Positions 1 through 64,000 of a DNA stretch of 64,000 bases are shown here, piece after piece (position 1 is the stretch's first letter; each line of letters starts with the position of its first letter). The notes under the pieces were generated by a model. The model did no database searches. It was not told the origin of the DNA and saw only the letters and a list, made by a program, of their open reading frames with translations. Position numbers and translations under genes: made by a program. The stretch is from Gloeobacter kilaueensis JS1 (lineage in GTDB: Bacteria; Cyanobacteriota; Cyanobacteriia; Gloeobacterales; Gloeobacteraceae): the NCBI RefSeq assembly GCF_000484535.1, contig NC_022600.1:2604001-2668000 (forward strand), given 5' to 3'.

Positions 1-2342
<2,342 letters not shown>

Positions 2343-2517
2343 GACGAACGACCTGCAACTGGACAAACAGTCCTATCTTAGCCGCCTATCGCTCAGCCCT
2401 ATGCTGCCCATTCCCTGCCTGGTTGCGGCGCGCCAGGCTCCCCTGCACCGAAGAGCGGTCCTGTGTACGATATGGAACCGATTTGATAGGATTTGAGACG
2501 CCGCGCTGGCTTGAGGG

Positions 2518-3588
2518 ATGAATTTTCATACAGATGATCTGCGCATTCGCTGGACCGAGGTGGTGGTCTCTCCCGCCCGGCTGCACGAGGAGTTGCCCCT
2601 CAGCGAGACAGCAGCCTGGACAGTCTACAGCAGCCGCAAAGATCTCAAGGAGATCCTCGACGGCAACGATGACCGGCTCCTGGTCGTCGTCGGTCCCTGC
2701 TCGATCCACGATCCTCAAGCCGCCCGCGAGTACGCCCACCGCCTCAAGGGCCTGCGGGAAACACTGGCCGAAGATCTGCTCATCGTCATGCGGGTGTACT
2801 TTGAAAAGCCGCGCACGACCGTAGGCTGGAAAGGACTGCTCAACGACCCCCACATCGACAGCAGCTTTCGGATCAACGAGGGCCTGCGCCTCGGACGGCA
2901 CCTGCTGTTGGATCTGGCGGAGTTGGGGGTACCGGCGGGCACAGAATTTCTCGACTTGATGACGCCGCAGTATCTGAGCGATCTGGTGAGCTGGGGAGCG
3001 ATCGGAGCGCGCACCACCGAGAGCCAGGCCCACCGCGAACTGGCCTCCGGTCTGTCCTGTCCGATTGGCTTTAAGAACGGTACCTCCGGCAATCTGCAGA
3101 TCGCGGTCGATGCGGTCGTCTCCGCTACCCATCCCCACGTCTTTCTGGGCCACAGCAAGGAGGGCCAGTCCGCCATCTTCGCGACCGTCGGCAATCCTGA
3201 CTGTCACATCATCCTCAGAGGCGGTCGAGGCACGACCAACTACAGCGCCGAACACGTCGAGCAGGCGAGTGGCCAACTGCTCAAGGTCGGTCTGCCGGCG
3301 CGGGTGATGATCGACTGCAGCCACGCCAACTCAGGCAAAGATTACACCCGCCAGCCCCTCGTCTGCCGCGACATTGCTTCACAGATCGCAGGCGGCGAGA
3401 AGCGGATCTTTGGCATCATGATCGAGAGCCATCTGCTTGCCGGACGCCAGGACATCTGCCCCGGTGAGCCGCTCACCCACGGCCAGAGCATCACTGACGC
3501 CTGCATCGGCTGGGAGGAGACCGAGCTGTTGCTTAAAGAACTGGCCCAGGCAGTGCGCGCCCGGCGGGCCCGCTGCTTAAAAAGTTAA
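2518..3588 (+). CDS. aroF: 3-deoxy-7-phosphoheptulonate (DAHP) synthase, AroF/G type
   Basis: Condenses phosphoenolpyruvate with erythrose 4-phosphate, the first step of the shikimate pathway to aromatic amino acids, in the cytoplasm. The 356 residues match the length of the class I-alpha (E. coli AroF/G/H) enzymes. Visible motifs in order are VVGPCSIHD (about residue 57), [10 protein letters not shown] (about 100), GARTTESQ (about 163), [24 protein letters not shown] and DCSHANS (about 262), covering PEP and metal binding. Starts at ATG 2518. The feedback amino acid cannot be told from the sequence by eye. nadA follows 28 bases downstream on the same strand, so the two may be co-transcribed. 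Confidence 0.95.
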
Positions 3589-3616
3589 ACTGGAGGAACA
3601 GACTGCCGCCAGGACG

Positions 3617-4597
3617 ATGATTGCCACCCTCCCTCCCCGCGCTCTGATCGACCCCAGCCTCGATCTGTTCGAGGAAATCGAGCGGCTCAAGCACAAGCTG
3701 AACGCGGTGATCCTGGCCCACTACTACCAGGAGCCCGACATTCAAGATGTCGCCGATTATATCGGTGATTCTCTCGGCCTCTCCCGTCAGGCGGCCCAGA
3801 CCAATGCCGATGTGATCGTCTTTGCAGGCGTTCACTTTATGGCCGAGACCGCCAAGATCCTCAGTCCCCAAAAGCAGGTGCTCCTGCCGGATCTGGCGGC
3901 GGGCTGCTCCCTTGCCGACAACTGCCCGCCCGATCGCTTCGCAGAGTTTATCCAGGCCCATCCCGGCCATCTGGTCATCTCCTACGTCAACTGCTCAGCG
4001 GCGGTCAAAGCCCTGAGCGATATTATCTGCACTTCTGCCAACGCCGCCTCGATCGTCGAGCAGATCCCCGCCGATCAGCCGATCATCTTTGCGCCCGACC
4101 GCAACCTTGGCCGCTACGTCAGCCAGCAGACAGGCCGCGACATGGTGCTCTGGCAGGGCACCTGCATCGTGCATGAGACTTTTTCTGAGCGCAAGCTGAT
4201 CGGCCTCAAAACCCGCCATCCGGGTGCCGAAGTCATCGCCCATCCCGAGTGCGAGCCCCAGGTTCTCCGCCACGCCGACTTTATCGGTTCGACAACGGCA
4301 CTTCTCAACTATGCGGGCAAAAGTACCGGCGAGGCGTTTATCGTCGTCACCGAGGCGGGCATCCTGCACCAGATGCAGAAAGCCCATCCGCACAAGACCT
4401 TTATCCCCGCCCCGCCCCAAAATAACTGCGCGTGCAACGAGTGCCCGTTCATGCGGCTCAACACCCTCGAAAAACTCTACCTGTGTATGCGGGATCGGAC
4501 CCCCGAGATTACCCTCGACGAGACTATTCGCCAGCGCGCCCTGCGGCCCATCGAGCGGATGCTTGAGATGAGTCCTCCTGTCCCAGGGGGCGGGTAA
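3617..4597 (+). CDS. nadA: quinolinate synthase
   Basis: Condenses iminoaspartate with dihydroxyacetone phosphate to quinolinate in de novo NAD synthesis; an oxygen-sensitive [4Fe-4S] enzyme of the cytoplasm. The 326-residue product shows [19 protein letters not shown] near residue 35, [14 protein letters not shown] near 75, and candidate cluster cysteines around NCSAAVKA (about 123), HPECEP (about 212) and the C-terminal [11 protein letters not shown] (about 272). Length and motif order fit the short bacterial/archaeal type. Starts at ATG 3617. It ends 8 bases before the stop of the convergent beta-helix gene. Confidence 0.96.
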
Positions 4598-4605
4598 TCC
4601 TGCTG

Positions 4606-6357
4606 TCAGGTCGCTCCTCCGGGCAGGCTGGAGGGCACCAGGATCGCTCGAAATCCCTTGTCTGAAAGCAACTGCACCAGGTGGTTGGCGTTGTCTTCGG
4701 AGGCAAAGACACCGACCTGGTAGGCAGGTTTGCCGTCGTGGGTCTGGGGCAGCACCTTTGAGACCAGTTCTTTGAGGCGCGGCAGATCGGCGTCGCTGCT
4801 GCCGGTAACCAGTACCCGGTAGGCGGTCGCCGATTTGGCCGTCGTAGCCGCCAGGGGTTCAGAGGTGGCCGATTGGAGCACAGATTTTGCCGGCTCCGCT
4901 GCTTTTGGTGCTTTAGCTGGAACCGGTGCCTCTGGTTTGGGCGCTGCTTTTGCCACCGGTTCTGAAGCTCTGGTCGTTGTCGGAGGGGCTACTACTTTTG
5001 TATCTGGTCCGGCTGTTTTGGCGACGGGCTTCGCCGCTCCGGTTGCAGCGATTGCAGCCACAGGTTCTGCTTTGGGTGCAACCGGCTTGTTGGCAGCGCT
5101 GGTCGTCACGTTCTTAGAAGCAGGTCTGGCCGCCGGCACGATAATCGCCTTGAAGCCCTTTTCGTTGAGTTGCTGAACCAGGCGGTCGGCGTTGTCCTGG
5201 GTCGTAAAGGTGCCCACCTGCAGGTAGGACTTGCCCTGGTAACTCTGGGATTTGGGTTTGAGGGCCAGCCCCTTGATGCTGCTGAGGCGGGAGGGCTTGC
5301 TCTCGTTGACCAGCACCCAGAAACTATCGGTCTGGGTCGGGAGGTTTTGGGCGGCGAGGGCGACGATCTCAGCCTCCGCTGTCACCTGGCCTGCCAGAAG
5401 CGGCTTGAGCCACTTGTTGCCGAGGGCCACGATCGGAATCGCCGGTTTGGTGACGTTGTTGACGTCGGCCTTGCCATTGTCGGCGAAGGTGTTGTTTCCC
5501 GCTTCGCTCTCGTTGCCCAGATCCGCGTTTGCGAGCAAGATCACGACCACGCCGCTGCGCTTGTTGTTGGCGATCGTGTTGTTGCGCAAGACAGGTTCGG
5601 CCCGGCCCTCGATCACGACGCCGTCCATATTGTTGCGCACGATGTTGCCGAGAATGCGCGGTCTGGACTTGCCGGTGACGTTGATTGCAAAGCCCGTATT
5701 CTCAAACACATTGTTCTCGATGGTCGGCGTCGAAAGATCGGCAGCCGTCAGTCCGTCGGCGATGTTTTGAGAGAACGTATTGTGGTTGATCTTGGCGCTG
5801 CTGGTGCCGCTGATAAAGATGCCGTCGTGGGCGCTGCCGATAAAGGAATTGTCAGAAATCACCGGGCTGACCGATTCGATCCAGAGGCCGTAGCCGCGAT
5901 TGTTGGGATTGCTGATCGTTACACCCCGGATCGTCACGCCCTTGCCGATCACAATCGTCACATCCTGACTGGCAAAAGTCGGGCTGGTGTGTTTGCCGCC
6001 GCCGACAATCTTGATCCCCTCGCCCTTGGTCGATTCGTTGCCCACCAGTTCGAGCCCGTCGAGGCGCAGGGGAAATTGCTCGCCGCTCGCCTCTGAATAT
6101 TCGCCCTCGGCTAACTGAAGAACGCCCCTGGCTGGAACTGCCTTTGCGGCGCGCGAAATTGTCTTGAAGGGATTTTGTTTGGTACCGTCGCCGGCGCTGT
6201 CATTGCCGTTGATCGGATCGACATGAACCGCCGATAACTCCTGACTCGATTCGGGTTCAGCCTGAACCATCCTGGTGATCGATGCGCCCGGACCGAGAAG
6301 CGATAGAGCAAGGGTCCAGCCGGTCAGGCTGCGGACCATTTTCGCTGAAAACTTCAT
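4606..6357 (-). CDS. secreted parallel beta-helix (DUF1565-like) protein with two SPOR-like domains
   Basis: About 583 residues. An N-terminal signal peptide (about 1-35) is followed by a DUF1565-like segment starting HVDPINGNDSAGDGTKQNPF, then a right-handed parallel beta-helix (about 130-310) seen as repeated N-N-x-F/I turns such as ENNVFENTG and RNNTIANNK. A SPOR-like unit follows (SYLQVGTFTTQDNADRLVQQ, about 375-410), then an Ala/Pro/Lys-rich linker of about 100 residues, then a second SPOR-like unit at the C-terminus (AYQVGVFASEDNANHLVQLL). SPOR domains bind denuded septal glycan, so a periplasmic or peptidoglycan-linked role is inferred. The ATG at 6357 is preferred over a GTG two codons upstream because GAGGAG lies five bases before it. 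The substrate is unknown. Confidence 0.85.
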   Translation of the reverse strand: MKFSAKMVRSLTGWTLALSLLGPGASITRMVQAEPESSQELSAVHVDPINGNDSAGDGTKQNPFKTISRAAKAVPARGVLQLAEGEYSEASGEQFPLRLDGLELVGNESTKGEGIKIVGGGKHTSPTFASQDVTIVIGKGVTIRGVTISNPNNRGYGLWIESVSPVISDNSFIGSAHDGIFISGTSSAKINHNTFSQNIADGLTAADLSTPTIENNVFENTGFAINVTGKSRPRILGNIVRNNMDGVVIEGRAEPVLRNNTIANNKRSGVVVILLANADLGNESEAGNNTFADNGKADVNNVTKPAIPIVALGNKWLKPLLAGQVTAEAEIVALAAQNLPTQTDSFWVLVNESKPSRLSSIKGLALKPKSQSYQGKSYLQVGTFTTQDNADRLVQQLNEKGFKAIIVPAARPASKNVTTSAANKPVAPKAEPVAAIAATGAAKPVAKTAGPDTKVVAPPTTTRASEPVAKAAPKPEAPVPAKAPKAAEPAKSVLQSATSEPLAATTAKSATAYRVLVTGSSDADLPRLKELVSKVLPQTHDGKPAYQVGVFASEDNANHLVQLLSDKGFRAILVPSSLPGGAT

Positions 6358-6592
6358 TCCCACTCCTCAACGCCTTTGGTAAAAGCATAGGTCGGCGACA
6401 CTACATTAGCATGTAAAAACCCAGTATTCGGGGGATGCTCCACAACATTTAGCGTCGATTTGTTCTGCCCATAATCACCAGGAACGATCCCAATTTATGT
6501 GCCAGCCGCTGAGTAAGAACTCCGACGAAGCAACCTGCCTGCGGGCAGCGGTGCGACAATAGGGCAGCAACCGATTCTTTCGATCCCCCGCC

Positions 6593-7612
6593 GTGGAGCA
6601 GCGCACCTTCTTGAAGATTCTTGACGCCAACCTCGATCGGGCTCGCGAGGGTCTGCGGGTGGTAGAGGAGTGGTTCCGTTTTGGTACAGGACAGGCTGCC
6701 CAGGTAGCCGAGTGCAAGGCCCTGCGCCAGCAATTGGCCCACTTTCACACAGAGGCGATGCGCAGCGCCCGCGACACGCCCCACGATCCGGGAACCGCCC
6801 TCGATCACCCCGACGAGCAGCGGCGAACCCACCCGCTCGATCTGCTGCGGGTCAACCTGGCCCGCATCCAGGAAGCGCTGCGGGTCATCGAAGAGTACGC
6901 GAAGCTGGTCGAGCCGGCGCTGGCCGAGGCCGCCAAGCAGTGGCGCTACCGGGTCTACGCCCTCGAAAGTGCCGCCACCGGCAGCGACCTGCGCCAGAAG
7001 CTGCAGAAGGCGCGGCTGTATCTGGTGACCTCGCCCCACCCGGACCTGTTGGGTATCGTGGGCGCTGCCCTGAAGGCGGGCCTGCCCCTGGTGCAGTTGC
7101 GCGACAAGGACGCCCCGACCCGTCCACTGCTCGATCTCGCCCTGCGCCTGCGGGATCTGACCAGTCGCTACGGCGCACTCTTTATTATCAACGACCGCGT
7201 CGATCTGGCCCTCGCCGCTGGTGCGGACGGCGTCCACCTCGGGCAGAGCGATCTGCCCCTCGCTGCCGCACGGGCATTGGTGGGACCGCGCCTGCTTATC
7301 GGCCAATCGACCCACGCCCCTGAGGAAGCCGAGCGGGCCGTCGTCGAAGGAGCAGACTACATCGGCGTCGGGCCGGTCTGGGCCACCCCCACCAAGCAGG
7401 GCCGCTCTGCGGTCGGCTTCGAGTACGTCCGCTACTGCCGGGGGCACATCCCCCTGCCGGGCTACGCGATCGGTGGCGTCGATGAGACCAACCTGCTCTC
7501 GCTCCTCGCCGCCGGGGCCGATCGCGTCGCCGTCGTGCGTGCGATCATGGCGGCAGAAGATCCGGCCAGAACGACGGCGTATTTTCTGGAGAAACTGGAC
7601 AGTGGAAGCTGA
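6593..7612 (+). CDS. thiE: thiamine-phosphate synthase with cyanobacterial N-terminal extension
   Basis: Joins HMP-diphosphate and the thiazole phosphate to give thiamine monophosphate. The 339-residue protein is longer than the usual 210-residue ThiE: residues 1 to about 130 form an alpha-helical extension (starts EQRTFLKILDANLDRAREGL) seen in cyanobacterial ThiE, and the TIM-barrel domain follows from RLYLVTS (about 137) through VQLRDKD, IINDRVDLALAAGADGVHLGQ and YAIGGVDETN. Starts at a GTG at 6593. Its last 11 bases overlap thiS, indicating translational coupling in a thiE-thiS unit. Confidence 0.95.
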   Translation: MEQRTFLKILDANLDRAREGLRVVEEWFRFGTGQAAQVAECKALRQQLAHFHTEAMRSARDTPHDPGTALDHPDEQRRTHPLDLLRVNLARIQEALRVIEEYAKLVEPALAEAAKQWRYRVYALESAATGSDLRQKLQKARLYLVTSPHPDLLGIVGAALKAGLPLVQLRDKDAPTRPLLDLALRLRDLTSRYGALFIINDRVDLALAAGADGVHLGQSDLPLAAARALVGPRLLIGQSTHAPEEAERAVVEGADYIGVGPVWATPTKQGRSAVGFEYVRYCRGHIPLPGYAIGGVDETNLLSLLAAGADRVAVVRAIMAAEDPARTTAYFLEKLDSGS

Positions 7613-7814
7613 CAAGACGATTCGCCTCAACGGCGACGAGCGGGCGGTAGCAGCGGGAACGACGGTGCTCGCCATGCTCGAACAGTTCAAGCTCGAACCG
7701 CGACTGCTGGTCATCGAGCGCAACGGCGACATTTTGCACCGCCAGGACTGGCAGAAGACGATCGTTCAAAGCGGCGATCGCTTCGAGATCGTGACGGTGG
7801 TAGGCGGCGGCTAG
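7602..7814 (+). CDS. thiS: sulfur carrier protein ThiS
   Basis: Small ubiquitin-fold carrier (70 residues) whose C-terminal thiocarboxylate supplies sulfur for the thiazole ring of thiamine. The sequence begins VEADKTIRLNGDERAVAAG and ends FEIVTVVGGG; the terminal Gly-Gly is the adenylation and thiocarboxylation site. The start is a GTG at 7602 inside the end of thiE, in another frame. thiG is not adjacent and must lie elsewhere. tilS follows 4 bases downstream, so thiE-thiS-tilS look like one transcript. Confidence 0.93.
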   Translation: MEADKTIRLNGDERAVAAGTTVLAMLEQFKLEPRLLVIERNGDILHRQDWQKTIVQSGDRFEIVTVVGGG

Positions 7815-7818
7815 AACT

Positions 7819-8775
7819 GTGCCAGCCGACGACGAGGCCGCCTATCGCTTTCGCGCCGCCCTGCCCCTGCTGCCACCGGGAGCGCGGCTGCTGGTGGCGG
7901 TTTCCGGCGGTCAAGATTCGCTGTGCCTGCTCAAGCTCCTGTTCGACGCCGCCCCCATTCAAAAATGGTCCCTGCACGTCGGCCACCTCGATCACCGCTG
8001 GCGTCCTGATTCTGAGCGCACCGCCCAGCAGGTGGGCCGGCTGTGCTGGAGTTGGGGCATCCCCTTTCACCTGGCCATCGCCAAAGAAGTGCCCCATAGC
8101 GAAGCGGCAGCCCGCGCCTGGCGCTACAGCTGGCTTGAACAGGTTGCTCTCGGTCTGGGTCTGGAGCGGGTACTCACCGCCCACACCTTGAGCGACCGGG
8201 CCGAGACTCTGCTTTTTAACCTGCTGCGGGGCAGCGGCGGCACGGGTCTTGCCAGCCTCGACTGGCAGCGTCCCCTGGGCCGATTGCAACTTATCCGTCC
8301 ACTGCTGGATATCAGCCGCGCCCAGACCGCCGCCTTCTGTGAAAAGCACGATCTGCCCGTCTGCATCGATGCGAGCAACTTCGATCTTACCTACCGCCGC
8401 AACCGCATTCGCCTGGAACTGCTGCCCTACCTGCGCGAGCACTTCAACCCCCAGATCGAAGCGGCCCTGGTCCAGACCGCCGAGGTGCTGCGCGCCGAAT
8501 CGGACTGTCTTGAGGCGCTCGCTGCACCCCTCTACGCCAGCTTGATCGACAACCAGCAACTCAACCGCCGCCAACTGGCCCTCCTGCCCCTCGCCCTCCA
8601 GCGCCGTGTGGCCCGCCACTGGCTTGCCACCGTCCTCCAGCGAGCGCCCAACTTCGATCAGACCCGCGCCGTCCTCGCCTGCCTTTCTGCCGTCAACCAC
8701 ACCCGCACCGCCCCCCTCGCCCAGGGACTTTTAATCGAAGTGCGCGGTGAGTGGTTGGCGCTCGTACCTTCTTAG
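7819..8775 (+). CDS. tilS: tRNA(Ile)-lysidine synthetase
   Basis: ATP-dependent ligase that changes C34 of tRNA-Ile2(CAU) to lysidine, switching decoding from AUG to AUA. The P-loop motif VAVSGGQDSLCLLKLL (about residue 27) and the HLDHRWR segment (about 56) mark the N-type ATP pyrophosphatase. At 318 residues it is the short cyanobacterial form without the large C-terminal domains of E. coli TilS. Starts at GTG 7819, 4 bases after thiS. A tRNA with anticodon CAT and Ile2-like features is encoded in this window at 22006-22077, the expected substrate. Confidence 0.94.
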   Translation: MPADDEAAYRFRAALPLLPPGARLLVAVSGGQDSLCLLKLLFDAAPIQKWSLHVGHLDHRWRPDSERTAQQVGRLCWSWGIPFHLAIAKEVPHSEAAARAWRYSWLEQVALGLGLERVLTAHTLSDRAETLLFNLLRGSGGTGLASLDWQRPLGRLQLIRPLLDISRAQTAAFCEKHDLPVCIDASNFDLTYRRNRIRLELLPYLREHFNPQIEAALVQTAEVLRAESDCLEALAAPLYASLIDNQQLNRRQLALLPLALQRRVARHWLATVLQRAPNFDQTRAVLACLSAVNHTRTAPLAQGLLIEVRGEWLALVPS

Positions 8776-8781
8776 AGCAAC

Positions 8782-10935
8782 TTATCTTTCGACCGTAAAG
8801 TTCACCGTCGAGCGAAGCTTTCTCCCCGAGGGCAAGATAATTTCGATGGGCCCTGATCGCGCGTCCGGTGGAACATCGGCGGTCAGCTCGGTTCTGCGGA
8901 CGATATTCACGCCCGTAGCCGCTTTGCCGTTAAAGAAAACCTGGGTACCGCGCCTCAGGTTCTCACCGGCAACGGTAATCGTGACGGAGGTCTCCCCAGC
9001 GACGCCGTGGGTGGGAACGATGCTCACGATCTGCGGCCCTTCTACGGGCACCGGTGGCGGGGGAACGATCGGCGGTCTGGTAGCCAGTACCTCGAAGCGG
9101 GTACTGGAAAATGTACTCGCTCCCGAAGGCAGGCGGACCTCGATCGGGCCGCTGCGCGCCCCGATTGGAATATCGGCGGTCAGTTGCGTCCGACGCACGA
9201 TCGTCACTCTGGGGGCTGGAACACCGCCGAAGAAGACCTGCGTGCCCCGCACCAGCGCCGGGCCTGCCGTCGCGACCGTCACAAAACCCGCTCCCGGCGT
9301 CCCCTGGGCTGGAGTGAAGCTGACGATGCTCAAGGTGGGCGCACTGGGCCGGGGCGGATTGGTGGGAACGACGGGGATCGTTCCCCCGCCCGTTTGGGCA
9401 GCCGGTAGCAGCGTCAGCACCTGATCGCGGTTCTCGTCAGTCAGCTCGACGGGCTTTGCCGGAAGGCAATTTCTCGGGTTCGCCGGTTCGCAGAAGCGCA
9501 CGCTGTAGGTGCCGGTGGGCTGCTCGGAGCGAAAGAAGATGTAACCGGCGCTATCGATGCTGGTCGAGACGGAAGCAGCACTCGATAGGGCGTTGATCTT
9601 GACCTCGCGCGCCGCCGGGTTCGGTTGCAACTGGGCAAGGAGGGCCGGGCCCGCCTTGAGAACGACCAATCGGGTGCCAGCAAGGAGCCTGGCGCTGGTG
9701 TAGAGCCCGGCAATCTGCTGGGGAGCGACGTCGATCTGCCTGGCGCTCTGGGCCGGATCGGGTTTGCCAAATAACAGCCGCGAAAGATCGACGCTGGCCG
9801 TTCCGGCGAAGCGCGTCCCCTCGCCCTGGGTTCCCGAAAAGAGGGCTCCCACCGAGAGCACGAGGATGTTGTTGCCCAGCGAGACGCTTGGACCGGCGTA
9901 AAGACTGGCATCGGACGGAGCGATCCCGGCGGCGATGCCGGGGTTGGCCACCGGATCGCTGCCGTCGCCCAGATAGACGTTGATGCCTGTGAGGTTGCGG
10001 CTGCCGGCACTGGAGACCAATAGGCCCGTGATCAGGCTGAGGCGCTCGCTGTTGAGTGGCCCCGTCGCGACCCGTTCGCTCAGTTGGGGAGCCAGCAGGT
10101 TGACCAGCACCAGCAGCGGATTGGCCTGACCGGCCCCGGCTGCTTCGGCGATCGCCTCGCTTCTGAGCTTTTGTCTGGAGGTGACGGTGCTGTCCTTGAG
10201 CCGAACCGGCGGCAAATTGGGATCAGCGAGCAGCGTCTCCGTCAACTTGAGGGTCTGCTCGGCACCGTTTTTGGGATCGAGGACGATGCCGATATTCTCA
10301 GCGACGATCCGCACCCCAAAGCGATAGTAGGTTTTGCCACCGGGCAGGCTGCCCTGGTAGGGCGTAAACTCCCAGACCAGGTTGGTGAGCACCGTCGGCT
10401 GCAGGCTGCCCACCTGAATCGTCAGTCTGGCTCCGCCGTAATCTTTGAGGATCTCCAGCACCCGCTGCCGGTCGAGGGCAACCGCCGCCGCCTCGCCCAG
10501 ATCCGTCCCCATGCCGTTTTCGATCAAGAACTTTAAGTACCCGTCCTGCGAATCTGGATCCAGCTCCTCCGTCCCGTTCAACCAGCGATAGATCTGGGCC
10601 GCTCCGGTGTCGGACTTGATCAAGTCCGTGCTGAAGTCGCGGTTGGACTGAATAAACGCCTGGTTGGGAATGCGGATCGCATCGAGTTTGCGCAGGCGCA
10701 GCGAAAGATCCTCCTCCACCGGCAGGATGGGCCAGGTGACGGTGGCGACAGTGTTGAGGACGCGGGTGCGGGCGTCGCGGACAATCTGGCTGAAGAGTGC
10801 CTGAAGCGAAGTGTTCTGCAGGGCCAGTGCCTCGGCCTGGAAGCTGGCGATCGGTGCCTGGGCGGGCAATCTCACCGCCCCGAGCAGTAGCCCCACCAGA
10901 ACGATTGCACTGCACCTGAACCATCTGCTCCCCAA
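8782..10935 (-). CDS. large secreted protein with two C-terminal IPT/TIG domains
   Basis: About 717 residues with a cleavable-looking signal (WFRCSAIVLVGLLLGAVRLPAQA). Roughly 500 residues match no family I recognise; they are rich in short beta-strand-like segments. Two tandem Ig-like IPT/TIG repeats end the protein (starting near IVSFTPAQGTPGAGFV and IVSIVPTHGVAGETSV), each with a GTQVFF and a RSGPIE motif. A Pro-rich linker joins them. TIG domains often mediate surface binding, so an outer-surface or periplasmic location is inferred. The frame has no ATG at its head; the TTG at 10935 follows AGGGGGT by a normal spacing. Last gene of a tight three-gene unit, 18 bases after the pseudoprotease-like gene. 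Confidence 0.8.
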   Translation of the reverse strand: MGSRWFRCSAIVLVGLLLGAVRLPAQAPIASFQAEALALQNTSLQALFSQIVRDARTRVLNTVATVTWPILPVEEDLSLRLRKLDAIRIPNQAFIQSNRDFSTDLIKSDTGAAQIYRWLNGTEELDPDSQDGYLKFLIENGMGTDLGEAAAVALDRQRVLEILKDYGGARLTIQVGSLQPTVLTNLVWEFTPYQGSLPGGKTYYRFGVRIVAENIGIVLDPKNGAEQTLKLTETLLADPNLPPVRLKDSTVTSRQKLRSEAIAEAAGAGQANPLLVLVNLLAPQLSERVATGPLNSERLSLITGLLVSSAGSRNLTGINVYLGDGSDPVANPGIAAGIAPSDASLYAGPSVSLGNNILVLSVGALFSGTQGEGTRFAGTASVDLSRLLFGKPDPAQSARQIDVAPQQIAGLYTSARLLAGTRLVVLKAGPALLAQLQPNPAAREVKINALSSAASVSTSIDSAGYIFFRSEQPTGTYSVRFCEPANPRNCLPAKPVELTDENRDQVLTLLPAAQTGGGTIPVVPTNPPRPSAPTLSIVSFTPAQGTPGAGFVTVATAGPALVRGTQVFFGGVPAPRVTIVRRTQLTADIPIGARSGPIEVRLPSGASTFSSTRFEVLATRPPIVPPPPVPVEGPQIVSIVPTHGVAGETSVTITVAGENLRRGTQVFFNGKAATGVNIVRRTELTADVPPDARSGPIEIILPSGRKLRSTVNFTVER

Positions 10936-10953
10936 CTCATCACCCCCCTGGGA

Positions 10954-11553
10954 TTAGAAAAAAAGCGAACTCGCTGTGACGCAGTGCGCCACCGGCCCGC
11001 TCCCGTAGACCAGCATCCCGACCAGGGCGTTGTTCTCATCCACCACCGGCGCTCCGGAATCTTGCTCCTCAAAGTCCGCGCCGTCGGTGGTCTCGATATC
11101 GAAACCCAGGACATCTGAGCCACCCAGAGCGGCGGAGACGGGCCGAAAAAGACTGCTCGCCCTGGCTACGATCGCCGTTCGGCCTGCACCAGCGCTCAGC
11201 AGCCGCACCGGCAACGCCTCCCGCACAGGGGCGAGATCCCCCAATTTCAAGATCGCACCGGTAGCGCTCCCCTCGACGAGCTTGATGAGCACCGCCGCTC
11301 CGGCAACCACCGTGGGACCGAGCAGCGTCTGAATCCGGTCGATCGTACCCAGTTGCCCGCCCGGATCGCCCGCCAAGACGACCTTTGCTCCTCGAAGGCG
11401 CTCAAAACCAGCCTGCACCTCCCGAAAGACCAGGCCCAGGGCAGAAGCGACCAGTACCGTCGAACCGTCCGGCGCAAAGCCACCAAGGGCACAGGCACTG
11501 GAAAGCCCACTCTCAGGGATCCCATCGAAGGCCAGCCGCCGGATCAAGACCAT
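10954..11553 (-). CDS. chymotrypsin-fold protein, likely catalytically inactive
   Basis: 199 residues, no signal peptide. The C-terminal half carries EEQDSGAPVVDENNALVGML, matching the GDSGGPV serine loop of trypsin-like proteases. The position where TAAHC is expected reads VLVASALGLV, and the DxALIKL-type aspartate position reads AGAAVLIKL, so only the serine of the triad seems present. This assignment is by eye and remote; a structural role is possible. The ATG at 11553 is chosen over one at 11580 because GGGGGAGG precedes it; it then sits 16 bases after the amidase stop. The IPT/TIG gene starts 18 bases downstream. Confidence 0.65.
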   Translation of the reverse strand: MVLIRRLAFDGIPESGLSSACALGGFAPDGSTVLVASALGLVFREVQAGFERLRGAKVVLAGDPGGQLGTIDRIQTLLGPTVVAGAAVLIKLVEGSATGAILKLGDLAPVREALPVRLLSAGAGRTAIVARASSLFRPVSAALGGSDVLGFDIETTDGADFEEQDSGAPVVDENNALVGMLVYGSGPVAHCVTASSLFF

Positions 11554-11569
11554 ATCTGCCTCCCCCACC

Positions 11570-12721
11570 TCAGAGTGCATCGATGAGGGCTGTGGCAATG
11601 GCGAGGGCGAGATCCCTGCGCACCGCCGGTGCAGCCGGATTGCGGTTGAGCAGGTCGTCCACCTCCTTGACATCGATAAATTCGGTCTCGACCAGGCAGG
11701 CCCGGCACCGGGCGTCGCCCTCCGTGTTCCCCAGGTCCGGATCGTTTAAGACCCCCAGCCCGCCCGGCCCGGAGGTTGTATCCACCTTTACCCCCCGGTC
11801 CCTGGTGGCGGGGCGGTGGGTGCGCAGACTCCTCAAGACGGCACTTTGAACGCGGGTCGCAAACTGGAGATCCGCGTCGTAGTTGACGTTTCTGGGCCGG
11901 GAGCGAATAAAGGCTTCGGTGCCGCTACTTTGCCCATTAAAAGCGTTGAAGTGCAGGCTCAAAAACAGATCGGCATTTTTTGCCTTCGCCGTTCTGGCCC
12001 GCGCCTGGATGCCGATATTGACATCGGAGCTGCGGGTGAGAAACACCTTCAGATCGTGACCGCCGGCAGCGGCCAGATCGCCCAGCGCCTGTTGAACCCG
12101 GCGGGCCAGATCGAGGGTCATCTGCTTTTCGAGGATGCCGCTGAAGCTGGTGGCATTGTTGGCCGAGCTGCCGCCCACGTTTGCAGTGCCGCCGTGGCCC
12201 GGATCGAGAACGATCACACCGCTTTTGGCCGTTCCGGCAGGTGGAGATACGACGACCGGCCCATCGGACGCATCGTCGCCCAGAGGCGCATCGTCGAGCA
12301 ATCCCGCCGCCTCAGAGAGCAGATTGAGCACCTTCTGGGCATAGCTGGGCGTCGAAGGAGCAGGCGCATAGATAGGACCGATAAATTCGATGAATTCTTG
12401 TCCGGTCGCGGTGTGGGAGCGCCAGCCCGCGTAAGGGGGCCGATCGATAAAAAACCAGTAGCCCCGGATAAAATCTTCGAGATTGCCAAAGTCGCAGTAG
12501 TCGCCCCTGCCGTCGGAGGCATCGTAGCTCACCTTGGTGGCATAGGGTTGCATCTCCTCGCGCCACTTGATGCCGCCAAAGTTGTAGTGATCTTGGGCAA
12601 GGGCAGAGGTCGCCCTGCCACTTTCCAGGAGCCATTGGGCCAGGGTCACCGCTTTTAGTTGCGGAAATTCAATCGTCAGGGCAGCGTAAAGATTGACCAG
12701 ATCCCTCAGCAAGCTGTTCAT
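11570..12721 (-). CDS. bifunctional glucosaminidase / N-acetylmuramoyl-L-alanine amidase
   Basis: 383 residues combining two murein hydrolases. The N-terminal part (about 10-140) resembles the glucosaminidase family: LAQWLLESGRATSALAQDHYNFGGIKW with the catalytic-type Glu in LESG. The C-terminal part (about 170-380) is an Amidase_3 zinc amidase: VIVLDPGHGG with the first zinc His, then the LHFNAF segment and LVETEFID with the Glu. No signal peptide is visible, which is odd for an enzyme acting on peptidoglycan. ATG at 12721 has GGAG eight bases before it. First gene of the three-gene unit leading to the pseudoprotease and IPT/TIG genes. Confidence 0.88.
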   Translation of the reverse strand: MNSLLRDLVNLYAALTIEFPQLKAVTLAQWLLESGRATSALAQDHYNFGGIKWREEMQPYATKVSYDASDGRGDYCDFGNLEDFIRGYWFFIDRPPYAGWRSHTATGQEFIEFIGPIYAPAPSTPSYAQKVLNLLSEAAGLLDDAPLGDDASDGPVVVSPPAGTAKSGVIVLDPGHGGTANVGGSSANNATSFSGILEKQMTLDLARRVQQALGDLAAAGGHDLKVFLTRSSDVNIGIQARARTAKAKNADLFLSLHFNAFNGQSSGTEAFIRSRPRNVNYDADLQFATRVQSAVLRSLRTHRPATRDRGVKVDTTSGPGGLGVLNDPDLGNTEGDARCRACLVETEFIDVKEVDDLLNRNPAAPAVRRDLALAIATALIDAL

Positions 12722-12827
12722 CGGGTGGCACTCCAGCGAAACTCACCCCAGTTGAAGGGGAGTATTGCACAGGTTTGTGATCGAGATAGTAGTAATTAGT
12801 TGCTCAAGAGAGATTTTATGCGTTTAT

Positions 12828-13496
12828 CTAGGGTTCGCGGGGCTTGCGCAGTTGCTCGATAATCTCGCGGGCGGCCTCCTTGCCCCCGAGGCCAAAGGCG
12901 ATGCCGCCGCTAATCATTACCAGGCCGACGATGCCGCCAATCAAGATATAGATCACCACCCGCGAGATGCCCAGCTCCGCCAGCGCTGCCAGCAGCGCCA
13001 GACCGTAGATGAGCGCCTGCAGCGCCGTGGCAACGTAGCCGTAGGCAGCGGGCAGACTCGCAGCGATGATCCGGCGCAAAAGGGTGCCGAAGACAACTGC
13101 CAGCAGCACGATCGCAAGGGCAGAAAAAACCTGGGGAATATAAGTAAAAAGCCCGGCGATAAACTGCTCGACCTGCGGCAGATTGGCCGCATCGGCGGCG
13201 AGCAAGATCGAGGTGACAAACAAGAACCAGTAGGTGACCTGACCACTGAGGCGGGCCGCATCGATGCGCAGGTTGGTGTTCTCGAATAGCTGAAAACCAA
13301 AATTCTCACCGAGCAACTTCTGAAAATTGACCCGCTGCAGGATGCTGCGCACAATTCGACTGAGCAGCGCAGCGATGAACCAGCCCACCAAAAAGATGAG
13401 CAGCGCAGCAATCAAATTGGGCAGATAGCGAAACAGCAGATCGACAATGCTCTGCTGAAAGCGCTGCAAGACAACGGGCCAGCCACCTGTCTCCAT
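12828..13496 (-). CDS. small mechanosensitive-channel-like membrane protein
   Basis: About 222 residues with five predicted membrane segments: LPNLIAALLIFLVGWFIAAL (about 20-40), a segment around YWFLFVTSILLAADAA, one at VFSALAIVLLAVVFGTLL, one at LIYGLALLAALAEL and one at IYILIGGIVGLVMISGGIAF, followed by the Gly-rich FGLGGKEAAREIIE tail. The helix pattern is that of the conserved TM helix repeats found in MscS relatives, but the full MscS beta domain is absent. Start placed at ATG 13496 (METGGWP), since the longer frame upstream has no hydrophobic or conserved content. It is divergent from gatB. Confidence 0.78.
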   Translation of the reverse strand: METGGWPVVLQRFQQSIVDLLFRYLPNLIAALLIFLVGWFIAALLSRIVRSILQRVNFQKLLGENFGFQLFENTNLRIDAARLSGQVTYWFLFVTSILLAADAANLPQVEQFIAGLFTYIPQVFSALAIVLLAVVFGTLLRRIIAASLPAAYGYVATALQALIYGLALLAALAELGISRVVIYILIGGIVGLVMISGGIAFGLGGKEAAREIIEQLRKPREP

Positions 13497-13579
13497 AACT
13501 TCTCTTGTACCCGCCCAACCGGCAGGATGGCGCAACTGTGCCAAAATTGAGGACGAGAAGCCGTTCAAGACACTATTTT

Positions 13580-15181
13580 ATGACCAGCGCTGCCCCAGCA
13601 AAAGTGCAATACGAAGCAGTGATCGGCCTGGAAGTCCACGTGCAGCTTTCCACGGCCACCAAGTTGTTCTGCCACTGCTCGACCCAGTTCGGCAATGTGC
13701 CCAACACCAACATCTGTCCCATCTGCACCGGTCAACCGGGCACCCTGCCGGTGCTGAACGCGCAGGCCCTCGACGACGCGGTGCTCGCCGCCACAGCCCT
13801 CAACTGCCAGATCCATCCCCAGGGGATCAGCAAGTTCGATCGCAAGCAATACTTCTATCCGGATCTGCCCAAGAACTATCAAATCTCCCAGTACGATCTG
13901 CCCCTTGCCGAGCACGGCTGGCTTGAAATTCAACTGGAAGGCCAGCCTGCCAGGCGCATCGGGATTACCCGCCTGCACATGGAAGAGGACGCCGGCAAGC
14001 TCGTCCACGCCGGAGCGGAGCGGCTGTCGGGTTCTACCCACTCACTGGTCGATTTCAACCGCTCCGGGGTACCGCTGTGCGAGATCGTCTCCGAGCCGGA
14101 CATCCGCAGCGCCGCCGAAGCGGCTGCCTACGCCGAAGAGTTGCGCCGGATCGTGCGCTACCTGGGTGTGAGCGACGGCAACATGCAAGAAGGCTCGATG
14201 CGCTTCGATCTCAATATCTCGGTGCGGCCTGTGGGCCAGGACAAATTTGGCACCAAAGTCGAGGTCAAAAACCTCAACAGCTTCAACTCCCTGCAGCGGG
14301 CCGTCGAGTTCGAATTTGTCCGCCAGGTGGATTGCCTCGCATCGGGCGAGCGAATCGCCCAGGAGACGCGCCTCTGGGACGAAGCGTCGCAGCGCACGAT
14401 CTCGATGCGCTCCAAAGAAGAAGCCAACGACTACCGCTATTTTCCCGAACCGGACCTGGTGCCGATCGCCTTCAGTGCCGAGCAACTCGAAAATTATCGC
14501 GCCCGGCTGCCGGAGTTGCCCGCTCAAAAGCGGCAGCGCTACCAGCAGGAACTGGGCCTGTCGGCCTACGACGCGCGCGTCCTCACCGACGAGCGGGAGA
14601 GCGCCGAGTACTTCGAGAAGGTGGTCGCCCTCGGTGCCCCAGCCAAGCAGGCGACCAACTTCGTCACCGGGGCCATCGCCGCTTACCTCAACGAGTCGCG
14701 CGAATCGATCGCCCAGCTTAAAGTGACGCCTGAGGGCCTGGCAGAATTGCTTGCGCTCATCAACCAGGGTAAAATTAGCAACCGGATAGCTAACGAGCTT
14801 CTACCCGACTTGTTCAAGGCAGGGGGCTCCCCCCGCGCCCTCGTCGAGGAGCGCGGCCTGGTGCAAATCAGCGACCGGGGACAGCTTGAGCAGATCGTGG
14901 ACGAGGTGCTGGCAGGGGAACCCGACTCGGTGGCTGCCTACCACGGTGGCCGCACAAAAGTTTTCGGTTCCTTTGTCGGCAAGGTGATGAAAAAAACGGC
15001 TGGTCGCGCCAATCCCCAGGTGGTCAACGAGCTGTTGCTGAGCAAACTGGCCCAGCAACCGCCTGCCCCCTCCGAGGAACAGCAAACCCCTGCCGATGCC
15101 CAGACGGAGCCCCCCACACCCGGCGAGCCGCCTCAAGCACCCACCGGATCCGGGGAAGAGCCGCCAACGCCTGTTAGTTAG
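13580..15181 (+). CDS. gatB: Asp-tRNA(Asn)/Glu-tRNA(Gln) amidotransferase subunit B
   Basis: Subunit of GatCAB, which converts misacylated Glu-tRNA(Gln) to Gln-tRNA(Gln). The 533-residue protein opens with YEAVIGLEVHVQLSTATKLF, then the zinc-binding CHCSTQFG...NICPICTGQPG segment, SKFDRKQYFYPDLPKNYQISQ and VDFNRSGVPLCEIVSEPD. The tail domain ends near KTAGRANPQVVNELL. The last ~40 residues are a Pro/Glu/Gln-rich extension (begins QQPPAPSEEQQTP) beyond the usual end. Start ATG 13580 fits the family N-terminus; an upstream in-frame start would add a non-conserved leader. gatA and gatC are not adjacent. Confidence 0.96.
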   Translation: MTSAAPAKVQYEAVIGLEVHVQLSTATKLFCHCSTQFGNVPNTNICPICTGQPGTLPVLNAQALDDAVLAATALNCQIHPQGISKFDRKQYFYPDLPKNYQISQYDLPLAEHGWLEIQLEGQPARRIGITRLHMEEDAGKLVHAGAERLSGSTHSLVDFNRSGVPLCEIVSEPDIRSAAEAAAYAEELRRIVRYLGVSDGNMQEGSMRFDLNISVRPVGQDKFGTKVEVKNLNSFNSLQRAVEFEFVRQVDCLASGERIAQETRLWDEASQRTISMRSKEEANDYRYFPEPDLVPIAFSAEQLENYRARLPELPAQKRQRYQQELGLSAYDARVLTDERESAEYFEKVVALGAPAKQATNFVTGAIAAYLNESRESIAQLKVTPEGLAELLALINQGKISNRIANELLPDLFKAGGSPRALVEERGLVQISDRGQLEQIVDEVLAGEPDSVAAYHGGRTKVFGSFVGKVMKKTAGRANPQVVNELLLSKLAQQPPAPSEEQQTPADAQTEPPTPGEPPQAPTGSGEEPPTPVS

Positions 15182-15222
15182 TCGCCAAGACACCCACGCA
15201 TATGCATGGAGAACCTCCAAAA

Positions 15223-15612
15223 ATGATGTCACTGTCAAAGCTTGCCGCTTCCTCGCTGGTTGCCCTGATCGCGGTGTCGGCCCTCGGTCTGGCCGCCCAG
15301 GCCAAGCAGATCGACGTCAAGATGGGCGCTGACACCGGTCAGCTCGTCTTCGTCCCCAACAAGATCGATGCGGCTCCCGGCGACACGATCAAGTGGACGC
15401 TCAACAAGGCCGGCCCCCACAACGTCGTCTTCGACGGTGCCAAGTCAGCCGATCCGACAGCGGCCAAGGCGATCAGCCAGACCAAGCTGCTCAGCAAGCC
15501 CGGCGATTCCTACACCTCGACGATCCCGGCATCCGCCAAGAAGGGTACCTATTCCTTCCACTGCGTACCGCACCTGAGCGCCGGGATGATCGGCACGCTG
15601 ACCGTTAAATAA
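15223..15612 (+). CDS. petE: plastocyanin precursor
   Basis: Periplasmic/lumenal copper protein that carries electrons from cytochrome b6f to photosystem I. The precursor has a signal peptide (SLSKLAASSLVALIAVSALGLAAQA) and a mature part of about 105 residues. Type 1 copper ligands are visible: His in GPHNVVF, and Cys, His and Met in FHCVPHLSAGM. The ATG-ATG at 15223/15226 lies after GGAG with acceptable spacing; an ATG seven codons upstream overlaps that site and is less likely. A strong terminator follows 33 bases after the stop, so it is probably a single-gene transcript. Confidence 0.96.
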   Translation: MMSLSKLAASSLVALIAVSALGLAAQAKQIDVKMGADTGQLVFVPNKIDAAPGDTIKWTLNKAGPHNVVFDGAKSADPTAAKAISQTKLLSKPGDSYTSTIPASAKKGTYSFHCVPHLSAGMIGTLTVK

Positions 15613-15645
15613 GTCCAGCGCCGTTCGTTCAATGTCCAATAAGCC

Positions 15646-15674
15646 AAAAACCGGCCCGCGGGCCGGTTTTTTTT
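15646..15674 (+). terminator. rho-independent terminator after petE
   Basis: Perfect GC-rich inverted repeat CCGGCCCGCGGGCCGG at 15651-15666, flanked by five A on the left and eight T on the right. It lies 33 bases after the plastocyanin stop and 60 bases before pyrH, separating the two transcripts. Confidence 0.93.
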
Positions 15675-15734
15675 GATGCTGTCCCTATCGGTAGCGGTGC
15701 TATTCTTTGACAGGACCATCCGCAGTCACCAGCG

Positions 15735-16448
15735 ATGAGCATCAAGTATCGCCGCGTTCTACTGAAGTTGAGTGGAGAAGCCCTGATGGGCGATCGCGAA
15801 TTTGGCATCGATCCGGAGGTGGTCAAGATGCTGGCCGACGAGATCGCGAGGGTGGTCGAGGCCGGGGTCGAACTGGCGGTGGTCGTGGGAGGCGGCAATA
15901 TCTTCCGGGGCGTCAAGGCGAGTGCTTCCGGGATGGACCGGGCCACCGCCGACTACGTCGGGATGCTCGCCACGGTGATGAACGCCCTCACCCTCCAGGA
16001 CGCCCTGGAGCAGCAACACCAGATCCAGACGCGGCTGCTGTCGGCGATCGAGATGAAGGAGGTGGCCGAACCTTTTATCCGCCGCCGCGCCATGCGCCAC
16101 CTCGAAAAGGGACGGGTGGTGATCTTTGGTGCCGGTTCCGGCAATCCGTTTTTTACGACCGACACCACCGCTGCCCTGCGCGCCGCTGAGATCGACGCAG
16201 AGGTCATCTTCAAAGCCACCCGCGTCGATGGCATCTACGACGCGGACCCCAAGTTCAACCCGGACGCCCAACGTTACCAGACCATCAGTTTTCAACAGGT
16301 GCTCGTGCAGGATCTGCGCGTCATGGACTCGACGGCAATTGCTCTCTGCCGCGAAAACAATATCCCGATCATTGTTTTCAATGTCTTTGAGAAGGACAAT
16401 ATCTACCGGGCTGTTAGCGGCGAGGCGGTGGGCACCTATGTTTCGTAG
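15735..16448 (+). CDS. pyrH: uridylate kinase (UMP kinase)
   Basis: Phosphorylates UMP to UDP in pyrimidine nucleotide synthesis; a hexameric cytoplasmic enzyme of the amino-acid-kinase fold. The 237 residues contain [13 protein letters not shown] (about 7-19), [11 protein letters not shown] (about 54), [20 protein letters not shown] (about 75) and [18 protein letters not shown] (about 158), typical of bacterial PyrH. Starts at ATG 15735. The ribosome recycling factor gene frr, often next to pyrH, is not found downstream here. Confidence 0.97.
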
Positions 16449-16525
16449 GTTGCCGGCAGCAAATCTATGCGAGCGTGTCCGGATGATGCAAAATGGGGTG
16501 GAATTGAGCCTGATCGAGAACAGCC

Positions 16526-16726
16526 ATGGGTTTTGCCGACGTTACGATTGCTGAGCTGGCCGAAGATTATGGTCTGAGCCAGGACCAGATCTTTGCCCTG
16601 TGCAGACAATTTGGCATTCCCTTCCGCGATGCGCAGAGCTTCCTCGCCCTCGAGGACGCCAAGCAGATCATCCTGGAAGTGCGCAACCATCCTGTGGCCT
16701 TCCCCGTCGAGCCGCCCCGCAGTTGA
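16526..16726 (+). CDS. small conserved-looking hypothetical protein
   Basis: 66 residues starting GFADVTIAELAEDYGLSQDQ and containing FGIPFRDAQSFLALEDAKQI. The pattern of a short helix pair followed by a cyanobacterial-type LALEDAK segment resembles IF2_N/HTH-like small domains, but I cannot name a family with confidence. No signal peptide or membrane segment. It sits 77 bases after pyrH and 21 bases before psbV on the same strand, so co-transcription with either is possible. The Shine-Dalgarno is weak. Confidence 0.7.
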   Translation: MGFADVTIAELAEDYGLSQDQIFALCRQFGIPFRDAQSFLALEDAKQIILEVRNHPVAFPVEPPRS

Positions 16727-16747
16727 AAGAGGAGAACCGAGCACTCT

Positions 16748-17212
16748 ATGTTCAGCAAGCAGTTTGGATGGTTATCGTTGATTGCACTCGTCCTGGCGGG
16801 CTGTTCCGGTGGTCAACCGGCAGCACAGGCTCCCGCAGATACAGCGGCGGCTGCCATTCCTGAGCTGGCGAGCTTCAGCCCCGCCGACCTCAAACAGGGC
16901 AAAAAGCTCTTTGCTGCCAACTGTGGGCGCTGCCACGTCGGCGGCCAGACCTACGGCACCTACGGCAGCACCGACGTCAACCTCTCCTTTGCCCGGTTGA
17001 GTGAATCGACACCGCCGCGCAATACGGTCGATGCCCTCATCGATTACATGAAAAAACCGACGAGCTTCGACGGCAAGACAGACCTCATTAAGACCGGTGA
17101 GCACGCCTCCTACGAAGGGCTGGGCGATGACAAATTGCGCTTGATCGCCGCCCACATCATCAAAGAAGGCAAGTCCAACCCAGGTTGGGGCAAAGGCAAA
17201 AATATTCGTTAG
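16748..17212 (+). CDS. psbV: cytochrome c550 (PsbV), bis-His type, lipoprotein-like precursor
   Basis: Extrinsic heme protein of photosystem II that stabilises the Mn4CaO5 cluster. The 154-residue precursor has one c-type heme site, CGRCHVGG (about residue 56), the PsbV hallmark TPPRNTVDALIDYMKKPTSF (about 87), and a C-terminus ending NPGWGKGKNIR. A His in GEHASYEGLG (about 119) sits where the second axial ligand of PsbV is expected. The signal ends in LVLAGCSGG, a lipobox, so the mature protein may be lipid-anchored. It forms a tandem pair with the next psbV-like gene, 16 bases apart. Confidence 0.9.
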   Translation: MFSKQFGWLSLIALVLAGCSGGQPAAQAPADTAAAAIPELASFSPADLKQGKKLFAANCGRCHVGGQTYGTYGSTDVNLSFARLSESTPPRNTVDALIDYMKKPTSFDGKTDLIKTGEHASYEGLGDDKLRLIAAHIIKEGKSNPGWGKGKNIR

Positions 17213-17228
17213 CGGGTGAGAAAAAAGC

Positions 17229-17738
17229 ATGACGAAGCGGAGCTGGTATGCCCTGGGGCTGAGCAGCCTGCTGCTGGCTGCCTGCAGCACCAATGCGGGG
17301 GGCGTGCGCGACAAGTACGTCAACATCAACCTCGCAGTCCGGGGACCGGTCGATCTACCCGCCGACACCAAAGGCAACCTCCAGACTTTTACCCCCGAGG
17401 ATATCTTCGCGGGCAAAAAACTCTTCGAGTCCAATTGCCAGAACTGCCACGTCGGCGGCGTAACCACCCCGAATCCCAAAGTTTCGCTGGCGCTCGCCAA
17501 ACTGCAGGGGGCAACGCCGCCGCGCGACAACATTCAGGCCCTGGTGCAGTACATGCGCAATCCGATGAGCTACGACGGCAAAGAAGAAGTCCCCAACTGC
17601 CGCAAGGCGACCTATCTCAAAGACGACCAGCTGCAGAATCTGGCAGCTTTTGTTCTGCGGGCCGCTCAAAAGGCAAAAGGCTGGGGAACGGCGCGCCTGG
17701 AGAGCAACCAGGACTTGATGAGCACGCCGCCCAAATAA
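17229..17738 (+). CDS. psbV2: cytochrome c550-like protein with predicted His/Cys heme ligation
   Basis: 169-residue PsbV relative. The heme site is CQNCHVGG (about residue 69) and the PsbV motif is TPPRDNIQALVQYMRNPMSYDGK (about 98). Where the neighbouring PsbV has His seven residues before an Asp-Asp pair, this protein has Cys (VPNCRKATYLKDD), so the second axial ligand is predicted to be Cys. A PsbV2 of Thermosynechococcus with His/Cys ligation is known, which guides the symbol. The precursor ends its signal in SLLLAACSTN, a lipobox. The C-terminal tail after KGWGTARL is longer than in PsbV. Its stop abuts the stop of the convergent DUF2993 gene. Confidence 0.85.
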   Translation: MTKRSWYALGLSSLLLAACSTNAGGVRDKYVNINLAVRGPVDLPADTKGNLQTFTPEDIFAGKKLFESNCQNCHVGGVTTPNPKVSLALAKLQGATPPRDNIQALVQYMRNPMSYDGKEEVPNCRKATYLKDDQLQNLAAFVLRAAQKAKGWGTARLESNQDLMSTPPK

Positions 17739-18527
17739 TCAGCGGCGGGCCGCCACTGGCGTCGCCTGAATTAAATAGGTGCCCTCCAGATTCAACAGGC
17801 CGGGCTGGAGACTGATGCGGCGCAACTCCACCTCGGGACCGAGCTGGATCGGCAGATTTACCAGCGCCTCGATCGGGGCACTCTCACCGTTCTGACCCAC
17901 CAGGCGCGGATCGACCAGGCGCAACTGGTGGGCGGAGGCGACGGCGATACCGCTGGCGAGCCTGAGGGCAGCCGGTTCACCGCTCGCCAGACGCACGGTC
18001 GCCGCCGCTTCCAGCCGATCGGCGAGCAGGCGCACGTGGGGATCGCGAATTTCCATCGGTATTTCTGTCTGTCCGTCGCCACCAAACTGGGCCGGCAACT
18101 TGATCGTCAGGCCCCGAATTTGATCTTGAAAAGTCTGGGATGCCAGGTAGGTATTCACATCCTGCTCAGAAAGGCTGAGGGCCAGATCTGCCCGCACGGG
18201 CCGCTCAAGCCTCAGACCACTGATCAATCCCGAGCGCACATTCAGCCGGATGTCAGAACCGCGCATCTGCAACGAGCGCGCCGGGATGCCCTGATAGACA
18301 ATATCGCGTCCCGAAATCTCGATGCTGCGAATCTGGCCATTGACCATCTCAGCATCCGGACCATTGACAGCGACGCGCAGATCCTGCACCTGCTGGACCT
18401 GGGTACGAATCCATGCCTGCAATAGGGGGCTGAGCAGATTGCTGAACACCTGAGATTGAACGGGTAGAGAAAACACACTCAACAGCAACGCAGAGGCCGT
18501 TGCCAACACTACGGTGCGCAGGCGCAT
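17739..18527 (-). CDS. DUF2993 family envelope protein
   Basis: About 262 residues with a signal peptide (MRLRTVVLATASALLLSVFS) and a body matching the DUF2993 pattern: repeated amphipathic strands such as GQIRSIEISGRDIVYQG, LQMRGSDIRLNVRSGL and LSLSEQDVNTYLAS. Family members include the mycobacterial LmeA, a periplasmic lipid-binding protein, so a lipid-binding role at the envelope is inferred only. Start set at ATG 18527 directly before the signal peptide; an upstream in-frame ATG would add a Cys/Pro-rich stretch with no signal character. It converges with psbV2, the stops touching. Confidence 0.85.
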   Translation of the reverse strand: MRLRTVVLATASALLLSVFSLPVQSQVFSNLLSPLLQAWIRTQVQQVQDLRVAVNGPDAEMVNGQIRSIEISGRDIVYQGIPARSLQMRGSDIRLNVRSGLISGLRLERPVRADLALSLSEQDVNTYLASQTFQDQIRGLTIKLPAQFGGDGQTEIPMEIRDPHVRLLADRLEAAATVRLASGEPAALRLASGIAVASAHQLRLVDPRLVGQNGESAPIEALVNLPIQLGPEVELRRISLQPGLLNLEGTYLIQATPVAARR

Positions 18528-18632
18528 CTTGCAAGCCCTCGGACATTCTCTCCAGCATGGCATATGGCCAGGAAGCGGCTTATGTCCAAAGGGATGCATT
18601 GCACATCAAGAAAACCTGACCTTTGGGCCAGT

Positions 18633-18651
18633 CGGAGGCCGCTGGCCTCCG
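18633..18651. repeat. perfect 8-3-8 inverted repeat in a divergent intergenic region
   Basis: CGGAGGCC, GCT, GGCCTCCG: a perfect palindrome with a three-base spacer between the divergent DUF2993 and secreted-protein genes. It lacks a T-run on either side, so it is not a standard terminator. It could be a regulator-binding site or an mRNA hairpin. Confidence 0.6.
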
Positions 18652-18736
18652 GGGGGAGCGCGCTATAGTGAGATCGCTTTGCAAGTGAATGTAAAGCTTG
18701 ATACAACATCTCGCTTCACAAGAGAGTCAACAATCC

Positions 18737-19936
18737 ATGCTTCCCAAAAAGTGGTTCGGCGGCTTTGCTGCAAGCAGCTCCTGGGGGCGCTACGTACTGC
18801 CCCTGGCGCTCGCTGCCCTTGTTCCCCCAGCCGTCTTTCATCTCACCCGGCCAGCCGCCGGCCAGACAACCCAGAGCGATGTTCAAGTATCGGATCCCGG
18901 ATTGTGGGATATGGAATTTACCCACCTGCCCGGCGATAACCGCTTTGTCTGGGCGACCAACGGGGGCCAAGTCTGGATCGGCACCGTCGATCTCAATACT
19001 GGCAACTTCGTTCCGTCCTCGGGCAAAGTCACCAAAGTGACCAGCGGTGCCTATGCGCCGATTCCGGTGGGCAACGGCCCGGAGTGGGTCTTCTCCGCCG
19101 AGCACGGTCCAGAAGTGGCCTACACCGTCAAGGGTCCCAACGGTGTGCGCCAGCTCGGGCTCGCTTACCTCGACGGCAGCCAGTGGATCGCAAGCACCCT
19201 GGCCAACTCCGACAACGAAGCCGCCCCGATCGGTAGCCTCGATGTAGACGATGCCAATCCGCGCCTCGCCTACACCAAACAGATCCTCAATGGCTCAGCC
19301 ATCAAGGAGTACTGGCGTTTTACCGACTCTTCTGCCGACGAGCAGATGCCCGGCGACGGCACCCAGGGCCTGCGCTGGGTACCAGGAATGCAGGCGATCG
19401 GGGTCAACAGCAAAGTCAACGGCCAGCGCCAGGCATTTTTGTACGACATCAACAGCAAACAGTTCAAGCAGCTCACAGCCGACTCCGGCTCAAAGACGAG
19501 TGTCTTTTTCTGGCAGGCTCCCGAATACAACAACGAGCTGCTGTTCATGACGCTCATCAACAACGCCAACGTCGGCATCTACCGCCAGATTGGCGGTCAG
19601 TGGCAGCGGATCTACACCATCCAGCCCCAGTCGTACCACTACATCGAATCGCCGGAGCCTTTTGTCTATAACGGCAAGTCCTACGTCTTCATGGTGACCA
19701 AGGACAATCCAGACACAACCAACCGTACCGACCCTTCCGACGTCTGGATCGCCGGCATCGACGCGAACACGCGCTTCTACAAGCAGTGCAGCGATTCGAC
19801 CAAAAAGGTCCGCAAAGATCCGGAGTACTTTGTCACCAACAAGGGACTCTACATCTACTTTTCCGCCCCGACCAGCGACCCCAGTCAGCCCGCCGCTCAG
19901 TTCCGCTGCGATCCGGGCCTCGGAGCGCCCCAATAA
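18737..19936 (+). CDS. secreted protein of unknown function, possible beta-propeller
   Basis: About 399 residues with an N-terminal signal-like hydrophobic stretch (YVLPLALAALVPPAVFHL, about 20-37). The rest is rich in aromatic-Gly and Asp-Asn turns with repeat-like blades, for example FVWATNGGQVWIGTVDLNTG, VWVF-type strands and DVWIAGIDANTRFYKQC. This resembles six- or seven-bladed WD40/TolB-like propellers but I cannot assign a family. Start at ATG 18737 (MLPKKWFGG) precedes the hydrophobic stretch; the longer frame upstream lacks signal character. Two Cys near the C-terminus could form a disulfide. Confidence 0.75.
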   Translation: MLPKKWFGGFAASSSWGRYVLPLALAALVPPAVFHLTRPAAGQTTQSDVQVSDPGLWDMEFTHLPGDNRFVWATNGGQVWIGTVDLNTGNFVPSSGKVTKVTSGAYAPIPVGNGPEWVFSAEHGPEVAYTVKGPNGVRQLGLAYLDGSQWIASTLANSDNEAAPIGSLDVDDANPRLAYTKQILNGSAIKEYWRFTDSSADEQMPGDGTQGLRWVPGMQAIGVNSKVNGQRQAFLYDINSKQFKQLTADSGSKTSVFFWQAPEYNNELLFMTLINNANVGIYRQIGGQWQRIYTIQPQSYHYIESPEPFVYNGKSYVFMVTKDNPDTTNRTDPSDVWIAGIDANTRFYKQCSDSTKKVRKDPEYFVTNKGLYIYFSAPTSDPSQPAAQFRCDPGLGAPQ

Positions 19937-19984
19937 TACCGGGCCGGGTGCTGCTGGGCCAGGAACCGGATAAAATGTTAAGCA

Positions 19985-20851
19985 ATGGAAACAATTTCGA
20001 GCCTTGCTGGACATTACCGAACCTGGCGCGGCTACCGGGTTTACTCTGTGCAGGCCGGTAGCGAGGCTGTCGGCCCGCCGATTTTGCTGGTACATGGATT
20101 TGGAGCCTCGACGGACCACTGGCGCAAGAACATCGGCCCGCTGAGTCATCGTCATCCTGTCTGGGCGATTGACCTGCTCGGTTTTGGCCGCTCCCAAAAA
20201 CCGAATATCACCTACAGCGGCGAGCTGTGGCGCGATCAGCTGTGCGACTTTATCTGCGAGGTGATTGGTCGTCCGGTCGTGGTGGCGGGCAATTCCCTGG
20301 GCGGGTACGCAGCGCTGGTTCTTGCTGTCGATTGCCCCGAGTGGGTAAGGGGACTGGTCTTGATCAACGGGGCTGGACCCTTTTCTGACGCTGCCCAGCC
20401 CAACCTCCTTCAAAAGTTCAGCGCCGATCTGATCAAGGGCATCTTTTCTCAGAGCTGGGCCAGCTGGCTATTGTTTCAGTATTTTCGCCAGCGCTCGACC
20501 ATCCGTCGGGTATTGTTGCAGGTCTACCGCGATTCGAGCGCTGTCACCGAGCAGCTGATCGATGACATTTATCGCCCCTCCTGCGACCCTGGCGCGGCAG
20601 AAGTCTTTGCTTCGGTCTTTCAGACGCCCCAGGGCCGCTACGTGGATACGCTACTGACCCAACTGCAGAAGCCGTTGCTGCTGCTCTGGGGCGAGGCCGA
20701 CCCGTGGATGACAGTTGGGCGCGCCGAACGCTTCCGCCAGTTTTATCCGACTGCCCAGCTGCAGCTCATTCCTGCCGGTCACTGCCCCCACGACGAGCGG
20801 CCAGAACTGGTAAACGCTGCCCTCAGCGAATGGGCCTGCGTCCTCGACTGA
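19985..20851 (+). CDS. alpha/beta-hydrolase fold protein
   Basis: 288 residues of the alpha/beta-hydrolase superfamily. Visible: ILLVHGFGASTDHWRKN (oxyanion region, about 33), the nucleophile elbow GNSLGGY (Ser near residue 101), an Asp candidate in LLWGEADPWMTV (about 240) and the His in PAGHCPHDERPE (about 268). This layout matches the haloalkane dehalogenase/epoxide hydrolase-like group common in cyanobacteria, but the substrate is not evident. No signal peptide. The next gene converges, 5 bases away. Confidence 0.9.
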   Translation: METISSLAGHYRTWRGYRVYSVQAGSEAVGPPILLVHGFGASTDHWRKNIGPLSHRHPVWAIDLLGFGRSQKPNITYSGELWRDQLCDFICEVIGRPVVVAGNSLGGYAALVLAVDCPEWVRGLVLINGAGPFSDAAQPNLLQKFSADLIKGIFSQSWASWLLFQYFRQRSTIRRVLLQVYRDSSAVTEQLIDDIYRPSCDPGAAEVFASVFQTPQGRYVDTLLTQLQKPLLLLWGEADPWMTVGRAERFRQFYPTAQLQLIPAGHCPHDERPELVNAALSEWACVLD

Positions 20852-20856
20852 AGCAT

Positions 20857-21636
20857 TTATTGCCGGTGGGTAAAGGTCAGCTCAATCGTCTCGCCGGGCT
20901 TTGGGCAGAGCAGGCGGCTGGTAAGACCACTGGCTCGCAATCCCGCCTCAAATTCAGCGACGGTACCGATCGGTTGGAAAAGCGCACCTAAAAGGCCGCT
21001 GGAGCGCACCTCGCCCAGCGTCGTCGGCACGATCGCAGCTGGCTGCAGAACCTTTGCCATCGCAAGGGCGCTCTCAGGTCCATTGACCACCTCCCCCAGG
21101 AGGGGCAGACGCAGACCAACCACCGGCATCAACAGCACATCGATCGCTCCGCGCTCCGCCAGCTGTTTGAGGGTGAGCACCCTCGCCTGGTGGGGTTCGT
21201 AGTATATTTTCTCCCCACTGTCGCTATCTTCCAGCAGATAGCCGTTCTCCCGTTGAAATTGCACCTCTGCTCCCGGTACCGCCGTCACCACCAACTCCCC
21301 CAGCCTGAATTCGGCAAAATTATCCAGTACCTGCACCGAAAGAAAGCCCAGCTCCCTGAGAACTGGGGCAGCCGCCGCAGAAACGACTGCGGGTATCTGG
21401 CGATCGAGCCGTTCGAGGGTAGGGCGATGGCAGTGATCAGGTTGCCCCTGAGAAATCAGTAGTAGATCGATTGGCGGCAGCGTCTCAGGTGTATAGGCGA
21501 GGGGGGTAGCGTGGCGCAGTTCGATGAACCAGGCGTTGCCAAAGACCAGGGGATCGACCAGCCAGGGATCGACGAGCAACCGTTTTTCTGCAATCTCGAT
21601 TATCCAGCTATTGAGGTCAACGCGGGTGAGTTTCAT
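20857..21636 (-). CDS. metallo-beta-lactamase fold protein with incomplete metal motif
   Basis: 259 residues. The order WIIEIAEKRLLVDPWL, then LLISQGQPDHCHRPTLERL (about 75), then VTAVPGAEVQ and YYEPHQARVLTL is that of a cyanobacterial and plant MBL-fold family. The HxHxDH metal motif is reduced: the two leading His are replaced (SQGQPDHCH), keeping only Asp-His-x-His. Activity, if any, may use a single metal or another mechanism. Start ATG 21636 begins MKLTRVDLNSWIIE, the usual family start. Confidence 0.8.
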   Translation of the reverse strand: MKLTRVDLNSWIIEIAEKRLLVDPWLVDPLVFGNAWFIELRHATPLAYTPETLPPIDLLLISQGQPDHCHRPTLERLDRQIPAVVSAAAAPVLRELGFLSVQVLDNFAEFRLGELVVTAVPGAEVQFQRENGYLLEDSDSGEKIYYEPHQARVLTLKQLAERGAIDVLLMPVVGLRLPLLGEVVNGPESALAMAKVLQPAAIVPTTLGEVRSSGLLGALFQPIGTVAEFEAGLRASGLTSRLLCPKPGETIELTFTHRQ

Positions 21637-21675
21637 GCCCTGCTCACTGCCTACTTGATTCTTCGATTGTACGAA

Positions 21676-21990
21676 TTAGCGCAACCGCCAACCGAGCAGC
21701 ACACCACCGGCAAAACCAGCACCAGTGAGGCTAATCTGGTGTACGAGCCGACTGGTTGGTTCCTGCAGCGAATGGGCTGCCTGTTGCAACAGACCATCGA
21801 GGGCCGACCAGTTCACGGTTGCAATGCGCAGCTGCGTGAGGCCAAACACGAACAATAGACCAAAACCAACGATAAAAAGCACAAACAGTGCTATCTTGCG
21901 AAGGGTAAAGCCTACGGCGAGACCACTCAGGACACCGGCACCCAACTGCATCGCCCAGGGCAGCCAGAAGGCACTGCTCAGCTGTTCCAT
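21676..21990 (-). CDS. FUN14 family membrane protein
   Basis: 104 residues with the FUN14 signature: LGAGVLSGLAVGFTLRKIA (about 17-35) and FAGGVLLGWRLR at the C-terminus, with hydrophobic segments at about 15-30, 33-52 and 85-100. FUN14 proteins are small membrane proteins; in eukaryotes they mark mitochondria for autophagy, but the bacterial role is unknown. Starts at ATG 21990. Upstream on the same strand, 15 bases away, is the tRNA-Ile gene, so it may share that transcript. Confidence 0.87.
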   Translation of the reverse strand: MEQLSSAFWLPWAMQLGAGVLSGLAVGFTLRKIALFVLFIVGFGLLFVFGLTQLRIATVNWSALDGLLQQAAHSLQEPTSRLVHQISLTGAGFAGGVLLGWRLR

Positions 21991-22005
21991 TAACAGAAGC
22001 TTATC

Positions 22006-22077
22006 TCGGCGGTACTGGACTCGAACCAGTATGTCACGAATTATGAGTTCGCCGCTTTACCAATCAGCCAACCGCCG
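22006..22077 (-). tRNA. tRNA-Ile2 (anticodon CAT, lysidine type)
   Basis: A 72-base cloverleaf on the minus strand: acceptor CGGCGGT/ACCGCCG, D-arm GCTGATTGGTAAAGC, anticodon stem GCGAA/TTCGT with loop CTCATAA, T-arm ACTGG/CCAGT, discriminator A; no encoded CCA. Anticodon CAT alone fits Met or Ile2. The TGGCTGA...TAAAGCG core and the AACTCATAATT anticodon arm match chloroplast and bacterial trnI-CAU, not initiator or elongator Met. TilS, which converts its C34 to lysidine, is encoded at 7819-8775. Confidence 0.88.
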
Positions 22078-22092
22078 TGGTTTCGTTTAACC

Positions 22093-22098
22093 AGTATA
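22093..22098 (-). promoter_or_regulatory. -10 element for tRNA-Ile2(CAT)
   Basis: TATACT on the minus strand, 15 bases before the mature 5' end of the tRNA, within the palindrome CCAGTATACTGG. No clear -35 hexamer is seen. Confidence 0.55.
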
Positions 22099-22139
22099 CT
22101 GGGATAAATCCGGGTCTTGCCCCGCGATGCTCCTGTCGC

Positions 22140-22154
22140 CAGGCCAGTGGCCTG
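22140..22154. repeat. 6-3-6 inverted repeat before a DUF6679-like gene
   Basis: CAGGCC, AGT, GGCCTG: a perfect palindrome with a three-base spacer, 13 bases before the ATG at 22167. Its GGCC-centred layout is like the 18633-18651 element. Confidence 0.5.
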
Positions 22155-22166
22155 CTATGCCAGAGA

Positions 22167-22448
22167 ATGCTACACCGAAAACTTTATCAAATTTGCCAGG
22201 ACAAACTTGAAATCTGCTTGTTTTTGCGCGATCAGGGACGCTGGCTTGAGCAGGTACGCATTCTTGATATCGAAGGCGATGTAGTGACAGTGCGTTACAC
22301 GACCGACGACGAAGACGAAATTGCCTCCTGGGAAGAAATCATTCGCATCGACAATATTGGCTCTGTAACCCGCAAACTCTCAACGCTCTCCAAGCGCCAC
22401 GACAGTGCGATGCTGATTGCTGAAGATTGCCCGGAGTCCGAGCGCTAG
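22167..22448 (+). CDS. conserved cyanobacterial protein, DUF6679-like
   Basis: 93 residues: MLHRKLYQICQDKLEICLFL, then DIEGDVVTVRYTTDDEDEIA and SWEEIIRIDNIGSVTRKL, ending in an acidic EDCPESER tail. It is very like a widespread small cyanobacterial family (I believe DUF6679), function unknown. Cytoplasmic, no membrane segment. Start set at ATG 22167 because homologues begin MLHRK; the longer frame upstream crosses the tRNA region and is not conserved-looking. The M23 peptidase gene follows on the same strand. Confidence 0.82.
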   Translation: MLHRKLYQICQDKLEICLFLRDQGRWLEQVRILDIEGDVVTVRYTTDDEDEIASWEEIIRIDNIGSVTRKLSTLSKRHDSAMLIAEDCPESER

Positions 22449-22514
22449 CGCAGTTGGCACAGATTGCTCTTTGCGATAGACTTTTGCTCATTGTTGCTTC
22501 TCAAACCGCCTCCT

Positions 22515-23273
22515 ATGCAGCAGCAGTCTTTTTGCGTCCTGCTAAGCGCGGCTTTGGTTCTCGCAGGCTTCCAGACGCCCCTTCTGGCTTCCCAGGAGGA
22601 TGTAGCCGCCATGACAAGCCTTATCGATCCGGTCAGTGCCCTGGTTGCACCCGAAGTCGCGCTCACCTCCAGGGGACCACGACAACTGCTCGTGCCGGAG
22701 CGCCGCAGTCGGTTGCGCCGACCGCCCCGCCTGCCGCAGCTGAAACCATCGGTAGTTGGCTTTCAGCCGCCCGCACCGGACATTAGCTCTGCTGCTTTGC
22801 TCGACTCGCTCGTACCGATCGAGACAACGGCCTTCGAGGCAAACAAACCTTCTGCCCAGACTTTGGGCGAACTGCAATTTCCCCTGGCCACGGCTGCAGC
22901 GGCAATGATTCCTTTTGGTGCTCACAGCTCGCTACTGAGCGATCGGGCAAACTTTCATCGGGGCATCGACCTGCTGGCACCTGAAGGCACACCCGTGCTG
23001 GCAGCGGATTCTGGTCTGGTTTTGATGGCCGGCCCTCTGGGAAGTTTGGGCAATGCGGTTGTGCTTGGTCATGGAACAACTGGTCGTAGCCGTTACGGAC
23101 ATTTGCAACAGGTGCTCGTCCAGCCTGGGCAGTGGGTACAGCGGGGTACACCAATTGGCCGCGTCGGCACCAGTGGTCGAACCACCGTTGCCCAGCTCCA
23201 TTTTGAATACTGGCGCAAATTGGCAACTGCCACCTGGCAGGTCCAGGATCCAGCACCCCTGCTGCTGCTGTAG
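22515..23273 (+). CDS. M23 family peptidase (LytM-type)
   Basis: 252 residues with a signal peptide (QQSFCVLLSAALVLAGFQTPLLA), a Pro/Arg-rich middle and a C-terminal M23 domain from about residue 130. Zinc motifs are visible: FHRGIDLLAPEGTPV (H-x3-D), VVLGHGTTGRSRYGHLQ, and QLHFEYW for the last His pair. M23 enzymes cut cross-links in peptidoglycan in the periplasm. Start at ATG 22515 directly before the signal; an upstream in-frame TTG is less likely. An ABC exporter gene follows 18 bases downstream. Confidence 0.87.
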   Translation: MQQQSFCVLLSAALVLAGFQTPLLASQEDVAAMTSLIDPVSALVAPEVALTSRGPRQLLVPERRSRLRRPPRLPQLKPSVVGFQPPAPDISSAALLDSLVPIETTAFEANKPSAQTLGELQFPLATAAAAMIPFGAHSSLLSDRANFHRGIDLLAPEGTPVLAADSGLVLMAGPLGSLGNAVVLGHGTTGRSRYGHLQQVLVQPGQWVQRGTPIGRVGTSGRTTVAQLHFEYWRKLATATWQVQDPAPLLLL

Positions 23274-23291
23274 TCTTGCTGTGCCGCAATC

Positions 23292-25079
23292 GTGTCACAA
23301 TTTGAAATAGTGACTGATCGCCCTATGGCCTGGTTTTTGAAAAGCTATCACCGTCTGCTTCCTTTTCTGGCACCACACCGCCTCATCATCCTGGCAGCCC
23401 TCGGCTGTACAGCCGGTTTCGTAGCAACGACGCCGCTGCTCGCCTACATGGTAGGGCGATTGACAAAGTTTTTTGGCGATGGCGACCTGCGATCGATCAC
23501 AGAACTTGCCTGGGAGACATTGGGCGTATTCATCGTGCGCGGTCTTTTCCAGTTCGGCCAGGACACGCTGATGGCCAAAGCGGCCCTGGATACCATCACC
23601 GACTTGCGTGCTCAAGTCTACGCTCATCTGCAAAAACTGGATCTCGCCTGCTTTGCCTCCCAGCGGACAGGCGATCTGACAATGCGGCTGACGGGCGACA
23701 TCGATCGATTAGGAGAGATCGTCCGGCGCTTTTTTTACCAGTTCGTTCCCTGCGTGCTCACGATCGTAGCGGTCGTGAGCTACCTGATCTTCCTCAACTG
23801 GCAACTCACGCTCGTGACAATGATCATCGCGCCGGGAATCGGCTGGCTTTTTGGCTGGTTTGGTACGCGCCTTTCTGACCTTTCACGCACCAGTCAGGAC
23901 CAGATTGCCGATCTCTCCTCGATGCTCTTTGAGATCTTCAGTGCCATCCGAATCATCCGCGCCTTCGCAGCGGAAGATTATGAAAAGGAGCGCTTTGTCA
24001 AACTGTCCGACGAAAACCGTCTCGCCCGCTTTCGCACCGAGCAGATCAAGGCCGTTCAGTACCCAATTATTGGCCTGTTACAGGCTTTGAGTGTGCTCCT
24101 GGTCTTTTGGGTCGGCACATGGCAGATTAGTCTGCACAACTTGAGCGCTGAGCAGTTTGCCTCCTTTGCCGCCGGCATCGGTCTGTTGCTTGATCCTGTG
24201 CGGATGATTACAGAAAACCTCAACGAATTGCGTCAGGCGGATGGCTCCGCTGACCGCGTCTTTGAACTCTTTGAACTCATGCCAACCGTGCTCGAATCCC
24301 CCAAGGCGCGCGTGCTCGCTCCGGTACAGGGACGCATCGAATTGCAGAACATCAACTTTGCCTACACCGATGGCCGCCAGGTCTTAAACGGAGTCAATCT
24401 GCAGATCGAGCCAGGCGAAGTCGTTGCCCTGGTCGGTCCTTCTGGCTCTGGTAAATCTTCGCTCGTCAACCTGCTGCCACGCTTCTACGACCCCTTGAGC
24501 GGCACTGTAAGCATCGATGGCATCGATGTCCGCAATGTCACCTTTGCCAGCTTGCGCCGACAAATCGGCATCGTTCCCCAAGAAACATTGCTTTTTTCTG
24601 GCACCGTCGCTCAGAACATCGCCTACGGCTGCAACCTCGGTCCTGAAGAACTGCCAGACGAAGTGATCGAGGCGGCCAAAATCGCCAACGCCCATGAGTT
24701 CATCATGGACCTGCCAAACGGCTACCGCACCCAGATGAGCGAGGGAGGCCGTGGCCTCTCCGGTGGTCAACGCCAGCGCATCGCCATTGCTCGTGCAGTC
24801 CTGCTCGATCCAAAGATCTTGATTCTCGACGAAGCCACCTCCGCCCTCGACAACGAATCGGAGGCTCTCGTGCAGGCGGCCCTTGACCGGCTGATGAAGA
24901 TGAAGGGACGAACCGTCATCATTGTTGCCCACCGCCTCTCCACCATCCGCGACGCTGACCGCATTCTGGTACTCGATCGCGGTCAGATCATCGAAGAGGG
25001 AAACCACCTCAGCTTGCTTGCCGGTGGCAAGGTCTACGCTTCACTCTACAATCGCCAGTTCGAGCGCACTCCCGCTTGA
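23292..25079 (+). CDS. ABC exporter, fused membrane and ATPase domains (MsbA-like)
   Basis: 595 residues: a six-helix membrane domain (about 20-310) followed by an ATPase with Walker A GPSGSGKSS (about 385), the Q-loop IVPQETLL, signature LSGGQRQRIAIARA (about 490), Walker B ILILDEATSALD and the H-loop VAHRLST. Such half-transporters dimerise and export lipids, lipopolysaccharide or drugs; which one cannot be told here. Start at GTG 23292, or possibly ATG 23325 (MAWFLK); neither has a clear Shine-Dalgarno. Located just after the M23 peptidase. Confidence 0.93.
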   Translation: MSQFEIVTDRPMAWFLKSYHRLLPFLAPHRLIILAALGCTAGFVATTPLLAYMVGRLTKFFGDGDLRSITELAWETLGVFIVRGLFQFGQDTLMAKAALDTITDLRAQVYAHLQKLDLACFASQRTGDLTMRLTGDIDRLGEIVRRFFYQFVPCVLTIVAVVSYLIFLNWQLTLVTMIIAPGIGWLFGWFGTRLSDLSRTSQDQIADLSSMLFEIFSAIRIIRAFAAEDYEKERFVKLSDENRLARFRTEQIKAVQYPIIGLLQALSVLLVFWVGTWQISLHNLSAEQFASFAAGIGLLLDPVRMITENLNELRQADGSADRVFELFELMPTVLESPKARVLAPVQGRIELQNINFAYTDGRQVLNGVNLQIEPGEVVALVGPSGSGKSSLVNLLPRFYDPLSGTVSIDGIDVRNVTFASLRRQIGIVPQETLLFSGTVAQNIAYGCNLGPEELPDEVIEAAKIANAHEFIMDLPNGYRTQMSEGGRGLSGGQRQRIAIARAVLLDPKILILDEATSALDNESEALVQAALDRLMKMKGRTVIIVAHRLSTIRDADRILVLDRGQIIEEGNHLSLLAGGKVYASLYNRQFERTPA

Positions 25080-25190
25080 CCAATTGGCCTAGCAATCTTT
25101 GCGAGCAACGCACGCTCCTTAGACAAGAATGCTTGCTGCTAACTCATTTCGGCCCGCGCCACTGCAACAACAGGCTGCAAACCACTCTCG

Positions 25191-25388
25191 TTATGGCTTG
25201 AGCGCCCGATTGAAGTTGCGCCGAAACTGCGACGAGGTCAGTAGCAACACCGGCCACAAGGCTGCCAGCGTCCAAACTTGATCGTCGGAGTAGAAGCGTC
25301 GGGCACCACGCGTAAACATCCAGGCTCCCGCAGCATAAATAACCAGTGCAATGAAGAGGATCAAGCCCACAGCGAACTCTCGAACCAC
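25191..25388 (-). CDS. small membrane protein, unknown
   Basis: 65 residues: an N-terminal membrane helix (FAVGLILFIALVIYAAGAWMF), a charged middle (RGARRFYSDDQ) and a second hydrophobic stretch (VWTLAALWPVLLL) ending FNRALKP. Two-helix hairpin proteins of this size are common in cyanobacteria; I do not recognise the family. It is encoded opposite the ABC exporter, between it and tRNA-Lys. Confidence 0.6.
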   Translation of the reverse strand: MVREFAVGLILFIALVIYAAGAWMFTRGARRFYSDDQVWTLAALWPVLLLTSSQFRRNFNRALKP

Positions 25389-25434
25389 ATCTGTTTCCAG
25401 ATTAGCCCAGCACTCCTGAGCCTGCGAATGCGCC

Positions 25435-25443
25435 TGTTATACT
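25435..25443 (+). promoter_or_regulatory. extended -10 element for tRNA-Lys
   Basis: TGTTATACT: the TGn extension followed by TATACT, ending 22 bases before the mature 5' end of the tRNA. No good -35 is seen, as expected for an extended -10 promoter. Confidence 0.6.
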
Positions 25444-25465
25444 GGGAAAGCGTGAAAACCTCCGT

Positions 25466-25537
25466 GGGTCGGTAGCTCAGCGGTAGAGCATCCGGCTTTT
25501 AACCGGTGTTGCGTGGGTTCGATCCCCACCCGACCCA
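25466..25537 (+). tRNA. tRNA-Lys (anticodon TTT)
   Basis: A 72-base cloverleaf: acceptor GGGTCGG/CCGACCC, D-arm GCTCAGCGGTAGAGC, anticodon stem TCCGG/CCGGT with loop CTTTTAA (anticodon TTT), T-arm GTGGG/CCCAC, discriminator A; no encoded CCA. An HNH-family gene of different base composition follows 136 bases downstream. Confidence 0.95.
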
Positions 25538-25673
25538 TTTTTCCCACGAGTATCAATTTAGTGAAATAAACGGGTACTGTAGAGAGTAGGGCAGTACTTT
25601 CCTGATGTTGCTGTAGTAGAGCTAGAGCAGCAGGCGAGGAAATTGCTGCTGATTCTCCCCTGTTTACTGAAAC

Positions 25674-26132
25674 ATGCATGAAAAAATCTGTTCAAAGTGC
25701 AATCTGAGCAAACCCCTTGGTGAGTTCAACAAGAACAAAACCAAGCCAGATGGCTATCAGTCATACTGTCGTCTGTGCAGCAAGGCATCAAACAATTATC
25801 ATTACTATTTAAACAAAAAGACGCGCCAGCGAATCTATGATCGAAACCGTCGCTGGCGTCAGGAGGCAGCTCAGCGGGTTTTTCATTATCTACTTGATCA
25901 TCCGTGCGTTGATTGTGGCGAGGCCAACCCGGTTCTACTCCAGTTCGATCACCAGGGTCACAAAGTAGCGGACCTATCTAGAATGGTGGGCCAAGCATGG
26001 AGCTGGGAAAAGATCGCTGAAGAGATCGTCAAGTGTGAAGTTCGTTGTGCAAACTGTCATACATTGAGAACAGCCAAGCAATTCAACTGGCTGTCCTACA
26101 GGTTGGCTCGCAACGCTGGCTTTGATATGTAG
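25674..26132 (+). CDS. HNH-type zinc-binding protein
   Basis: 152 residues with two zinc-ribbon-like Cys pairs: ICSKCNLSKPLGEF and YCRLCSKASNNYHYY at the N-terminus, and CVDCGEANPVLLQFDHQG then CEVRCANCHTLRTAKQF at the C-terminus. The C-terminal DHQGHK...CANCHT layout is that of an HNH nuclease core found in phages and islands, often annotated as HNH endonuclease. Base composition is visibly richer in A and T than its neighbours, and the gene lies just after tRNA-Lys, a common integration site. Starts at ATG 25674. No integrase is nearby. Confidence 0.78.
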   Translation: MHEKICSKCNLSKPLGEFNKNKTKPDGYQSYCRLCSKASNNYHYYLNKKTRQRIYDRNRRWRQEAAQRVFHYLLDHPCVDCGEANPVLLQFDHQGHKVADLSRMVGQAWSWEKIAEEIVKCEVRCANCHTLRTAKQFNWLSYRLARNAGFDM

Positions 26133-26142
26133 AGAGGACACA

Positions 26143-26172
26143 AAAAGACCCTGCCAACAGACAGGGTCTTTT
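26143..26172. terminator. bidirectional terminator between the HNH gene and psbC
   Basis: Perfect 11-base stem AAAAGACCCTG / CAGGGTCTTTT with an 8-base loop. It gives T-runs on both strands and lies between two convergent genes, so it can end both transcripts. Confidence 0.9.
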
Positions 26173-26198
26173 CGCTTGTGAGAGTGATGTACTCGAAC

Positions 26199-27623
26199 CT
26201 AGACGCCTTCGAGGCTGCGGGAGATGCCTTTCTCGAAGCCGGCGTTTGCGGCCCGAGCGCGGCCAGCATGCCAGAGGTGGCCCACCAGCAGGAAGAACGC
26301 CAGGATGAAGTGGCTACCGGCCAGCCAGATGCGGGGCGAGGTGTAGTTGATCGTGTTGATCTCGGTTGCCACACCACCCACCGAGTTGAGCGAACCGATG
26401 GCCGCATGGGTCATGTACTCGGTTGCGCGCCGGACCTGCCAGGGCTGGATGCCGGTCATCAGCTTCTCGACGGAGTAGCCGGTGGTACCGCCCTGGGGAT
26501 AGACCAGCTTGTGATCGCGAATTTCGACGCCGTCTTTGAGCATCTCGTCAAGAGGCGTCTTGATTGACCAGAAGCGCATGGTCTCACCACCGTAGATGAC
26601 CTGTCCCGAGGGAGAGCGCATCAGGTACTTGCCAAGGCCAGTAGGACCCTGGGCAGCACCGATGTCGGTACCCAGCTTGATGTCGCGGGCCATGAAGACA
26701 AAGTTCTGCGCGTGAGACGCTTCCATCTCCGTGGGACCGTAGAACTCGGAGGGATAGACGGTGTTGTTGAACCAGACGTAGGAGGCGGCGATGAAGCCCA
26801 TTAGCGAAAGGGCACCGAGGGAGTAGGACAGGTACGCCTCACCCGACCAGATGAGCGAGCGCTGTGCCCAGCCCCAGGGCTTGGTGACGATGTGCCAGAT
26901 GCCACCCGAGATGCAGATGATACCGATCCAGATGTGGCCGCCAACGACATCTTCGAGGTTGTCTACTGAGATGATCCAGCCGCCACCACCGAAGGGGCTC
27001 TTCAGCACGTAGCCAAAGATGATCGACGGATCGAGGGTCGGGTTGGTCACCACGCGAACCTGCCCTGCCCACTGGTTGGCGTTCTCGTAGTACCAGGGGT
27101 CGTAGAGGCCGCCGAACCAGCAAGCCTTGGCTACCAGCAAGAAGGCACCGATTCCTAGAAGAATCAGGTGGATCCCCAGGATGGTGGTCATCTTGTTCTT
27201 GTCCTTCCAGTCATAGCCAAAGAAGCCCGACAGGATGTCCGGTCCCCAGATCGAGTGGTAGATGCCACCGAAGCCGAGAACAGCGGAAGAGATCAAGTGC
27301 AGTACACCGACGACAAAGTACGGCCAGGTATCGACGACCTGATAACCGTTCGCCCCCGTACCCAGACCCCAGCCCAGGGCTGCCAGGTGAGGAAGCAGGA
27401 TAAGACCCTGCTCGTACATCGGCTTGGCCGGCTCGAAGTGCGACAGCTCGAACAGGGTCATCGCTCCGGTCCAGAAGACGATCAGGCCCGCGTGAGCAAC
27501 GTGCGCTCCGAGGAGCTTGCCGGACAGGTTGATGAGTCGGGCATTGCCCGCCCACCAGGCGAAATCCTCCTGCTTGACGCGAATGTTCGTCGCGTCAAAC
27601 GACTGATCAAAGCGCGTTTCCAC
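26199..27623 (-). CDS. psbC: photosystem II CP43 core antenna protein, divergent lumenal loop
   Basis: Binds antenna chlorophyll and, through its large lumenal loop E, donates ligands to the oxygen-evolving cluster. The 474-residue protein shows [20 protein letters not shown] (21-40), [15 protein letters not shown] (327-340) and GGETMRFW (345-352), with E347 and R350 matching the Glu and Arg that contact the Mn cluster. Residues 353-391 read [18 protein letters not shown]..., replacing the DFRGPWLEPLRGPNG segment of other CP43 and about 15 residues longer. The C-terminus ([11 protein letters not shown]) is also short. It starts at a GTG at 27623, overlapping psbD by 17 bases, as usual for psbDC. 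Confidence 0.95.
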
Positions 27624-28668
27624 GGGGCAGCACCTCTTCAGGGAACTTCAGGGTTTCGTCGTAGTTCTGGTCGTAGGGACCCATCCAGGCGCGGATGCCT
27701 TCGTTGATCAGAATGTTCGCAGTGTAGAGAGTTTCAAACTCCGGATCTTGAGCAGCGCGGCTCTCCTGAGAGATGAACTCGTAGGCGCGCAGGTTCAAGG
27801 CCAGACCGACGAAGCCGATCGAGGCCATCCACAGGCCCGTCACCGGCACGAACAGCATAAAGAAGTGCAGCCAGCGCTTGTTGGAGAAGGCAATGCCGAA
27901 GATCTGGCTCCAGAAGCGGTTGGCGAGCACCATCGAGTAGGTTTCTTCTTCTTGAGCCGGGTCGAAAGCCTTGAAGGTGTTCGGCGCTTCGCCGTCTTCA
28001 AAGAGGGTATTCTCGACCGTGGCACCGTGAATGGCGCACAACAATGCACCGCCCAGCACACCTGCCACACCCATCATGTGGAAGGGGTTGAGCGTCCAGT
28101 TGTGGAAGCCCTGTACAAAGAGCAGAAAGCGGAAGATGCCATTGACACCAAAGCTCGGACCGAAGAACCAGGAGTGCTGGCCCAACGGATACATCAAGAA
28201 CACCGAGACGAATACGGCGATGGGAGCTGAGAAGGCAATGGCGTTATAAGGGCGAATGCCAATCAAACGGGCAATCTCGAACTGGCGGAGCATAAAGCCC
28301 ATGAGCGCCAGCGCACCATGGAAGGCAATGAACGCCCACAGGCCGCCAATCTGGCACCAGCGCGTGAAGTCCCCTTGAGCCTCAGGACCCCACAGCAAAA
28401 GTAGCGAGTGACCCATCGCGTCGGCAGGCGAGCTGACGGCGGAGGTCAGAAAGTTAGCACCCTCCAGGTAAGAGCTGGCCAGACCATGGGTATACCAGGA
28501 GGAAACGAAAGTGGTTCCGGTCAGCCAGCCACCCACGGCGAAATATGCGGTGGGGAAGAAAAGCAGCCCGGACCAACCGATAAATACAAAGCGGTCCTTC
28601 TTGAGCCAGTCGTCGAGGGCGTCAAACCAGCCCTGACTCTGCTCACTTCTTCCTACAGCAATGGTCAT
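27607..28668 (-). CDS. psbD: photosystem II reaction centre protein D2
   Basis: One half of the PSII reaction-centre heterodimer. The 353 residues follow D2: [20 protein letters not shown] near the N-terminus, the [19 protein letters not shown] segment, [19 protein letters not shown] with the special-pair region, and [13 protein letters not shown]; the C-terminus ends [11 protein letters not shown] as in other D2. Starts at ATG 28668 with GGAG nine bases upstream. It overlaps the psbC start by 17 bases and lies 119 bases downstream of psbA on the same strand. Confidence 0.97.
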
Positions 28669-28738
28669 CGATCTTGTCTCCGGTTAAGAATCGTCCTATC
28701 GCGGTCTTGCCATGCCTGGCTACCGGCTTTTTGAGGGG

Positions 28739-28770
28739 GAAGAGAAGGAGACCGAAGCCCCCTTCTCTTC
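28739..28770 (-). ncRNA. long hairpin with UUCG loop between psbA and psbD
   Basis: On the minus strand GAAGAGAAGG, GGGC, TTCG, GTCT, CCTTCTCTTC can fold into a 14-pair stem (two G-U pairs) with a UUCG tetraloop. It lies 17 bases after the psbA stop. No T-run follows, so it looks more like an mRNA 3'-end stabiliser or weak attenuator than a classical terminator. Confidence 0.7.
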
Positions 28771-28787
28771 AGGCAATTCGGCTGGAA

Positions 28788-29870
28788 TTAGCCGTTGAGG
28801 TCAGCGGTGCTCACCGCCACAGGCACACTCTCGCTCGACGCCAGGTCCAGCGGGAAATTGTGTGCATTGCGCTCGTGCATCACTTCCATTCCCAGGTTCG
28901 CCCGGTTCACCACGTCCGCCCACGTGTAAATCGCACGGCCCTGCGAATCCACGATGCTCGAATTGAAGTTGAACCCGTTCAGGTTGAACGCCATCACGCT
29001 GATGCCCAGCGCCGTGAACCAGATCCCTACAACCGGCCACGCCGCCAGGAAAAAGTGCAACGAACGGCTGTTGTTGAAGCTCGCGTACTGGAAAATCAGA
29101 CGACCAAAGTAGCCGTGGGCCGCAATGATGTTGTACGTCTCCTCTTCCTGACCAAACTTGTAACCGTAGTTCTGCGACTCCTCGTAAGAAGTCTCACGAA
29201 TCAGGCTGCTGGTCACCAACGAACCGTGCATCGCACTGAAAAGCGAACCACCGAACACTCCCGCCACTCCCAGCATGTGGAAGGGGTGGTTGAGAATGTT
29301 GTGCTCCGCCTGAAAGACAAACATGAAGTTGAACGTGCCGGAGATACCCAACGGCATCCCATCGCTGAAACTGCCCTGACCAATCGGGTAAATCAAAAAC
29401 ACCGCCGTCGCTGCCGCCACAGGCGCACTGTAGGCAATGCAGATCCAGGGACGCAAGCCCAGACGATACGATAACTCCCACTCCCGACCCAGGTAGCAAA
29501 ACACCCCAATCAAAAAGTGGAAGACGACAAGCTGGTAAGGCCCGCCGTTGTAGAGCCACTCATCCATGCTGGCTGCTTCCCAAATCGGATAAAAGTGAAG
29601 ACCGATAGCGTTGGAGCTGGGAATGACAGCGCCGGTGATGATGTTGTTGCCGTAAAGCAAGGAGCCGGAAATCGGCTCGCGGATGCCGTCCATGTCCACC
29701 GGCGGGGCGGCGATGAAGGCGACGATGTAGCAGATGGTAGCCGAAAGCAGGGTGGGGATCATCAAGACGCCGAACCAACCGACGTAGAAGCGGTTGTTGG
29801 TGGAGGTGACCCAGTCGGCGAAGCGCTCCCACAATCCCTGAGTCGAACGACGCTCAAGTGTTGCAGTCAT
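28788..29870 (-). CDS. psbA: photosystem II reaction centre protein D1
   Basis: Reaction-centre core subunit carrying most Mn4CaO5 ligands and QB. 360 residues. The Mn-cluster region reads [15 protein letters not shown], giving the His332/Glu333/His337/Asp342/Ala344 set, followed by a 16-residue tail ([16 protein letters not shown]) that CtpA would remove. Residue 130 is Glu ([13 protein letters not shown]), the form usually tied to high-light D1. Starts at ATG 29870 after GAGGAGAGAG. It is the first gene of a psbA-psbD-psbC run. Confidence 0.97.
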
Positions 29871-29900
29871 CTCTCTCCTCAGAGCGAAGATTACGTCTCC

Positions 29901-29929
29901 AATAAACCAGCTACTTTACGAAATATCAA
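29901..29929 (-). promoter_or_regulatory. putative psbA promoter
   Basis: On the minus strand TTGATA (-35-like), a 17-base spacer, then TTTATT (-10-like), ending 31 bases before the psbA ATG. Spacing is ideal; the -10 is imperfect. Confidence 0.55.
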
Positions 29930-30017
29930 GGGGATCGAAAATTTCTCTAAGAAAGTGGCGGCAAAACTTTGTTCACTTTCCGCACCTGACGGCAGCGCTC
30001 AGGGCAGCCAAAAAGCT

Positions 30018-30050
30018 AAAACCCTCTCGCAGCAAGCAAAAGAGGGTTTT
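30018..30050 (-). terminator. terminator after thyX
   Basis: Stem AAAACCCTCT / AGAGGGTTTT around a 13-base loop, with T-runs at the stem ends. Located 48 bases after the thyX stop on the minus strand, upstream of psbA. Confidence 0.8.
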
Positions 30051-30097
30051 GTAAAATATTAAGAGATTTTAAGCACGTCTTAGAGAAGTCCCTCGCA

Positions 30098-30874
30098 TCA
30101 GGCAGGCGAGCCGTCGCGCTTGTTTTGCCAGGCGGCGTAGACCCACGGCAGCTTCTCGGCAAAGATGCGCTCCATTGCCTGAGCGTAGACGCGGATCTCG
30201 TACTGGGCTGCTGTTTCGGTACGCTTACTGAGATAGTTCAGCAGGGCATGGGCGTTCATCTTGACGTAGGCGGTGTGGTAGAGCGCCCAGCCCGGCAGGG
30301 CCAGCCGCGCCATTTCTTTGGCTACGCCTTTGTCGAGCATCTTCTTATATAAGGAAAAGCCCGCCTCGTAATGGGCCTGCAGTTCTTCGAGCAGGGCGCG
30401 TTCCTCAGCGTCGCTCAAAAAATCTGCGAGCACCGAAGCTTGCTTGTTGAGCTTGTCCTGGGCCCGCAACTTTTCGGGCAGATAGTACTCGTCTTCTGCG
30501 TAGGGCGTGTAACGGCCCGACTGGAAGTTGAGTTCTTGATGGCGGTGGCGGACGTGCTGCCACCACATGACCACCGGCGCTTTGATCAAGAACTTGAACT
30601 CGACCATCTCGAGGGGGCTGGTGTGACCGTCGGCGATCAGGCGCTGCAGCAGCCTGTGGTCCTGCTCGACGCCCTTGCTGACGGTGCCGTAGGAGACGCG
30701 GGCAGCGGCGACGATCGCCAGATCGCCGGGCGTGGCTCCTTCAACGATGTGGCCAAAAGGGTAGTCGTGGGGCATAAAGTCGATCAGGCGGATGAAACCT
30801 TGATCGAGGACGTGAATAACCGCCGGATCGTTGTCGGCGATGTCTTTCAGCTTGAGTGTGTAAGCGTTCGGCAT
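30098..30874 (-). CDS. thyX: FAD-dependent thymidylate synthase
   Basis: Makes dTMP from dUMP with methylene-tetrahydrofolate and FADH2, replacing ThyA. 258 residues. The ThyX motif RHRHQELNFQSGR (RHR-x7-S) lies near residue 110, with SPLEMVEFKFLIKAPVVMWW before it. The length is at the long end for the family. Starts at ATG 30874 with GAGGGG upstream. It ends before a terminator at 30018-30050 and is divergent from the aminotransferase gene. Confidence 0.96.
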   Translation of the reverse strand: MPNAYTLKLKDIADNDPAVIHVLDQGFIRLIDFMPHDYPFGHIVEGATPGDLAIVAAARVSYGTVSKGVEQDHRLLQRLIADGHTSPLEMVEFKFLIKAPVVMWWQHVRHRHQELNFQSGRYTPYAEDEYYLPEKLRAQDKLNKQASVLADFLSDAEERALLEELQAHYEAGFSLYKKMLDKGVAKEMARLALPGWALYHTAYVKMNAHALLNYLSKRTETAAQYEIRVYAQAMERIFAEKLPWVYAAWQNKRDGSPA

Positions 30875-31038
30875 AATCCCCTCATCTTATACGTGCCCTC
30901 CTGTCACTATACAGGGAGGAAAATTGCGGCTGCCGAAGGTAAAGAACACTAGATAGGCTATGGGCTGGAAAGTATTTCCAGAGGCTTTCTAAGCTTGCCC
31001 TGCTAGAATACCGGGGTTCAAGGGGAGAGCAGCGATTC

Positions 31039-32196
31039 ATGGACGACAAGTTGTTTTTGATGATTCCTGGGCCGACGCCGATTCCGGAGCGGGCTCTGCT
31101 TGCGATGGCAAAGGCACCGGTCGGCCACCGCAGCAGCGAATTTGCCCGGATCATGGCGGAGGTGAGCGACAATCTCCGCTGGCTGCACCAGACTCGATCC
31201 GATGTGCTGATCCTTGCCTCTAGCGGCACAGGCGCGCTTGAAGCAGCGATCGTCAATGCCTGCTCTCCCGGCGACCGGGTGCTGGTCGGTGCCAACGGCA
31301 AATTTGGCGAGCGCTGGGTCGAGGTGGCCCGCGCCTTTGGCCTCAAGCCGGAGGTGATCTCCGCTCCCTATGGCCAGCCGCTGCCCACCGATGCGTTTCA
31401 AGCGGCCCTCGCAGCGGACACAGACAAGGCGATCAAGGCCGTCATCGTCACCCACAGCGAGACCTCGACCGGCGTGCTCAACGACCTCGGCACGATCGCG
31501 GGATACATTCGTGCCCACGGTGAAGCAGTCTCGATCGTCGATGCGGTCACCAGCCTCGGGGCAGCCAACGTGCCAGTTGATGAGTGGGGGCTCGATTTTG
31601 TCGGCTCCGGTTCTCAAAAAGCGTACATGATCCCGCCGGGGCTGGCTTTTCTGGCGGTAAGCGAGCGGGGCTGGCAGGCGGTCGAGCGCTCCAGAAGCCC
31701 CCGCTACTACTTTGATCTGCGCGGCTATCGCAAGGCCCTCAAAAAGAACAACACCCCCTTCACCACGCCGGTCAACCTCGTCTACGCCCTGCAGGTCACC
31801 CTGCAGATGCTCAAAGCCGAGGGGCTGGAGGGGTTGTTCGCCCGCCACACCCGATTGCGCGACGGCACCCGCGCCGCTATCCGGGCTCTGGGCCTCGGGC
31901 TTTTTGCACCCGACGACACCTTTGCCAGTACAGCGATTACTGCCGTTATCCCGCCTCCGGACATCCCCTGCGACAAGCTGCGCGCCACCCTCAAAAAAAA
32001 TTACGACATCGTGATCGCCGGTGGTCAGGGTGAGATGGAAGGCCAGATCGTCCGGCTCGGCCATTTGGGCTTTGTGAGTGAGCGCGACGTGCTCACAGCG
32101 ATTGCTGCCCTCGAAGGGGCTCTGCATACTCTGGGTTATGACGGCTTTACCCCCGGCAGTGGCGTCGCCGCCGCGAGCGCGGTGCTCTTTGGTTAA
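31039..32196 (+). CDS. class V aminotransferase (alanine/serine-glyoxylate type)
   Basis: PLP enzyme of about 385 residues that in cyanobacteria is linked to photorespiratory glyoxylate metabolism. Starts FLMIPGPTPIPERALLAM; ASSGTGALEAAI near 62, VTHSETSTGVLNDL near 138, and the PLP lysine in GSGSQKAYMIPPG near 196. Such proteins are also annotated as soluble hydrogenase small-subunit homologues; that label is historical. ATG 31039 follows GGGGAGAG. It converges on the GvpL/F gene with 8 bases between. Confidence 0.9.
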   Translation: MDDKLFLMIPGPTPIPERALLAMAKAPVGHRSSEFARIMAEVSDNLRWLHQTRSDVLILASSGTGALEAAIVNACSPGDRVLVGANGKFGERWVEVARAFGLKPEVISAPYGQPLPTDAFQAALAADTDKAIKAVIVTHSETSTGVLNDLGTIAGYIRAHGEAVSIVDAVTSLGAANVPVDEWGLDFVGSGSQKAYMIPPGLAFLAVSERGWQAVERSRSPRYYFDLRGYRKALKKNNTPFTTPVNLVYALQVTLQMLKAEGLEGLFARHTRLRDGTRAAIRALGLGLFAPDDTFASTAITAVIPPPDIPCDKLRATLKKNYDIVIAGGQGEMEGQIVRLGHLGFVSERDVLTAIAALEGALHTLGYDGFTPGSGVAAASAVLFG

Positions 32197-32204
32197 ACGG
32201 CAAT

Positions 32205-32825
32205 TCAGGCAAAGTGGTAAGGCGGCAGGGGGCCTTGAACGTCCAGTTGCCAGCAGTGGTACTCGCTCTGCCAGTCGGTCACCCGCTGGCGCAGGAGATT
32301 TTCTTCGCACACCGGAATGAGCAGGTGAACTCGCTCGACCCCGCGCCGCGCCGCGCCATCGACCAGGCTCCCGTAGCGGGCTTTGAGCTGAGATTGGAGT
32401 TGTTCGCGCTCCCAGTCGGTCTGCTCAAAGTCGTCGCTCTCGGGGTGCAGTAGCTGGGGAGCGAGTTTGAGGGTATATTCGCCCATGCCCGTCAGCGCCC
32501 GGATGCGCTCGCGGTAGCGCTCGCCGTGGCGCAGCAGGTGCTGCACCAGCCCGTCGGGTGAAACAAAGACCGTGCCGAACTGCAGGGGCAGGACCGGCTG
32601 CTGACGGAACAGATCGCAGATCACCCGGTCGTGGAGCAGAGCCGCCTGCAACAGCTGCTCGTCGTCGGCTTGAAGCGCCTGCCAGGGAAGCCCAGGATCG
32701 ATGGCGGCGGCGAGGGCACCAGCTTCAATGAACTCGATGGGCACCCCCCGCCAACTCAGCGGCAGATGGAGCGGGGCAGGCAGTTCCAAGAAGGCAAAAG
32801 CGTACAACAGAGAGCAAAACGCCAC
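32205..32825 (-). CDS. GvpL/GvpF family protein
   Basis: 206 residues of the gas vesicle GvpL/F family: FAFLELPAP near the N-terminus, then AALLHDRVICDLFRQQPVLPLQFGTVFVS (about 60-88), matching the hallmark H-x-x-V...V-L-P-x-x-F-G-T, then RIRALTGMGEYTLKL and a C-terminal VHLLIPV segment. No other gvp gene is in the window. It starts two bases after the murB stop on the same strand, making a murC-murB-gvpL/F unit. Several cyanobacteria without vesicles carry such orphans; the role is unknown. Confidence 0.85.
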   Translation of the reverse strand: MAFCSLLYAFAFLELPAPLHLPLSWRGVPIEFIEAGALAAAIDPGLPWQALQADDEQLLQAALLHDRVICDLFRQQPVLPLQFGTVFVSPDGLVQHLLRHGERYRERIRALTGMGEYTLKLAPQLLHPESDDFEQTDWEREQLQSQLKARYGSLVDGAARRGVERVHLLIPVCEENLLRQRVTDWQSEYHCWQLDVQGPLPPYHFA

Positions 32826-32827
32826 GC

Positions 32828-33745
32828 CTAGATGCTAGCAAATCGATGGTGCTCGAAGGACCAGAGCAGGCCGCTGCCTAAAAAGCGGACCTCCGGTTCA
32901 AGGGCGATACCCCAGTCTGAGAGGACGCGCTCGCGCATGTGGGCCATGAGCGTCAGGATGTCGCGGGCGGTCGCCCCGCCCCGGTTGAGAATAAAGTTGG
33001 CGTGCTGTTCGGCGACCTGGGCCGCGCCGATCTGATGGCCCTTGAGCCCCGAACGATCGAGCATCCAGCCCGCTTTTTTGTCGCCCTGCGGATTGCGGAA
33101 GACGCTGCCGCAGTTGGGGTAGCCCGAGGGCTGGGTACGGTGGCGAAAAGCATTGTATTCGTCGAGGCGGGCAAGGAGCTTCTCAGGCCCACAGCCCGGT
33201 TCGAGGCGCAACCGGGCGCTCAGCACCACCCAGTCGCGCTCTTGCAAGTTGGACGTGCGATAGCCCAGATCCAGTTCAGCAGCCGATACCCGGCGGCGCT
33301 CGCCGCTCTCGGTGAGCACCTCGATGCTTTCGAGGCTATCGGAGAGCTGGGCACCGTGGGCACCGGCGTTCATCACCACCGCCCCACCGACGCTGCCGGG
33401 TACGCCCACGGCCCATTCGAGCCCCGACCAGCCCCGGCGGGCCATCTGGTAGGCGAGGGCGGCAATCGATTCGCCCGCCTTCGCTTCGAGCACCCCGTCT
33501 TCGGGCGTCTTAAATCCCCGCCAGCTGCGCAGATGAACGACCAGCCCGCTGATGCCGCTGTCGCTGATAAGCAGGTTGGTGCCCGCGCCGATGATCGTCA
33601 CCGGCAGACCTTCGCGGCGCGCCCAGGCGAGGGTCTCGTCGAGCACTCTTTCGCGCGTTGGTTGCAGATACCACTGCGCCGGGCCGCCCACCTGGTAAGC
33701 CGTCAGGAGGGCGAGGGGAGCAGACGCCTGCAGCTGATCTTTCAT
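32828..33745 (-). CDS. murB: UDP-N-acetylenolpyruvoylglucosamine reductase
   Basis: FAD enzyme that reduces UDP-GlcNAc-enolpyruvate to UDP-MurNAc. 305 residues of the short (type II) MurB: PVTIIGAGTNLLISDSG (FAD binding, about 50), GLEWAVGVPGSVGGAVVMNAGAHG (about 108), and YPNCGSVFRNPQG with the catalytic Ser near 218. Its ATG overlaps the murC stop as ATGA, a coupled start. It is followed directly by the GvpL/F gene. Confidence 0.96.
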   Translation of the reverse strand: MKDQLQASAPLALLTAYQVGGPAQWYLQPTRERVLDETLAWARREGLPVTIIGAGTNLLISDSGISGLVVHLRSWRGFKTPEDGVLEAKAGESIAALAYQMARRGWSGLEWAVGVPGSVGGAVVMNAGAHGAQLSDSLESIEVLTESGERRRVSAAELDLGYRTSNLQERDWVVLSARLRLEPGCGPEKLLARLDEYNAFRHRTQPSGYPNCGSVFRNPQGDKKAGWMLDRSGLKGHQIGAAQVAEQHANFILNRGGATARDILTLMAHMRERVLSDWGIALEPEVRFLGSGLLWSFEHHRFASI

Positions 33746-35121
33746 AGGGCGAGGGCGGACGGTTCGGCCCGCTGTTCGAGAAGTTCAGGGATGATCCGGT
33801 TGAGGTTGCCCGCCCCTAAAAACAGAGCCAGATCGCCGGGACGCAGGGTCTGTTCGAGGTAGCGCTTGAGCCCTTCGAGGGTGGCCTCGAAGTGGACGTC
33901 CGGGTGGTAGCGGCCAATCGTGCTTGCGATGAGGGTGCCGCTGATGCCGTTGGCGTTGGTCTCACCCGCCGCGTAGATCTCGGTGAGGACGACCAGATCG
34001 GCGTCGCCGAAGGCCGGACCAAATTCGTCGAGCAGCAGGTGCGAGCGGCTGTAGCGGTGGGGCTGAAAGACGGCGACCACCCGGCGGCCCTGCAGGCGGG
34101 CGGCAGCCAGGGTGGCCCGCACCTCGCTCGGGTGGTGGGCGTAATCATCGACAAAGAGAATATCGTTGCGCTCGCCGATGCGCTGAAAGCGCCGGTGCGC
34201 CCCCTTGCAATCGCGGATACTGGCGGCGATCTGCTCGAAGCTCAGCCCCAGGTGCCGGCCCACCGCCACCGCCGCCAGGGCGTTGCTCAGGTTGTGGCGG
34301 CCCAATAATTTCAGGTGCAGCTCGCCCAGCACCGCGCCGCGCTCGAGGATAAGGGCGCTGGTGCCCTGGGGACCAAAACTGACTTGATCGACAGTGTAAT
34401 CGGCCCCAGGTCTGCCTTCGAGGCTGTAGCTGCAGCTCAAGTCGATGTTGTCGCGCAGGGTCTGGCAATCGAGGCAGCCCACCACGAAGCGCGACTGGCG
34501 GGCAAATTGCTGGAAAGCTTCGACGATCTGGTTGAGGTTGCGGTAGTGATCGAGGTGATCGCCCTCGATGTTGGTGATCACCGCCACCTCCGGCGAGAAG
34601 AGCACCAGCGAGCCGTCGGACTCATCGACCTCGGCCACCAGATGCGGGCCTTTGCCCAGGCGGGCATTGCCTGCAAATTCGTCTACCTCGCCCCCTACCA
34701 GCACCGTCGGGTCGAGGCCGTTGTTGTAGAGCATGACCGCGATCAAGCTGCTGGTGGTCGTCTTGCCGTGGGTACCCGAGACGCCGATCATCCGGTAGCC
34801 CTCGGCCAACTGCGCCAGCACCTGGGCGCGGTGGGCAATCGTGATGCCCCCCGTGCGCGCTGCCAGCAACTCCGGGTTGTCCGGCTGAATGGCGCTGGAG
34901 AAGACCAGCCGGGTCACCCCTTTGAGGTTGTCGGCGCGATGGCCGTAAAACACAGAGATCCCCGACGCTTCGAGCCGCTGCGTCTGCTGGTTGGGGCCCA
35001 GATCGGAGCCGCTTACCTGCTGGCCCTGGGAGCGCAGCACCAGAGCCAGACCAGACATACCAATTCCACCGATACCGACAAAATGCGTCACTTCGCCTGC
35101 AACCAGCGGGCCTGTAGACAT
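33742..35121 (-). CDS. murC: UDP-N-acetylmuramate-L-alanine ligase
   Basis: Adds L-Ala to UDP-MurNAc, starting the peptide stem of peptidoglycan. About 459 residues: THFVGIGGIGMSGLALVL (about 12), the P-loop GVSGTHGKTTTSSL (about 107), EVDESDGSL (about 160), and DDYAHHPSEVRATL (about 330). ATG 35121 is favoured over one 45 bases upstream because GGGAG precedes it by eight bases and the Gly-rich domain then starts where the family starts. Couples by overlap to murB. Confidence 0.95.
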   Translation of the reverse strand: MSTGPLVAGEVTHFVGIGGIGMSGLALVLRSQGQQVSGSDLGPNQQTQRLEASGISVFYGHRADNLKGVTRLVFSSAIQPDNPELLAARTGGITIAHRAQVLAQLAEGYRMIGVSGTHGKTTTSSLIAVMLYNNGLDPTVLVGGEVDEFAGNARLGKGPHLVAEVDESDGSLVLFSPEVAVITNIEGDHLDHYRNLNQIVEAFQQFARQSRFVVGCLDCQTLRDNIDLSCSYSLEGRPGADYTVDQVSFGPQGTSALILERGAVLGELHLKLLGRHNLSNALAAVAVGRHLGLSFEQIAASIRDCKGAHRRFQRIGERNDILFVDDYAHHPSEVRATLAAARLQGRRVVAVFQPHRYSRSHLLLDEFGPAFGDADLVVLTEIYAAGETNANGISGTLIASTIGRYHPDVHFEATLEGLKRYLEQTLRPGDLALFLGAGNLNRIIPELLEQRAEPSALAL

Positions 35122-35338
35122 GTTCACTCCCGTTTCACACCCGTTTTTCTGAGCCTCAATCGACATGAATCGCTAGATCATGACGGCCATAATCTACCAT
35201 GTAAAACAGTAGATATAGCGTTTTTTCCCCTGAAAGGCAGGATCACAGACTGTCCAATCAATTTTTTTCTCCGCTTGTATCCAGTTGCAAACGTCCTCTA
35301 TATAGCAGAAATAGCAAAGAAGATTAAGCACCCAGGAC

Positions 35339-35381
35339 CACCGGAGGAGGTAACCTGCTGAGGGTAGGTTCACCGCCGGTG
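35339..35381 (+). promoter_or_regulatory. long structured leader hairpin before the ribokinase start
   Basis: CACCGG (35339-35344) pairs with CCGGTG (35376-35381); inside, GGTAACCT (35349-35356) pairs with AGGTTcACC (35366-35374) with one bulge, around a 9-base loop. The left arm carries a near-consensus GGAGGAGG (35343-35350) that has no start codon at usual spacing. The right arm ends on the GTG at 35379, next to the ATG at 35388. It may control translation. Confidence 0.55.
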
Positions 35382-35387
35382 ATCGAG

Positions 35388-36308
35388 ATGAGCACAGCAG
35401 GCCCACGGGTGGTTGTCGCCGGTAGCATCAACATGGATATCGTCCTCTCGGCCCATCGTCATCCGCTGCCCGGCGAGACGATAAGCGGCCAGAGAGTCCA
35501 GTTTTTTGCCGGCGGCAAGGGAGCCAACCAGGCGATTGCTGCCCACCGCCTGGGAGCAGCAGCGCAGCTGGTAGGCCGGATAGGCGACGATCTATTTGGC
35601 CGGGATCTGCGCAATTTTCTGGTGGGCGAGGGGCTGGCGTTCGATCAGATTTATCCGAGCAAAGGGGCGAGCGGCACGGCGCTCATCGTCGTCGTCCCGA
35701 CGGGCGAGAATACGATCGTCGTCGTCCCTGGTGCCAACGGGCAGCTCAGCGCTGCCGATGTCGAGGTCGAAATCCACCCCGACGACGTGCTGATAAGCCA
35801 GCTGGAAATTCCGATTGCAACCGTCACCCACTTTTTTGGGCGGGGCCGCTCCGTGGGAGCCCGCACCCTGCTCAACGCCGCCCCGGCTCAGCTGCTACCC
35901 GCTGAACTGTTGCTGCTCATCGATATATTGATCGTCAACGAGACGGAACTCGCGATCTTGAGCGGTAGGACCGTTCAACCCGATAGTCCCCAGAGCGTCG
36001 CTGCCGCCGCCCAACTGTTGCAACGGGCGATCGAGACCGTCGTCGTCACCCTGGGAGCCCATGGGGCGGTGGCCTGCAGGGGTACGGATCTGCTGGTCGT
36101 GCCGGGCCGGCGTGTCCAGGCCATCGATGCGACCGGGGCGGGCGATTGCTTTGTCGGTGCTCTGGCTGCCAGGCTGGCAGCGGGCGAAGCGCTGGAGCAG
36201 GCGCTGGGCTTTGCCAATGTTGCCGCCTCACTCTGCGTCGAGCGTCCGGGGGCGGCTGGGGCGATGCCGACTCTGGGGCAGGTGCAGGCCGTACTTCAGA
36301 TAAAGTAG
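35388..36308 (+). CDS. rbsK: ribokinase (PfkB family)
   Basis: Phosphorylates ribose to ribose 5-phosphate. About 306 residues: [19 protein letters not shown] with the sugar-binding N-terminal signature, [18 protein letters not shown] (about 38), VNETELAIL (about 183), and the C-terminal [17 protein letters not shown] with the catalytic Asp (about 250). Other PfkB sugar kinases are possible, but this layout best fits ribokinase. ATG 35388 or a GTG three codons upstream could start it. Its last 13 bases overlap the end of convergent purM. Confidence 0.88.
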
Positions 36309-37315
36309 ACCGCCGGTGCCGGTGCGTCGATGACGGTGCCCACCCGGTAGACCTTCTCGCCCCGCTCGCCCAAAAAATCGGCGATCCGCTCAGCTTCGTC
36401 TGCCCCACAGGCGAGCACCAGACCCAGGCCCAGGTTAAAAGTCGTCTCCATGTCCTGCTGGAGAACCTCGCCGTGGGTGGCAAGCCAGTGGAAGATGGGC
36501 GGCACCGGCCACGAACCGCGCACCAATCGGGCCGCCAGCCCCCCCAGGGCACGCGGCACATTTTCGATGAGGCCGCCACCGGTGATGTGGGCGATGCCGC
36601 GAATATCCAGACCCGCTTTGAGGGCAGCCAGCACCGGTTTGACGTAGATGCGGGTGGGGGTGAGCAGCGTCTCACCCAGCGGAGTGTCAAAGCCGGGCGG
36701 TATCTCCTGCCAGTCGTGGCCCGTCACCTCGACGATCCGGCGCACCAGGCTGAAGCCGTTGCTGTGAACGCCGCTGCTGGCCAGTCCCAAAAGCACATCG
36801 TCTGGCCGGACCCGGCTCCCGTCGATGAGCCGGTCGCGCTCGACGATCCCGACGCAAAAGCCCGCCACGTCGTATTCGCCCCGCTCGTAAAAGCCGGGCA
36901 TCTCCGCCGTCTCGCCCCCCAGCAGGGTGCAGCCCGCCTCCAGACAGCCGGCGGCAATTCCTTCGACCACCTGGGCAAGTTGGGCAGGGGCGAGGCTGCC
37001 GGTCGCCAGATAATCCAAAAAAAACAGCGGCTCCGCCCCCTGGGCCAGGACATCGTTGGCGCACATCGCCACGCAGTCGATGCCGATAGTGTCGTGGCGA
37101 TCGAGGGCAAAGGCGAGCTTGAGCTTGGTGCCGACGCCGTCGGTACCGGCCACCAGCACCGGCTCACTGTAGCCTGCGGGCAGGGCAAACAGGCCGCCGA
37201 AGCCACCCACCGATCCCAGTTGTTCGGGGCGGCGGGTGCGCTCGACGGCACTCCGGATGCGGCTCACAAACTCGTGGCCCGCCTCGATATTCACCCCGGC
37301 TGACTTGTAATCCAT
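36296..37315 (-). CDS. purM: phosphoribosylformylglycinamidine cyclo-ligase
   Basis: Closes the imidazole ring to give AIR in purine synthesis. 339 residues: [17 protein letters not shown] start, [17 protein letters not shown] (about 55), [25 protein letters not shown] (about 77), [13 protein letters not shown] (about 130), and [15 protein letters not shown] (about 242), all PurM signatures. Starts at ATG 37315. Convergent 13-base overlap with the ribokinase gene at 36296-36308. Confidence 0.97.
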
Positions 37316-37382
37316 CGACTGTTCTCGGGTTTTCTTCTCAGGGTATCAGCAAGCTTCCCGCTGCCGCGCTTATCGTAAGGGG

Positions 37383-38549
37383 ATGAATGGCGATCCTTAC
37401 GCCTGGATTCGATCGGATCTGGCGAGTCTGCACCGCGCCGGCTGGTACCGTTCTACCCTGCCGGGCACGGGCCGCGCCGGGGCGTATACCCAGATCGGGG
37501 GCAGGCCGGTGCTGCAGTTTGCGAGCAACGACTACCTGGGTCTGGCAGGCGATGGGCGGCTTATTGAGGCGGCCTGCAGGGCAACGCAGCACTACGGCAC
37601 CGGGGCTACCGGTTCGCGCCTTTTAAGTGGGGAGCGGCCCATCCACCGCGAACTGGAGCGGGCGCTGGCGGACTGGAAAGGCTGCGAGGATTGCCTCGTA
37701 TTTTCTTCGGGCTACCTGGCCAATCTGGGAGCGATCCCGGCGCTGGTGGGCCGCCGGGATCTCATCGTGGCCGACGAGCGCAACCACGCCTCGCTGCGCA
37801 GCGGGGCAGAATTGAGCGGAGCCAGGCAGTTATTTTATGCCCACGCCGATCTGGCCGCCCTCGAAGCGCTGCTGGTCGCCGAGCGGCACCGGCACCGGCG
37901 CTGTCTTATCTGCACCGACACGGTCTTCAGCATGGACGGCGACCTGGTGGACCTGGCGGGGATCGCCCGGCTGGCGGAAGACTATCGCTGCATGTTGCTG
38001 GTGGACGAGGCCCACGCCACCGGGGTTATCGGCCCGAGGGGAGCAGGGGCGGTAGAACACTTTGGGCTGCCGGGGCCGCTGGTGCAGATGGGAACGCTCT
38101 CTAAGGCCCTCGGCAGCCTGGGCGGCTATATCTGCGGCAGCGCCGAACTGGTCGATTACCTGCGCAACCGGGCCCGAAGCTGGATCTATACGACGGGGCT
38201 CTCACCGGCGGATGCGGCGGCGGCTACCGCCGCTGTCGCCATTGCCAGAAACGACGCTGATCGCCGGGAGCAGCTCTGGGAGAATATCCGCCACCTGCGC
38301 TCTGAACTGGACGGGCTGGGAATCGAGCAACTGCCCAGCGATTCGGCGATCCTCTGCGTGCAGGTGGGCGACATCGAGGCAACCCGCCGCTTCGCTGCAA
38401 AGCTCCTGGAGGACGGCATCTTTGCCCCGGCTATCCGGCCACCGACGGTCAGCACCAGCCGCATCCGCTTCTCGCTCAGCGCCATTCATACCGACGAGAT
38501 GATCGACCGGTTGTTGGGGGCTATTGGGCGTTGGCGACAGGTGGGATAG
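37383..38549 (+). CDS. bioF: 8-amino-7-oxononanoate synthase
   Basis: PLP enzyme joining pimeloyl-ACP (or CoA) with alanine in biotin synthesis. 388 residues: FASNDYLGLAGDGRL (about 47), GTGATGSRLLSGERPIHRELE (about 73), VFSSGYLANLGAIP (about 106), VDEAHATGVIGPRGAG (about 205) and the PLP lysine in TLSKALGSLGGY (about 240). ATG 37383 follows AAGGGG closely. Related alpha-oxoamine synthases (KBL) are possible but the pattern favours BioF. No other bio genes are adjacent. Confidence 0.9.
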   Translation: MNGDPYAWIRSDLASLHRAGWYRSTLPGTGRAGAYTQIGGRPVLQFASNDYLGLAGDGRLIEAACRATQHYGTGATGSRLLSGERPIHRELERALADWKGCEDCLVFSSGYLANLGAIPALVGRRDLIVADERNHASLRSGAELSGARQLFYAHADLAALEALLVAERHRHRRCLICTDTVFSMDGDLVDLAGIARLAEDYRCMLLVDEAHATGVIGPRGAGAVEHFGLPGPLVQMGTLSKALGSLGGYICGSAELVDYLRNRARSWIYTTGLSPADAAAATAAVAIARNDADRREQLWENIRHLRSELDGLGIEQLPSDSAILCVQVGDIEATRRFAAKLLEDGIFAPAIRPPTVSTSRIRFSLSAIHTDEMIDRLLGAIGRWRQVG

Positions 38550-38562
38550 TTGCTGCCGACCC

Positions 38563-39519
38563 TCAGGTGTGATCCCAGTCGGGCTTGATCGACTTGCGGC
38601 TTTTAAGATAGCGATCGATCGCCATCGCTGCTATGCAGCCGTCGCCCGCCGCCACCACCGCCTGCTTGAAAGGCGTGTTGCGAATATCACCGATTGCCCA
38701 GACTCCCGGAACGGAAGTCTGCATCATCTCGTCTACCTGCACACCGCCGTCGGGCTTGAACTGAACCTGGCCGCCGATAAAATCGGTGATGGGCTTAGAA
38801 CCCTGCATGTAGACGAAGACGCCCTCGACCGGCAATTCCTTGAGTTCCTTCTCGCCTGGATGGCAGACCTCGATGCCGGTGACACCCGCCTCCTCACCTT
38901 TGATTTTCATCAGTTTGGTCTTGTTCCAGAGCTTTACACTCGGATGACCCAACAGCTCCTCAGCATGGCCGTCCAGCGTGTGCGGGTCCTTGGGGGTGAT
39001 CCAGTGGACGGCGGAGGCGAACTTGGTCAGCACCTGCGCCTCCTCGATCGCTTCGGGGTTGAGGCCGACGACGGCCACCTCGCGGTTGCGGTAGAAGGCT
39101 CCATCGCAGGTGGCGCAGTAGCTTACGCCCCGGCCCAAAAATTCAGCCTCCCCCGGAATCGAAGCGATCCGGCCCATCGCTCCGGTGGCGAGCACCAGGG
39201 CACGGCCATTGTATACACCATCGGGAGTATAGACTTTTTTGATTGGTTCGCTGATGTCGATGCCGTAGACCTGGGAGCGCTGGTAGGTCGTGCCAAACTC
39301 CACCGCCTGTTCGCGCATCAGATCGAGCAATCTCTCACCGCTCATCTCGCCCAGAATGCCGGGATAGTTGGCGATCTTGTGGGTAATGGCGAGGGCCCCG
39401 GCCTGGGCATTTTTGTCGAGGATGACGGTCTTAAGCTCGGCGCGGGCGGTATAGAGCGCACAGGTACAACCTGCCGGACCACCGCCGACAATCACCACGT
39501 CGTAGTCGAATTGTTCCAT
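38563..39519 (-). CDS. thioredoxin-reductase-like flavoprotein lacking NADPH motifs
   Basis: 318 residues with the TrxR fold. FAD motif VVIVGGGPAGCTCALYTAR (about 8-26), redox pair in SYCATCDGAFYR (about 133-144), and C-terminal GVWAIGDIRNTPFKQAVVAAGDG (about 272). In the pyridine-nucleotide domain GGGDSA is replaced by VGLNPEAIEEA and HRRxxxR by HWITPKDP, so NADPH binding looks lost. FFTR, DTR and DDOR families of NADPH-independent TrxR relatives are described in clostridia and cyanobacteria including Gloeobacter; this fits them. Starts at ATG 39519 after GGGAGG. Ferredoxin is a possible donor. Confidence 0.8.
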   Translation of the reverse strand: MEQFDYDVVIVGGGPAGCTCALYTARAELKTVILDKNAQAGALAITHKIANYPGILGEMSGERLLDLMREQAVEFGTTYQRSQVYGIDISEPIKKVYTPDGVYNGRALVLATGAMGRIASIPGEAEFLGRGVSYCATCDGAFYRNREVAVVGLNPEAIEEAQVLTKFASAVHWITPKDPHTLDGHAEELLGHPSVKLWNKTKLMKIKGEEAGVTGIEVCHPGEKELKELPVEGVFVYMQGSKPITDFIGGQVQFKPDGGVQVDEMMQTSVPGVWAIGDIRNTPFKQAVVAAGDGCIAAMAIDRYLKSRKSIKPDWDHT

Positions 39520-39744
39520 TCCCGCTGCCTCCCACTCGCCTACCAGGCCACCTCTTCAGATTAGTTCTCAAATGGAACACAGTCAAAGTGAGCACTTGCT
39601 CAAGGTTCCACAGGAGATCATTCAACTTAACTTTGGGGCCGCAGGTAGCGCACCCGACGCAAACTGGCAGGAGGCGGCAGGCCAGTTGACGGCGGCTGGA
39701 GCGCTCAAGTTTAATGGGTGACGGCCCTTTTCCCGACAGGCTTC

Positions 39745-40308
39745 ATGATCTCAAGCAACGATTTTCGTACCGGCACCACTATCGAACTCGATGGGCAGGT
39801 CTGGCGGGTGGTCGAATTTTTGCACGTCAAGCCGGGCAAGGGGTCGGCCTTTGTGCGCACCAAGCTCAAAAACGTGATCAACGGCAACGTCAACGAGCGC
39901 ACCTTCCGCGCAGGCGAGACAGTACCCCAGGCGGTGGTCGAAAAGCGCGAGATGCAGTTTGTCTACCCCCAGGGCGACAACGAGTTCGTCTTCATGGACA
40001 TGGAATCTTACGAGCAGGAGGCGCTCAGCCGTGAGACGATCGGCGACGGAGCCAAATATCTCAAAGAAAACATGAGCGTCTCGATTCTCAAGTGGCGCGA
40101 CCGGGTAATTGGCGTCGATCTGCCGAACACGGTCGTGCTCACCGTCACCGAAACCGATCCGGGCGTCAAGGGCGATACTGCCCAGGGCGGCACCAAACCT
40201 GCCAAGGTCGAAACCGGCGCGGTCGTGATGGTGCCACTGTTTATCACCGTTGGCGAGAAGATCAAAATCGATACGCGCGACGATTCTTACCTTGGGCGCG
40301 AGAACTGA
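39745..40308 (+). CDS. efp: translation elongation factor P
   Basis: Relieves ribosome stalling at polyproline. About 187 residues starting [21 protein letters not shown]. The loop [16 protein letters not shown] holds a Lys at the position modified in E. coli (Lys34); Arg is used in some other phyla. OB domains follow, with [12 protein letters not shown] at the end. ATG 39745 begins MISSNDF as in cyanobacterial EF-P; an upstream frame adds nine extra residues. accB begins 6 bases downstream. Confidence 0.96.
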
Positions 40309-40313
40309 CGCCA

Positions 40314-40790
40314 GTGAACATCGATCTTTCAGAAATCCGCGAACTGATTGCCATCCTTAACCAGACGGACGTTACCGAACTGACGATCGAGGCGGAAGGT
40401 TTTCGCCTCTCGATCCGCAAAGAGGGCGGCAAGGTGGTTGTCCAGTCGCCCGCAGCGCTCCCCCTGCCAGAGGTCGCCAATGCGGTACCCCCCGCAGCAC
40501 CTGCCGAAAAATCAGTCGCGCCGCCTGCAGTGAGCGAACCGGCAAAGCCCACGATCGAGATCGTCGCTCCAATGGTCGGCACCTTCTATCGGGCTCCTTC
40601 TCCAGATACCCCTAACTTTGTCGAGCCTGGCACTGCCGTTCAGATCGGCCAGACCGTCTGCATCATCGAGGCGATGAAGCTGATGAATACGATCGACAGC
40701 GAAGTGGCCGGTCGGGTCGTCGAGATTCTCGTCGAAAACGGTGAGCCGGTCGAGTACGGTCAAAAACTGATGCGCCTCGAAGCGCTCTAA
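40314..40790 (+). CDS. accB: biotin carboxyl carrier protein of acetyl-CoA carboxylase
   Basis: Carries carboxyl groups for fatty acid synthesis. 158 residues starting [19 protein letters not shown], then a Pro/Ala-rich linker (about 45-80), then the biotinyl domain with [14 protein letters not shown] and the biotin Lys in [11 protein letters not shown] (about 123). Starts at GTG 40314, six bases after efp, forming the efp-accB pair common in cyanobacteria. Confidence 0.95.
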
Positions 40791-40803
40791 GCCGAGATCT
40801 CTC

Positions 40804-40846
40804 CTCAGGCGGTAGCCTGCGGCAAGCGTGCCGTTATAAGCCTGAG
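40804..40846 (+). promoter_or_regulatory. nested hairpins between accB and the GH31 gene
   Basis: Outer stem CTCAGGC (40804-40810) / GCCTGAG (40840-40846); inner stem CGGCA (40820-40824) / TGCCG (40829-40833) with AGCG loop. No T-run follows. It is 14 bases after accB and 22 bases before the GH31 ATG, so it may be an attenuator or mRNA end. Confidence 0.4.
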
Positions 40847-40868
40847 AGGCAGAATCTTTGCTGACTCT

Positions 40869-43205
40869 ATGCCCCAGTACTTTGGCCAGTTGCCCACCAG
40901 TGACCTGCCCTGGTCCACTCCCCAGGCGATCACTTCCTGGACAAGACACTTGCGGGGCGTGCGCTTCGAGTGCGGCGGGCCCACTCTGGATCTGACGGTT
41001 CTGGCCCACGACCTCGTGCGCGTGCGCTTTGCGCCGGGCGGGACTTTTTTGCCGCGCCGCTCCTGGGCTGTGAGTCGCCACGACAGCGAGTGGCCGGCGG
41101 TTGATTTTGGATTTGCTGAAAGGAGCGAAGGGTTCGAGCTGACGACAGAGCAACTGCGCATCGTCGTCGAGCGCGCCACTTGCCGCCTCGGCTGTTTTGA
41201 TCCGGCGGGCCGAGCCTTTGCTTGCGATTCGGCTGCGGGCCTCGGCTGGCGCACCGGACAGATAGCCGCCTGGAAGCGCATCGAGGCGGACGAGCATTTT
41301 TATGGTTTCGGCGAGCGCACGGGACTGTTGGACAAGCGCTCCGAGCGGCTCACCAACTGGGCAACCGACGCCCTCGACTACGGCTCGCTCACCGACAACA
41401 TGTACCAGGCGATTCCTTTTTTTATCGCCCTCAGGCCAGGGCTCGCCTACGGCGTGTTTCTCAACAGTACGTTTTTTAGCCACTTTGACCTGGGGGCCGA
41501 AAAATCTGGTTGCTGGCAGATGCAGACTTGCGCCCCTGAACTCGACTACTACCTTATCTATGGCCCCACGCCCGAGCGGATCCTCTTTCGCTACACAGAG
41601 CTGACGGGCCGAGCACCGTTGCCGCCAATCTGGGCCCTGGGCTACCACCAGTGCCGCTGGAGCTACGACAGTGAAGACGAAGTCTACGAACTGGCCCGCA
41701 CCTTTCGATCGCGGCGCATCCCCTGCGATGTGATTCACCTCGACATCGATTACATGCGCGGCTACCGGGTTTTTACCTGGAGCCCGAGCCGCTTCAGCGA
41801 TCCGAAAAAACTAATCAGCGATCTGGGTTCCCAGGGCTTTCGGACCGTGGCGATCGTCGATCCAGGAGTCAAGTACGAGCCGGAGGCAAATTACGCCGTC
41901 TTCGATCAGGGCCTGGCAAAAAATTACTTCGTGCGCACCGCTTCGGGGCAGCTCTTCCACGGCTACGTCTGGCCCGACAAGGCTGTGTTTCCCGATTTTC
42001 TCAACAGCGCCGTGCGCCGCTGGTGGGGCGACTGGCACGCCAGATTGACCGAGATGGGTGTCGCCGGGATCTGGAACGATATGAACGAACCGACCATCGA
42101 CGATCGGCCCTTCGGCGACGGCGGCACGAAAATAAGCTTCCCGAGCGACGCCGCCGCAGGCGATCCCGCCGAGCAGGCCACCTGGGCGGAGGGCCACAAC
42201 CTCTATGGCCAGCAGATGGTGCGCGCCTGCCGGGAAGGGCTGGATCGCCTGCGGCCCACCGAGCGCTCCTTTGTCCTTACTCGCTCCGGCTTTGCCGGCA
42301 TCCAGCGCTATGGGGCGGTGTGGATGGGCGACAACCAGTCGCAGTGGGAACATCTGGAGCTGTCGCTGCCGATGCTGTGCAACATGGGCCTCTCGGGGGT
42401 CGCTTTTGTCGGTGCCGATATCGGCGGCTTTGCCCGCAACGCGACAGCGGAGCTGTTTGCCCGCTGGATGCAGGTGGGGACGCTCTATCCGCTGATGCGC
42501 GGCCACTCGGCTCTGCACACCGCCCGGCACGAGCCCTGGGTCTTTGGCGAGCGGGTCGAGGCGATCTGCCGGAAGTATATCGAGCTCAGGTATCAGCTTC
42601 TGCCCTACCTCTACACCCTCTTCTGGCGGGCAATGACGCACGGGGAACCCATCTTGCGGCCTCTGGTCTACCAGTACCCCGACGATGAGCGCACCTATCA
42701 ACTGCACGATCAGGTGCTGCTCGGGCCGCTGCTCATGGCCGCTCCGATTCTGCGCCCCGGCAGCGATTGCCGGGCCGTCTACCTGCCTGCGGGCCTCTGG
42801 CACGACTGGTGGACGGGCGAGCGCTTCGAGGGACCCGCCCACATCCTGGCCCACGCCCCCCTCGATCGCCTGCCCCTTTATGTACCCGCCGGAGCGGCTT
42901 TGCCCATGAACCCGGTGCGCCAGCACACTGGGGAACCAACCGATGCACTGATCTGGCGGGTCTGGCCGGGCGAGGGCAGCTGGACACTTTATGAGGACGA
43001 TGGCAACAGCTTCGCCTACCGCGAGGGGCAATGGGCCACCACCACCTGCCGCGTTCAGCAGACAGCCGTCGAACTCACTGAGCGGCAGGGCAACTGGCAG
43101 CCCCCCGAGCGTCAGATCCGCATCGAGCTGCTCGGTTGCGGCAGCCGGCAATTTTGCGACGACGGTGCCGCCCGGCAATTGCTGTTTCGCGAGTCTTGCA
43201 ATTAA
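40869..43205 (+). CDS. GH31 family alpha-glucosidase
   Basis: 778 residues of glycoside hydrolase family 31. N-terminal beta domain with EHFYGFGERTGLLDKR (about 141), then the TIM barrel with PPIWALGYHQCRWSYDSEDEV (about 255), VIHLDIDYMRGYRVFTW (about 290), the nucleophile Asp in GIWNDMNEPTID (about 400), FVLTRSGFAGIQRYGAVWMGDN and ADIGGF (acid/base region about 475-520). Cleaves alpha-glucosides from the non-reducing end; glycogen-derived oligosaccharides are likely. No signal peptide, so cytoplasmic. Starts ATG 40869. Confidence 0.94.
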   Translation: MPQYFGQLPTSDLPWSTPQAITSWTRHLRGVRFECGGPTLDLTVLAHDLVRVRFAPGGTFLPRRSWAVSRHDSEWPAVDFGFAERSEGFELTTEQLRIVVERATCRLGCFDPAGRAFACDSAAGLGWRTGQIAAWKRIEADEHFYGFGERTGLLDKRSERLTNWATDALDYGSLTDNMYQAIPFFIALRPGLAYGVFLNSTFFSHFDLGAEKSGCWQMQTCAPELDYYLIYGPTPERILFRYTELTGRAPLPPIWALGYHQCRWSYDSEDEVYELARTFRSRRIPCDVIHLDIDYMRGYRVFTWSPSRFSDPKKLISDLGSQGFRTVAIVDPGVKYEPEANYAVFDQGLAKNYFVRTASGQLFHGYVWPDKAVFPDFLNSAVRRWWGDWHARLTEMGVAGIWNDMNEPTIDDRPFGDGGTKISFPSDAAAGDPAEQATWAEGHNLYGQQMVRACREGLDRLRPTERSFVLTRSGFAGIQRYGAVWMGDNQSQWEHLELSLPMLCNMGLSGVAFVGADIGGFARNATAELFARWMQVGTLYPLMRGHSALHTARHEPWVFGERVEAICRKYIELRYQLLPYLYTLFWRAMTHGEPILRPLVYQYPDDERTYQLHDQVLLGPLLMAAPILRPGSDCRAVYLPAGLWHDWWTGERFEGPAHILAHAPLDRLPLYVPAGAALPMNPVRQHTGEPTDALIWRVWPGEGSWTLYEDDGNSFAYREGQWATTTCRVQQTAVELTERQGNWQPPERQIRIELLGCGSRQFCDDGAARQLLFRESCN

Positions 43206-43301
43206 AAAGTGTTCTGTGAACAGTTTTAGTCGATAGATCCGGCCTGCTGGATGGATAGGACTGCTGATTTAGACGGTGAGGAGCAAAAGGCAGGAGGGGT
43301 A

Positions 43302-43691
43302 TCAGGTTTCAGTATTTTCGGGGGTGGAGGAGCCATCGAGTTGGACGAGTTTGATGTGCTTGCGACCGATCTGAATTTCAAATTCGGTTCCTGGCTCCAG
43401 GCCCATCTGGCGCGTATAAGCGGTACCGATGAGCAGGTTGCCGTTTTGTTGGACTTTGATACGATAGCTGGCTTTACGGCCACCACGCACACCTTCGCCT
43501 TCCTCTTGCTGCGGCGTGAGAGAGATATTGTTGGCTTGCAAGATTGCACTTTGAAAGGCCAGCATTTTTACCCGCTTTTGCCCCGACTTGGTGACGGTTG
43601 TGTAACCGGCAAGTTCAGCGAGTTGCTTGGCACTTTTGCTCTGGTTCTCTTTGATCAGCTTTAACAGTTCCTTGCCTTGAAATGCTGCCAT
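43302..43691 (-). CDS. cyAbrB transcriptional regulator
   Basis: About 129 residues of the cyanobacterial AbrB-like family (Sll0359/Sll0822 type), known to control nitrogen and carbon metabolism genes. AAFQGKELLKLIKENQSKSA begins the protein, AELAGYTTVTKSGQKRVK (about 25-42) is the family core, and the C-terminal half holds a swapped-hairpin-like SYRIKVQQNGNLLIGTAY and EFEIQIGRKHIKL. ATG 43691 is preferred: GGAG lies seven bases before it and inside the upstream alternative. Opposite strand to the GH31 gene. Confidence 0.9.
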   Translation of the reverse strand: MAAFQGKELLKLIKENQSKSAKQLAELAGYTTVTKSGQKRVKMLAFQSAILQANNISLTPQQEEGEGVRGGRKASYRIKVQQNGNLLIGTAYTRQMGLEPGTEFEIQIGRKHIKLVQLDGSSTPENTET

Positions 43692-43831
43692 CTTCGCTCC
43701 ACTCATCTGAGATCGAGTTAACTTGAAACATATTACATCAGTTCATCTAAATGAAAACTGGCTGCCGGATCATAAAGCTTGATCAATCGTATTTTTAGAT
43801 GAGATTTGCCGGGCGAGCGGTCCCTCGATGT

Positions 43832-43852
43832 GCGATCGCCTCCTGCGATCGC
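43832..43852. repeat. tandem GCGATCGC octamers
   Basis: GCGATCGC at 43832-43839 and 43845-43852, five bases apart. This is the core of the cyanobacterial HIP1 palindrome. It lies in the intergenic region between cyAbrB and mtnA. Confidence 0.75.
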
Positions 43853-43943
43853 GTCTTGGCCAGCCCAGAGATCGGCGAGTTGTTGAGTCCAATCCGGGCG
43901 CGATCCGGGGCACTAGCGGTGCAAAATAGAAGGCACTGCGCTG

Positions 43944-44993
43944 ATGGATCTGCTCTCTATGACTTCTGCTCGCACCCGCTCTGAGATTCGGCCTGTGCTC
44001 TGGGATGGCCAGTCCTGTCTGCTCATCGACCAGACGGCGTTGCCTGGCTCTTTGCGCACCGTCGCGATCGAGACGAGCGAGCAGATGGCCACTGCCATCC
44101 GCACGATGATCGTGCGCGGTGCCCCGGCGATCGGGGTGGCCGCCGCCTTCGGGATGGTCCTGGGACGGCGCGAGGCCGATCCGGCCCAGCCGCTGCCCCA
44201 CCTCCAGAAAGTTGCCAGTCTGCTCAGATCGACCCGGCCCACCGCCGTCAACCTCTTCTGGGCAATCGACCGGATGCTCGCTGCCGCCCACCTCGATTCG
44301 AGCGTTGCCCACCTCGAGGGCGAGGCGATTGCGATCCTCGAAGCGGACATCGCCACCTGCCGGGCAATCGGCGATCACGGCCTCGCTGCTTTGCCTGCCA
44401 CCCCGCACCGCTTGCGCCTGCTCACCCACTGCAACGCCGGGGCGCTCGCGACCGCCGGTTACGGCACTGCCCTCGGGGTGGTGCGCTCGGCCCATCGCGC
44501 CCACAGACTTGAGCGCGTCTGGGCCGATGAGACCCGCCCGCGCCTGCAAGGAGCACGGCTGACGGCCTGGGAACTGGTGCAGGAGGGTATTCCAGTCACG
44601 GTCATCGCCGACACCGTAGCCGCCCACCTGCTGGGCAAAGGTCAGATCGATGCGGTGGTGGTCGGTGCGGACCGGATCGCCGCCAACGGCGATGTCGCCA
44701 ACAAGATCGGCACGCGCGGCGTGGCGATCCTGGCCCACTACCACGGTGTGCCCTTCTTCGTCGTCGCTCCCTGGTCTACGATCGACCTCGATCTGGCCGA
44801 TGGTTCGGGGATCGCTATCGAGGAGCGCAGCCCCGAGGAGGTGCGCACGATCGACGGGGTGGTCCTTGCCCCGGAGGGCACCGATTTTTATAACCCGGCC
44901 TTCGACGTTACCCCCGCCGCCTTAATTAGCGGCATCGTCACCGAGACCGGCGTCTTTGCCCCGGCCCAACTGGGGGCGGCCCTCAGGCGGTAG
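43944..44993 (+). CDS. mtnA: S-methyl-5-thioribose-1-phosphate isomerase
   Basis: Converts MTR-1-P to MTRu-1-P in methionine salvage. 349 residues: TMIVRGAPAIGVAAAFGMVLG (about 54-74), THCNAGALATAGYGTALGVV (about 168) with the catalytic Cys, VIADTVAAHLLGKGQIDAVVVGADRIAANGDVANKIGT (about 215-250, Asp in GADRI), and APWSTIDLDLADG. The initiator shown is ATG 43944; MTSARTR five codons on is an alternative. Homologous to eIF2B alpha, but motifs are those of MtnA. Confidence 0.95.
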   Translation: MDLLSMTSARTRSEIRPVLWDGQSCLLIDQTALPGSLRTVAIETSEQMATAIRTMIVRGAPAIGVAAAFGMVLGRREADPAQPLPHLQKVASLLRSTRPTAVNLFWAIDRMLAAAHLDSSVAHLEGEAIAILEADIATCRAIGDHGLAALPATPHRLRLLTHCNAGALATAGYGTALGVVRSAHRAHRLERVWADETRPRLQGARLTAWELVQEGIPVTVIADTVAAHLLGKGQIDAVVVGADRIAANGDVANKIGTRGVAILAHYHGVPFFVVAPWSTIDLDLADGSGIAIEERSPEEVRTIDGVVLAPEGTDFYNPAFDVTPAALISGIVTETGVFAPAQLGAALRR

Positions 44994-45061
44994 GCGGCTG
45001 CTTCTATCCAGGCGCACACTTTTCGTTATATTAAGTGGGAGAGATAAGACCGGAGTAGGGC

Positions 45062-46978
45062 ATGAACTTGAGCGATCTGTGCCACCCGAACCAGTTGCGC
45101 GAGCTGAGCGTCCCCCAACTGGCCCGCCTTGCCCAGCAGATCCGCCAAAAACACCTTGAGACGGTGGCGGCGACGGGTGGTCATCTCGGTCCCGGCCTGG
45201 GGGTGGTCGAGTTGACTCTCGGCCTGTATAAAACCCTCGATCTCGACCGCGACCGGGTTGTCTGGGATGTCGGCCACCAGGCTTATCCCCACAAGATGCT
45301 CACAGGCCGCTACGCCAACTTTCATACCCTGCGCCAAAAAGACGGCATCGCCGGTTATCTCAAGCGCGCCGAGAACCCCTTCGACTGCTGGGGGGCAGGC
45401 CACGCCTCCACCAGCATCTCCGCTGCCCTCGGCATGGCTCTCGCCCGCGACTTTCAAGGACTGAACCGCAAGGTGGTGGCGGTGATCGGCGATGGGGCGC
45501 TCACCGGCGGCATGGCCCTCGAAGCGCTCAACCACGCCGGCCACCTGGCAAAGACGAACCTGATGGTCATCCTCAACGACAACGAGATGTCGATCTCAGA
45601 AAACGTCGGTGGCCTGTCGCTCTACCTCAACCGCCTGCGCACCGATCCGGCCCTGCGCCAGCTGCGCAGCAACCTCGAATCGCAGTTATTCAACTTTCCG
45701 CTGCTTGGCTCGACTTTCAGCCCCGAATTCGAGCGCTTCAAAGATTCGCTCAAGTACATGACCATGACCCGCTCCAAGGCGGGCGTGATCTTTGAGGAAC
45801 TGGGATTTACCTACCTGGGGCCGATCGACGGCCACAACCTGAGCGATCTCATCGAGACGTTCGAATTTGCCCACAATCTGACTGGACCGGTCTTTGTCCA
45901 TGTGATCACCGTCAAGGGCAAGGGCTACGAGGTCGCCGAGCGCAACCAGGTCACCTACCACGCCCAGAACGCCTTTGATCTGACCACCGGCAAGGCCAAG
46001 CCATCCAGCAAGCCGACCCCACCCGCCTACACTTCGGTATTTGCCAGCACCCTGCTCAAACTGGCCGAACAAAACGAGAAGATCGTCGGGATCACAGCGG
46101 CGATGCCCACCGGCACTGGCCTCGATAAATTCAAGGAGCGCTTTGCCGATCGCTACTTCGATGTCGGCATCGCCGAGCAGCACGCCGTCACGATGGCAGC
46201 GGGCCTGGCTGCCGAGGGGATGCGACCGGTAGCGGCCATCTATTCGACCTTCTTGCAGCGGGCCTTCGACCAGATCGTCCACGATGTCGCCATTCAAGAT
46301 CTGCCGGTCTTCTTCTGCCTCGACCGGGCCGGCGTGGTGGGCGAGGACGGCCCCACCCACCACGGCGTCTTCGATTTAGCCTACCTGCGCCAGATCCCCG
46401 GCATGGTGGTGATGGCTCCCAAGGACGAAGCCGAGTTGCAGCGGATGCTGGTGACCGGTGTGCAGTACACCAAGGGTCCCATCGCCGTGCGCTATCCGAG
46501 GGGGGCAGGCGTCGGTGCGCCGCTGATGGCCGAAGGCTGGGAGGCTGTACCGGTGGGCAAAGCCGAGGTGCTGCGCACCGGCGACGATCTGCTCATCGTC
46601 GCGATCGGTTCGATGGTCCATCCTTCACTGCAGGCCGCCGCCCTTTTAAGCGAGCACGGCATCGCTGCCACCGTCGTCAACGCCCGCTTCGCCAAGCCCC
46701 TCGACACCGAGTTGATTCTGCCCCTTGCCCGCCGCATCGCACGGGTGGTAACCGTCGAGGAAGGCTGCCGCACCGGTGGCTTCGGCTCAGCGGTACTCGA
46801 AGCGCTCATGGACGCCGGGCTCGCCGTACCGACCCTGCGCATCGGCATCGACGACAGGTTCGTTACCCACGCTAGCCGTTCCCAGCTTCTGGAGATGCTT
46901 GGCCTCACCCCGACAGGCATCGCCCAAACGATCCAGCAGAGCCTGAATACCCAACCGGCAGCCCAGCCGCAGCCTTGA
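45062..46978 (+). CDS. dxs: 1-deoxy-D-xylulose-5-phosphate synthase
   Basis: First enzyme of the MEP isoprenoid pathway, supplying carotenoids, phytol and quinones. 638 residues: [23 protein letters not shown]-like start (about 31), [17 protein letters not shown] (about 65), [20 protein letters not shown] (about 140, TPP-binding GDG), [10 protein letters not shown] (about 170), and [15 protein letters not shown] (about 370). Starts at ATG 45062 with GGAGTAGGG upstream; an AT-rich TTATATTAA lies about 25 bases further up as a likely -10. The next gene starts eight bases after the stop. Confidence 0.97.
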
Positions 46979-46985
46979 TCCGCCG

Positions 46986-47417
46986 ATGCAGTTTGCGGAG
47001 ATTGCCGAGCGGTTGGCTGTCTACTCCGGCTGGACGGTGCAGGCGAACGAAAAAATGGTCGAGGTGAGCGTCGTCCTGCCAAACGATCGTCGGCAAAAAG
47101 TCTACATCCGTCCAATTGGCACCCTCGCAGTCCAGGGCGTCGCCAGCGAGATGATCGAGTACTACTCGGCGGCGGTCGAGATTCCCAAAGACCAGGCGCT
47201 CTCCTCGCTCCTCGCCTATAGCCTTCTTAAGACCAACGCCCAGATGCTCATCGGAGCCTGGGGGATTGACCAGCGCGGCGAGAGTGAATTTATTGCCGTC
47301 TTCGACACGGCCCTGCTGGTCACCCTCGACATCGAGGAGTTGGCGGCGGCAATCTCGGTGATTGCCGCTGAGGCGGATCGGCTCGAAGAACTCTGGGCCG
47401 GCGAGGATATCTGGTGA
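46986..47417 (+). CDS. conserved protein with YbjN/CesT-like fold pattern
   Basis: 143 residues, acidic, no membrane segments: AEIAERLAVYSGWTVQANEK, then LPNDRRQKVYIRPIG, EIPKDQALSSLLAYSLLKTN, and DTALLVTLDIEELAAAISVI. The alternation of helix and strand pairs resembles the YbjN / type III chaperone-like fold, often found as small stand-alone proteins in cyanobacteria. Function unknown. Starts eight bases after dxs, likely in its transcript. Confidence 0.75.
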   Translation: MQFAEIAERLAVYSGWTVQANEKMVEVSVVLPNDRRQKVYIRPIGTLAVQGVASEMIEYYSAAVEIPKDQALSSLLAYSLLKTNAQMLIGAWGIDQRGESEFIAVFDTALLVTLDIEELAAAISVIAAEADRLEELWAGEDIW

Positions 47418-47507
47418 GCCGCTGCGCTTAAACAGTTGCATAGGAAGCTGCTTTTCTCCCTAAGGTATGGTTGAATCTGAGTAGTTTGTCTCCATCCCCA
47501 GGCTCCG

Positions 47508-48374
47508 ATGGCTCTTGAAGTCGCACCGCTGCAGGCAGGTAAAGGCAGGACCGCTCTTCAGAGGCGCGTCTATGAGATTCTTGAGCCAGCCCAGGCCGAT
47601 GACTGGCAAAGTCGTGCCTATGACCGCTTTATCGTCGTCTGCGATGTACTGATCATCGCCGATGTCGTTCTCGGTACAGTCGATGCGATTACCAGCCGCT
47701 ACCAGATTTATCTGAGCATCCTGCGGGCGATCGTCCAGACGGCCTTCGTGGTCGATTATCTGCTCAGAGTCTGGACGAGCACCTGCAACCCGCTGTACAA
47801 GCACCCGCTCTGGGGCCGGTTGCGCTACACGGTGAGCTTCTTTGGCCTGGTCGATCTGTTTGCGGTGGGACCGGCGGTGGTGGCGGCGCTGTTCTTTCCG
47901 CCCGCCACCGACATCGGCAAAGTCCTGCGCCTCTCACCGCTATTGCGCACCCTGCAGATGCTGCGCTACTCCGAGCCCCTGCGCACCTTTGGCCGGGTGC
48001 TGCGCGCCAAGCGCGACGAGCTATTCGTGATGCTCTCGATCGTCTGCGTATTGCTTCTGGTCGCTTCGAGCCTGGTCTACTTGGTCGAGCACAACGCCCA
48101 GCCCAACAACTTCGGCAGCATCCTCGACGCGATGTGGTGGGCAATCATCACCCTCACCAGCGTCGGCTACGGCGACATGTACCCGGTCACACCGGTAGGC
48201 AAACTGCTGGGTGGCCTGATTGCCCTGATGGGCATCGGCATCTTCGCCCTGCCCGCCGGTATTCTTGCTGCCGGATTTTCTGAGGAGTTGCGCAAGCGCA
48301 AGACCAAGACCACCTGCCCCCACTGCGGCAAGGACACCGGTGTGATCACGACGGTCTTCAGCAAAAAGCATTGA
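47508..48374 (+). CDS. voltage-gated-type potassium channel
   Basis: 288 residues of the ion-channel family with about six membrane segments: ALIIADVV-type S1 region near 50-65, S2 near 85-100, S3 near 112-130 (VSFFGLVDLFAVGPAVVAAL), a basic S4-like LRLSPLLRTLQMLRYS (about 145-160), S5 ELFVMLSIVCVLLLVASSLV and the filter TSVGYGDMYP (about 222) before S6. The TVGYG-type filter indicates K+ selectivity. The C-terminus holds a CPHCGKDTG zinc-ribbon-like pair. Starts at ATG 47508. Next gene converges seven bases away. Confidence 0.9.
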   Translation: MALEVAPLQAGKGRTALQRRVYEILEPAQADDWQSRAYDRFIVVCDVLIIADVVLGTVDAITSRYQIYLSILRAIVQTAFVVDYLLRVWTSTCNPLYKHPLWGRLRYTVSFFGLVDLFAVGPAVVAALFFPPATDIGKVLRLSPLLRTLQMLRYSEPLRTFGRVLRAKRDELFVMLSIVCVLLLVASSLVYLVEHNAQPNNFGSILDAMWWAIITLTSVGYGDMYPVTPVGKLLGGLIALMGIGIFALPAGILAAGFSEELRKRKTKTTCPHCGKDTGVITTVFSKKH

Positions 48375-48380
48375 AGTGCC

Positions 48381-49127
48381 TCAGGCGATCACAAGCCCCC
48401 CGTCGATCTGGATCACCTGGCCGGTGATGTAGGCGGCGGCTGGATCGGCGGCCAGAAAGCGCACCAACCCGGCCACCTCCTCGGCCTGCCCGACTCGCCG
48501 GAGGGGCACCTGGGCGATCACAGGCTCCAGATCGAGGGCGCTGGTCATGTCGGTGGCGATAAAGCCGGGGGCGACGGCGTTGACGGTGATGCCCCGCGAG
48601 CCGAGTTCGCGGGCGGCGGCGCGGGTGAGGCCCAGCACACCGGCCTTGGCGGCGCTGTAGTTGGCCTGCCCGGCGTTGCCGGCCACACCGGAGGTCGAAG
48701 AGATGTTGATCACCCGACCGGAGCGCTGCTTGAGCATCACCTTCGAGGCAGCTTTGATGCAGAGAAACACGCCGGTGAGGTTGAGATCGACCACCTGCTG
48801 CCAGTCGTCGAGGGACATGCGCAGCATCAGGCCGTCGCGGGTGATCCCGGCGTTGTTGACGAGCACGTCGAGCCGCCCGTACCGGGCAGCCAGGGCCGCA
48901 AAAAGCCCATCGACTTCGGCGGCTTTGCCCACATCTGCCTGCAGGGCAACCGCTTCACCGCCGGTAGATTTAATCGCCTCGACGACCTGCTGGGCCGCCT
49001 CGGCGGAGCGGCTGTAGTTGACGGCGACTGCCGCTCCTTCGGCGGCAAGGGCCAGGGCGCAGGCCCGTCCGATCCCACGCCCGGCTCCGGTGATAAGGGC
49101 AACTTTTGCTGTGAGCAATCCACTCAT
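48381..49127 (-). CDS. fabG: 3-oxoacyl-ACP reductase
   Basis: NADPH-dependent reductase of fatty acid elongation. 248 residues: VALITGAGRGIGRACALALA (about 9), NNAGITRDGLMLRM (about 89), INISSTSGVAGNAGQANYSAAKAG with catalytic Ser-Tyr-Lys (about 140-158), NAVAPGFIATDMT, and AAYITGQVIQIDGGL at the C-terminus. The GIGRA and YSAAK pattern and TRDGLMLRM favour FabG over other SDR reductases. Starts at ATG 49127. Confidence 0.95.
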   Translation of the reverse strand: MSGLLTAKVALITGAGRGIGRACALALAAEGAAVAVNYSRSAEAAQQVVEAIKSTGGEAVALQADVGKAAEVDGLFAALAARYGRLDVLVNNAGITRDGLMLRMSLDDWQQVVDLNLTGVFLCIKAASKVMLKQRSGRVINISSTSGVAGNAGQANYSAAKAGVLGLTRAAARELGSRGITVNAVAPGFIATDMTSALDLEPVIAQVPLRRVGQAEEVAGLVRFLAADPAAAYITGQVIQIDGGLVIA

Positions 49128-49171
49128 AAGGCCGACTCAAAACGTGCGTCGCCCATTGTCGCACGAGTTGC

Positions 49172-49804
49172 TCAGGCGCTGCGGCGCAGGGTGATCGAGC
49201 GCCGGGTGCGGCTTATCACCCCTTCGCGCTCCAGCTGGCCCAAAATCCGGTAGAGCGTCTCCTGGGTGAGGCTCAACTCGTCGGCAATCTCTTTGAAGGG
49301 CCGGTCGAAGTGGGCGGTGCGCTCGCCGGGCGGCACCGCTCCGCTCAGGTACTCGATCACCCGCTCGCGGGCCGGAGCGATATTTTGCATCTGGACCCGC
49401 TCTTTGAGGGCGTTGATCCGGTAACTGAGCAGAGCCATAAACGCCTGGGTCAGCTCCGGGCGCAGGCGCATCGCCTCCCATAGCTGGGCTTTGGGATAGA
49501 CCAGCAGCCGCGAGGGCAGATCGGCGATCGCCTCGCAGCCGTGGGAGGACGAGAACAGTGCGCCCTCCGAAAACAATTGCCCCGCCGTCGCTCGATACAG
49601 CAGCACCGTCTGACCGACGCGGGTATGGCCAACCACGCGAATCCGTCCCTGCTCGACGGCGTAGACGGACAGGGAAGGATCGCCCTGGCGGTAGACAGAT
49701 TCACCGGCGAGCAGCGACCGGCGCAGGGTCGCTGGACCCAACAACTCAAAAGCGGGAAACGGCGGCGGAGTAGGCATCTTGTGTAGGGTGAAACTATCTG
49801 GCAT
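49172..49804 (-). CDS. Crp/Fnr family transcription regulator
   Basis: About 210 residues: cyclic-nucleotide-binding-like domain (LLAGESVYRQGDPSLSVYAVEQGRIRV, about 30-57; GQLFSEGALFSSS) and a C-terminal HTH (FKEIADELSLTQETLYRILGQLE, about 170-192). The conserved cAMP-binding residues are not clear by eye, so the effector may be different. The helix LTQETLYRILGQL replaces the usual VSRET-type recognition helix of Crp. Start ATG 49804 is the first Met before the CNB domain; Met at 49777 is an alternative. Divergent from the ECF sigma gene across 228 bases. Confidence 0.87.
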   Translation of the reverse strand: MPDSFTLHKMPTPPPFPAFELLGPATLRRSLLAGESVYRQGDPSLSVYAVEQGRIRVVGHTRVGQTVLLYRATAGQLFSEGALFSSSHGCEAIADLPSRLLVYPKAQLWEAMRLRPELTQAFMALLSYRINALKERVQMQNIAPARERVIEYLSGAVPPGERTAHFDRPFKEIADELSLTQETLYRILGQLEREGVISRTRRSITLRRSA

Positions 49805-50032
49805 ACGGATGTGGCCGCCCGGCGGATGGCAGATGGCGCACCAGGACACGATCCGAACGAAAATCGATCCGAGGGCGGCCATGCTTCGTATACCGGATGC
49901 AGCGAACCCGCCGATTGCCCGCCGATGGACGCCAGTTTTGCCCTCACATCCGGGCCGCAAGTCCTCTATCCTGTTGGACATGCCCAACAAAGCCCCGTCT
50001 GGCTGTCTGCTGGTGAGCAGGATCGAAGCGCG

Positions 50033-50587
50033 ATGGACGCGCTGAACGATATCGAGGCGTACCGCGCTCTCAAACAGGGCAACGCCAGCGCCCTGTCACT
50101 TCTTTATGATCGCCACGGCGGGGTCGTCTACCGGCTGGCCCTGCGCCTGCTAGGTAGCAGCGAAGAGGCCGAAGATCTGAGCCAGGAAGTTTTCTTGCAA
50201 CTGTGGCAAAAGCAGACCTACGACCCGGCGCGGGGCAGCCTGAGTAACTTTTTGCTCACCCTCACCCGCTCGCGGGCGATCGATCGATTGCGCTCGCGGG
50301 GGGCGCGGGGACGGTTTTTGCAGCGCTGGATGCGCGAGGGCGACGTGGGGATAGCAGCCGGATCGCCCTTTGAACGCCTCGCCGCAGACGAACGCTCCGA
50401 GCGGGTTCAGACGGCCCTCAAGACCCTCCCCGAAGCGCAGCGGCAGGCGCTCGAACTCGCCTACTACGAGGGATTGAGCCAGTCGGAGATCGCCCAACGG
50501 CTGGATACACCGATCGGCACCGTCAAATCCCGCAGTCGGCAGGGCCTGCTCAAACTGCGCAATCTCCTTTTTGATCTGCTGGGGTAG
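50033..50587 (+). CDS. ECF-type RNA polymerase sigma factor
   Basis: 184 residues: region 2 FLLYDRHGGVVYRLALRLLGSSEEAEDLSQEVFLQLWQ-type stretch (about 25-62) and region 4 EAQRQALELAYYEGLSQSEIAQRLDTPIGTVKSR (about 132-165), with the HTH. The layout is that of ECF (group 4) or SigK-like factors. Starts at ATG 50033 (MDALNDIEAY); the longer frame upstream carries no sigma sequence. The anti-sigma gene starts 4 bases after its stop. It probably responds to envelope stress, from the partner's membrane anchor. Confidence 0.9.
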   Translation: MDALNDIEAYRALKQGNASALSLLYDRHGGVVYRLALRLLGSSEEAEDLSQEVFLQLWQKQTYDPARGSLSNFLLTLTRSRAIDRLRSRGARGRFLQRWMREGDVGIAAGSPFERLAADERSERVQTALKTLPEAQRQALELAYYEGLSQSEIAQRLDTPIGTVKSRSRQGLLKLRNLLFDLLG

Positions 50588-50591
50588 CGCG

Positions 50592-51299
50592 ATGAATCAG
50601 CTACCGGACGAGCGGCAGGCACAGATGGCGGGCTATCTTCTGGACGATCTAGGCGAGGCGGAGCGCCGCGACTTCGAGCAGTGGCTGGGCGAACATCCGG
50701 AGGCCCAGGCCGAACTTGCCCGCCTCCAGCAGACTTTGAACCTGCTGCCCTACGGTCTCGAAGGTTCTGCTCCCCCCGCCTCCCTGCGCGATCGGATCGT
50801 CCGCTCCGCCACCGTTCAGCAAAAACGTCCGCGCCTTCTCAGTTGGGCACCGCTCGCTATTGCTGCAGCCCTGATCGCTATCCTGGGCTTCGATAGCTGG
50901 CAGTTGCGCGGGCAACTGGCCGCCAGCAACCAGCAGGTAGAGCGCTACCGCGATCTCGTTTCGATGCTCAGAGAAAACGACACCCGCCTGGTGGCCCTCA
51001 AGGGCATGTCCACCGCCCGAGATGCCACAGGCAACATCTTGATCACCCCCGGCACCCCGGAGGTGGTCGTCACCCTGCGCAACCTGCCCCCGCCTGCCAG
51101 GGGCGAAGTCTACAAGCTCTGGGCAGTGGTCGAGGGCCGCAAGGTCGCCTGCGGTGAATTTATGCCTGGCCCCGAGGGGTCCGTCTACGCAAAGCTGCCC
51201 CTCACCGCCCAACTGCTCTCCGCCCCCCTCGTGGTTACCCGCGAGGTGGCCGGTTCTGCCATCCAGACCGGACCGATGGTGATGACGAGCAGCATCTAG
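50592..51299 (+). CDS. anti-sigma factor (RskA type)
   Basis: About 235 residues: a cytoplasmic N-terminal zinc-finger-like helical part (MAGYLLDDLGEAERRDFEQWL, about 12-32), one membrane helix (SWAPLAIAAALIAILGFDSW, about 85-105) and a periplasmic C-terminal RskA domain ending with VVVTLRNLPPPARGEVYKLW and VVEGRKVACGEF. Holds the ECF factor until a periplasmic signal. The N-terminal Zn motif (HxxxCxxC) is not evident. Starts at ATG 50592. Its stop abuts the stop of the convergent hutH gene. Confidence 0.88.
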   Translation: MNQLPDERQAQMAGYLLDDLGEAERRDFEQWLGEHPEAQAELARLQQTLNLLPYGLEGSAPPASLRDRIVRSATVQQKRPRLLSWAPLAIAAALIAILGFDSWQLRGQLAASNQQVERYRDLVSMLRENDTRLVALKGMSTARDATGNILITPGTPEVVVTLRNLPPPARGEVYKLWAVVEGRKVACGEFMPGPEGSVYAKLPLTAQLLSAPLVVTREVAGSAIQTGPMVMTSSI

Positions 51300-52832
51300 C
51301 TACTCCAGCGGGCCGCAGACCTGCTCGACCGCTGACAGCAACTCGCCTGTCGCAACCAGTTGCCGCACCCGCTCGATGTCGGCGCTCACGAGGCGATCCA
51401 CCTCCAGGCGAGGAACGACCTTCCGCAGGGCAGCATGGGCGGCGCGGCTGCCGGTACCGGGGGGCAGATCCCGGCGAAAATCGAGCCCCTGGGCGGCGCA
51501 CAGCAGTTCGATTGCCAGCACCCGCTCACAGTTGTCGCAGACAGTCACGGCCTTGCGGGCGGCGATCGTGCCCATACTCACGTGATCTTCTTGACCGGCG
51601 GAAGTCGGAATCGAATCGACACTGGCGGGATGGGCGAGGACTTTGTTTTCGGAGACGAGGGCCGCCGCCGTGTACTGGGCAACCATGTAGCCCGAATGCA
51701 GCCCGCCCGCCTCGGCCAGAAACATCGGCAGACCGTTGGAGTAGGTGCTGTTGACCAGCCGCTCGGTGCGCCGCTCGGAAATATTCGCCAATTCAGACAG
51801 CGCAATCGCCAGAAAATCCATCGCAAGGGCAACCGGCTGGCCGTGGAAGTGACCGCCGGTGAGTACCTGCTGTTCGTCTGCAAAAATCAGTGGATTGTCG
51901 GTGGCCGAGTTGAGTTCGATCGTGACCACCTCCCCGGCATAGGCTACCGCGTCGCGGCTCGCCCCGTGGACCTGGGGCGCACAGCGCAGGGAGTAGGCGT
52001 CCTGGATGCGGTCACAACCGGCGTGGGAGGCGATAAGTCGGCTGTCCTCGGTGAGCTTGAGCAGGTTGCGGGCACTGGCAAGCTGGCCGGGATGGGGGCG
52101 GAGGCGCTGGAAGTGGGGCAGGTAGGGCTGGCGCGATCCCAGGGTCGCTTCGAGAGTCATCGCACAGGCAATATCGGCAATGCGCAGCAGATGGGTAGAC
52201 CGCTCCAGGCAGAGGGCAGCGATGGCACTCATCACCTGGGTGCCGTTGATGAGAGCCAGTCCCTCTTTGGCTTTCAGCCGAATCGGCGCAAGTCCCCGTC
52301 GCTCCAGGGCCACCCGGCCCGGCAGGATCTCCCCTTCGACCTCCGCCTCCCCTTCGCCCACCAGCACCAGGGCCAGGTGAGCGAGCGGTGCCAGATCGCC
52401 GCTTGCTCCCACCGATCCTTGAGAGGGGATGACCGGATGCACGCCCCGGTTGAGCATCGCTACCAGTAGCTGCAGCGTCTCGGGCCGCACCCCCGAATAG
52501 CCGCAGGCGAGGGCGTTGGCCCGCAGCAGTAGCATCGCCCGCACCACCTCGCGCTCCAAGGGCACCCCGACCCCGGCTGCGTGGCTGAGTAGCAGGTTGT
52601 ACTGCAGCTGTTCGGTCGCCTCCTGGCCAATCGCCCGGTTTTTGAAGTAACCAAAGCCGGTGGTCACCCCATAAACGGTTTGACCAGAGCGGACCAGTTG
52701 CTCGACGTAGGCCCGGGAGCGCATCACCCTCTGGAACGCCCGCTCATCGATTTCGACCGGCTCGCGGCCACGGGCGACCCGCACCACGTCTGCGATCGTT
52801 AGCTGCACCCCATCGAGCTGTACCGGAACCAT
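51300..52832 (-). CDS. hutH: histidine ammonia-lyase
   Basis: 510 residues of the MIO aromatic ammonia-lyase family. The MIO triad is in GSVGASGDLAPLAHLALVL (ASG near residue 142); YGVTTGFGYF (about 55), SLRCAPQVHGASRD (about 280), DNPLIFAD and QEDHVSMGTIAARK (about 412) follow HutH. The His in NLLLSHAAGVG (about 83) points to His or Tyr substrates over Phe. Deaminates histidine to urocanate. Other hut genes are not adjacent. The start is ATG 52832. A phenylpropanoid-type function cannot be excluded without assay. Confidence 0.9.
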   Translation of the reverse strand: MVPVQLDGVQLTIADVVRVARGREPVEIDERAFQRVMRSRAYVEQLVRSGQTVYGVTTGFGYFKNRAIGQEATEQLQYNLLLSHAAGVGVPLEREVVRAMLLLRANALACGYSGVRPETLQLLVAMLNRGVHPVIPSQGSVGASGDLAPLAHLALVLVGEGEAEVEGEILPGRVALERRGLAPIRLKAKEGLALINGTQVMSAIAALCLERSTHLLRIADIACAMTLEATLGSRQPYLPHFQRLRPHPGQLASARNLLKLTEDSRLIASHAGCDRIQDAYSLRCAPQVHGASRDAVAYAGEVVTIELNSATDNPLIFADEQQVLTGGHFHGQPVALAMDFLAIALSELANISERRTERLVNSTYSNGLPMFLAEAGGLHSGYMVAQYTAAALVSENKVLAHPASVDSIPTSAGQEDHVSMGTIAARKAVTVCDNCERVLAIELLCAAQGLDFRRDLPPGTGSRAAHAALRKVVPRLEVDRLVSADIERVRQLVATGELLSAVEQVCGPLE

Positions 52833-53112
52833 TCTCTTTCCTGCCGCAAAAACTGTACGCAGCGATACAGAGCACTATCGTAGCCGCTGGTCCCGGTCGG
52901 TGGGTTTAGCGGCGGCAGGAACTGGTTTATGAAGATTTCGTGTGCCAGGGGTGAGACTGTGGGTATCGGTCCGGCTTTGCGGTATGGTATTCCTGCTTGA
53001 GCAAAGGGCCGGTTTGGCATCTGGTAATCTTCGATCGGCCTGGCGGTTATTGTCCTGCGTGTGGGTGTGTTTTTTGCCTTGTTTTCTACCACTTGCATAA
53101 GGTATACCCACG

Positions 53113-54732
53113 ATGAAGTTATCTGCGAAGCTTTTGCCCGCCTGCACCCTGGCGGCCATCGGTGTTTCCCAGCCTGTCCTGGCAGCCGGCAGCCAGATTG
53201 CCCTCAGCGGTAGTGTTCGTCCTTTTAGTGCCAGTGTGCGCGTCCTTGGTGACGCGGACAGCCGATCGACGGTCGAATTTCAAGTCGCGCTGAAGATGCG
53301 CGATCTGTCACAGTTGCGCTCCCGGATCGCCCTGGGGCAGAGGGTGACTCCAGAGGAACTGGAAGCCAACCATTTTCCGCTCCTCAAAGACCAGCGGGCG
53401 GTTGTCGAGTGGCTCACCGCTCAGGGGCTGAAAGTCGAGCGGACCTACCCCAACCGCCTGACCATCGAAGTGAGCGGCACCGTCGCCCAGGTACGCGCCG
53501 CCCTTGGAGTCGATTTCAAGCGGGTAGTCGTAGATAGTGAAGAATTTGTCGCTGCCCGCACCGCTCCTCTGTTACCGGCAGAATTTTCGGCCTCCATCCT
53601 GGGAATCAATGGCCTGCAGCCTTATCAAAAAGCCGTGCCCCTGCACACCAGGTTGCAGCCCCAAAGCCCGACCAAGCCCTTCGTACCCGCCTACTCGGTC
53701 AACGACATCCTCACCGCCTACAGCGGCACTGGCCTGGGCCTGAACGGCTCCGGCCAGACGATCGCCATCTTGATCGATGTCGCTCCCCAAAACAGCGATC
53801 TGACCACCTTCTGGACCAACAGCGGCATTCCCGGCTCGCTCACCAACATCACCGCCGTCCAGGGAGCCAACCCCCGCCGCAAGGACAAGCCGAGCGGCGA
53901 GGAGACCCTCGACACCGAGATGACGAGCGGCGTCGCCCCGGCAGCCAAAATCCGGCTCTATCTTTCTGGTACTCTCAGCTTCAGCAACCTCGACAAGGCG
54001 CTCCAGAAGCTGATCGCTGAGTTGCCTTCCCAGCCGACGCTGCACCAGCTCACGATTAGCCTCGGCAGCTGCGAGGCCAGCAACTCCAGTAGCCAGTTGC
54101 AGACCGATAGCCAGCTCCTCTCGACGATCGCTGCTTCCGGAGTCAGTATCTTCGTCTCAAGCGGCGACGACGGCTCAAAGAACCTCTGCAACTCCGGCCT
54201 CGGCGTGTCGTACTATGCCTCCGATCCGAGCGTTACCGCCGTGGGCGGCACCACCCTCACCCTCGACAGCAGCTCCGGAGCGGTCACCAGCGAAGGGGTC
54301 TGGAACAACCAGTACGGCGCGAGCGGCGGTGGCATCAGCTCCTATTTCAGCCGACCGAGCTGGCAGGTCGGTGCCGGGGTGCCCGCCGGGACGACTCGCC
54401 TCGTACCGGATGTCGCCCTCGATGCCGATCCGAATACCGGCGTCTACGTCGTCTATAACGGCAGAACCTACTCCTTCGGCGGTACCAGCGCCTCTTCTCC
54501 CCTCTGGGCCGGTTTTACAGCTCTATTCAACCAGGCGCGCGCCGCTGCCGGTAAGCCTTCCCTTGGCCTGCTCGGCCCCCGGCTCTATCCGCTTCTGGGC
54601 ACGAGCAACTTCCGCGACATCACCAGCGGCAACAACGGAGCCTACAGTGCCGGGTCCGGTTACGATCTGGCCACGGGCATCGGCGTGCCGGTCTTGAGCC
54701 TGCTGCAGAGCACCCTCTTCAACCAGCCGTAG
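53113..54732 (+). CDS. secreted S53 (sedolisin/kumamolisin) protease
   Basis: 539-residue secreted acid serine-carboxyl protease. Signal peptide (LLPACTLAAIGVSQPVLA), prodomain (about 25-185, with the Pro-kumamolisin pattern ITVSG-type and KALGVDF), and the catalytic domain. Glu and Asp are in GEETLDTEM (about 262-266), the oxyanion-type Asp in SSGDDGS (about 355) and the catalytic Ser in FGGTSASSPLWAGF (about 460). A Ca site near the end (FRDITSGNNG...GSGYDLATGIG) fits the family. Starts ATG 53113. Likely digests protein outside the cell. Confidence 0.93.
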   Translation: MKLSAKLLPACTLAAIGVSQPVLAAGSQIALSGSVRPFSASVRVLGDADSRSTVEFQVALKMRDLSQLRSRIALGQRVTPEELEANHFPLLKDQRAVVEWLTAQGLKVERTYPNRLTIEVSGTVAQVRAALGVDFKRVVVDSEEFVAARTAPLLPAEFSASILGINGLQPYQKAVPLHTRLQPQSPTKPFVPAYSVNDILTAYSGTGLGLNGSGQTIAILIDVAPQNSDLTTFWTNSGIPGSLTNITAVQGANPRRKDKPSGEETLDTEMTSGVAPAAKIRLYLSGTLSFSNLDKALQKLIAELPSQPTLHQLTISLGSCEASNSSSQLQTDSQLLSTIAASGVSIFVSSGDDGSKNLCNSGLGVSYYASDPSVTAVGGTTLTLDSSSGAVTSEGVWNNQYGASGGGISSYFSRPSWQVGAGVPAGTTRLVPDVALDADPNTGVYVVYNGRTYSFGGTSASSPLWAGFTALFNQARAAAGKPSLGLLGPRLYPLLGTSNFRDITSGNNGAYSAGSGYDLATGIGVPVLSLLQSTLFNQP

Positions 54733-54741
54733 CTCCTCTCT

Positions 54742-54775
54742 GGGGGGCGAGGCGCTTTGCCTCCCCTCCGGTTTT
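54742..54775. terminator. terminator between the S53 gene and hisC
   Basis: GGGGCGAGGC / GCCTCcCC stem with a GCTTT loop (54742-54768), followed by GGTTTT. It lies ten bases after the S53 stop, between convergent genes. Confidence 0.7.
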
Positions 54776-54800
54776 GCAGTCTGCCTCCGACTTTGAGAGA

Positions 54801-55874
54801 TCAGGGCCAATGCCTGCCGTTGCGGCCCGACAGCAGCGCCGCCAGATTGGCGATGAGTCGGTCGTTCTCGCTGGGCGTACCGATCGTAATCCGCAGACCG
54901 CCGCCGACGGCTCGCACCAGCGAGCCGCGCTCGGCCAGTTGCCGGTGCAGAGTCCGGGCATCGGTACCCAGAAGCCGGACAAACAGGAAATTGGCGTCGC
55001 TCGGATAGAGTCGCAATTGCTCAAAGTCTGATAAAAAGCGCTCCAACCGCTGCCGCTCACAGAGAATTTCGGGGATTACCGATAAAAGCAAGTCGCGGTG
55101 TTCGAGGGCGGTGAGGGCAGCCAGCTGCGAATGTCCTGGCAGGTTGTAGGGCAGGCGCACTTTCTCCAGGGCGCTCACGTACTCGGGGGCAGCGAGGGCG
55201 TAGCCGACCCGGAAACTGGCGAGGCGAAAGGCTTTGGAGAAGGTGCGCAGGACGATCAAGTTGGGCCATTCGCTCAGCAGGGGTACGCTGGTGTACTGGC
55301 TGAACTCGTAGTAGGCTTCGTCGAGGACCACGAGCACAGGCAACTGGCGCAGGCGCTCGATGGCACCGGGCTGCAGGAGGTTGGCGGTGGGACTGTTGGG
55401 GTTGGCAAGAAAAAGAACCTGGATGCCGTCGAAGTGCGCAATTGCTGCTTCCAGCCCGTCTAGATCGACGGCAAAATCGGCGGTGCGCGGCAGGGGATGG
55501 TAGGGGATGCCGAGGGTGCGGGCGATGATGCTGTACATCGAAAAGGTCGGCTCAGCCGTGAGCACCCGGCCCCGGCTCCCCAGGCAGGTAGCAATCAGAA
55601 TTGAGCGGATCAGTTCGTCGGAGCCGTTGCCAAGACTGACGAGATCCGGGACGACCCCGCAGTACTCGCCGATGGCGGCCTTGAGAGCTTCCGGGTTGGC
55701 CTGGGGATAGCGGTTGGCGGCCTGAACCTGCTCGAACTGGTAGGCCAGTTTGTTCTTGAGCCACTCCGGCAGGTCGTGGGGGTTTTCGTTGGCGTCGAGC
55801 CGGTCCGCCTCGGGCCAGACCGGCGCGTGATAAGCTTCAAACCCAGCCAGTTCAGGCCGCAAAAATGGCTGCAT
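54801..55874 (-). CDS. hisC: histidinol-phosphate aminotransferase
   Basis: PLP enzyme converting imidazole acetol phosphate to histidinol phosphate. 357 residues: LDANENPHDLPEWLK (about 25), VSLGNGSDELIRSIL (about 80), FLANPNSPTANLL (about 152), VVLDEAYYEFSQY (about 180), and the PLP Lys in RTFSKAFRLASFRVGYA (about 210). Starts ATG 55874, four bases after hisD's stop, so hisD-hisC is a two-gene operon. Confidence 0.94.
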   Translation of the reverse strand: MQPFLRPELAGFEAYHAPVWPEADRLDANENPHDLPEWLKNKLAYQFEQVQAANRYPQANPEALKAAIGEYCGVVPDLVSLGNGSDELIRSILIATCLGSRGRVLTAEPTFSMYSIIARTLGIPYHPLPRTADFAVDLDGLEAAIAHFDGIQVLFLANPNSPTANLLQPGAIERLRQLPVLVVLDEAYYEFSQYTSVPLLSEWPNLIVLRTFSKAFRLASFRVGYALAAPEYVSALEKVRLPYNLPGHSQLAALTALEHRDLLLSVIPEILCERQRLERFLSDFEQLRLYPSDANFLFVRLLGTDARTLHRQLAERGSLVRAVGGGLRITIGTPSENDRLIANLAALLSGRNGRHWP

Positions 55875-55877
55875 CGC

Positions 55878-57221
55878 TCATTCCTCCTGCTGCTGCTGTT
55901 GCTGCTGGGGAATGTGGGGATTTTCGTAGCGCTGCAGCCGCAGGCGCACCGAATCGCCGTGGGAGGGCAGCCCCTCGGCGGCGGTGAGCTGGTCGATGGC
56001 GTCGCCCACCTCGGCCAGCGCCTGGGGCGTGTACTGGACCAGGCTGGAACTTTTAAGAAAAGTCTCAACGCTCACAGCTGAAGCGAAGCGGGCGGTGCCG
56101 GAGGTGGGCAGGATATGGCTGGGACCAGCCAGGTAGTCGCCCACCGCCTCGGGAGTGGCGTGGCCTAAAAAGATCGCTCCGGCATGGCGAATCTTTTCGA
56201 GCAGATCCCAGGGCTCCTCGACTTCGAGTTCGAGGTGCTCGGGGGCAAAGAGATTAGAAAGCGCTGCCGCTTCAGCGAGATCGGCGGTGACGACGACAAG
56301 ACCATAGTGGGCGAGGGATTTTTCGGTGAGGGTGCGGCGCGGATGGTTCTCCAGTTGGTGCCTCACCGCTTCGAGGGTGCGCTCGGCGACGCGCTGATCC
56401 GGGGTGATCAAGATCGCTGAGGCGAATGAGTCGTGCTCGGCCTGAGCGAGCAGGTCCGCCGCCAGAAAGACCGGGTTGGCGGTGCTGTCGGCGATGATCA
56501 AGACCTCGGAAGGACCGGCCAGAGCGTCGATACCGACCTCGCCGTAGACGAGCTTTTTGGCGAGGGTGACGTAGATATTGCCGGGACCGGCAATCACGCT
56601 TACCGGCGCAATCGTGCGCGTGCCGTAGGTGAGGGCGGCAATCGCCTGGGCACCGCCGACGCGGTAGATTTCTTGGACACCGGCTTCTTGAGCGGCCACC
56701 AGCACCGCCGGGTTGATCTTGCCTTCGGCGTTGGGAGGACTCACCAGCACGATGCGCGGCACGCCTGCCACCATCGCCGGGATCGCACTCATCAGCACCG
56801 AACTGGGGTAGCTTGCCTGACCACCGGGAATATAAAGTCCCGCCGCATCGACCGGGGTGTAGCGGCGACCGAGGACGATGCCCTTGTCTTGAAACTGCAC
56901 CCAGGATTTGGGGATGCGCTCGCGGTGAAACTGTTCGATGCGCTGCTTGGCCAGCCGCAGTGCCTTGAGCAAACCTGTCGAGACGCGCTGGTAGGCGGCG
57001 TCGAGTTCACTTGGGCTCACCACCAGCTCAGCAGCCGTGAGATCGATATGATCAAATTCGCGGGTATAGCGCAGCAGCGCTTCATCACCGTGGCTGCGCA
57101 CGTTCTGGAGGATCTCGCGGACAGTTGCCTCCTTGTGGACAACCTGTTCGGAGTGCGTCCGGGCGGCGATCCGCTTGAGTTCGGTTTCCGCTTCGACGAG
57201 CTGGGTGATCAGTCGCAACAT
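55878..57221 (-). CDS. hisD: histidinol dehydrogenase
   Basis: Zinc enzyme that oxidises histidinol to histidine. 447 residues, a little longer than the usual 430. VDAAGLYIPGGQASYPSSVLM (about 127), AGPGNIYVTLAKKLVYGEVGIDALAGPSEVLI (about 215), EHDSFASAIL with zinc ligands (about 258), FAPEHLELEV (about 325) and HATPEAVGDYLAGPSHILPT (about 355). The C-terminus ends in a run of seven Gln and two Glu, unlike most HisD. Starts ATG 57221. Confidence 0.95.
   Translation of the reverse strand: MLRLITQLVEAETELKRIAARTHSEQVVHKEATVREILQNVRSHGDEALLRYTREFDHIDLTAAELVVSPSELDAAYQRVSTGLLKALRLAKQRIEQFHRERIPKSWVQFQDKGIVLGRRYTPVDAAGLYIPGGQASYPSSVLMSAIPAMVAGVPRIVLVSPPNAEGKINPAVLVAAQEAGVQEIYRVGGAQAIAALTYGTRTIAPVSVIAGPGNIYVTLAKKLVYGEVGIDALAGPSEVLIIADSTANPVFLAADLLAQAEHDSFASAILITPDQRVAERTLEAVRHQLENHPRRTLTEKSLAHYGLVVVTADLAEAAALSNLFAPEHLELEVEEPWDLLEKIRHAGAIFLGHATPEAVGDYLAGPSHILPTSGTARFASAVSVETFLKSSSLVQYTPQALAEVGDAIDQLTAAEGLPSHGDSVRLRLQRYENPHIPQQQQQQQEE
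55887..55907 (-). repeat. glutamine-codon repeat at the hisD 3' end
   Basis: Seven Gln codons in a row, six CAG and one CAA, in the hisD coding frame just before its stop. A trinucleotide repeat of this kind can slip during replication. Confidence 0.85.
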
Positions 57222-57296
57222 ACGCCAGGCTTCAGGGATGCGCTCCCCCCAGTCTCGCTGATGGTAGCTAGATCAGCAAGTTCGCACCGATCAGTT

Positions 57297-57542
57297 CTAC
57301 TGGGCAACGTACTTGCTAAGATCCAGGCCCGCTTCTTTGGCGAACGCCTGCAGCCCCTTGTGTTCGAGGGTCTTGATCGCCTTGGTCGAAAGCTTGAGGC
57401 GCACAAAACATCCCTGCTCGCTGTCCCAGATCCGCTTCCACTGCAAATTGGCCATCTGCAGCCGCTTGTTGCGACGATGGGAGAAGGAGACGCTGTAGGC
57501 GTTATTCGCTTTTTTGCCCGTCAACATGCACTTGCGCGACAT
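57297..57542 (-). CDS. rpmB: 50S ribosomal protein L28
   Basis: 81 residues: [20 protein letters not shown] (start), [18 protein letters not shown] and [18 protein letters not shown]. Length and the KxxGKxxxxGxxxxS opening fit L28. Part of the large subunit. ATG 57542 follows GGAG nine bases upstream and is preferred over one three codons earlier. Confidence 0.96.
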
Positions 57543-57666
57543 CGAGCGCACTCCAGAAAATTTTCAACACAATCGCTCATTATTACACGAGAGCGCCGCT
57601 ATCTGCACAACCTGCTGGCGATAAAGGCCAACTGTTACAATAGGTTGCCGACGCTGCTCCGTTTTC

Positions 57667-60600
57667 ATGCCGCTCACCGCACTCGTTCAGAGCCTGAAGG
57701 GCTCGCCCTTCGTTGAAGAAATTGCCCAGCGCCTTCTAAAATCTGCAACCGTTCGCCTGCAGGGGGGCAACCGGGTCGCCCGTGGCATCGCCGCCTCCGC
57801 CCTCGCCCGCCGCCAGGGCACGCCGCTACTGGTCGTCACCGCCAACCTCGAGGAGGCAGCGCGCTGGAGCGCTCAGCTGGAGACGATGGGCTGGGAATCG
57901 GTCTATCTTTATCCGTCCTCGGAGGCGACGCCCTACGAACCTTTTGATCCGGAGGAGGAGGTGAGCTGGGGAGAGTTGCAGGTGTTAGCCGAACTCACCC
58001 AGCACAGCGAGGGCAATTGGGCAATTGTCTGCACCAGCCGCGCCCTGCAGCCCCACCTGCCGCCCCCCGAAGATCTCAGCGACTATTGCCTGACGATCGA
58101 GGCCGGGCAGACCCTCACGATCGAGCGGGTGAGTGCTGAGCTGGCCCGGTTGGGCTACAGCCGCGTCCCCCAGGTCGAAGGGGAGGGCCAGTTCTCCCGG
58201 CGCGGCGACATCCTCGATTGCTTCCCGGTCTCAGCCGAGATGCCGGTGCGCATCGAGTGGTTCGGCGACGAACTTGAGAAGATCCGCGAGTTCGACCCAG
58301 CGAGCCAGCGCTCGCTCGATCCGGTAGATGGCGTATCGATTACTCCGGTGGGCTTTGGAGCGGTGGTCCTGCCTGAGTTGCAGCGGCAGCTCACCCCGGC
58401 GCGGGTGGCGGAGTTACCCGAAAGCTGGCAGCAGGTGGTGCGCACAGACATTCAAGAAAACCGCGTTCCAGAAGGGCTGCGCCGCTGGCTGGGCCTCGCC
58501 TTCGATCCGCCCGCCTCGCTGGTGGACTATCTGCCCACTCGCCTGACTGTCTGTCTCGACGAGCCCGAGCAGATCCGTTCTATCGATCAGCGCTGGTTCG
58601 AGGCCGCCGACGAGCAGTGGCTCAAGCAGCCGGTCGGCCCGCCTCTGCACATCGCCTTCGAGGCGATCGAAGCGCTGCTTAAAGACCGCTATTCGCTCCT
58701 CGAACTGCGGGAACTGGCGAGCGAGGGCGGTGGTTTTCAACTGGGAGGCCGGCCCCTGCCCAGCGTCCCCCACCAGTTCGGCACCCTCGCAGAACATCTC
58801 CGGCAGTACCGCGCCCAGGGACTGCAGATCTGGATGCTCTCCGCCCAGCCCAGCCGGGCGGTGGCACTTTTGGCCGAGCACGATTGCCCGGCCCAGTTCA
58901 TCCCCAATCCCCAGGATCAGCCCGCCCTCGAAAAAGCGCAGACCAGCCGCACGCCGATCGCCCTCAAGTACTCGGGCCTCGCGGAGATGGAAGGCAGCGT
59001 ACTATCGACGCTGCGAACCGTACTGGTCACCGATCGCGAGTTCTTTGGCCAGCGGGTGCTCGCCACCCCCAACTTCGTGCGCAAGCGCCGCCGGGCCGGC
59101 TCACGGCAGATCGACCTCGACAAGCTCAACCCCGGCGATTTTGTCGTCCATCGCAACCACGGCATCGGTCGCTTTCTCAAGCTCGAAAAATTGGCAGTCA
59201 GCGGCTCCGCCCGCGAGTACCTGGTGATCGAGTATGCCGACGGCATCTTGAGGGTGGCCGCCGACCAGATGAATTCGCTCTCGCGCTACCGCTCCACCGG
59301 CGGCAGCGTGCAGCTCTCGCGCATGGGCTCCAAGTCCTGGGAGAAGACCAAGCAAAAAGTCCGCAAGTCGATTCAAAAGATCGCCTTCGACCTGCTCGAA
59401 CTCTACGCCCGCCGCTCCCAGCAAAAGCGCCTCGCCTTCCCGCCCGACCAGCCCTGGCAGCGGGAGATGGAAGATTCTTTTCCCTATCCGCTCACCCCCG
59501 ATCAGGCCAGGGCGATTCAGGAAGTCAAAGCCGACATGGAGTCGGAGCGACCGATGGACCGCCTGGTGTGCGGCGACGTGGGTTTTGGCAAGACCGAGGT
59601 AGCGATCCGGGCCGCCTTCAAGGCCGTCACCTCCGGCCTGCAGTGCGCCGTGCTCGTGCCCACGACCGTCCTTGCCCAGCAGCACTACCACACCTTCAAG
59701 GAGCGCTTCGCCCCCTACCCGATCTCCGTCGGTCTGCTCAACCGCTTTCGTACCCCCGCCGAAAAAAAAGACCTGCTCGCCCGCCTCGCCACGGGTGAAC
59801 TGGATCTGGTGATCGGCACCCACCAGCTACTGGGAAGCGGTGTTCACTTTCGCAATCTGGGGCTGCTCATCATCGACGAGGAGCAGCGCTTTGGCGTCGC
59901 CCAAAAAGAAAAGATCAAGACCCTCAAGACCCAGGTGGACGTGCTCACCCTGACGGCGACACCGATCCCGCGCACGCTCTATATGTCGCTGTCGGGCGTG
60001 CGGGAGATGAGCCTCATCACCACCCCGCCCCCCAGCCGCCGCCCGATCAAGACCCACCTTGCCCCCTACGATCCCGAGCACGTGCGCACGGCGATCCTCC
60101 AGGAGTTGGGCCGGGGCGGCCAGGTCTTCTACGTCTACAACCGGGTAGAAGACATCCAGCAGGTGGCGGCCCGATTGCAGGCGATGCTGCCGATGGCCAA
60201 AATCGGCGTCGCCCACGGCCAGATGGACGAGGGCGAACTCGAATCGACGATGCTCGCCTTCTCAGGCGGCGAGTACGACATCCTGGTTTGCACGACGATC
60301 ATCGAGTCGGGCCTCGACATTCCCCGCGTCAACACGATCCTCGTCGAGAACGCCCACCAGTTCGGCCTCGCCCAGCTCTACCAGTTGCGCGGGCGGGTGG
60401 GCCGATCGGGGGTGCAGGCCCACGCCTGGATGTTCTACAAGCAGGAGGACAGCCTCACCGACGAGGCGCGCAAGCGCCTGCGGGCGATTCAAGAATTTAC
60501 CCAACTCGGCTCCGGCTATCAGCTTGCCATGCGCGACATGGAAATTCGCGGCGTCGGCAACCTGCTCGGAGCCGAGCAGTCCGGCCAGGTAAACCAGATT

Positions 60601-61131
60601 GGCTTTGATCTATATATGGAACTTTTAGAAGAAGCGATCCAGGAGATCCGGGGCCGCAAACTGCCCAAAGTCGAGGATACCCAGATCGACCTGCGCGTCA
60701 CCGCCTTTATCCCCGCCGATTACATCGTCGATCTCGAGCAAAAGATGCGCGCCTACCGTCAGGTGGCTCTGGCCACCGACCGCCATCAATTGCAGCAGGT
60801 GGCCCTCGAATGGACCGAGCGCTACGGCCCCCTGCCCGTCGCTGCCCAGCAACTGTTGCGCGTCATGGAACTCAAGCAGGTCGCTCGCGCCCTGGGCTTC
60901 TCGCGCATCCGACCGGAGGCGACCAACGTCGTCCTTGAAACCCCAATGGAGGCACCGGCCTGGGAGCAGATTGCCCAGTCGCTACCCGCCGAGGTGCGCG
61001 GTCGCTTCTTTTATCAGCCGGGCAAAGTCACCGTGCGCAACCTTGGCATTCTCACCAGCGCCCAACAGCTCGAAAACCTCGTGCAGTGGCTCGACAAGGT
61101 ACAACTGCCCTCGCTGGAGATAGCCGTCTAG
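57667..61131 (+). CDS. mfd: transcription-repair coupling factor
   Basis: DNA translocase that removes stalled RNA polymerase at lesions and recruits UvrA. 1,154 residues: UvrB-homology domain 1 ([19 protein letters not shown], about 80), RNA polymerase-interacting domain ([16 protein letters not shown], about 485), the translocase with Walker [14 protein letters not shown] (about 636), DEEQ box [10 protein letters not shown] (about 735), [19 protein letters not shown] (about 905) and a C-terminal TRCF domain. Starts at ATG 57667. Divergent from rpmB. Confidence 0.97.
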
Positions 61132-61513
61132 GGCTTTTCTCTTCTCCGACGGCCTCTCACTATCGCCTGTTGCCGATTCCTGAGCGGTCTGTTGTTCGCC
61201 ATCCAGCCAGTGGACCTCCCAACCTTTACGATGGTCGCCCTGCGCTGCGAATAGCTATCTTTGCTACCAAACTGCATCGATTGCGACAGGAAACCGTCGC
61301 CCAATCTGCTAAATTTGCCAATGGTTCACTTCGATAGCTGTTCGCCCGTCCCCACTCTGCTTGCCCCCGTCCAGGGATTGACGAACTGAGGCCGAACCGC
61401 TACATTGTCCACATCGGATATATCCAGTCTGGATGCTTTGCTGAAAGGCGATGGCGAGCGGTGCTTTTGCCTACTCCAGATGGCTCCGTCCTGTTTCTTC
61501 GTGATCTTGCCTG
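61132..61513. other. 382-base intergenic stretch, nothing recognised
   Basis: No tRNA, strong hairpin or convincing open frame was seen here. Short frames on both strands lack start context and family features. A promoter for the efflux adaptor gene is expected but I could not place it. Confidence 0.6.
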
Positions 61514-62770
61514 ATGGACATTCCTCGCAGTAAGCCCAATCAGACCACAAGGCGCGTGCGGCTCGCACTTTTCACCCTTGCCGCTTCTGCCGCCGTCGTG
61601 CTGCTCGTTCTGGGTCTGAGCAACCTCAAGCCCGCCGCTCCTACAGTCGATAGGTCTACCGTCTGGATCGACACGGTCCGGCGCGGGACGCTCATCCGCC
61701 AGGTGCGCGGCCTCGGCACCCTGGTGCCCGAGCAAATCAGCTGGATTCCTGCCACCACCGAGGGCCGGGTCGAAAAGATCTACGTCAGGCCAGGGGCGCG
61801 GGTACAGCCTGACACGGTGCTGCTGGTGCTCTCCAACCCCGAGGTGCAGCAGACCGCCGTCGATGCCCAGTTGCAGCTCAAGGCCGCCGAAGCCGAGTAC
61901 GCCAACCTGCAGGTGCAACTGGCCAGTTCCGTGATGGGCCAGCGGGCGACGCTCGCCACCGTTCAGTCCGACTACCGCCAGGCGGTGCTGCAGGGGGCGG
62001 CCAACGAGGAATTGGCGAGCAAAGGACTGATTCCCCGCCTGCAGGCACAGCTCTCCAAGGTCAAGACCGAAGAGTTGGCAAGCCGCCAGGGTCTAGAACA
62101 GCAGCGCCTGGCGATTGCCGCCGATGCGGCGCGTGCCCAACTGGCCGTACAGACTTCTAAAATCGAGCAGCTGCGCACGCTGGTCCAGCTGCGCAACAGC
62201 CGCGTCGATTCGCTGAAGGTGCGCGCGGGTCTTGCCGGCGTACTCCAGCAGTTGCCCCTCGACATTGGCCAGCGGGTCACCCCCGGTACCAACCTGGCCC
62301 GCGTCGCCGACCCGCGCACGCTCAAAGCCGAACTGAAGATAGCCGAGACCCAGGCAAAGGACATCCAGCTGGGGCAACCTGCCAGCGTCGATACACACAA
62401 CGGCACGGTGACCGGCACGGTAGCGCGCATCGACCCGGCGGTGCAAAACGGGACGGTGACGGTGGACGTGCGCCTGATGGGCAGCCTCCCTGCTGGAGCG
62501 CGTCCGGATTTGAGCGTCGATGGCACGATCGAGCTGGAGCGGCTGAGGAACGTGCTGTTTGTCGGTCGCCCGGCCTTTGGCCAGGAGAACCAGACGGTGG
62601 GCCTCTTTAAGCTCGACGCTGAGGGGACGGAGGCGAGCCGGGTACCGGTGCGGCTGGGCAAAAGCTCCGTCAACACGATCGAAGTGCTCTCTGGCCTCAG
62701 GGAGGGGGAGCGGGTGATTCTCTCAGACATGTCTGCCCAGGAAAGTTACAACCGCATTCGCTTACAGTAA
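61514..62770 (+). CDS. efflux adaptor (HlyD/RND-type periplasmic protein)
   Basis: 418 residues: one N-terminal membrane helix (LALFTLAASAAVVLLVLGLSN, about 14-34), a barrel-sandwich lipoyl-like start (WIPATTEGRVEKIYVRPGARVQPDTVLLVL, about 75-105), a coiled-coil hairpin (about 115-235) and a beta-barrel (IGQRVTPGTNLARVADPRTLKAEL, about 250). Connects an inner-membrane pump to the outer membrane. Ends near a membrane-proximal domain (SGLREGERVILSDM). The ABC ATPase gene starts 14 bases downstream; no permease gene is adjacent. Confidence 0.92.
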   Translation: MDIPRSKPNQTTRRVRLALFTLAASAAVVLLVLGLSNLKPAAPTVDRSTVWIDTVRRGTLIRQVRGLGTLVPEQISWIPATTEGRVEKIYVRPGARVQPDTVLLVLSNPEVQQTAVDAQLQLKAAEAEYANLQVQLASSVMGQRATLATVQSDYRQAVLQGAANEELASKGLIPRLQAQLSKVKTEELASRQGLEQQRLAIAADAARAQLAVQTSKIEQLRTLVQLRNSRVDSLKVRAGLAGVLQQLPLDIGQRVTPGTNLARVADPRTLKAELKIAETQAKDIQLGQPASVDTHNGTVTGTVARIDPAVQNGTVTVDVRLMGSLPAGARPDLSVDGTIELERLRNVLFVGRPAFGQENQTVGLFKLDAEGTEASRVPVRLGKSSVNTIEVLSGLREGERVILSDMSAQESYNRIRLQ

Positions 62771-62784
62771 GGAGCCTTCCGCTT

Positions 62785-63510
62785 ATGAGTACATCCGATG
62801 CGCCCTTGATTCGCCTGAGCGGTGTGAGCAAAGTGTTTCTCACCGACGAAGTCGAGACCCGCGCCCTCGCAGGCGTCGATCTCGAAATTCACCCTGGCGA
62901 GTACGTCTCGATCGCCGGTCCTTCCGGCTGCGGCAAATCCACCCTCCTCGCTATCCTCGGGCTGCTCGACTCCCCCAGCGAGGGCACCTACCAGCTGCAC
63001 GGCAAACCGGTGGAGAGCCTCGATCTCATCGAGCGCTCCCGCATCCGCAACCGCGAGATCGGCTTTATCTTCCAGAGCTTCAACTTGATTGGCGATCTAA
63101 ACGTCGCCGAGAACGTCGAGTTGCCTTTGACCTACCGGGGGTTGAGCGAGGCGGAGCGCAAGAAGCGGGTCAAGCAAGCCCTTGAGCGCGTCGAGATGAG
63201 CCACCGCACCAGACACTACCCGGCCCAACTGTCGGGCGGTCAGCAGCAGCGGGTCGCCGTCGCCCGTGCGCTGGCGGGTTCACCGGCGATTTTGCTGGCG
63301 GACGAGCCGACGGGGAACCTCGATTCGGTCAACGGTCAGGCGGTGATGGACCTGTTGGCGGAGTTGCACGCCGGGGGAGCGACGATCTGCATGGTCACCC
63401 ACGATCCGCGCTTTGCCGGTTTTGCCGGGCGCAGTATCCACCTGCTCGATGGCAAGGTTGTCTCCGCCGAGCAGGCCCAGGTGAGCAGCTTGAAAGAGGC
63501 GGCGCGCTAA
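62785..63510 (+). CDS. ABC transporter ATP-binding protein (MacB/LolD type)
   Basis: 241 residues: Walker A GPSGCGKSTLL (about 47), Q-loop GFIFQSFNL (about 95), signature LSGGQQQRVAVARAL (about 150), Walker B ILLADEPTGNLDS (about 170) and His switch MVTHDPRFA (about 214). The LDS after Walker B and LLALLGLLDSPSEG-type region match the MacB/LolD group that pairs with FtsX-like permeases. No permease is seen next door; the next gene is on the other strand. Starts ATG 62785. Confidence 0.93.
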   Translation: MSTSDAPLIRLSGVSKVFLTDEVETRALAGVDLEIHPGEYVSIAGPSGCGKSTLLAILGLLDSPSEGTYQLHGKPVESLDLIERSRIRNREIGFIFQSFNLIGDLNVAENVELPLTYRGLSEAERKKRVKQALERVEMSHRTRHYPAQLSGGQQQRVAVARALAGSPAILLADEPTGNLDSVNGQAVMDLLAELHAGGATICMVTHDPRFAGFAGRSIHLLDGKVVSAEQAQVSSLKEAAR

Positions 63511-63512
63511 AT

Positions 63513-64000
63513 TCAGGAGTGGACTGGCAGCCGGACCGTGAAGTTGCTGCCTCTGCCCGGTTCGCTCTCAAGGCTGAGGGTGCCGCCGTGGGCTTCGACG
63601 ATCTGGCGGCTCAGGTGCAGGCCCATGCCACTGCCTTCTTTGTTGTGGCTGCCCTGGGAAAAGCGCCGAAAAAGCGCCGCCTGTTCCTCGGGCCGGATAC
63701 CGGGGCCGGTATCGCTCACAGCAAAGCAGACGAGGGAATCGACGGCGTTCGTGCAGACACGGATGCTGCCCTGGTCGGTAAATTTGATCGCATTGCCAAT
63801 CAGGTTGGTGAGCACCCGGCGCAGTTCGAGATGATCGGCCTGCACTCTGGGCACCGGCTTGAGGTTGGTGTCGAGTTCGAGGCGCTTTTCGGTGGCGAGC
63901 GGTGCCAGCTCGGCGCACACCTGCTCGGCAAGTTCGACGAGGTCCGTAGGCTGAAAGTGCAGGCGTTTGGCTCCTGCCTCGTAGCGGTAGACATCGAGCA
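63513..64000 (-). CDS. sensor histidine kinase, C-terminal fragment
   Basis: The 3' part of a histidine kinase; the 5' part lies beyond the window. About 162 residues remain, open to the window edge. ATP-binding boxes are present: N box RRVLTNLIGNAIKFTDQG, G1 DTGPGIRPEEQAALFRRF, G2 GSGMGLHLSRQIVEAHGG and the C-terminal SLESEPGRGSNFTVRLPV. No HisKA, sensor or PAS domain can be judged here. It converges with the ABC ATPase gene, 2 bases apart. Confidence 0.92.
   Translation of the reverse strand, partial: LDVYRYEAGAKRLHFQPTDLVELAEQVCAELAPLATEKRLELDTNLKPVPRVQADHLELRRVLTNLIGNAIKFTDQGSIRVCTNAVDSLVCFAVSDTGPGIRPEEQAALFRRFSQGSHNKEGSGMGLHLSRQIVEAHGGTLSLESEPGRGSNFTVRLPVHS

Follow-up and report, generated by a model that had tools for sequence, protein, structure and literature searches.

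Within the window (the whole 64,000-nucleotide stretch of the Gloeobacter kilaueensis JS1 genome that was analysed) we identified two adjacent genes for c-type cytochromes, psbV and psbV2, with the following features.

16748 to 17212, + strand: psbV (cytochrome c550), 154 aa, divergent, a predicted lipoprotein and the His-ligated partner of psbV2 (assigned from PF14495 and its grouping in the tree)
16793 to 16804, + strand: lipobox Leu16-Ala-Gly-Cys19 of PsbV (from the sequence and a pattern test)
16922 to 16936, + strand: CxxCH motif of PsbV, Cys59 to His63 (from the sequence; invariant column)
17102 to 17104, + strand: His119, the PsbV residue predicted to be the sixth ligand of the heme (from the conservation of this His in PsbV)
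17213 to 17228, + strand: intergenic gap between psbV and psbV2, 16 bp, with a GAGAAA-like ribosome-binding stretch (from the sequence)
17229 to 17738, + strand: psbV2, a c-type cytochrome with predicted His/Cys ligation and predicted lipoprotein, 169 aa (from TIGR03046, 4lji and Foldseek)
17274 to 17285, + strand: lipobox Leu16-Ala-Ala-Cys19 of PsbV2, the predicted lipidation site (from the sequence and a pattern test against 29 other PsbV2)
17436 to 17450, + strand: CxxCH heme-attachment motif Cys70-Gln-Asn-Cys73-His74 of PsbV2, with His74 the predicted fifth ligand (from the sequence; His74 aligned with 4lji chain residue His51)
17598 to 17603, + strand: Cys124-Arg125 of PsbV2, the predicted sixth heme ligand and an adjacent invariant Arg (aligned with 4lji chain residue Cys101; family conservation)

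The two genes form a probable bicistronic unit. A plastocyanin-family gene is located a short distance upstream of psbV (15202-15612), a 66-aa frame with a sub-threshold IF2_N-like match lies between pyrH and psbV (16526-16726), and a convergent gene 3' of psbV2 (17742-18599) has a product that resembles the phospholipid-binding protein LmeA (PF11209, 94 bits). No convincing match to cytochrome c6 (petJ) was identified in the genome that contains the window; other Gloeobacter genomes have matches.

The protein encoded at 17229-17738 scores 215.7 bits against TIGR03046, the PsbV2 equivalog model (cut-off 148.35), and falls below the cut-off of the PsbV model TIGR03045 (114.2 vs 177.75 bits). 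PsbV2 of T. elongatus (4lji) is its top PDB sequence match (E 6e-41) and also the top Foldseek match of its AlphaFold model (E 4e-10), which was built from the window protein and two close relatives, is heme-free, and is of modest confidence (mean pLDDT 63.7). The ORF had been proposed, from the DNA letters alone, to encode a PsbV paralogue. It does belong to the c550 family and, by family model and closest structure, it is PsbV2, an already-known but little-understood photosynthetic cytochrome, and no Gloeobacter oddity.

The upstream ORF (16748-17212) has a match of 117.5 bits to PF14495 and reaches only 96.8 bits against TIGR03045 (cut-off 177.75). A score below the cut-off fits the description of Gloeobacter PsbV as poorly conserved (PMC7368068). 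The PsbV proteins of Gloeobacterales carry a GQTYGTY(G/N)STD insertion behind the heme motif, their segment following the ligand His is shortened, and they retain the WGxGK C-terminus of PsbV despite scoring below the TIGR03045 cut-off. The two ORFs of the window have one CxxCH motif each.

His74 and Cys124 of the window PsbV2 align to chain residues 51 and 101 of 4lji, and the alignment is gap-free around Cys124. Suga et al. are said to have reported in 2013 that His51 and Cys101 are the axial heme ligands of T. elongatus PsbV2. We take chain residues 51 and 101 of 4lji to be these ligands, and the numbering of our alignment agrees. In the families as a whole, the sixth-ligand position is occupied by Cys-Arg in 49/49 PsbV2 proteins (44/44 in the scored alignment and five by reading) and by His in all 48 PsbV. 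The claim that Cys stands where the second heme ligand should be His is upheld by this comparison of both families and by the alignment with 4lji, which puts Cys124 on the residue that is the sixth ligand in the solved PsbV2. The new result of the comparison is that the residue at this position separates the two paralogues without exception; the His/Cys heme itself was already known from T. elongatus, and the PsbV2 structure has been cited among cysteine-coordinated c hemes (PMC4423706). In one PsbV2 (L120:562-1191, genome G177) the C-terminus diverges abruptly past the ligand loop (AVNYPAPTAKRYGAGFQ), possibly due to a frameshift or an assembly error.

The original prediction arrived at Cys124 by measuring back from an Asp-Asp pair shared by the two proteins of the window (NCRKATYLKDD in PsbV2 and EHASYEGLGDD in PsbV). 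Both segments are present and the seven-residue spacing is real, but Asp-Asp is not a conserved landmark: other PsbV2s have WLTTEQ, WMPQEQ or WLARPE at that place. Chance thus has a part in the matching distances. The decisive evidence for ligation by His74 and Cys124 is homology, and the assignment that it predicts agrees with the conclusion drawn from Asp-Asp.

Between Cys124 and the last helix, the loop of the window protein has two residues fewer than that of most PsbV2. Given also the modest confidence of the AlphaFold model, coordination could be completed by another residue of the shortened loop, or by none, with Cys124 not serving as a ligand. We consider this highly unlikely, since Cys124 matches 4lji residue 101 directly with no gaps nearby, Cys-Arg is completely conserved, and the shortening lies C-terminal to the ligand and is common to Gloeobacterales as a group. 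The heme of the window PsbV2 is probably of low potential. The bis-His heme of c550 is itself low-potential, so the potentials of PsbV and PsbV2 may differ less than was assumed when they were expected to be very different.

Conservation of Cys-Arg throughout the family, in a loop that otherwise mostly varies, could also be the signature of an active site. The ligand Cys of the Cys-ligated hemes of SoxA and TsdA becomes covalently modified during sulfur chemistry. As in PsbV2, the hemes of these proteins have His/Cys ligation and a conserved Arg near the ligand, and in TsdA this Cys acts in catalysis, as do Arg residues close to it (PMC4423706). By analogy, PsbV2 might be no spare PsbV but an enzyme, in which the heme thiolate and the invariant Arg form the active site. 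Such an enzyme would have existed beside PsbV since the ancestor of the oxygenic cyanobacteria sampled, and in Gloeobacterales a lipid anchor would keep it at the periplasmic photosystem II, since these cells have no thylakoid lumen that could hold it in. We think this improbable. PsbV2 is monoheme and lacks the partner heme that TsdA uses, and the conserved Arg may do no more than make the thiolate, or a heme propionate, more stable. The Pfam scan returned no match to a SoxA or TsdA model, the Foldseek match is to c550 and not to SoxA, and neither method gave a hit that would relate PsbV2 to the catalytic heme domain of SoxA. Membership of PsbV2 in the SoxA/TsdA group is thus unsupported by sequence or fold match, and the likeness is one of analogy only.

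We surveyed PsbV2 in a sample of 386 genomes of the phylum. It is present above the cut-off in 41 of these, and a match of any kind at E <= 0.001 occurs in 167. In all 43 scored loci psbV precedes psbV2 on the same strand, and the tandem pair occurs in each of the nine Gloeobacterales genomes; the one exception seen (G011) has the two genes ~770 kb apart. A c6-like gene is found near the pair in 16 of 30 loci. The tandem pair had been highlighted as a feature of a basal cyanobacterium. The pair and its 16-bp gap are real, but there is nothing special about them, as the tandem arrangement is usual wherever PsbV2 occurs and the Cys is invariant in the family.

The tree, which is based on 117 columns and provides moderate evidence, places the Gloeobacterales PsbV in a PsbV clade that excludes the window PsbV2 (support 98/86). 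This clade contains two separate branches, one of the Gloeobacterales PsbV (99/96) and one of the PsbV from other cyanobacteria (96/84). The PsbV2 side, with the window PsbV2 included, is a single branch with weak support (63/79). The alternative is that the pair arose by duplication inside Gloeobacter or its order and that the Cys ligation is convergent, as could be suggested by the divergence of both Gloeobacterales proteins and by the lipobox that they have in common. This is rejected on the tree and the AU test: the Gloeobacterales PsbV groups with other PsbV, a forced clade of both Gloeobacterales proteins is rejected (p-AU 0.0148), and the window PsbV2 scores above the TIGR03046 cut-off. 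We regard a lineage-specific duplication as extremely improbable. Rather, the comparisons point to a duplication that predates the split of Gloeobacterales from other cyanobacteria, and to loss of PsbV2 many times afterwards, in many lineages. Because the split of the paralogues would be older than the divergence of Gloeobacterales, the ancestor of the cyanobacteria sampled probably already had a Cys-ligated c550.

The window PsbV2 has a lipobox Cys (LLLAAC19) behind its hydrophobic signal peptide. The strict lipobox pattern was found in 6/9 Gloeobacterales PsbV2 and in none of 29 from other cyanobacteria (Fisher p 3e-5), and in 8/9 Gloeobacterales PsbV compared with 0/28 elsewhere (Fisher p 2e-7); the sequences are related, so both values overstate independence. 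When the N-termini are read directly, a lipobox-like Cys ends the signal peptide in all nine Gloeobacterales PsbV. Among the remaining Gloeobacterales PsbV2, one (L041) has a canonical LSGC with a short N-terminus before it, one (L034) has an atypical LCAC, and one (L040, whose Cys-Arg is among those counted by reading) has no lipobox and a signal-peptidase-I type N-terminus. The genome that contains the window also has genes for both Lgt and signal peptidase II. We predict that the PsbV and most of the PsbV2 of Gloeobacterales are membrane-anchored lipoproteins. A search that covered mainly open-access papers returned no report of a lipobox on these proteins.

PsbO, usually regarded as an extrinsic protein that is soluble, served as a control. 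A lipobox is present in all 10 Gloeobacterales PsbO copies and in 17/21 parsed PsbO of other cyanobacteria. Thus, other cyanobacteria also have extrinsic proteins with predicted lipidation, and the contrast is confined to the c550 pair. The idea that all extrinsic proteins turned into lipoproteins only in Gloeobacterales was dropped, given how frequent the PsbO lipobox is elsewhere. The predicted PsbO lipoboxes, in Gloeobacterales and most other sampled cyanobacteria, include LTAC and LAGC (L069-L105), and the PsbO of Thermosynechococcus-like genomes is without one. PsbU-like matches in Gloeobacterales are weak (<= 29.5 bits) and may be other proteins. The predicted anchors on Gloeobacterales PsbV and PsbV2 suggest how a cell without thylakoids could keep oxygen-evolving accessory proteins at the membrane, rather than losing them to a wide periplasm.

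Very probably, psbV2 is expressed from a two-gene unit and yields a lipidated His/Cys monoheme cytochrome at the periplasmic face, accessory to photosystem II. The protein would be translated along with psbV, exported by Sec, and then cleaved and lipidated at Cys19. By homology to the solved structure, it would bind one c-heme at Cys70 and Cys73, with His74 and Cys124 as axial ligands. We infer that it is held on the cytoplasmic membrane, the site of the Gloeobacter photosystems, on the periplasmic side. Most likely it works for photosystem II as a low-potential, accessory counterpart of PsbV. It may be a back-up or conditional replacement for PsbV, or act as a sink for electrons close to the oxygen-evolving side; a role as a main electron carrier is less likely. 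Family membership alone would not establish an interaction of the window PsbV2 with photosystem II. In T. elongatus, transcripts of psbV and psbV2 both increase with irradiance (PMC5340862), a co-response that fits a photosystem II role of PsbV2.

Among known proteins, cytochrome c6 (PetJ) has the c-type fold and is a distant homologue of the window PsbV2. Its sixth heme ligand is Met, and it forms a separate clade in the tree (support 100/99). PsbV (cytochrome c550; TIGR03045, PF14495) is a paralogue with the same fold and heme-attachment motif, but its sixth ligand is His instead of the predicted Cys124. Closest is PsbV2 of T. elongatus (4lji), which has the same CxxCH motif, an aligned Cys followed by Arg, and a place downstream of psbV, and is the top structural match. 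Differences from this protein are the loop after the Cys, which is two residues shorter in the window PsbV2, and the gene cluster, which in the window is without petJ. In addition, a lipobox replaces the AxA signal-peptidase-I site, and the lipid anchor that it predicts is the main new element beside the known PsbV2.
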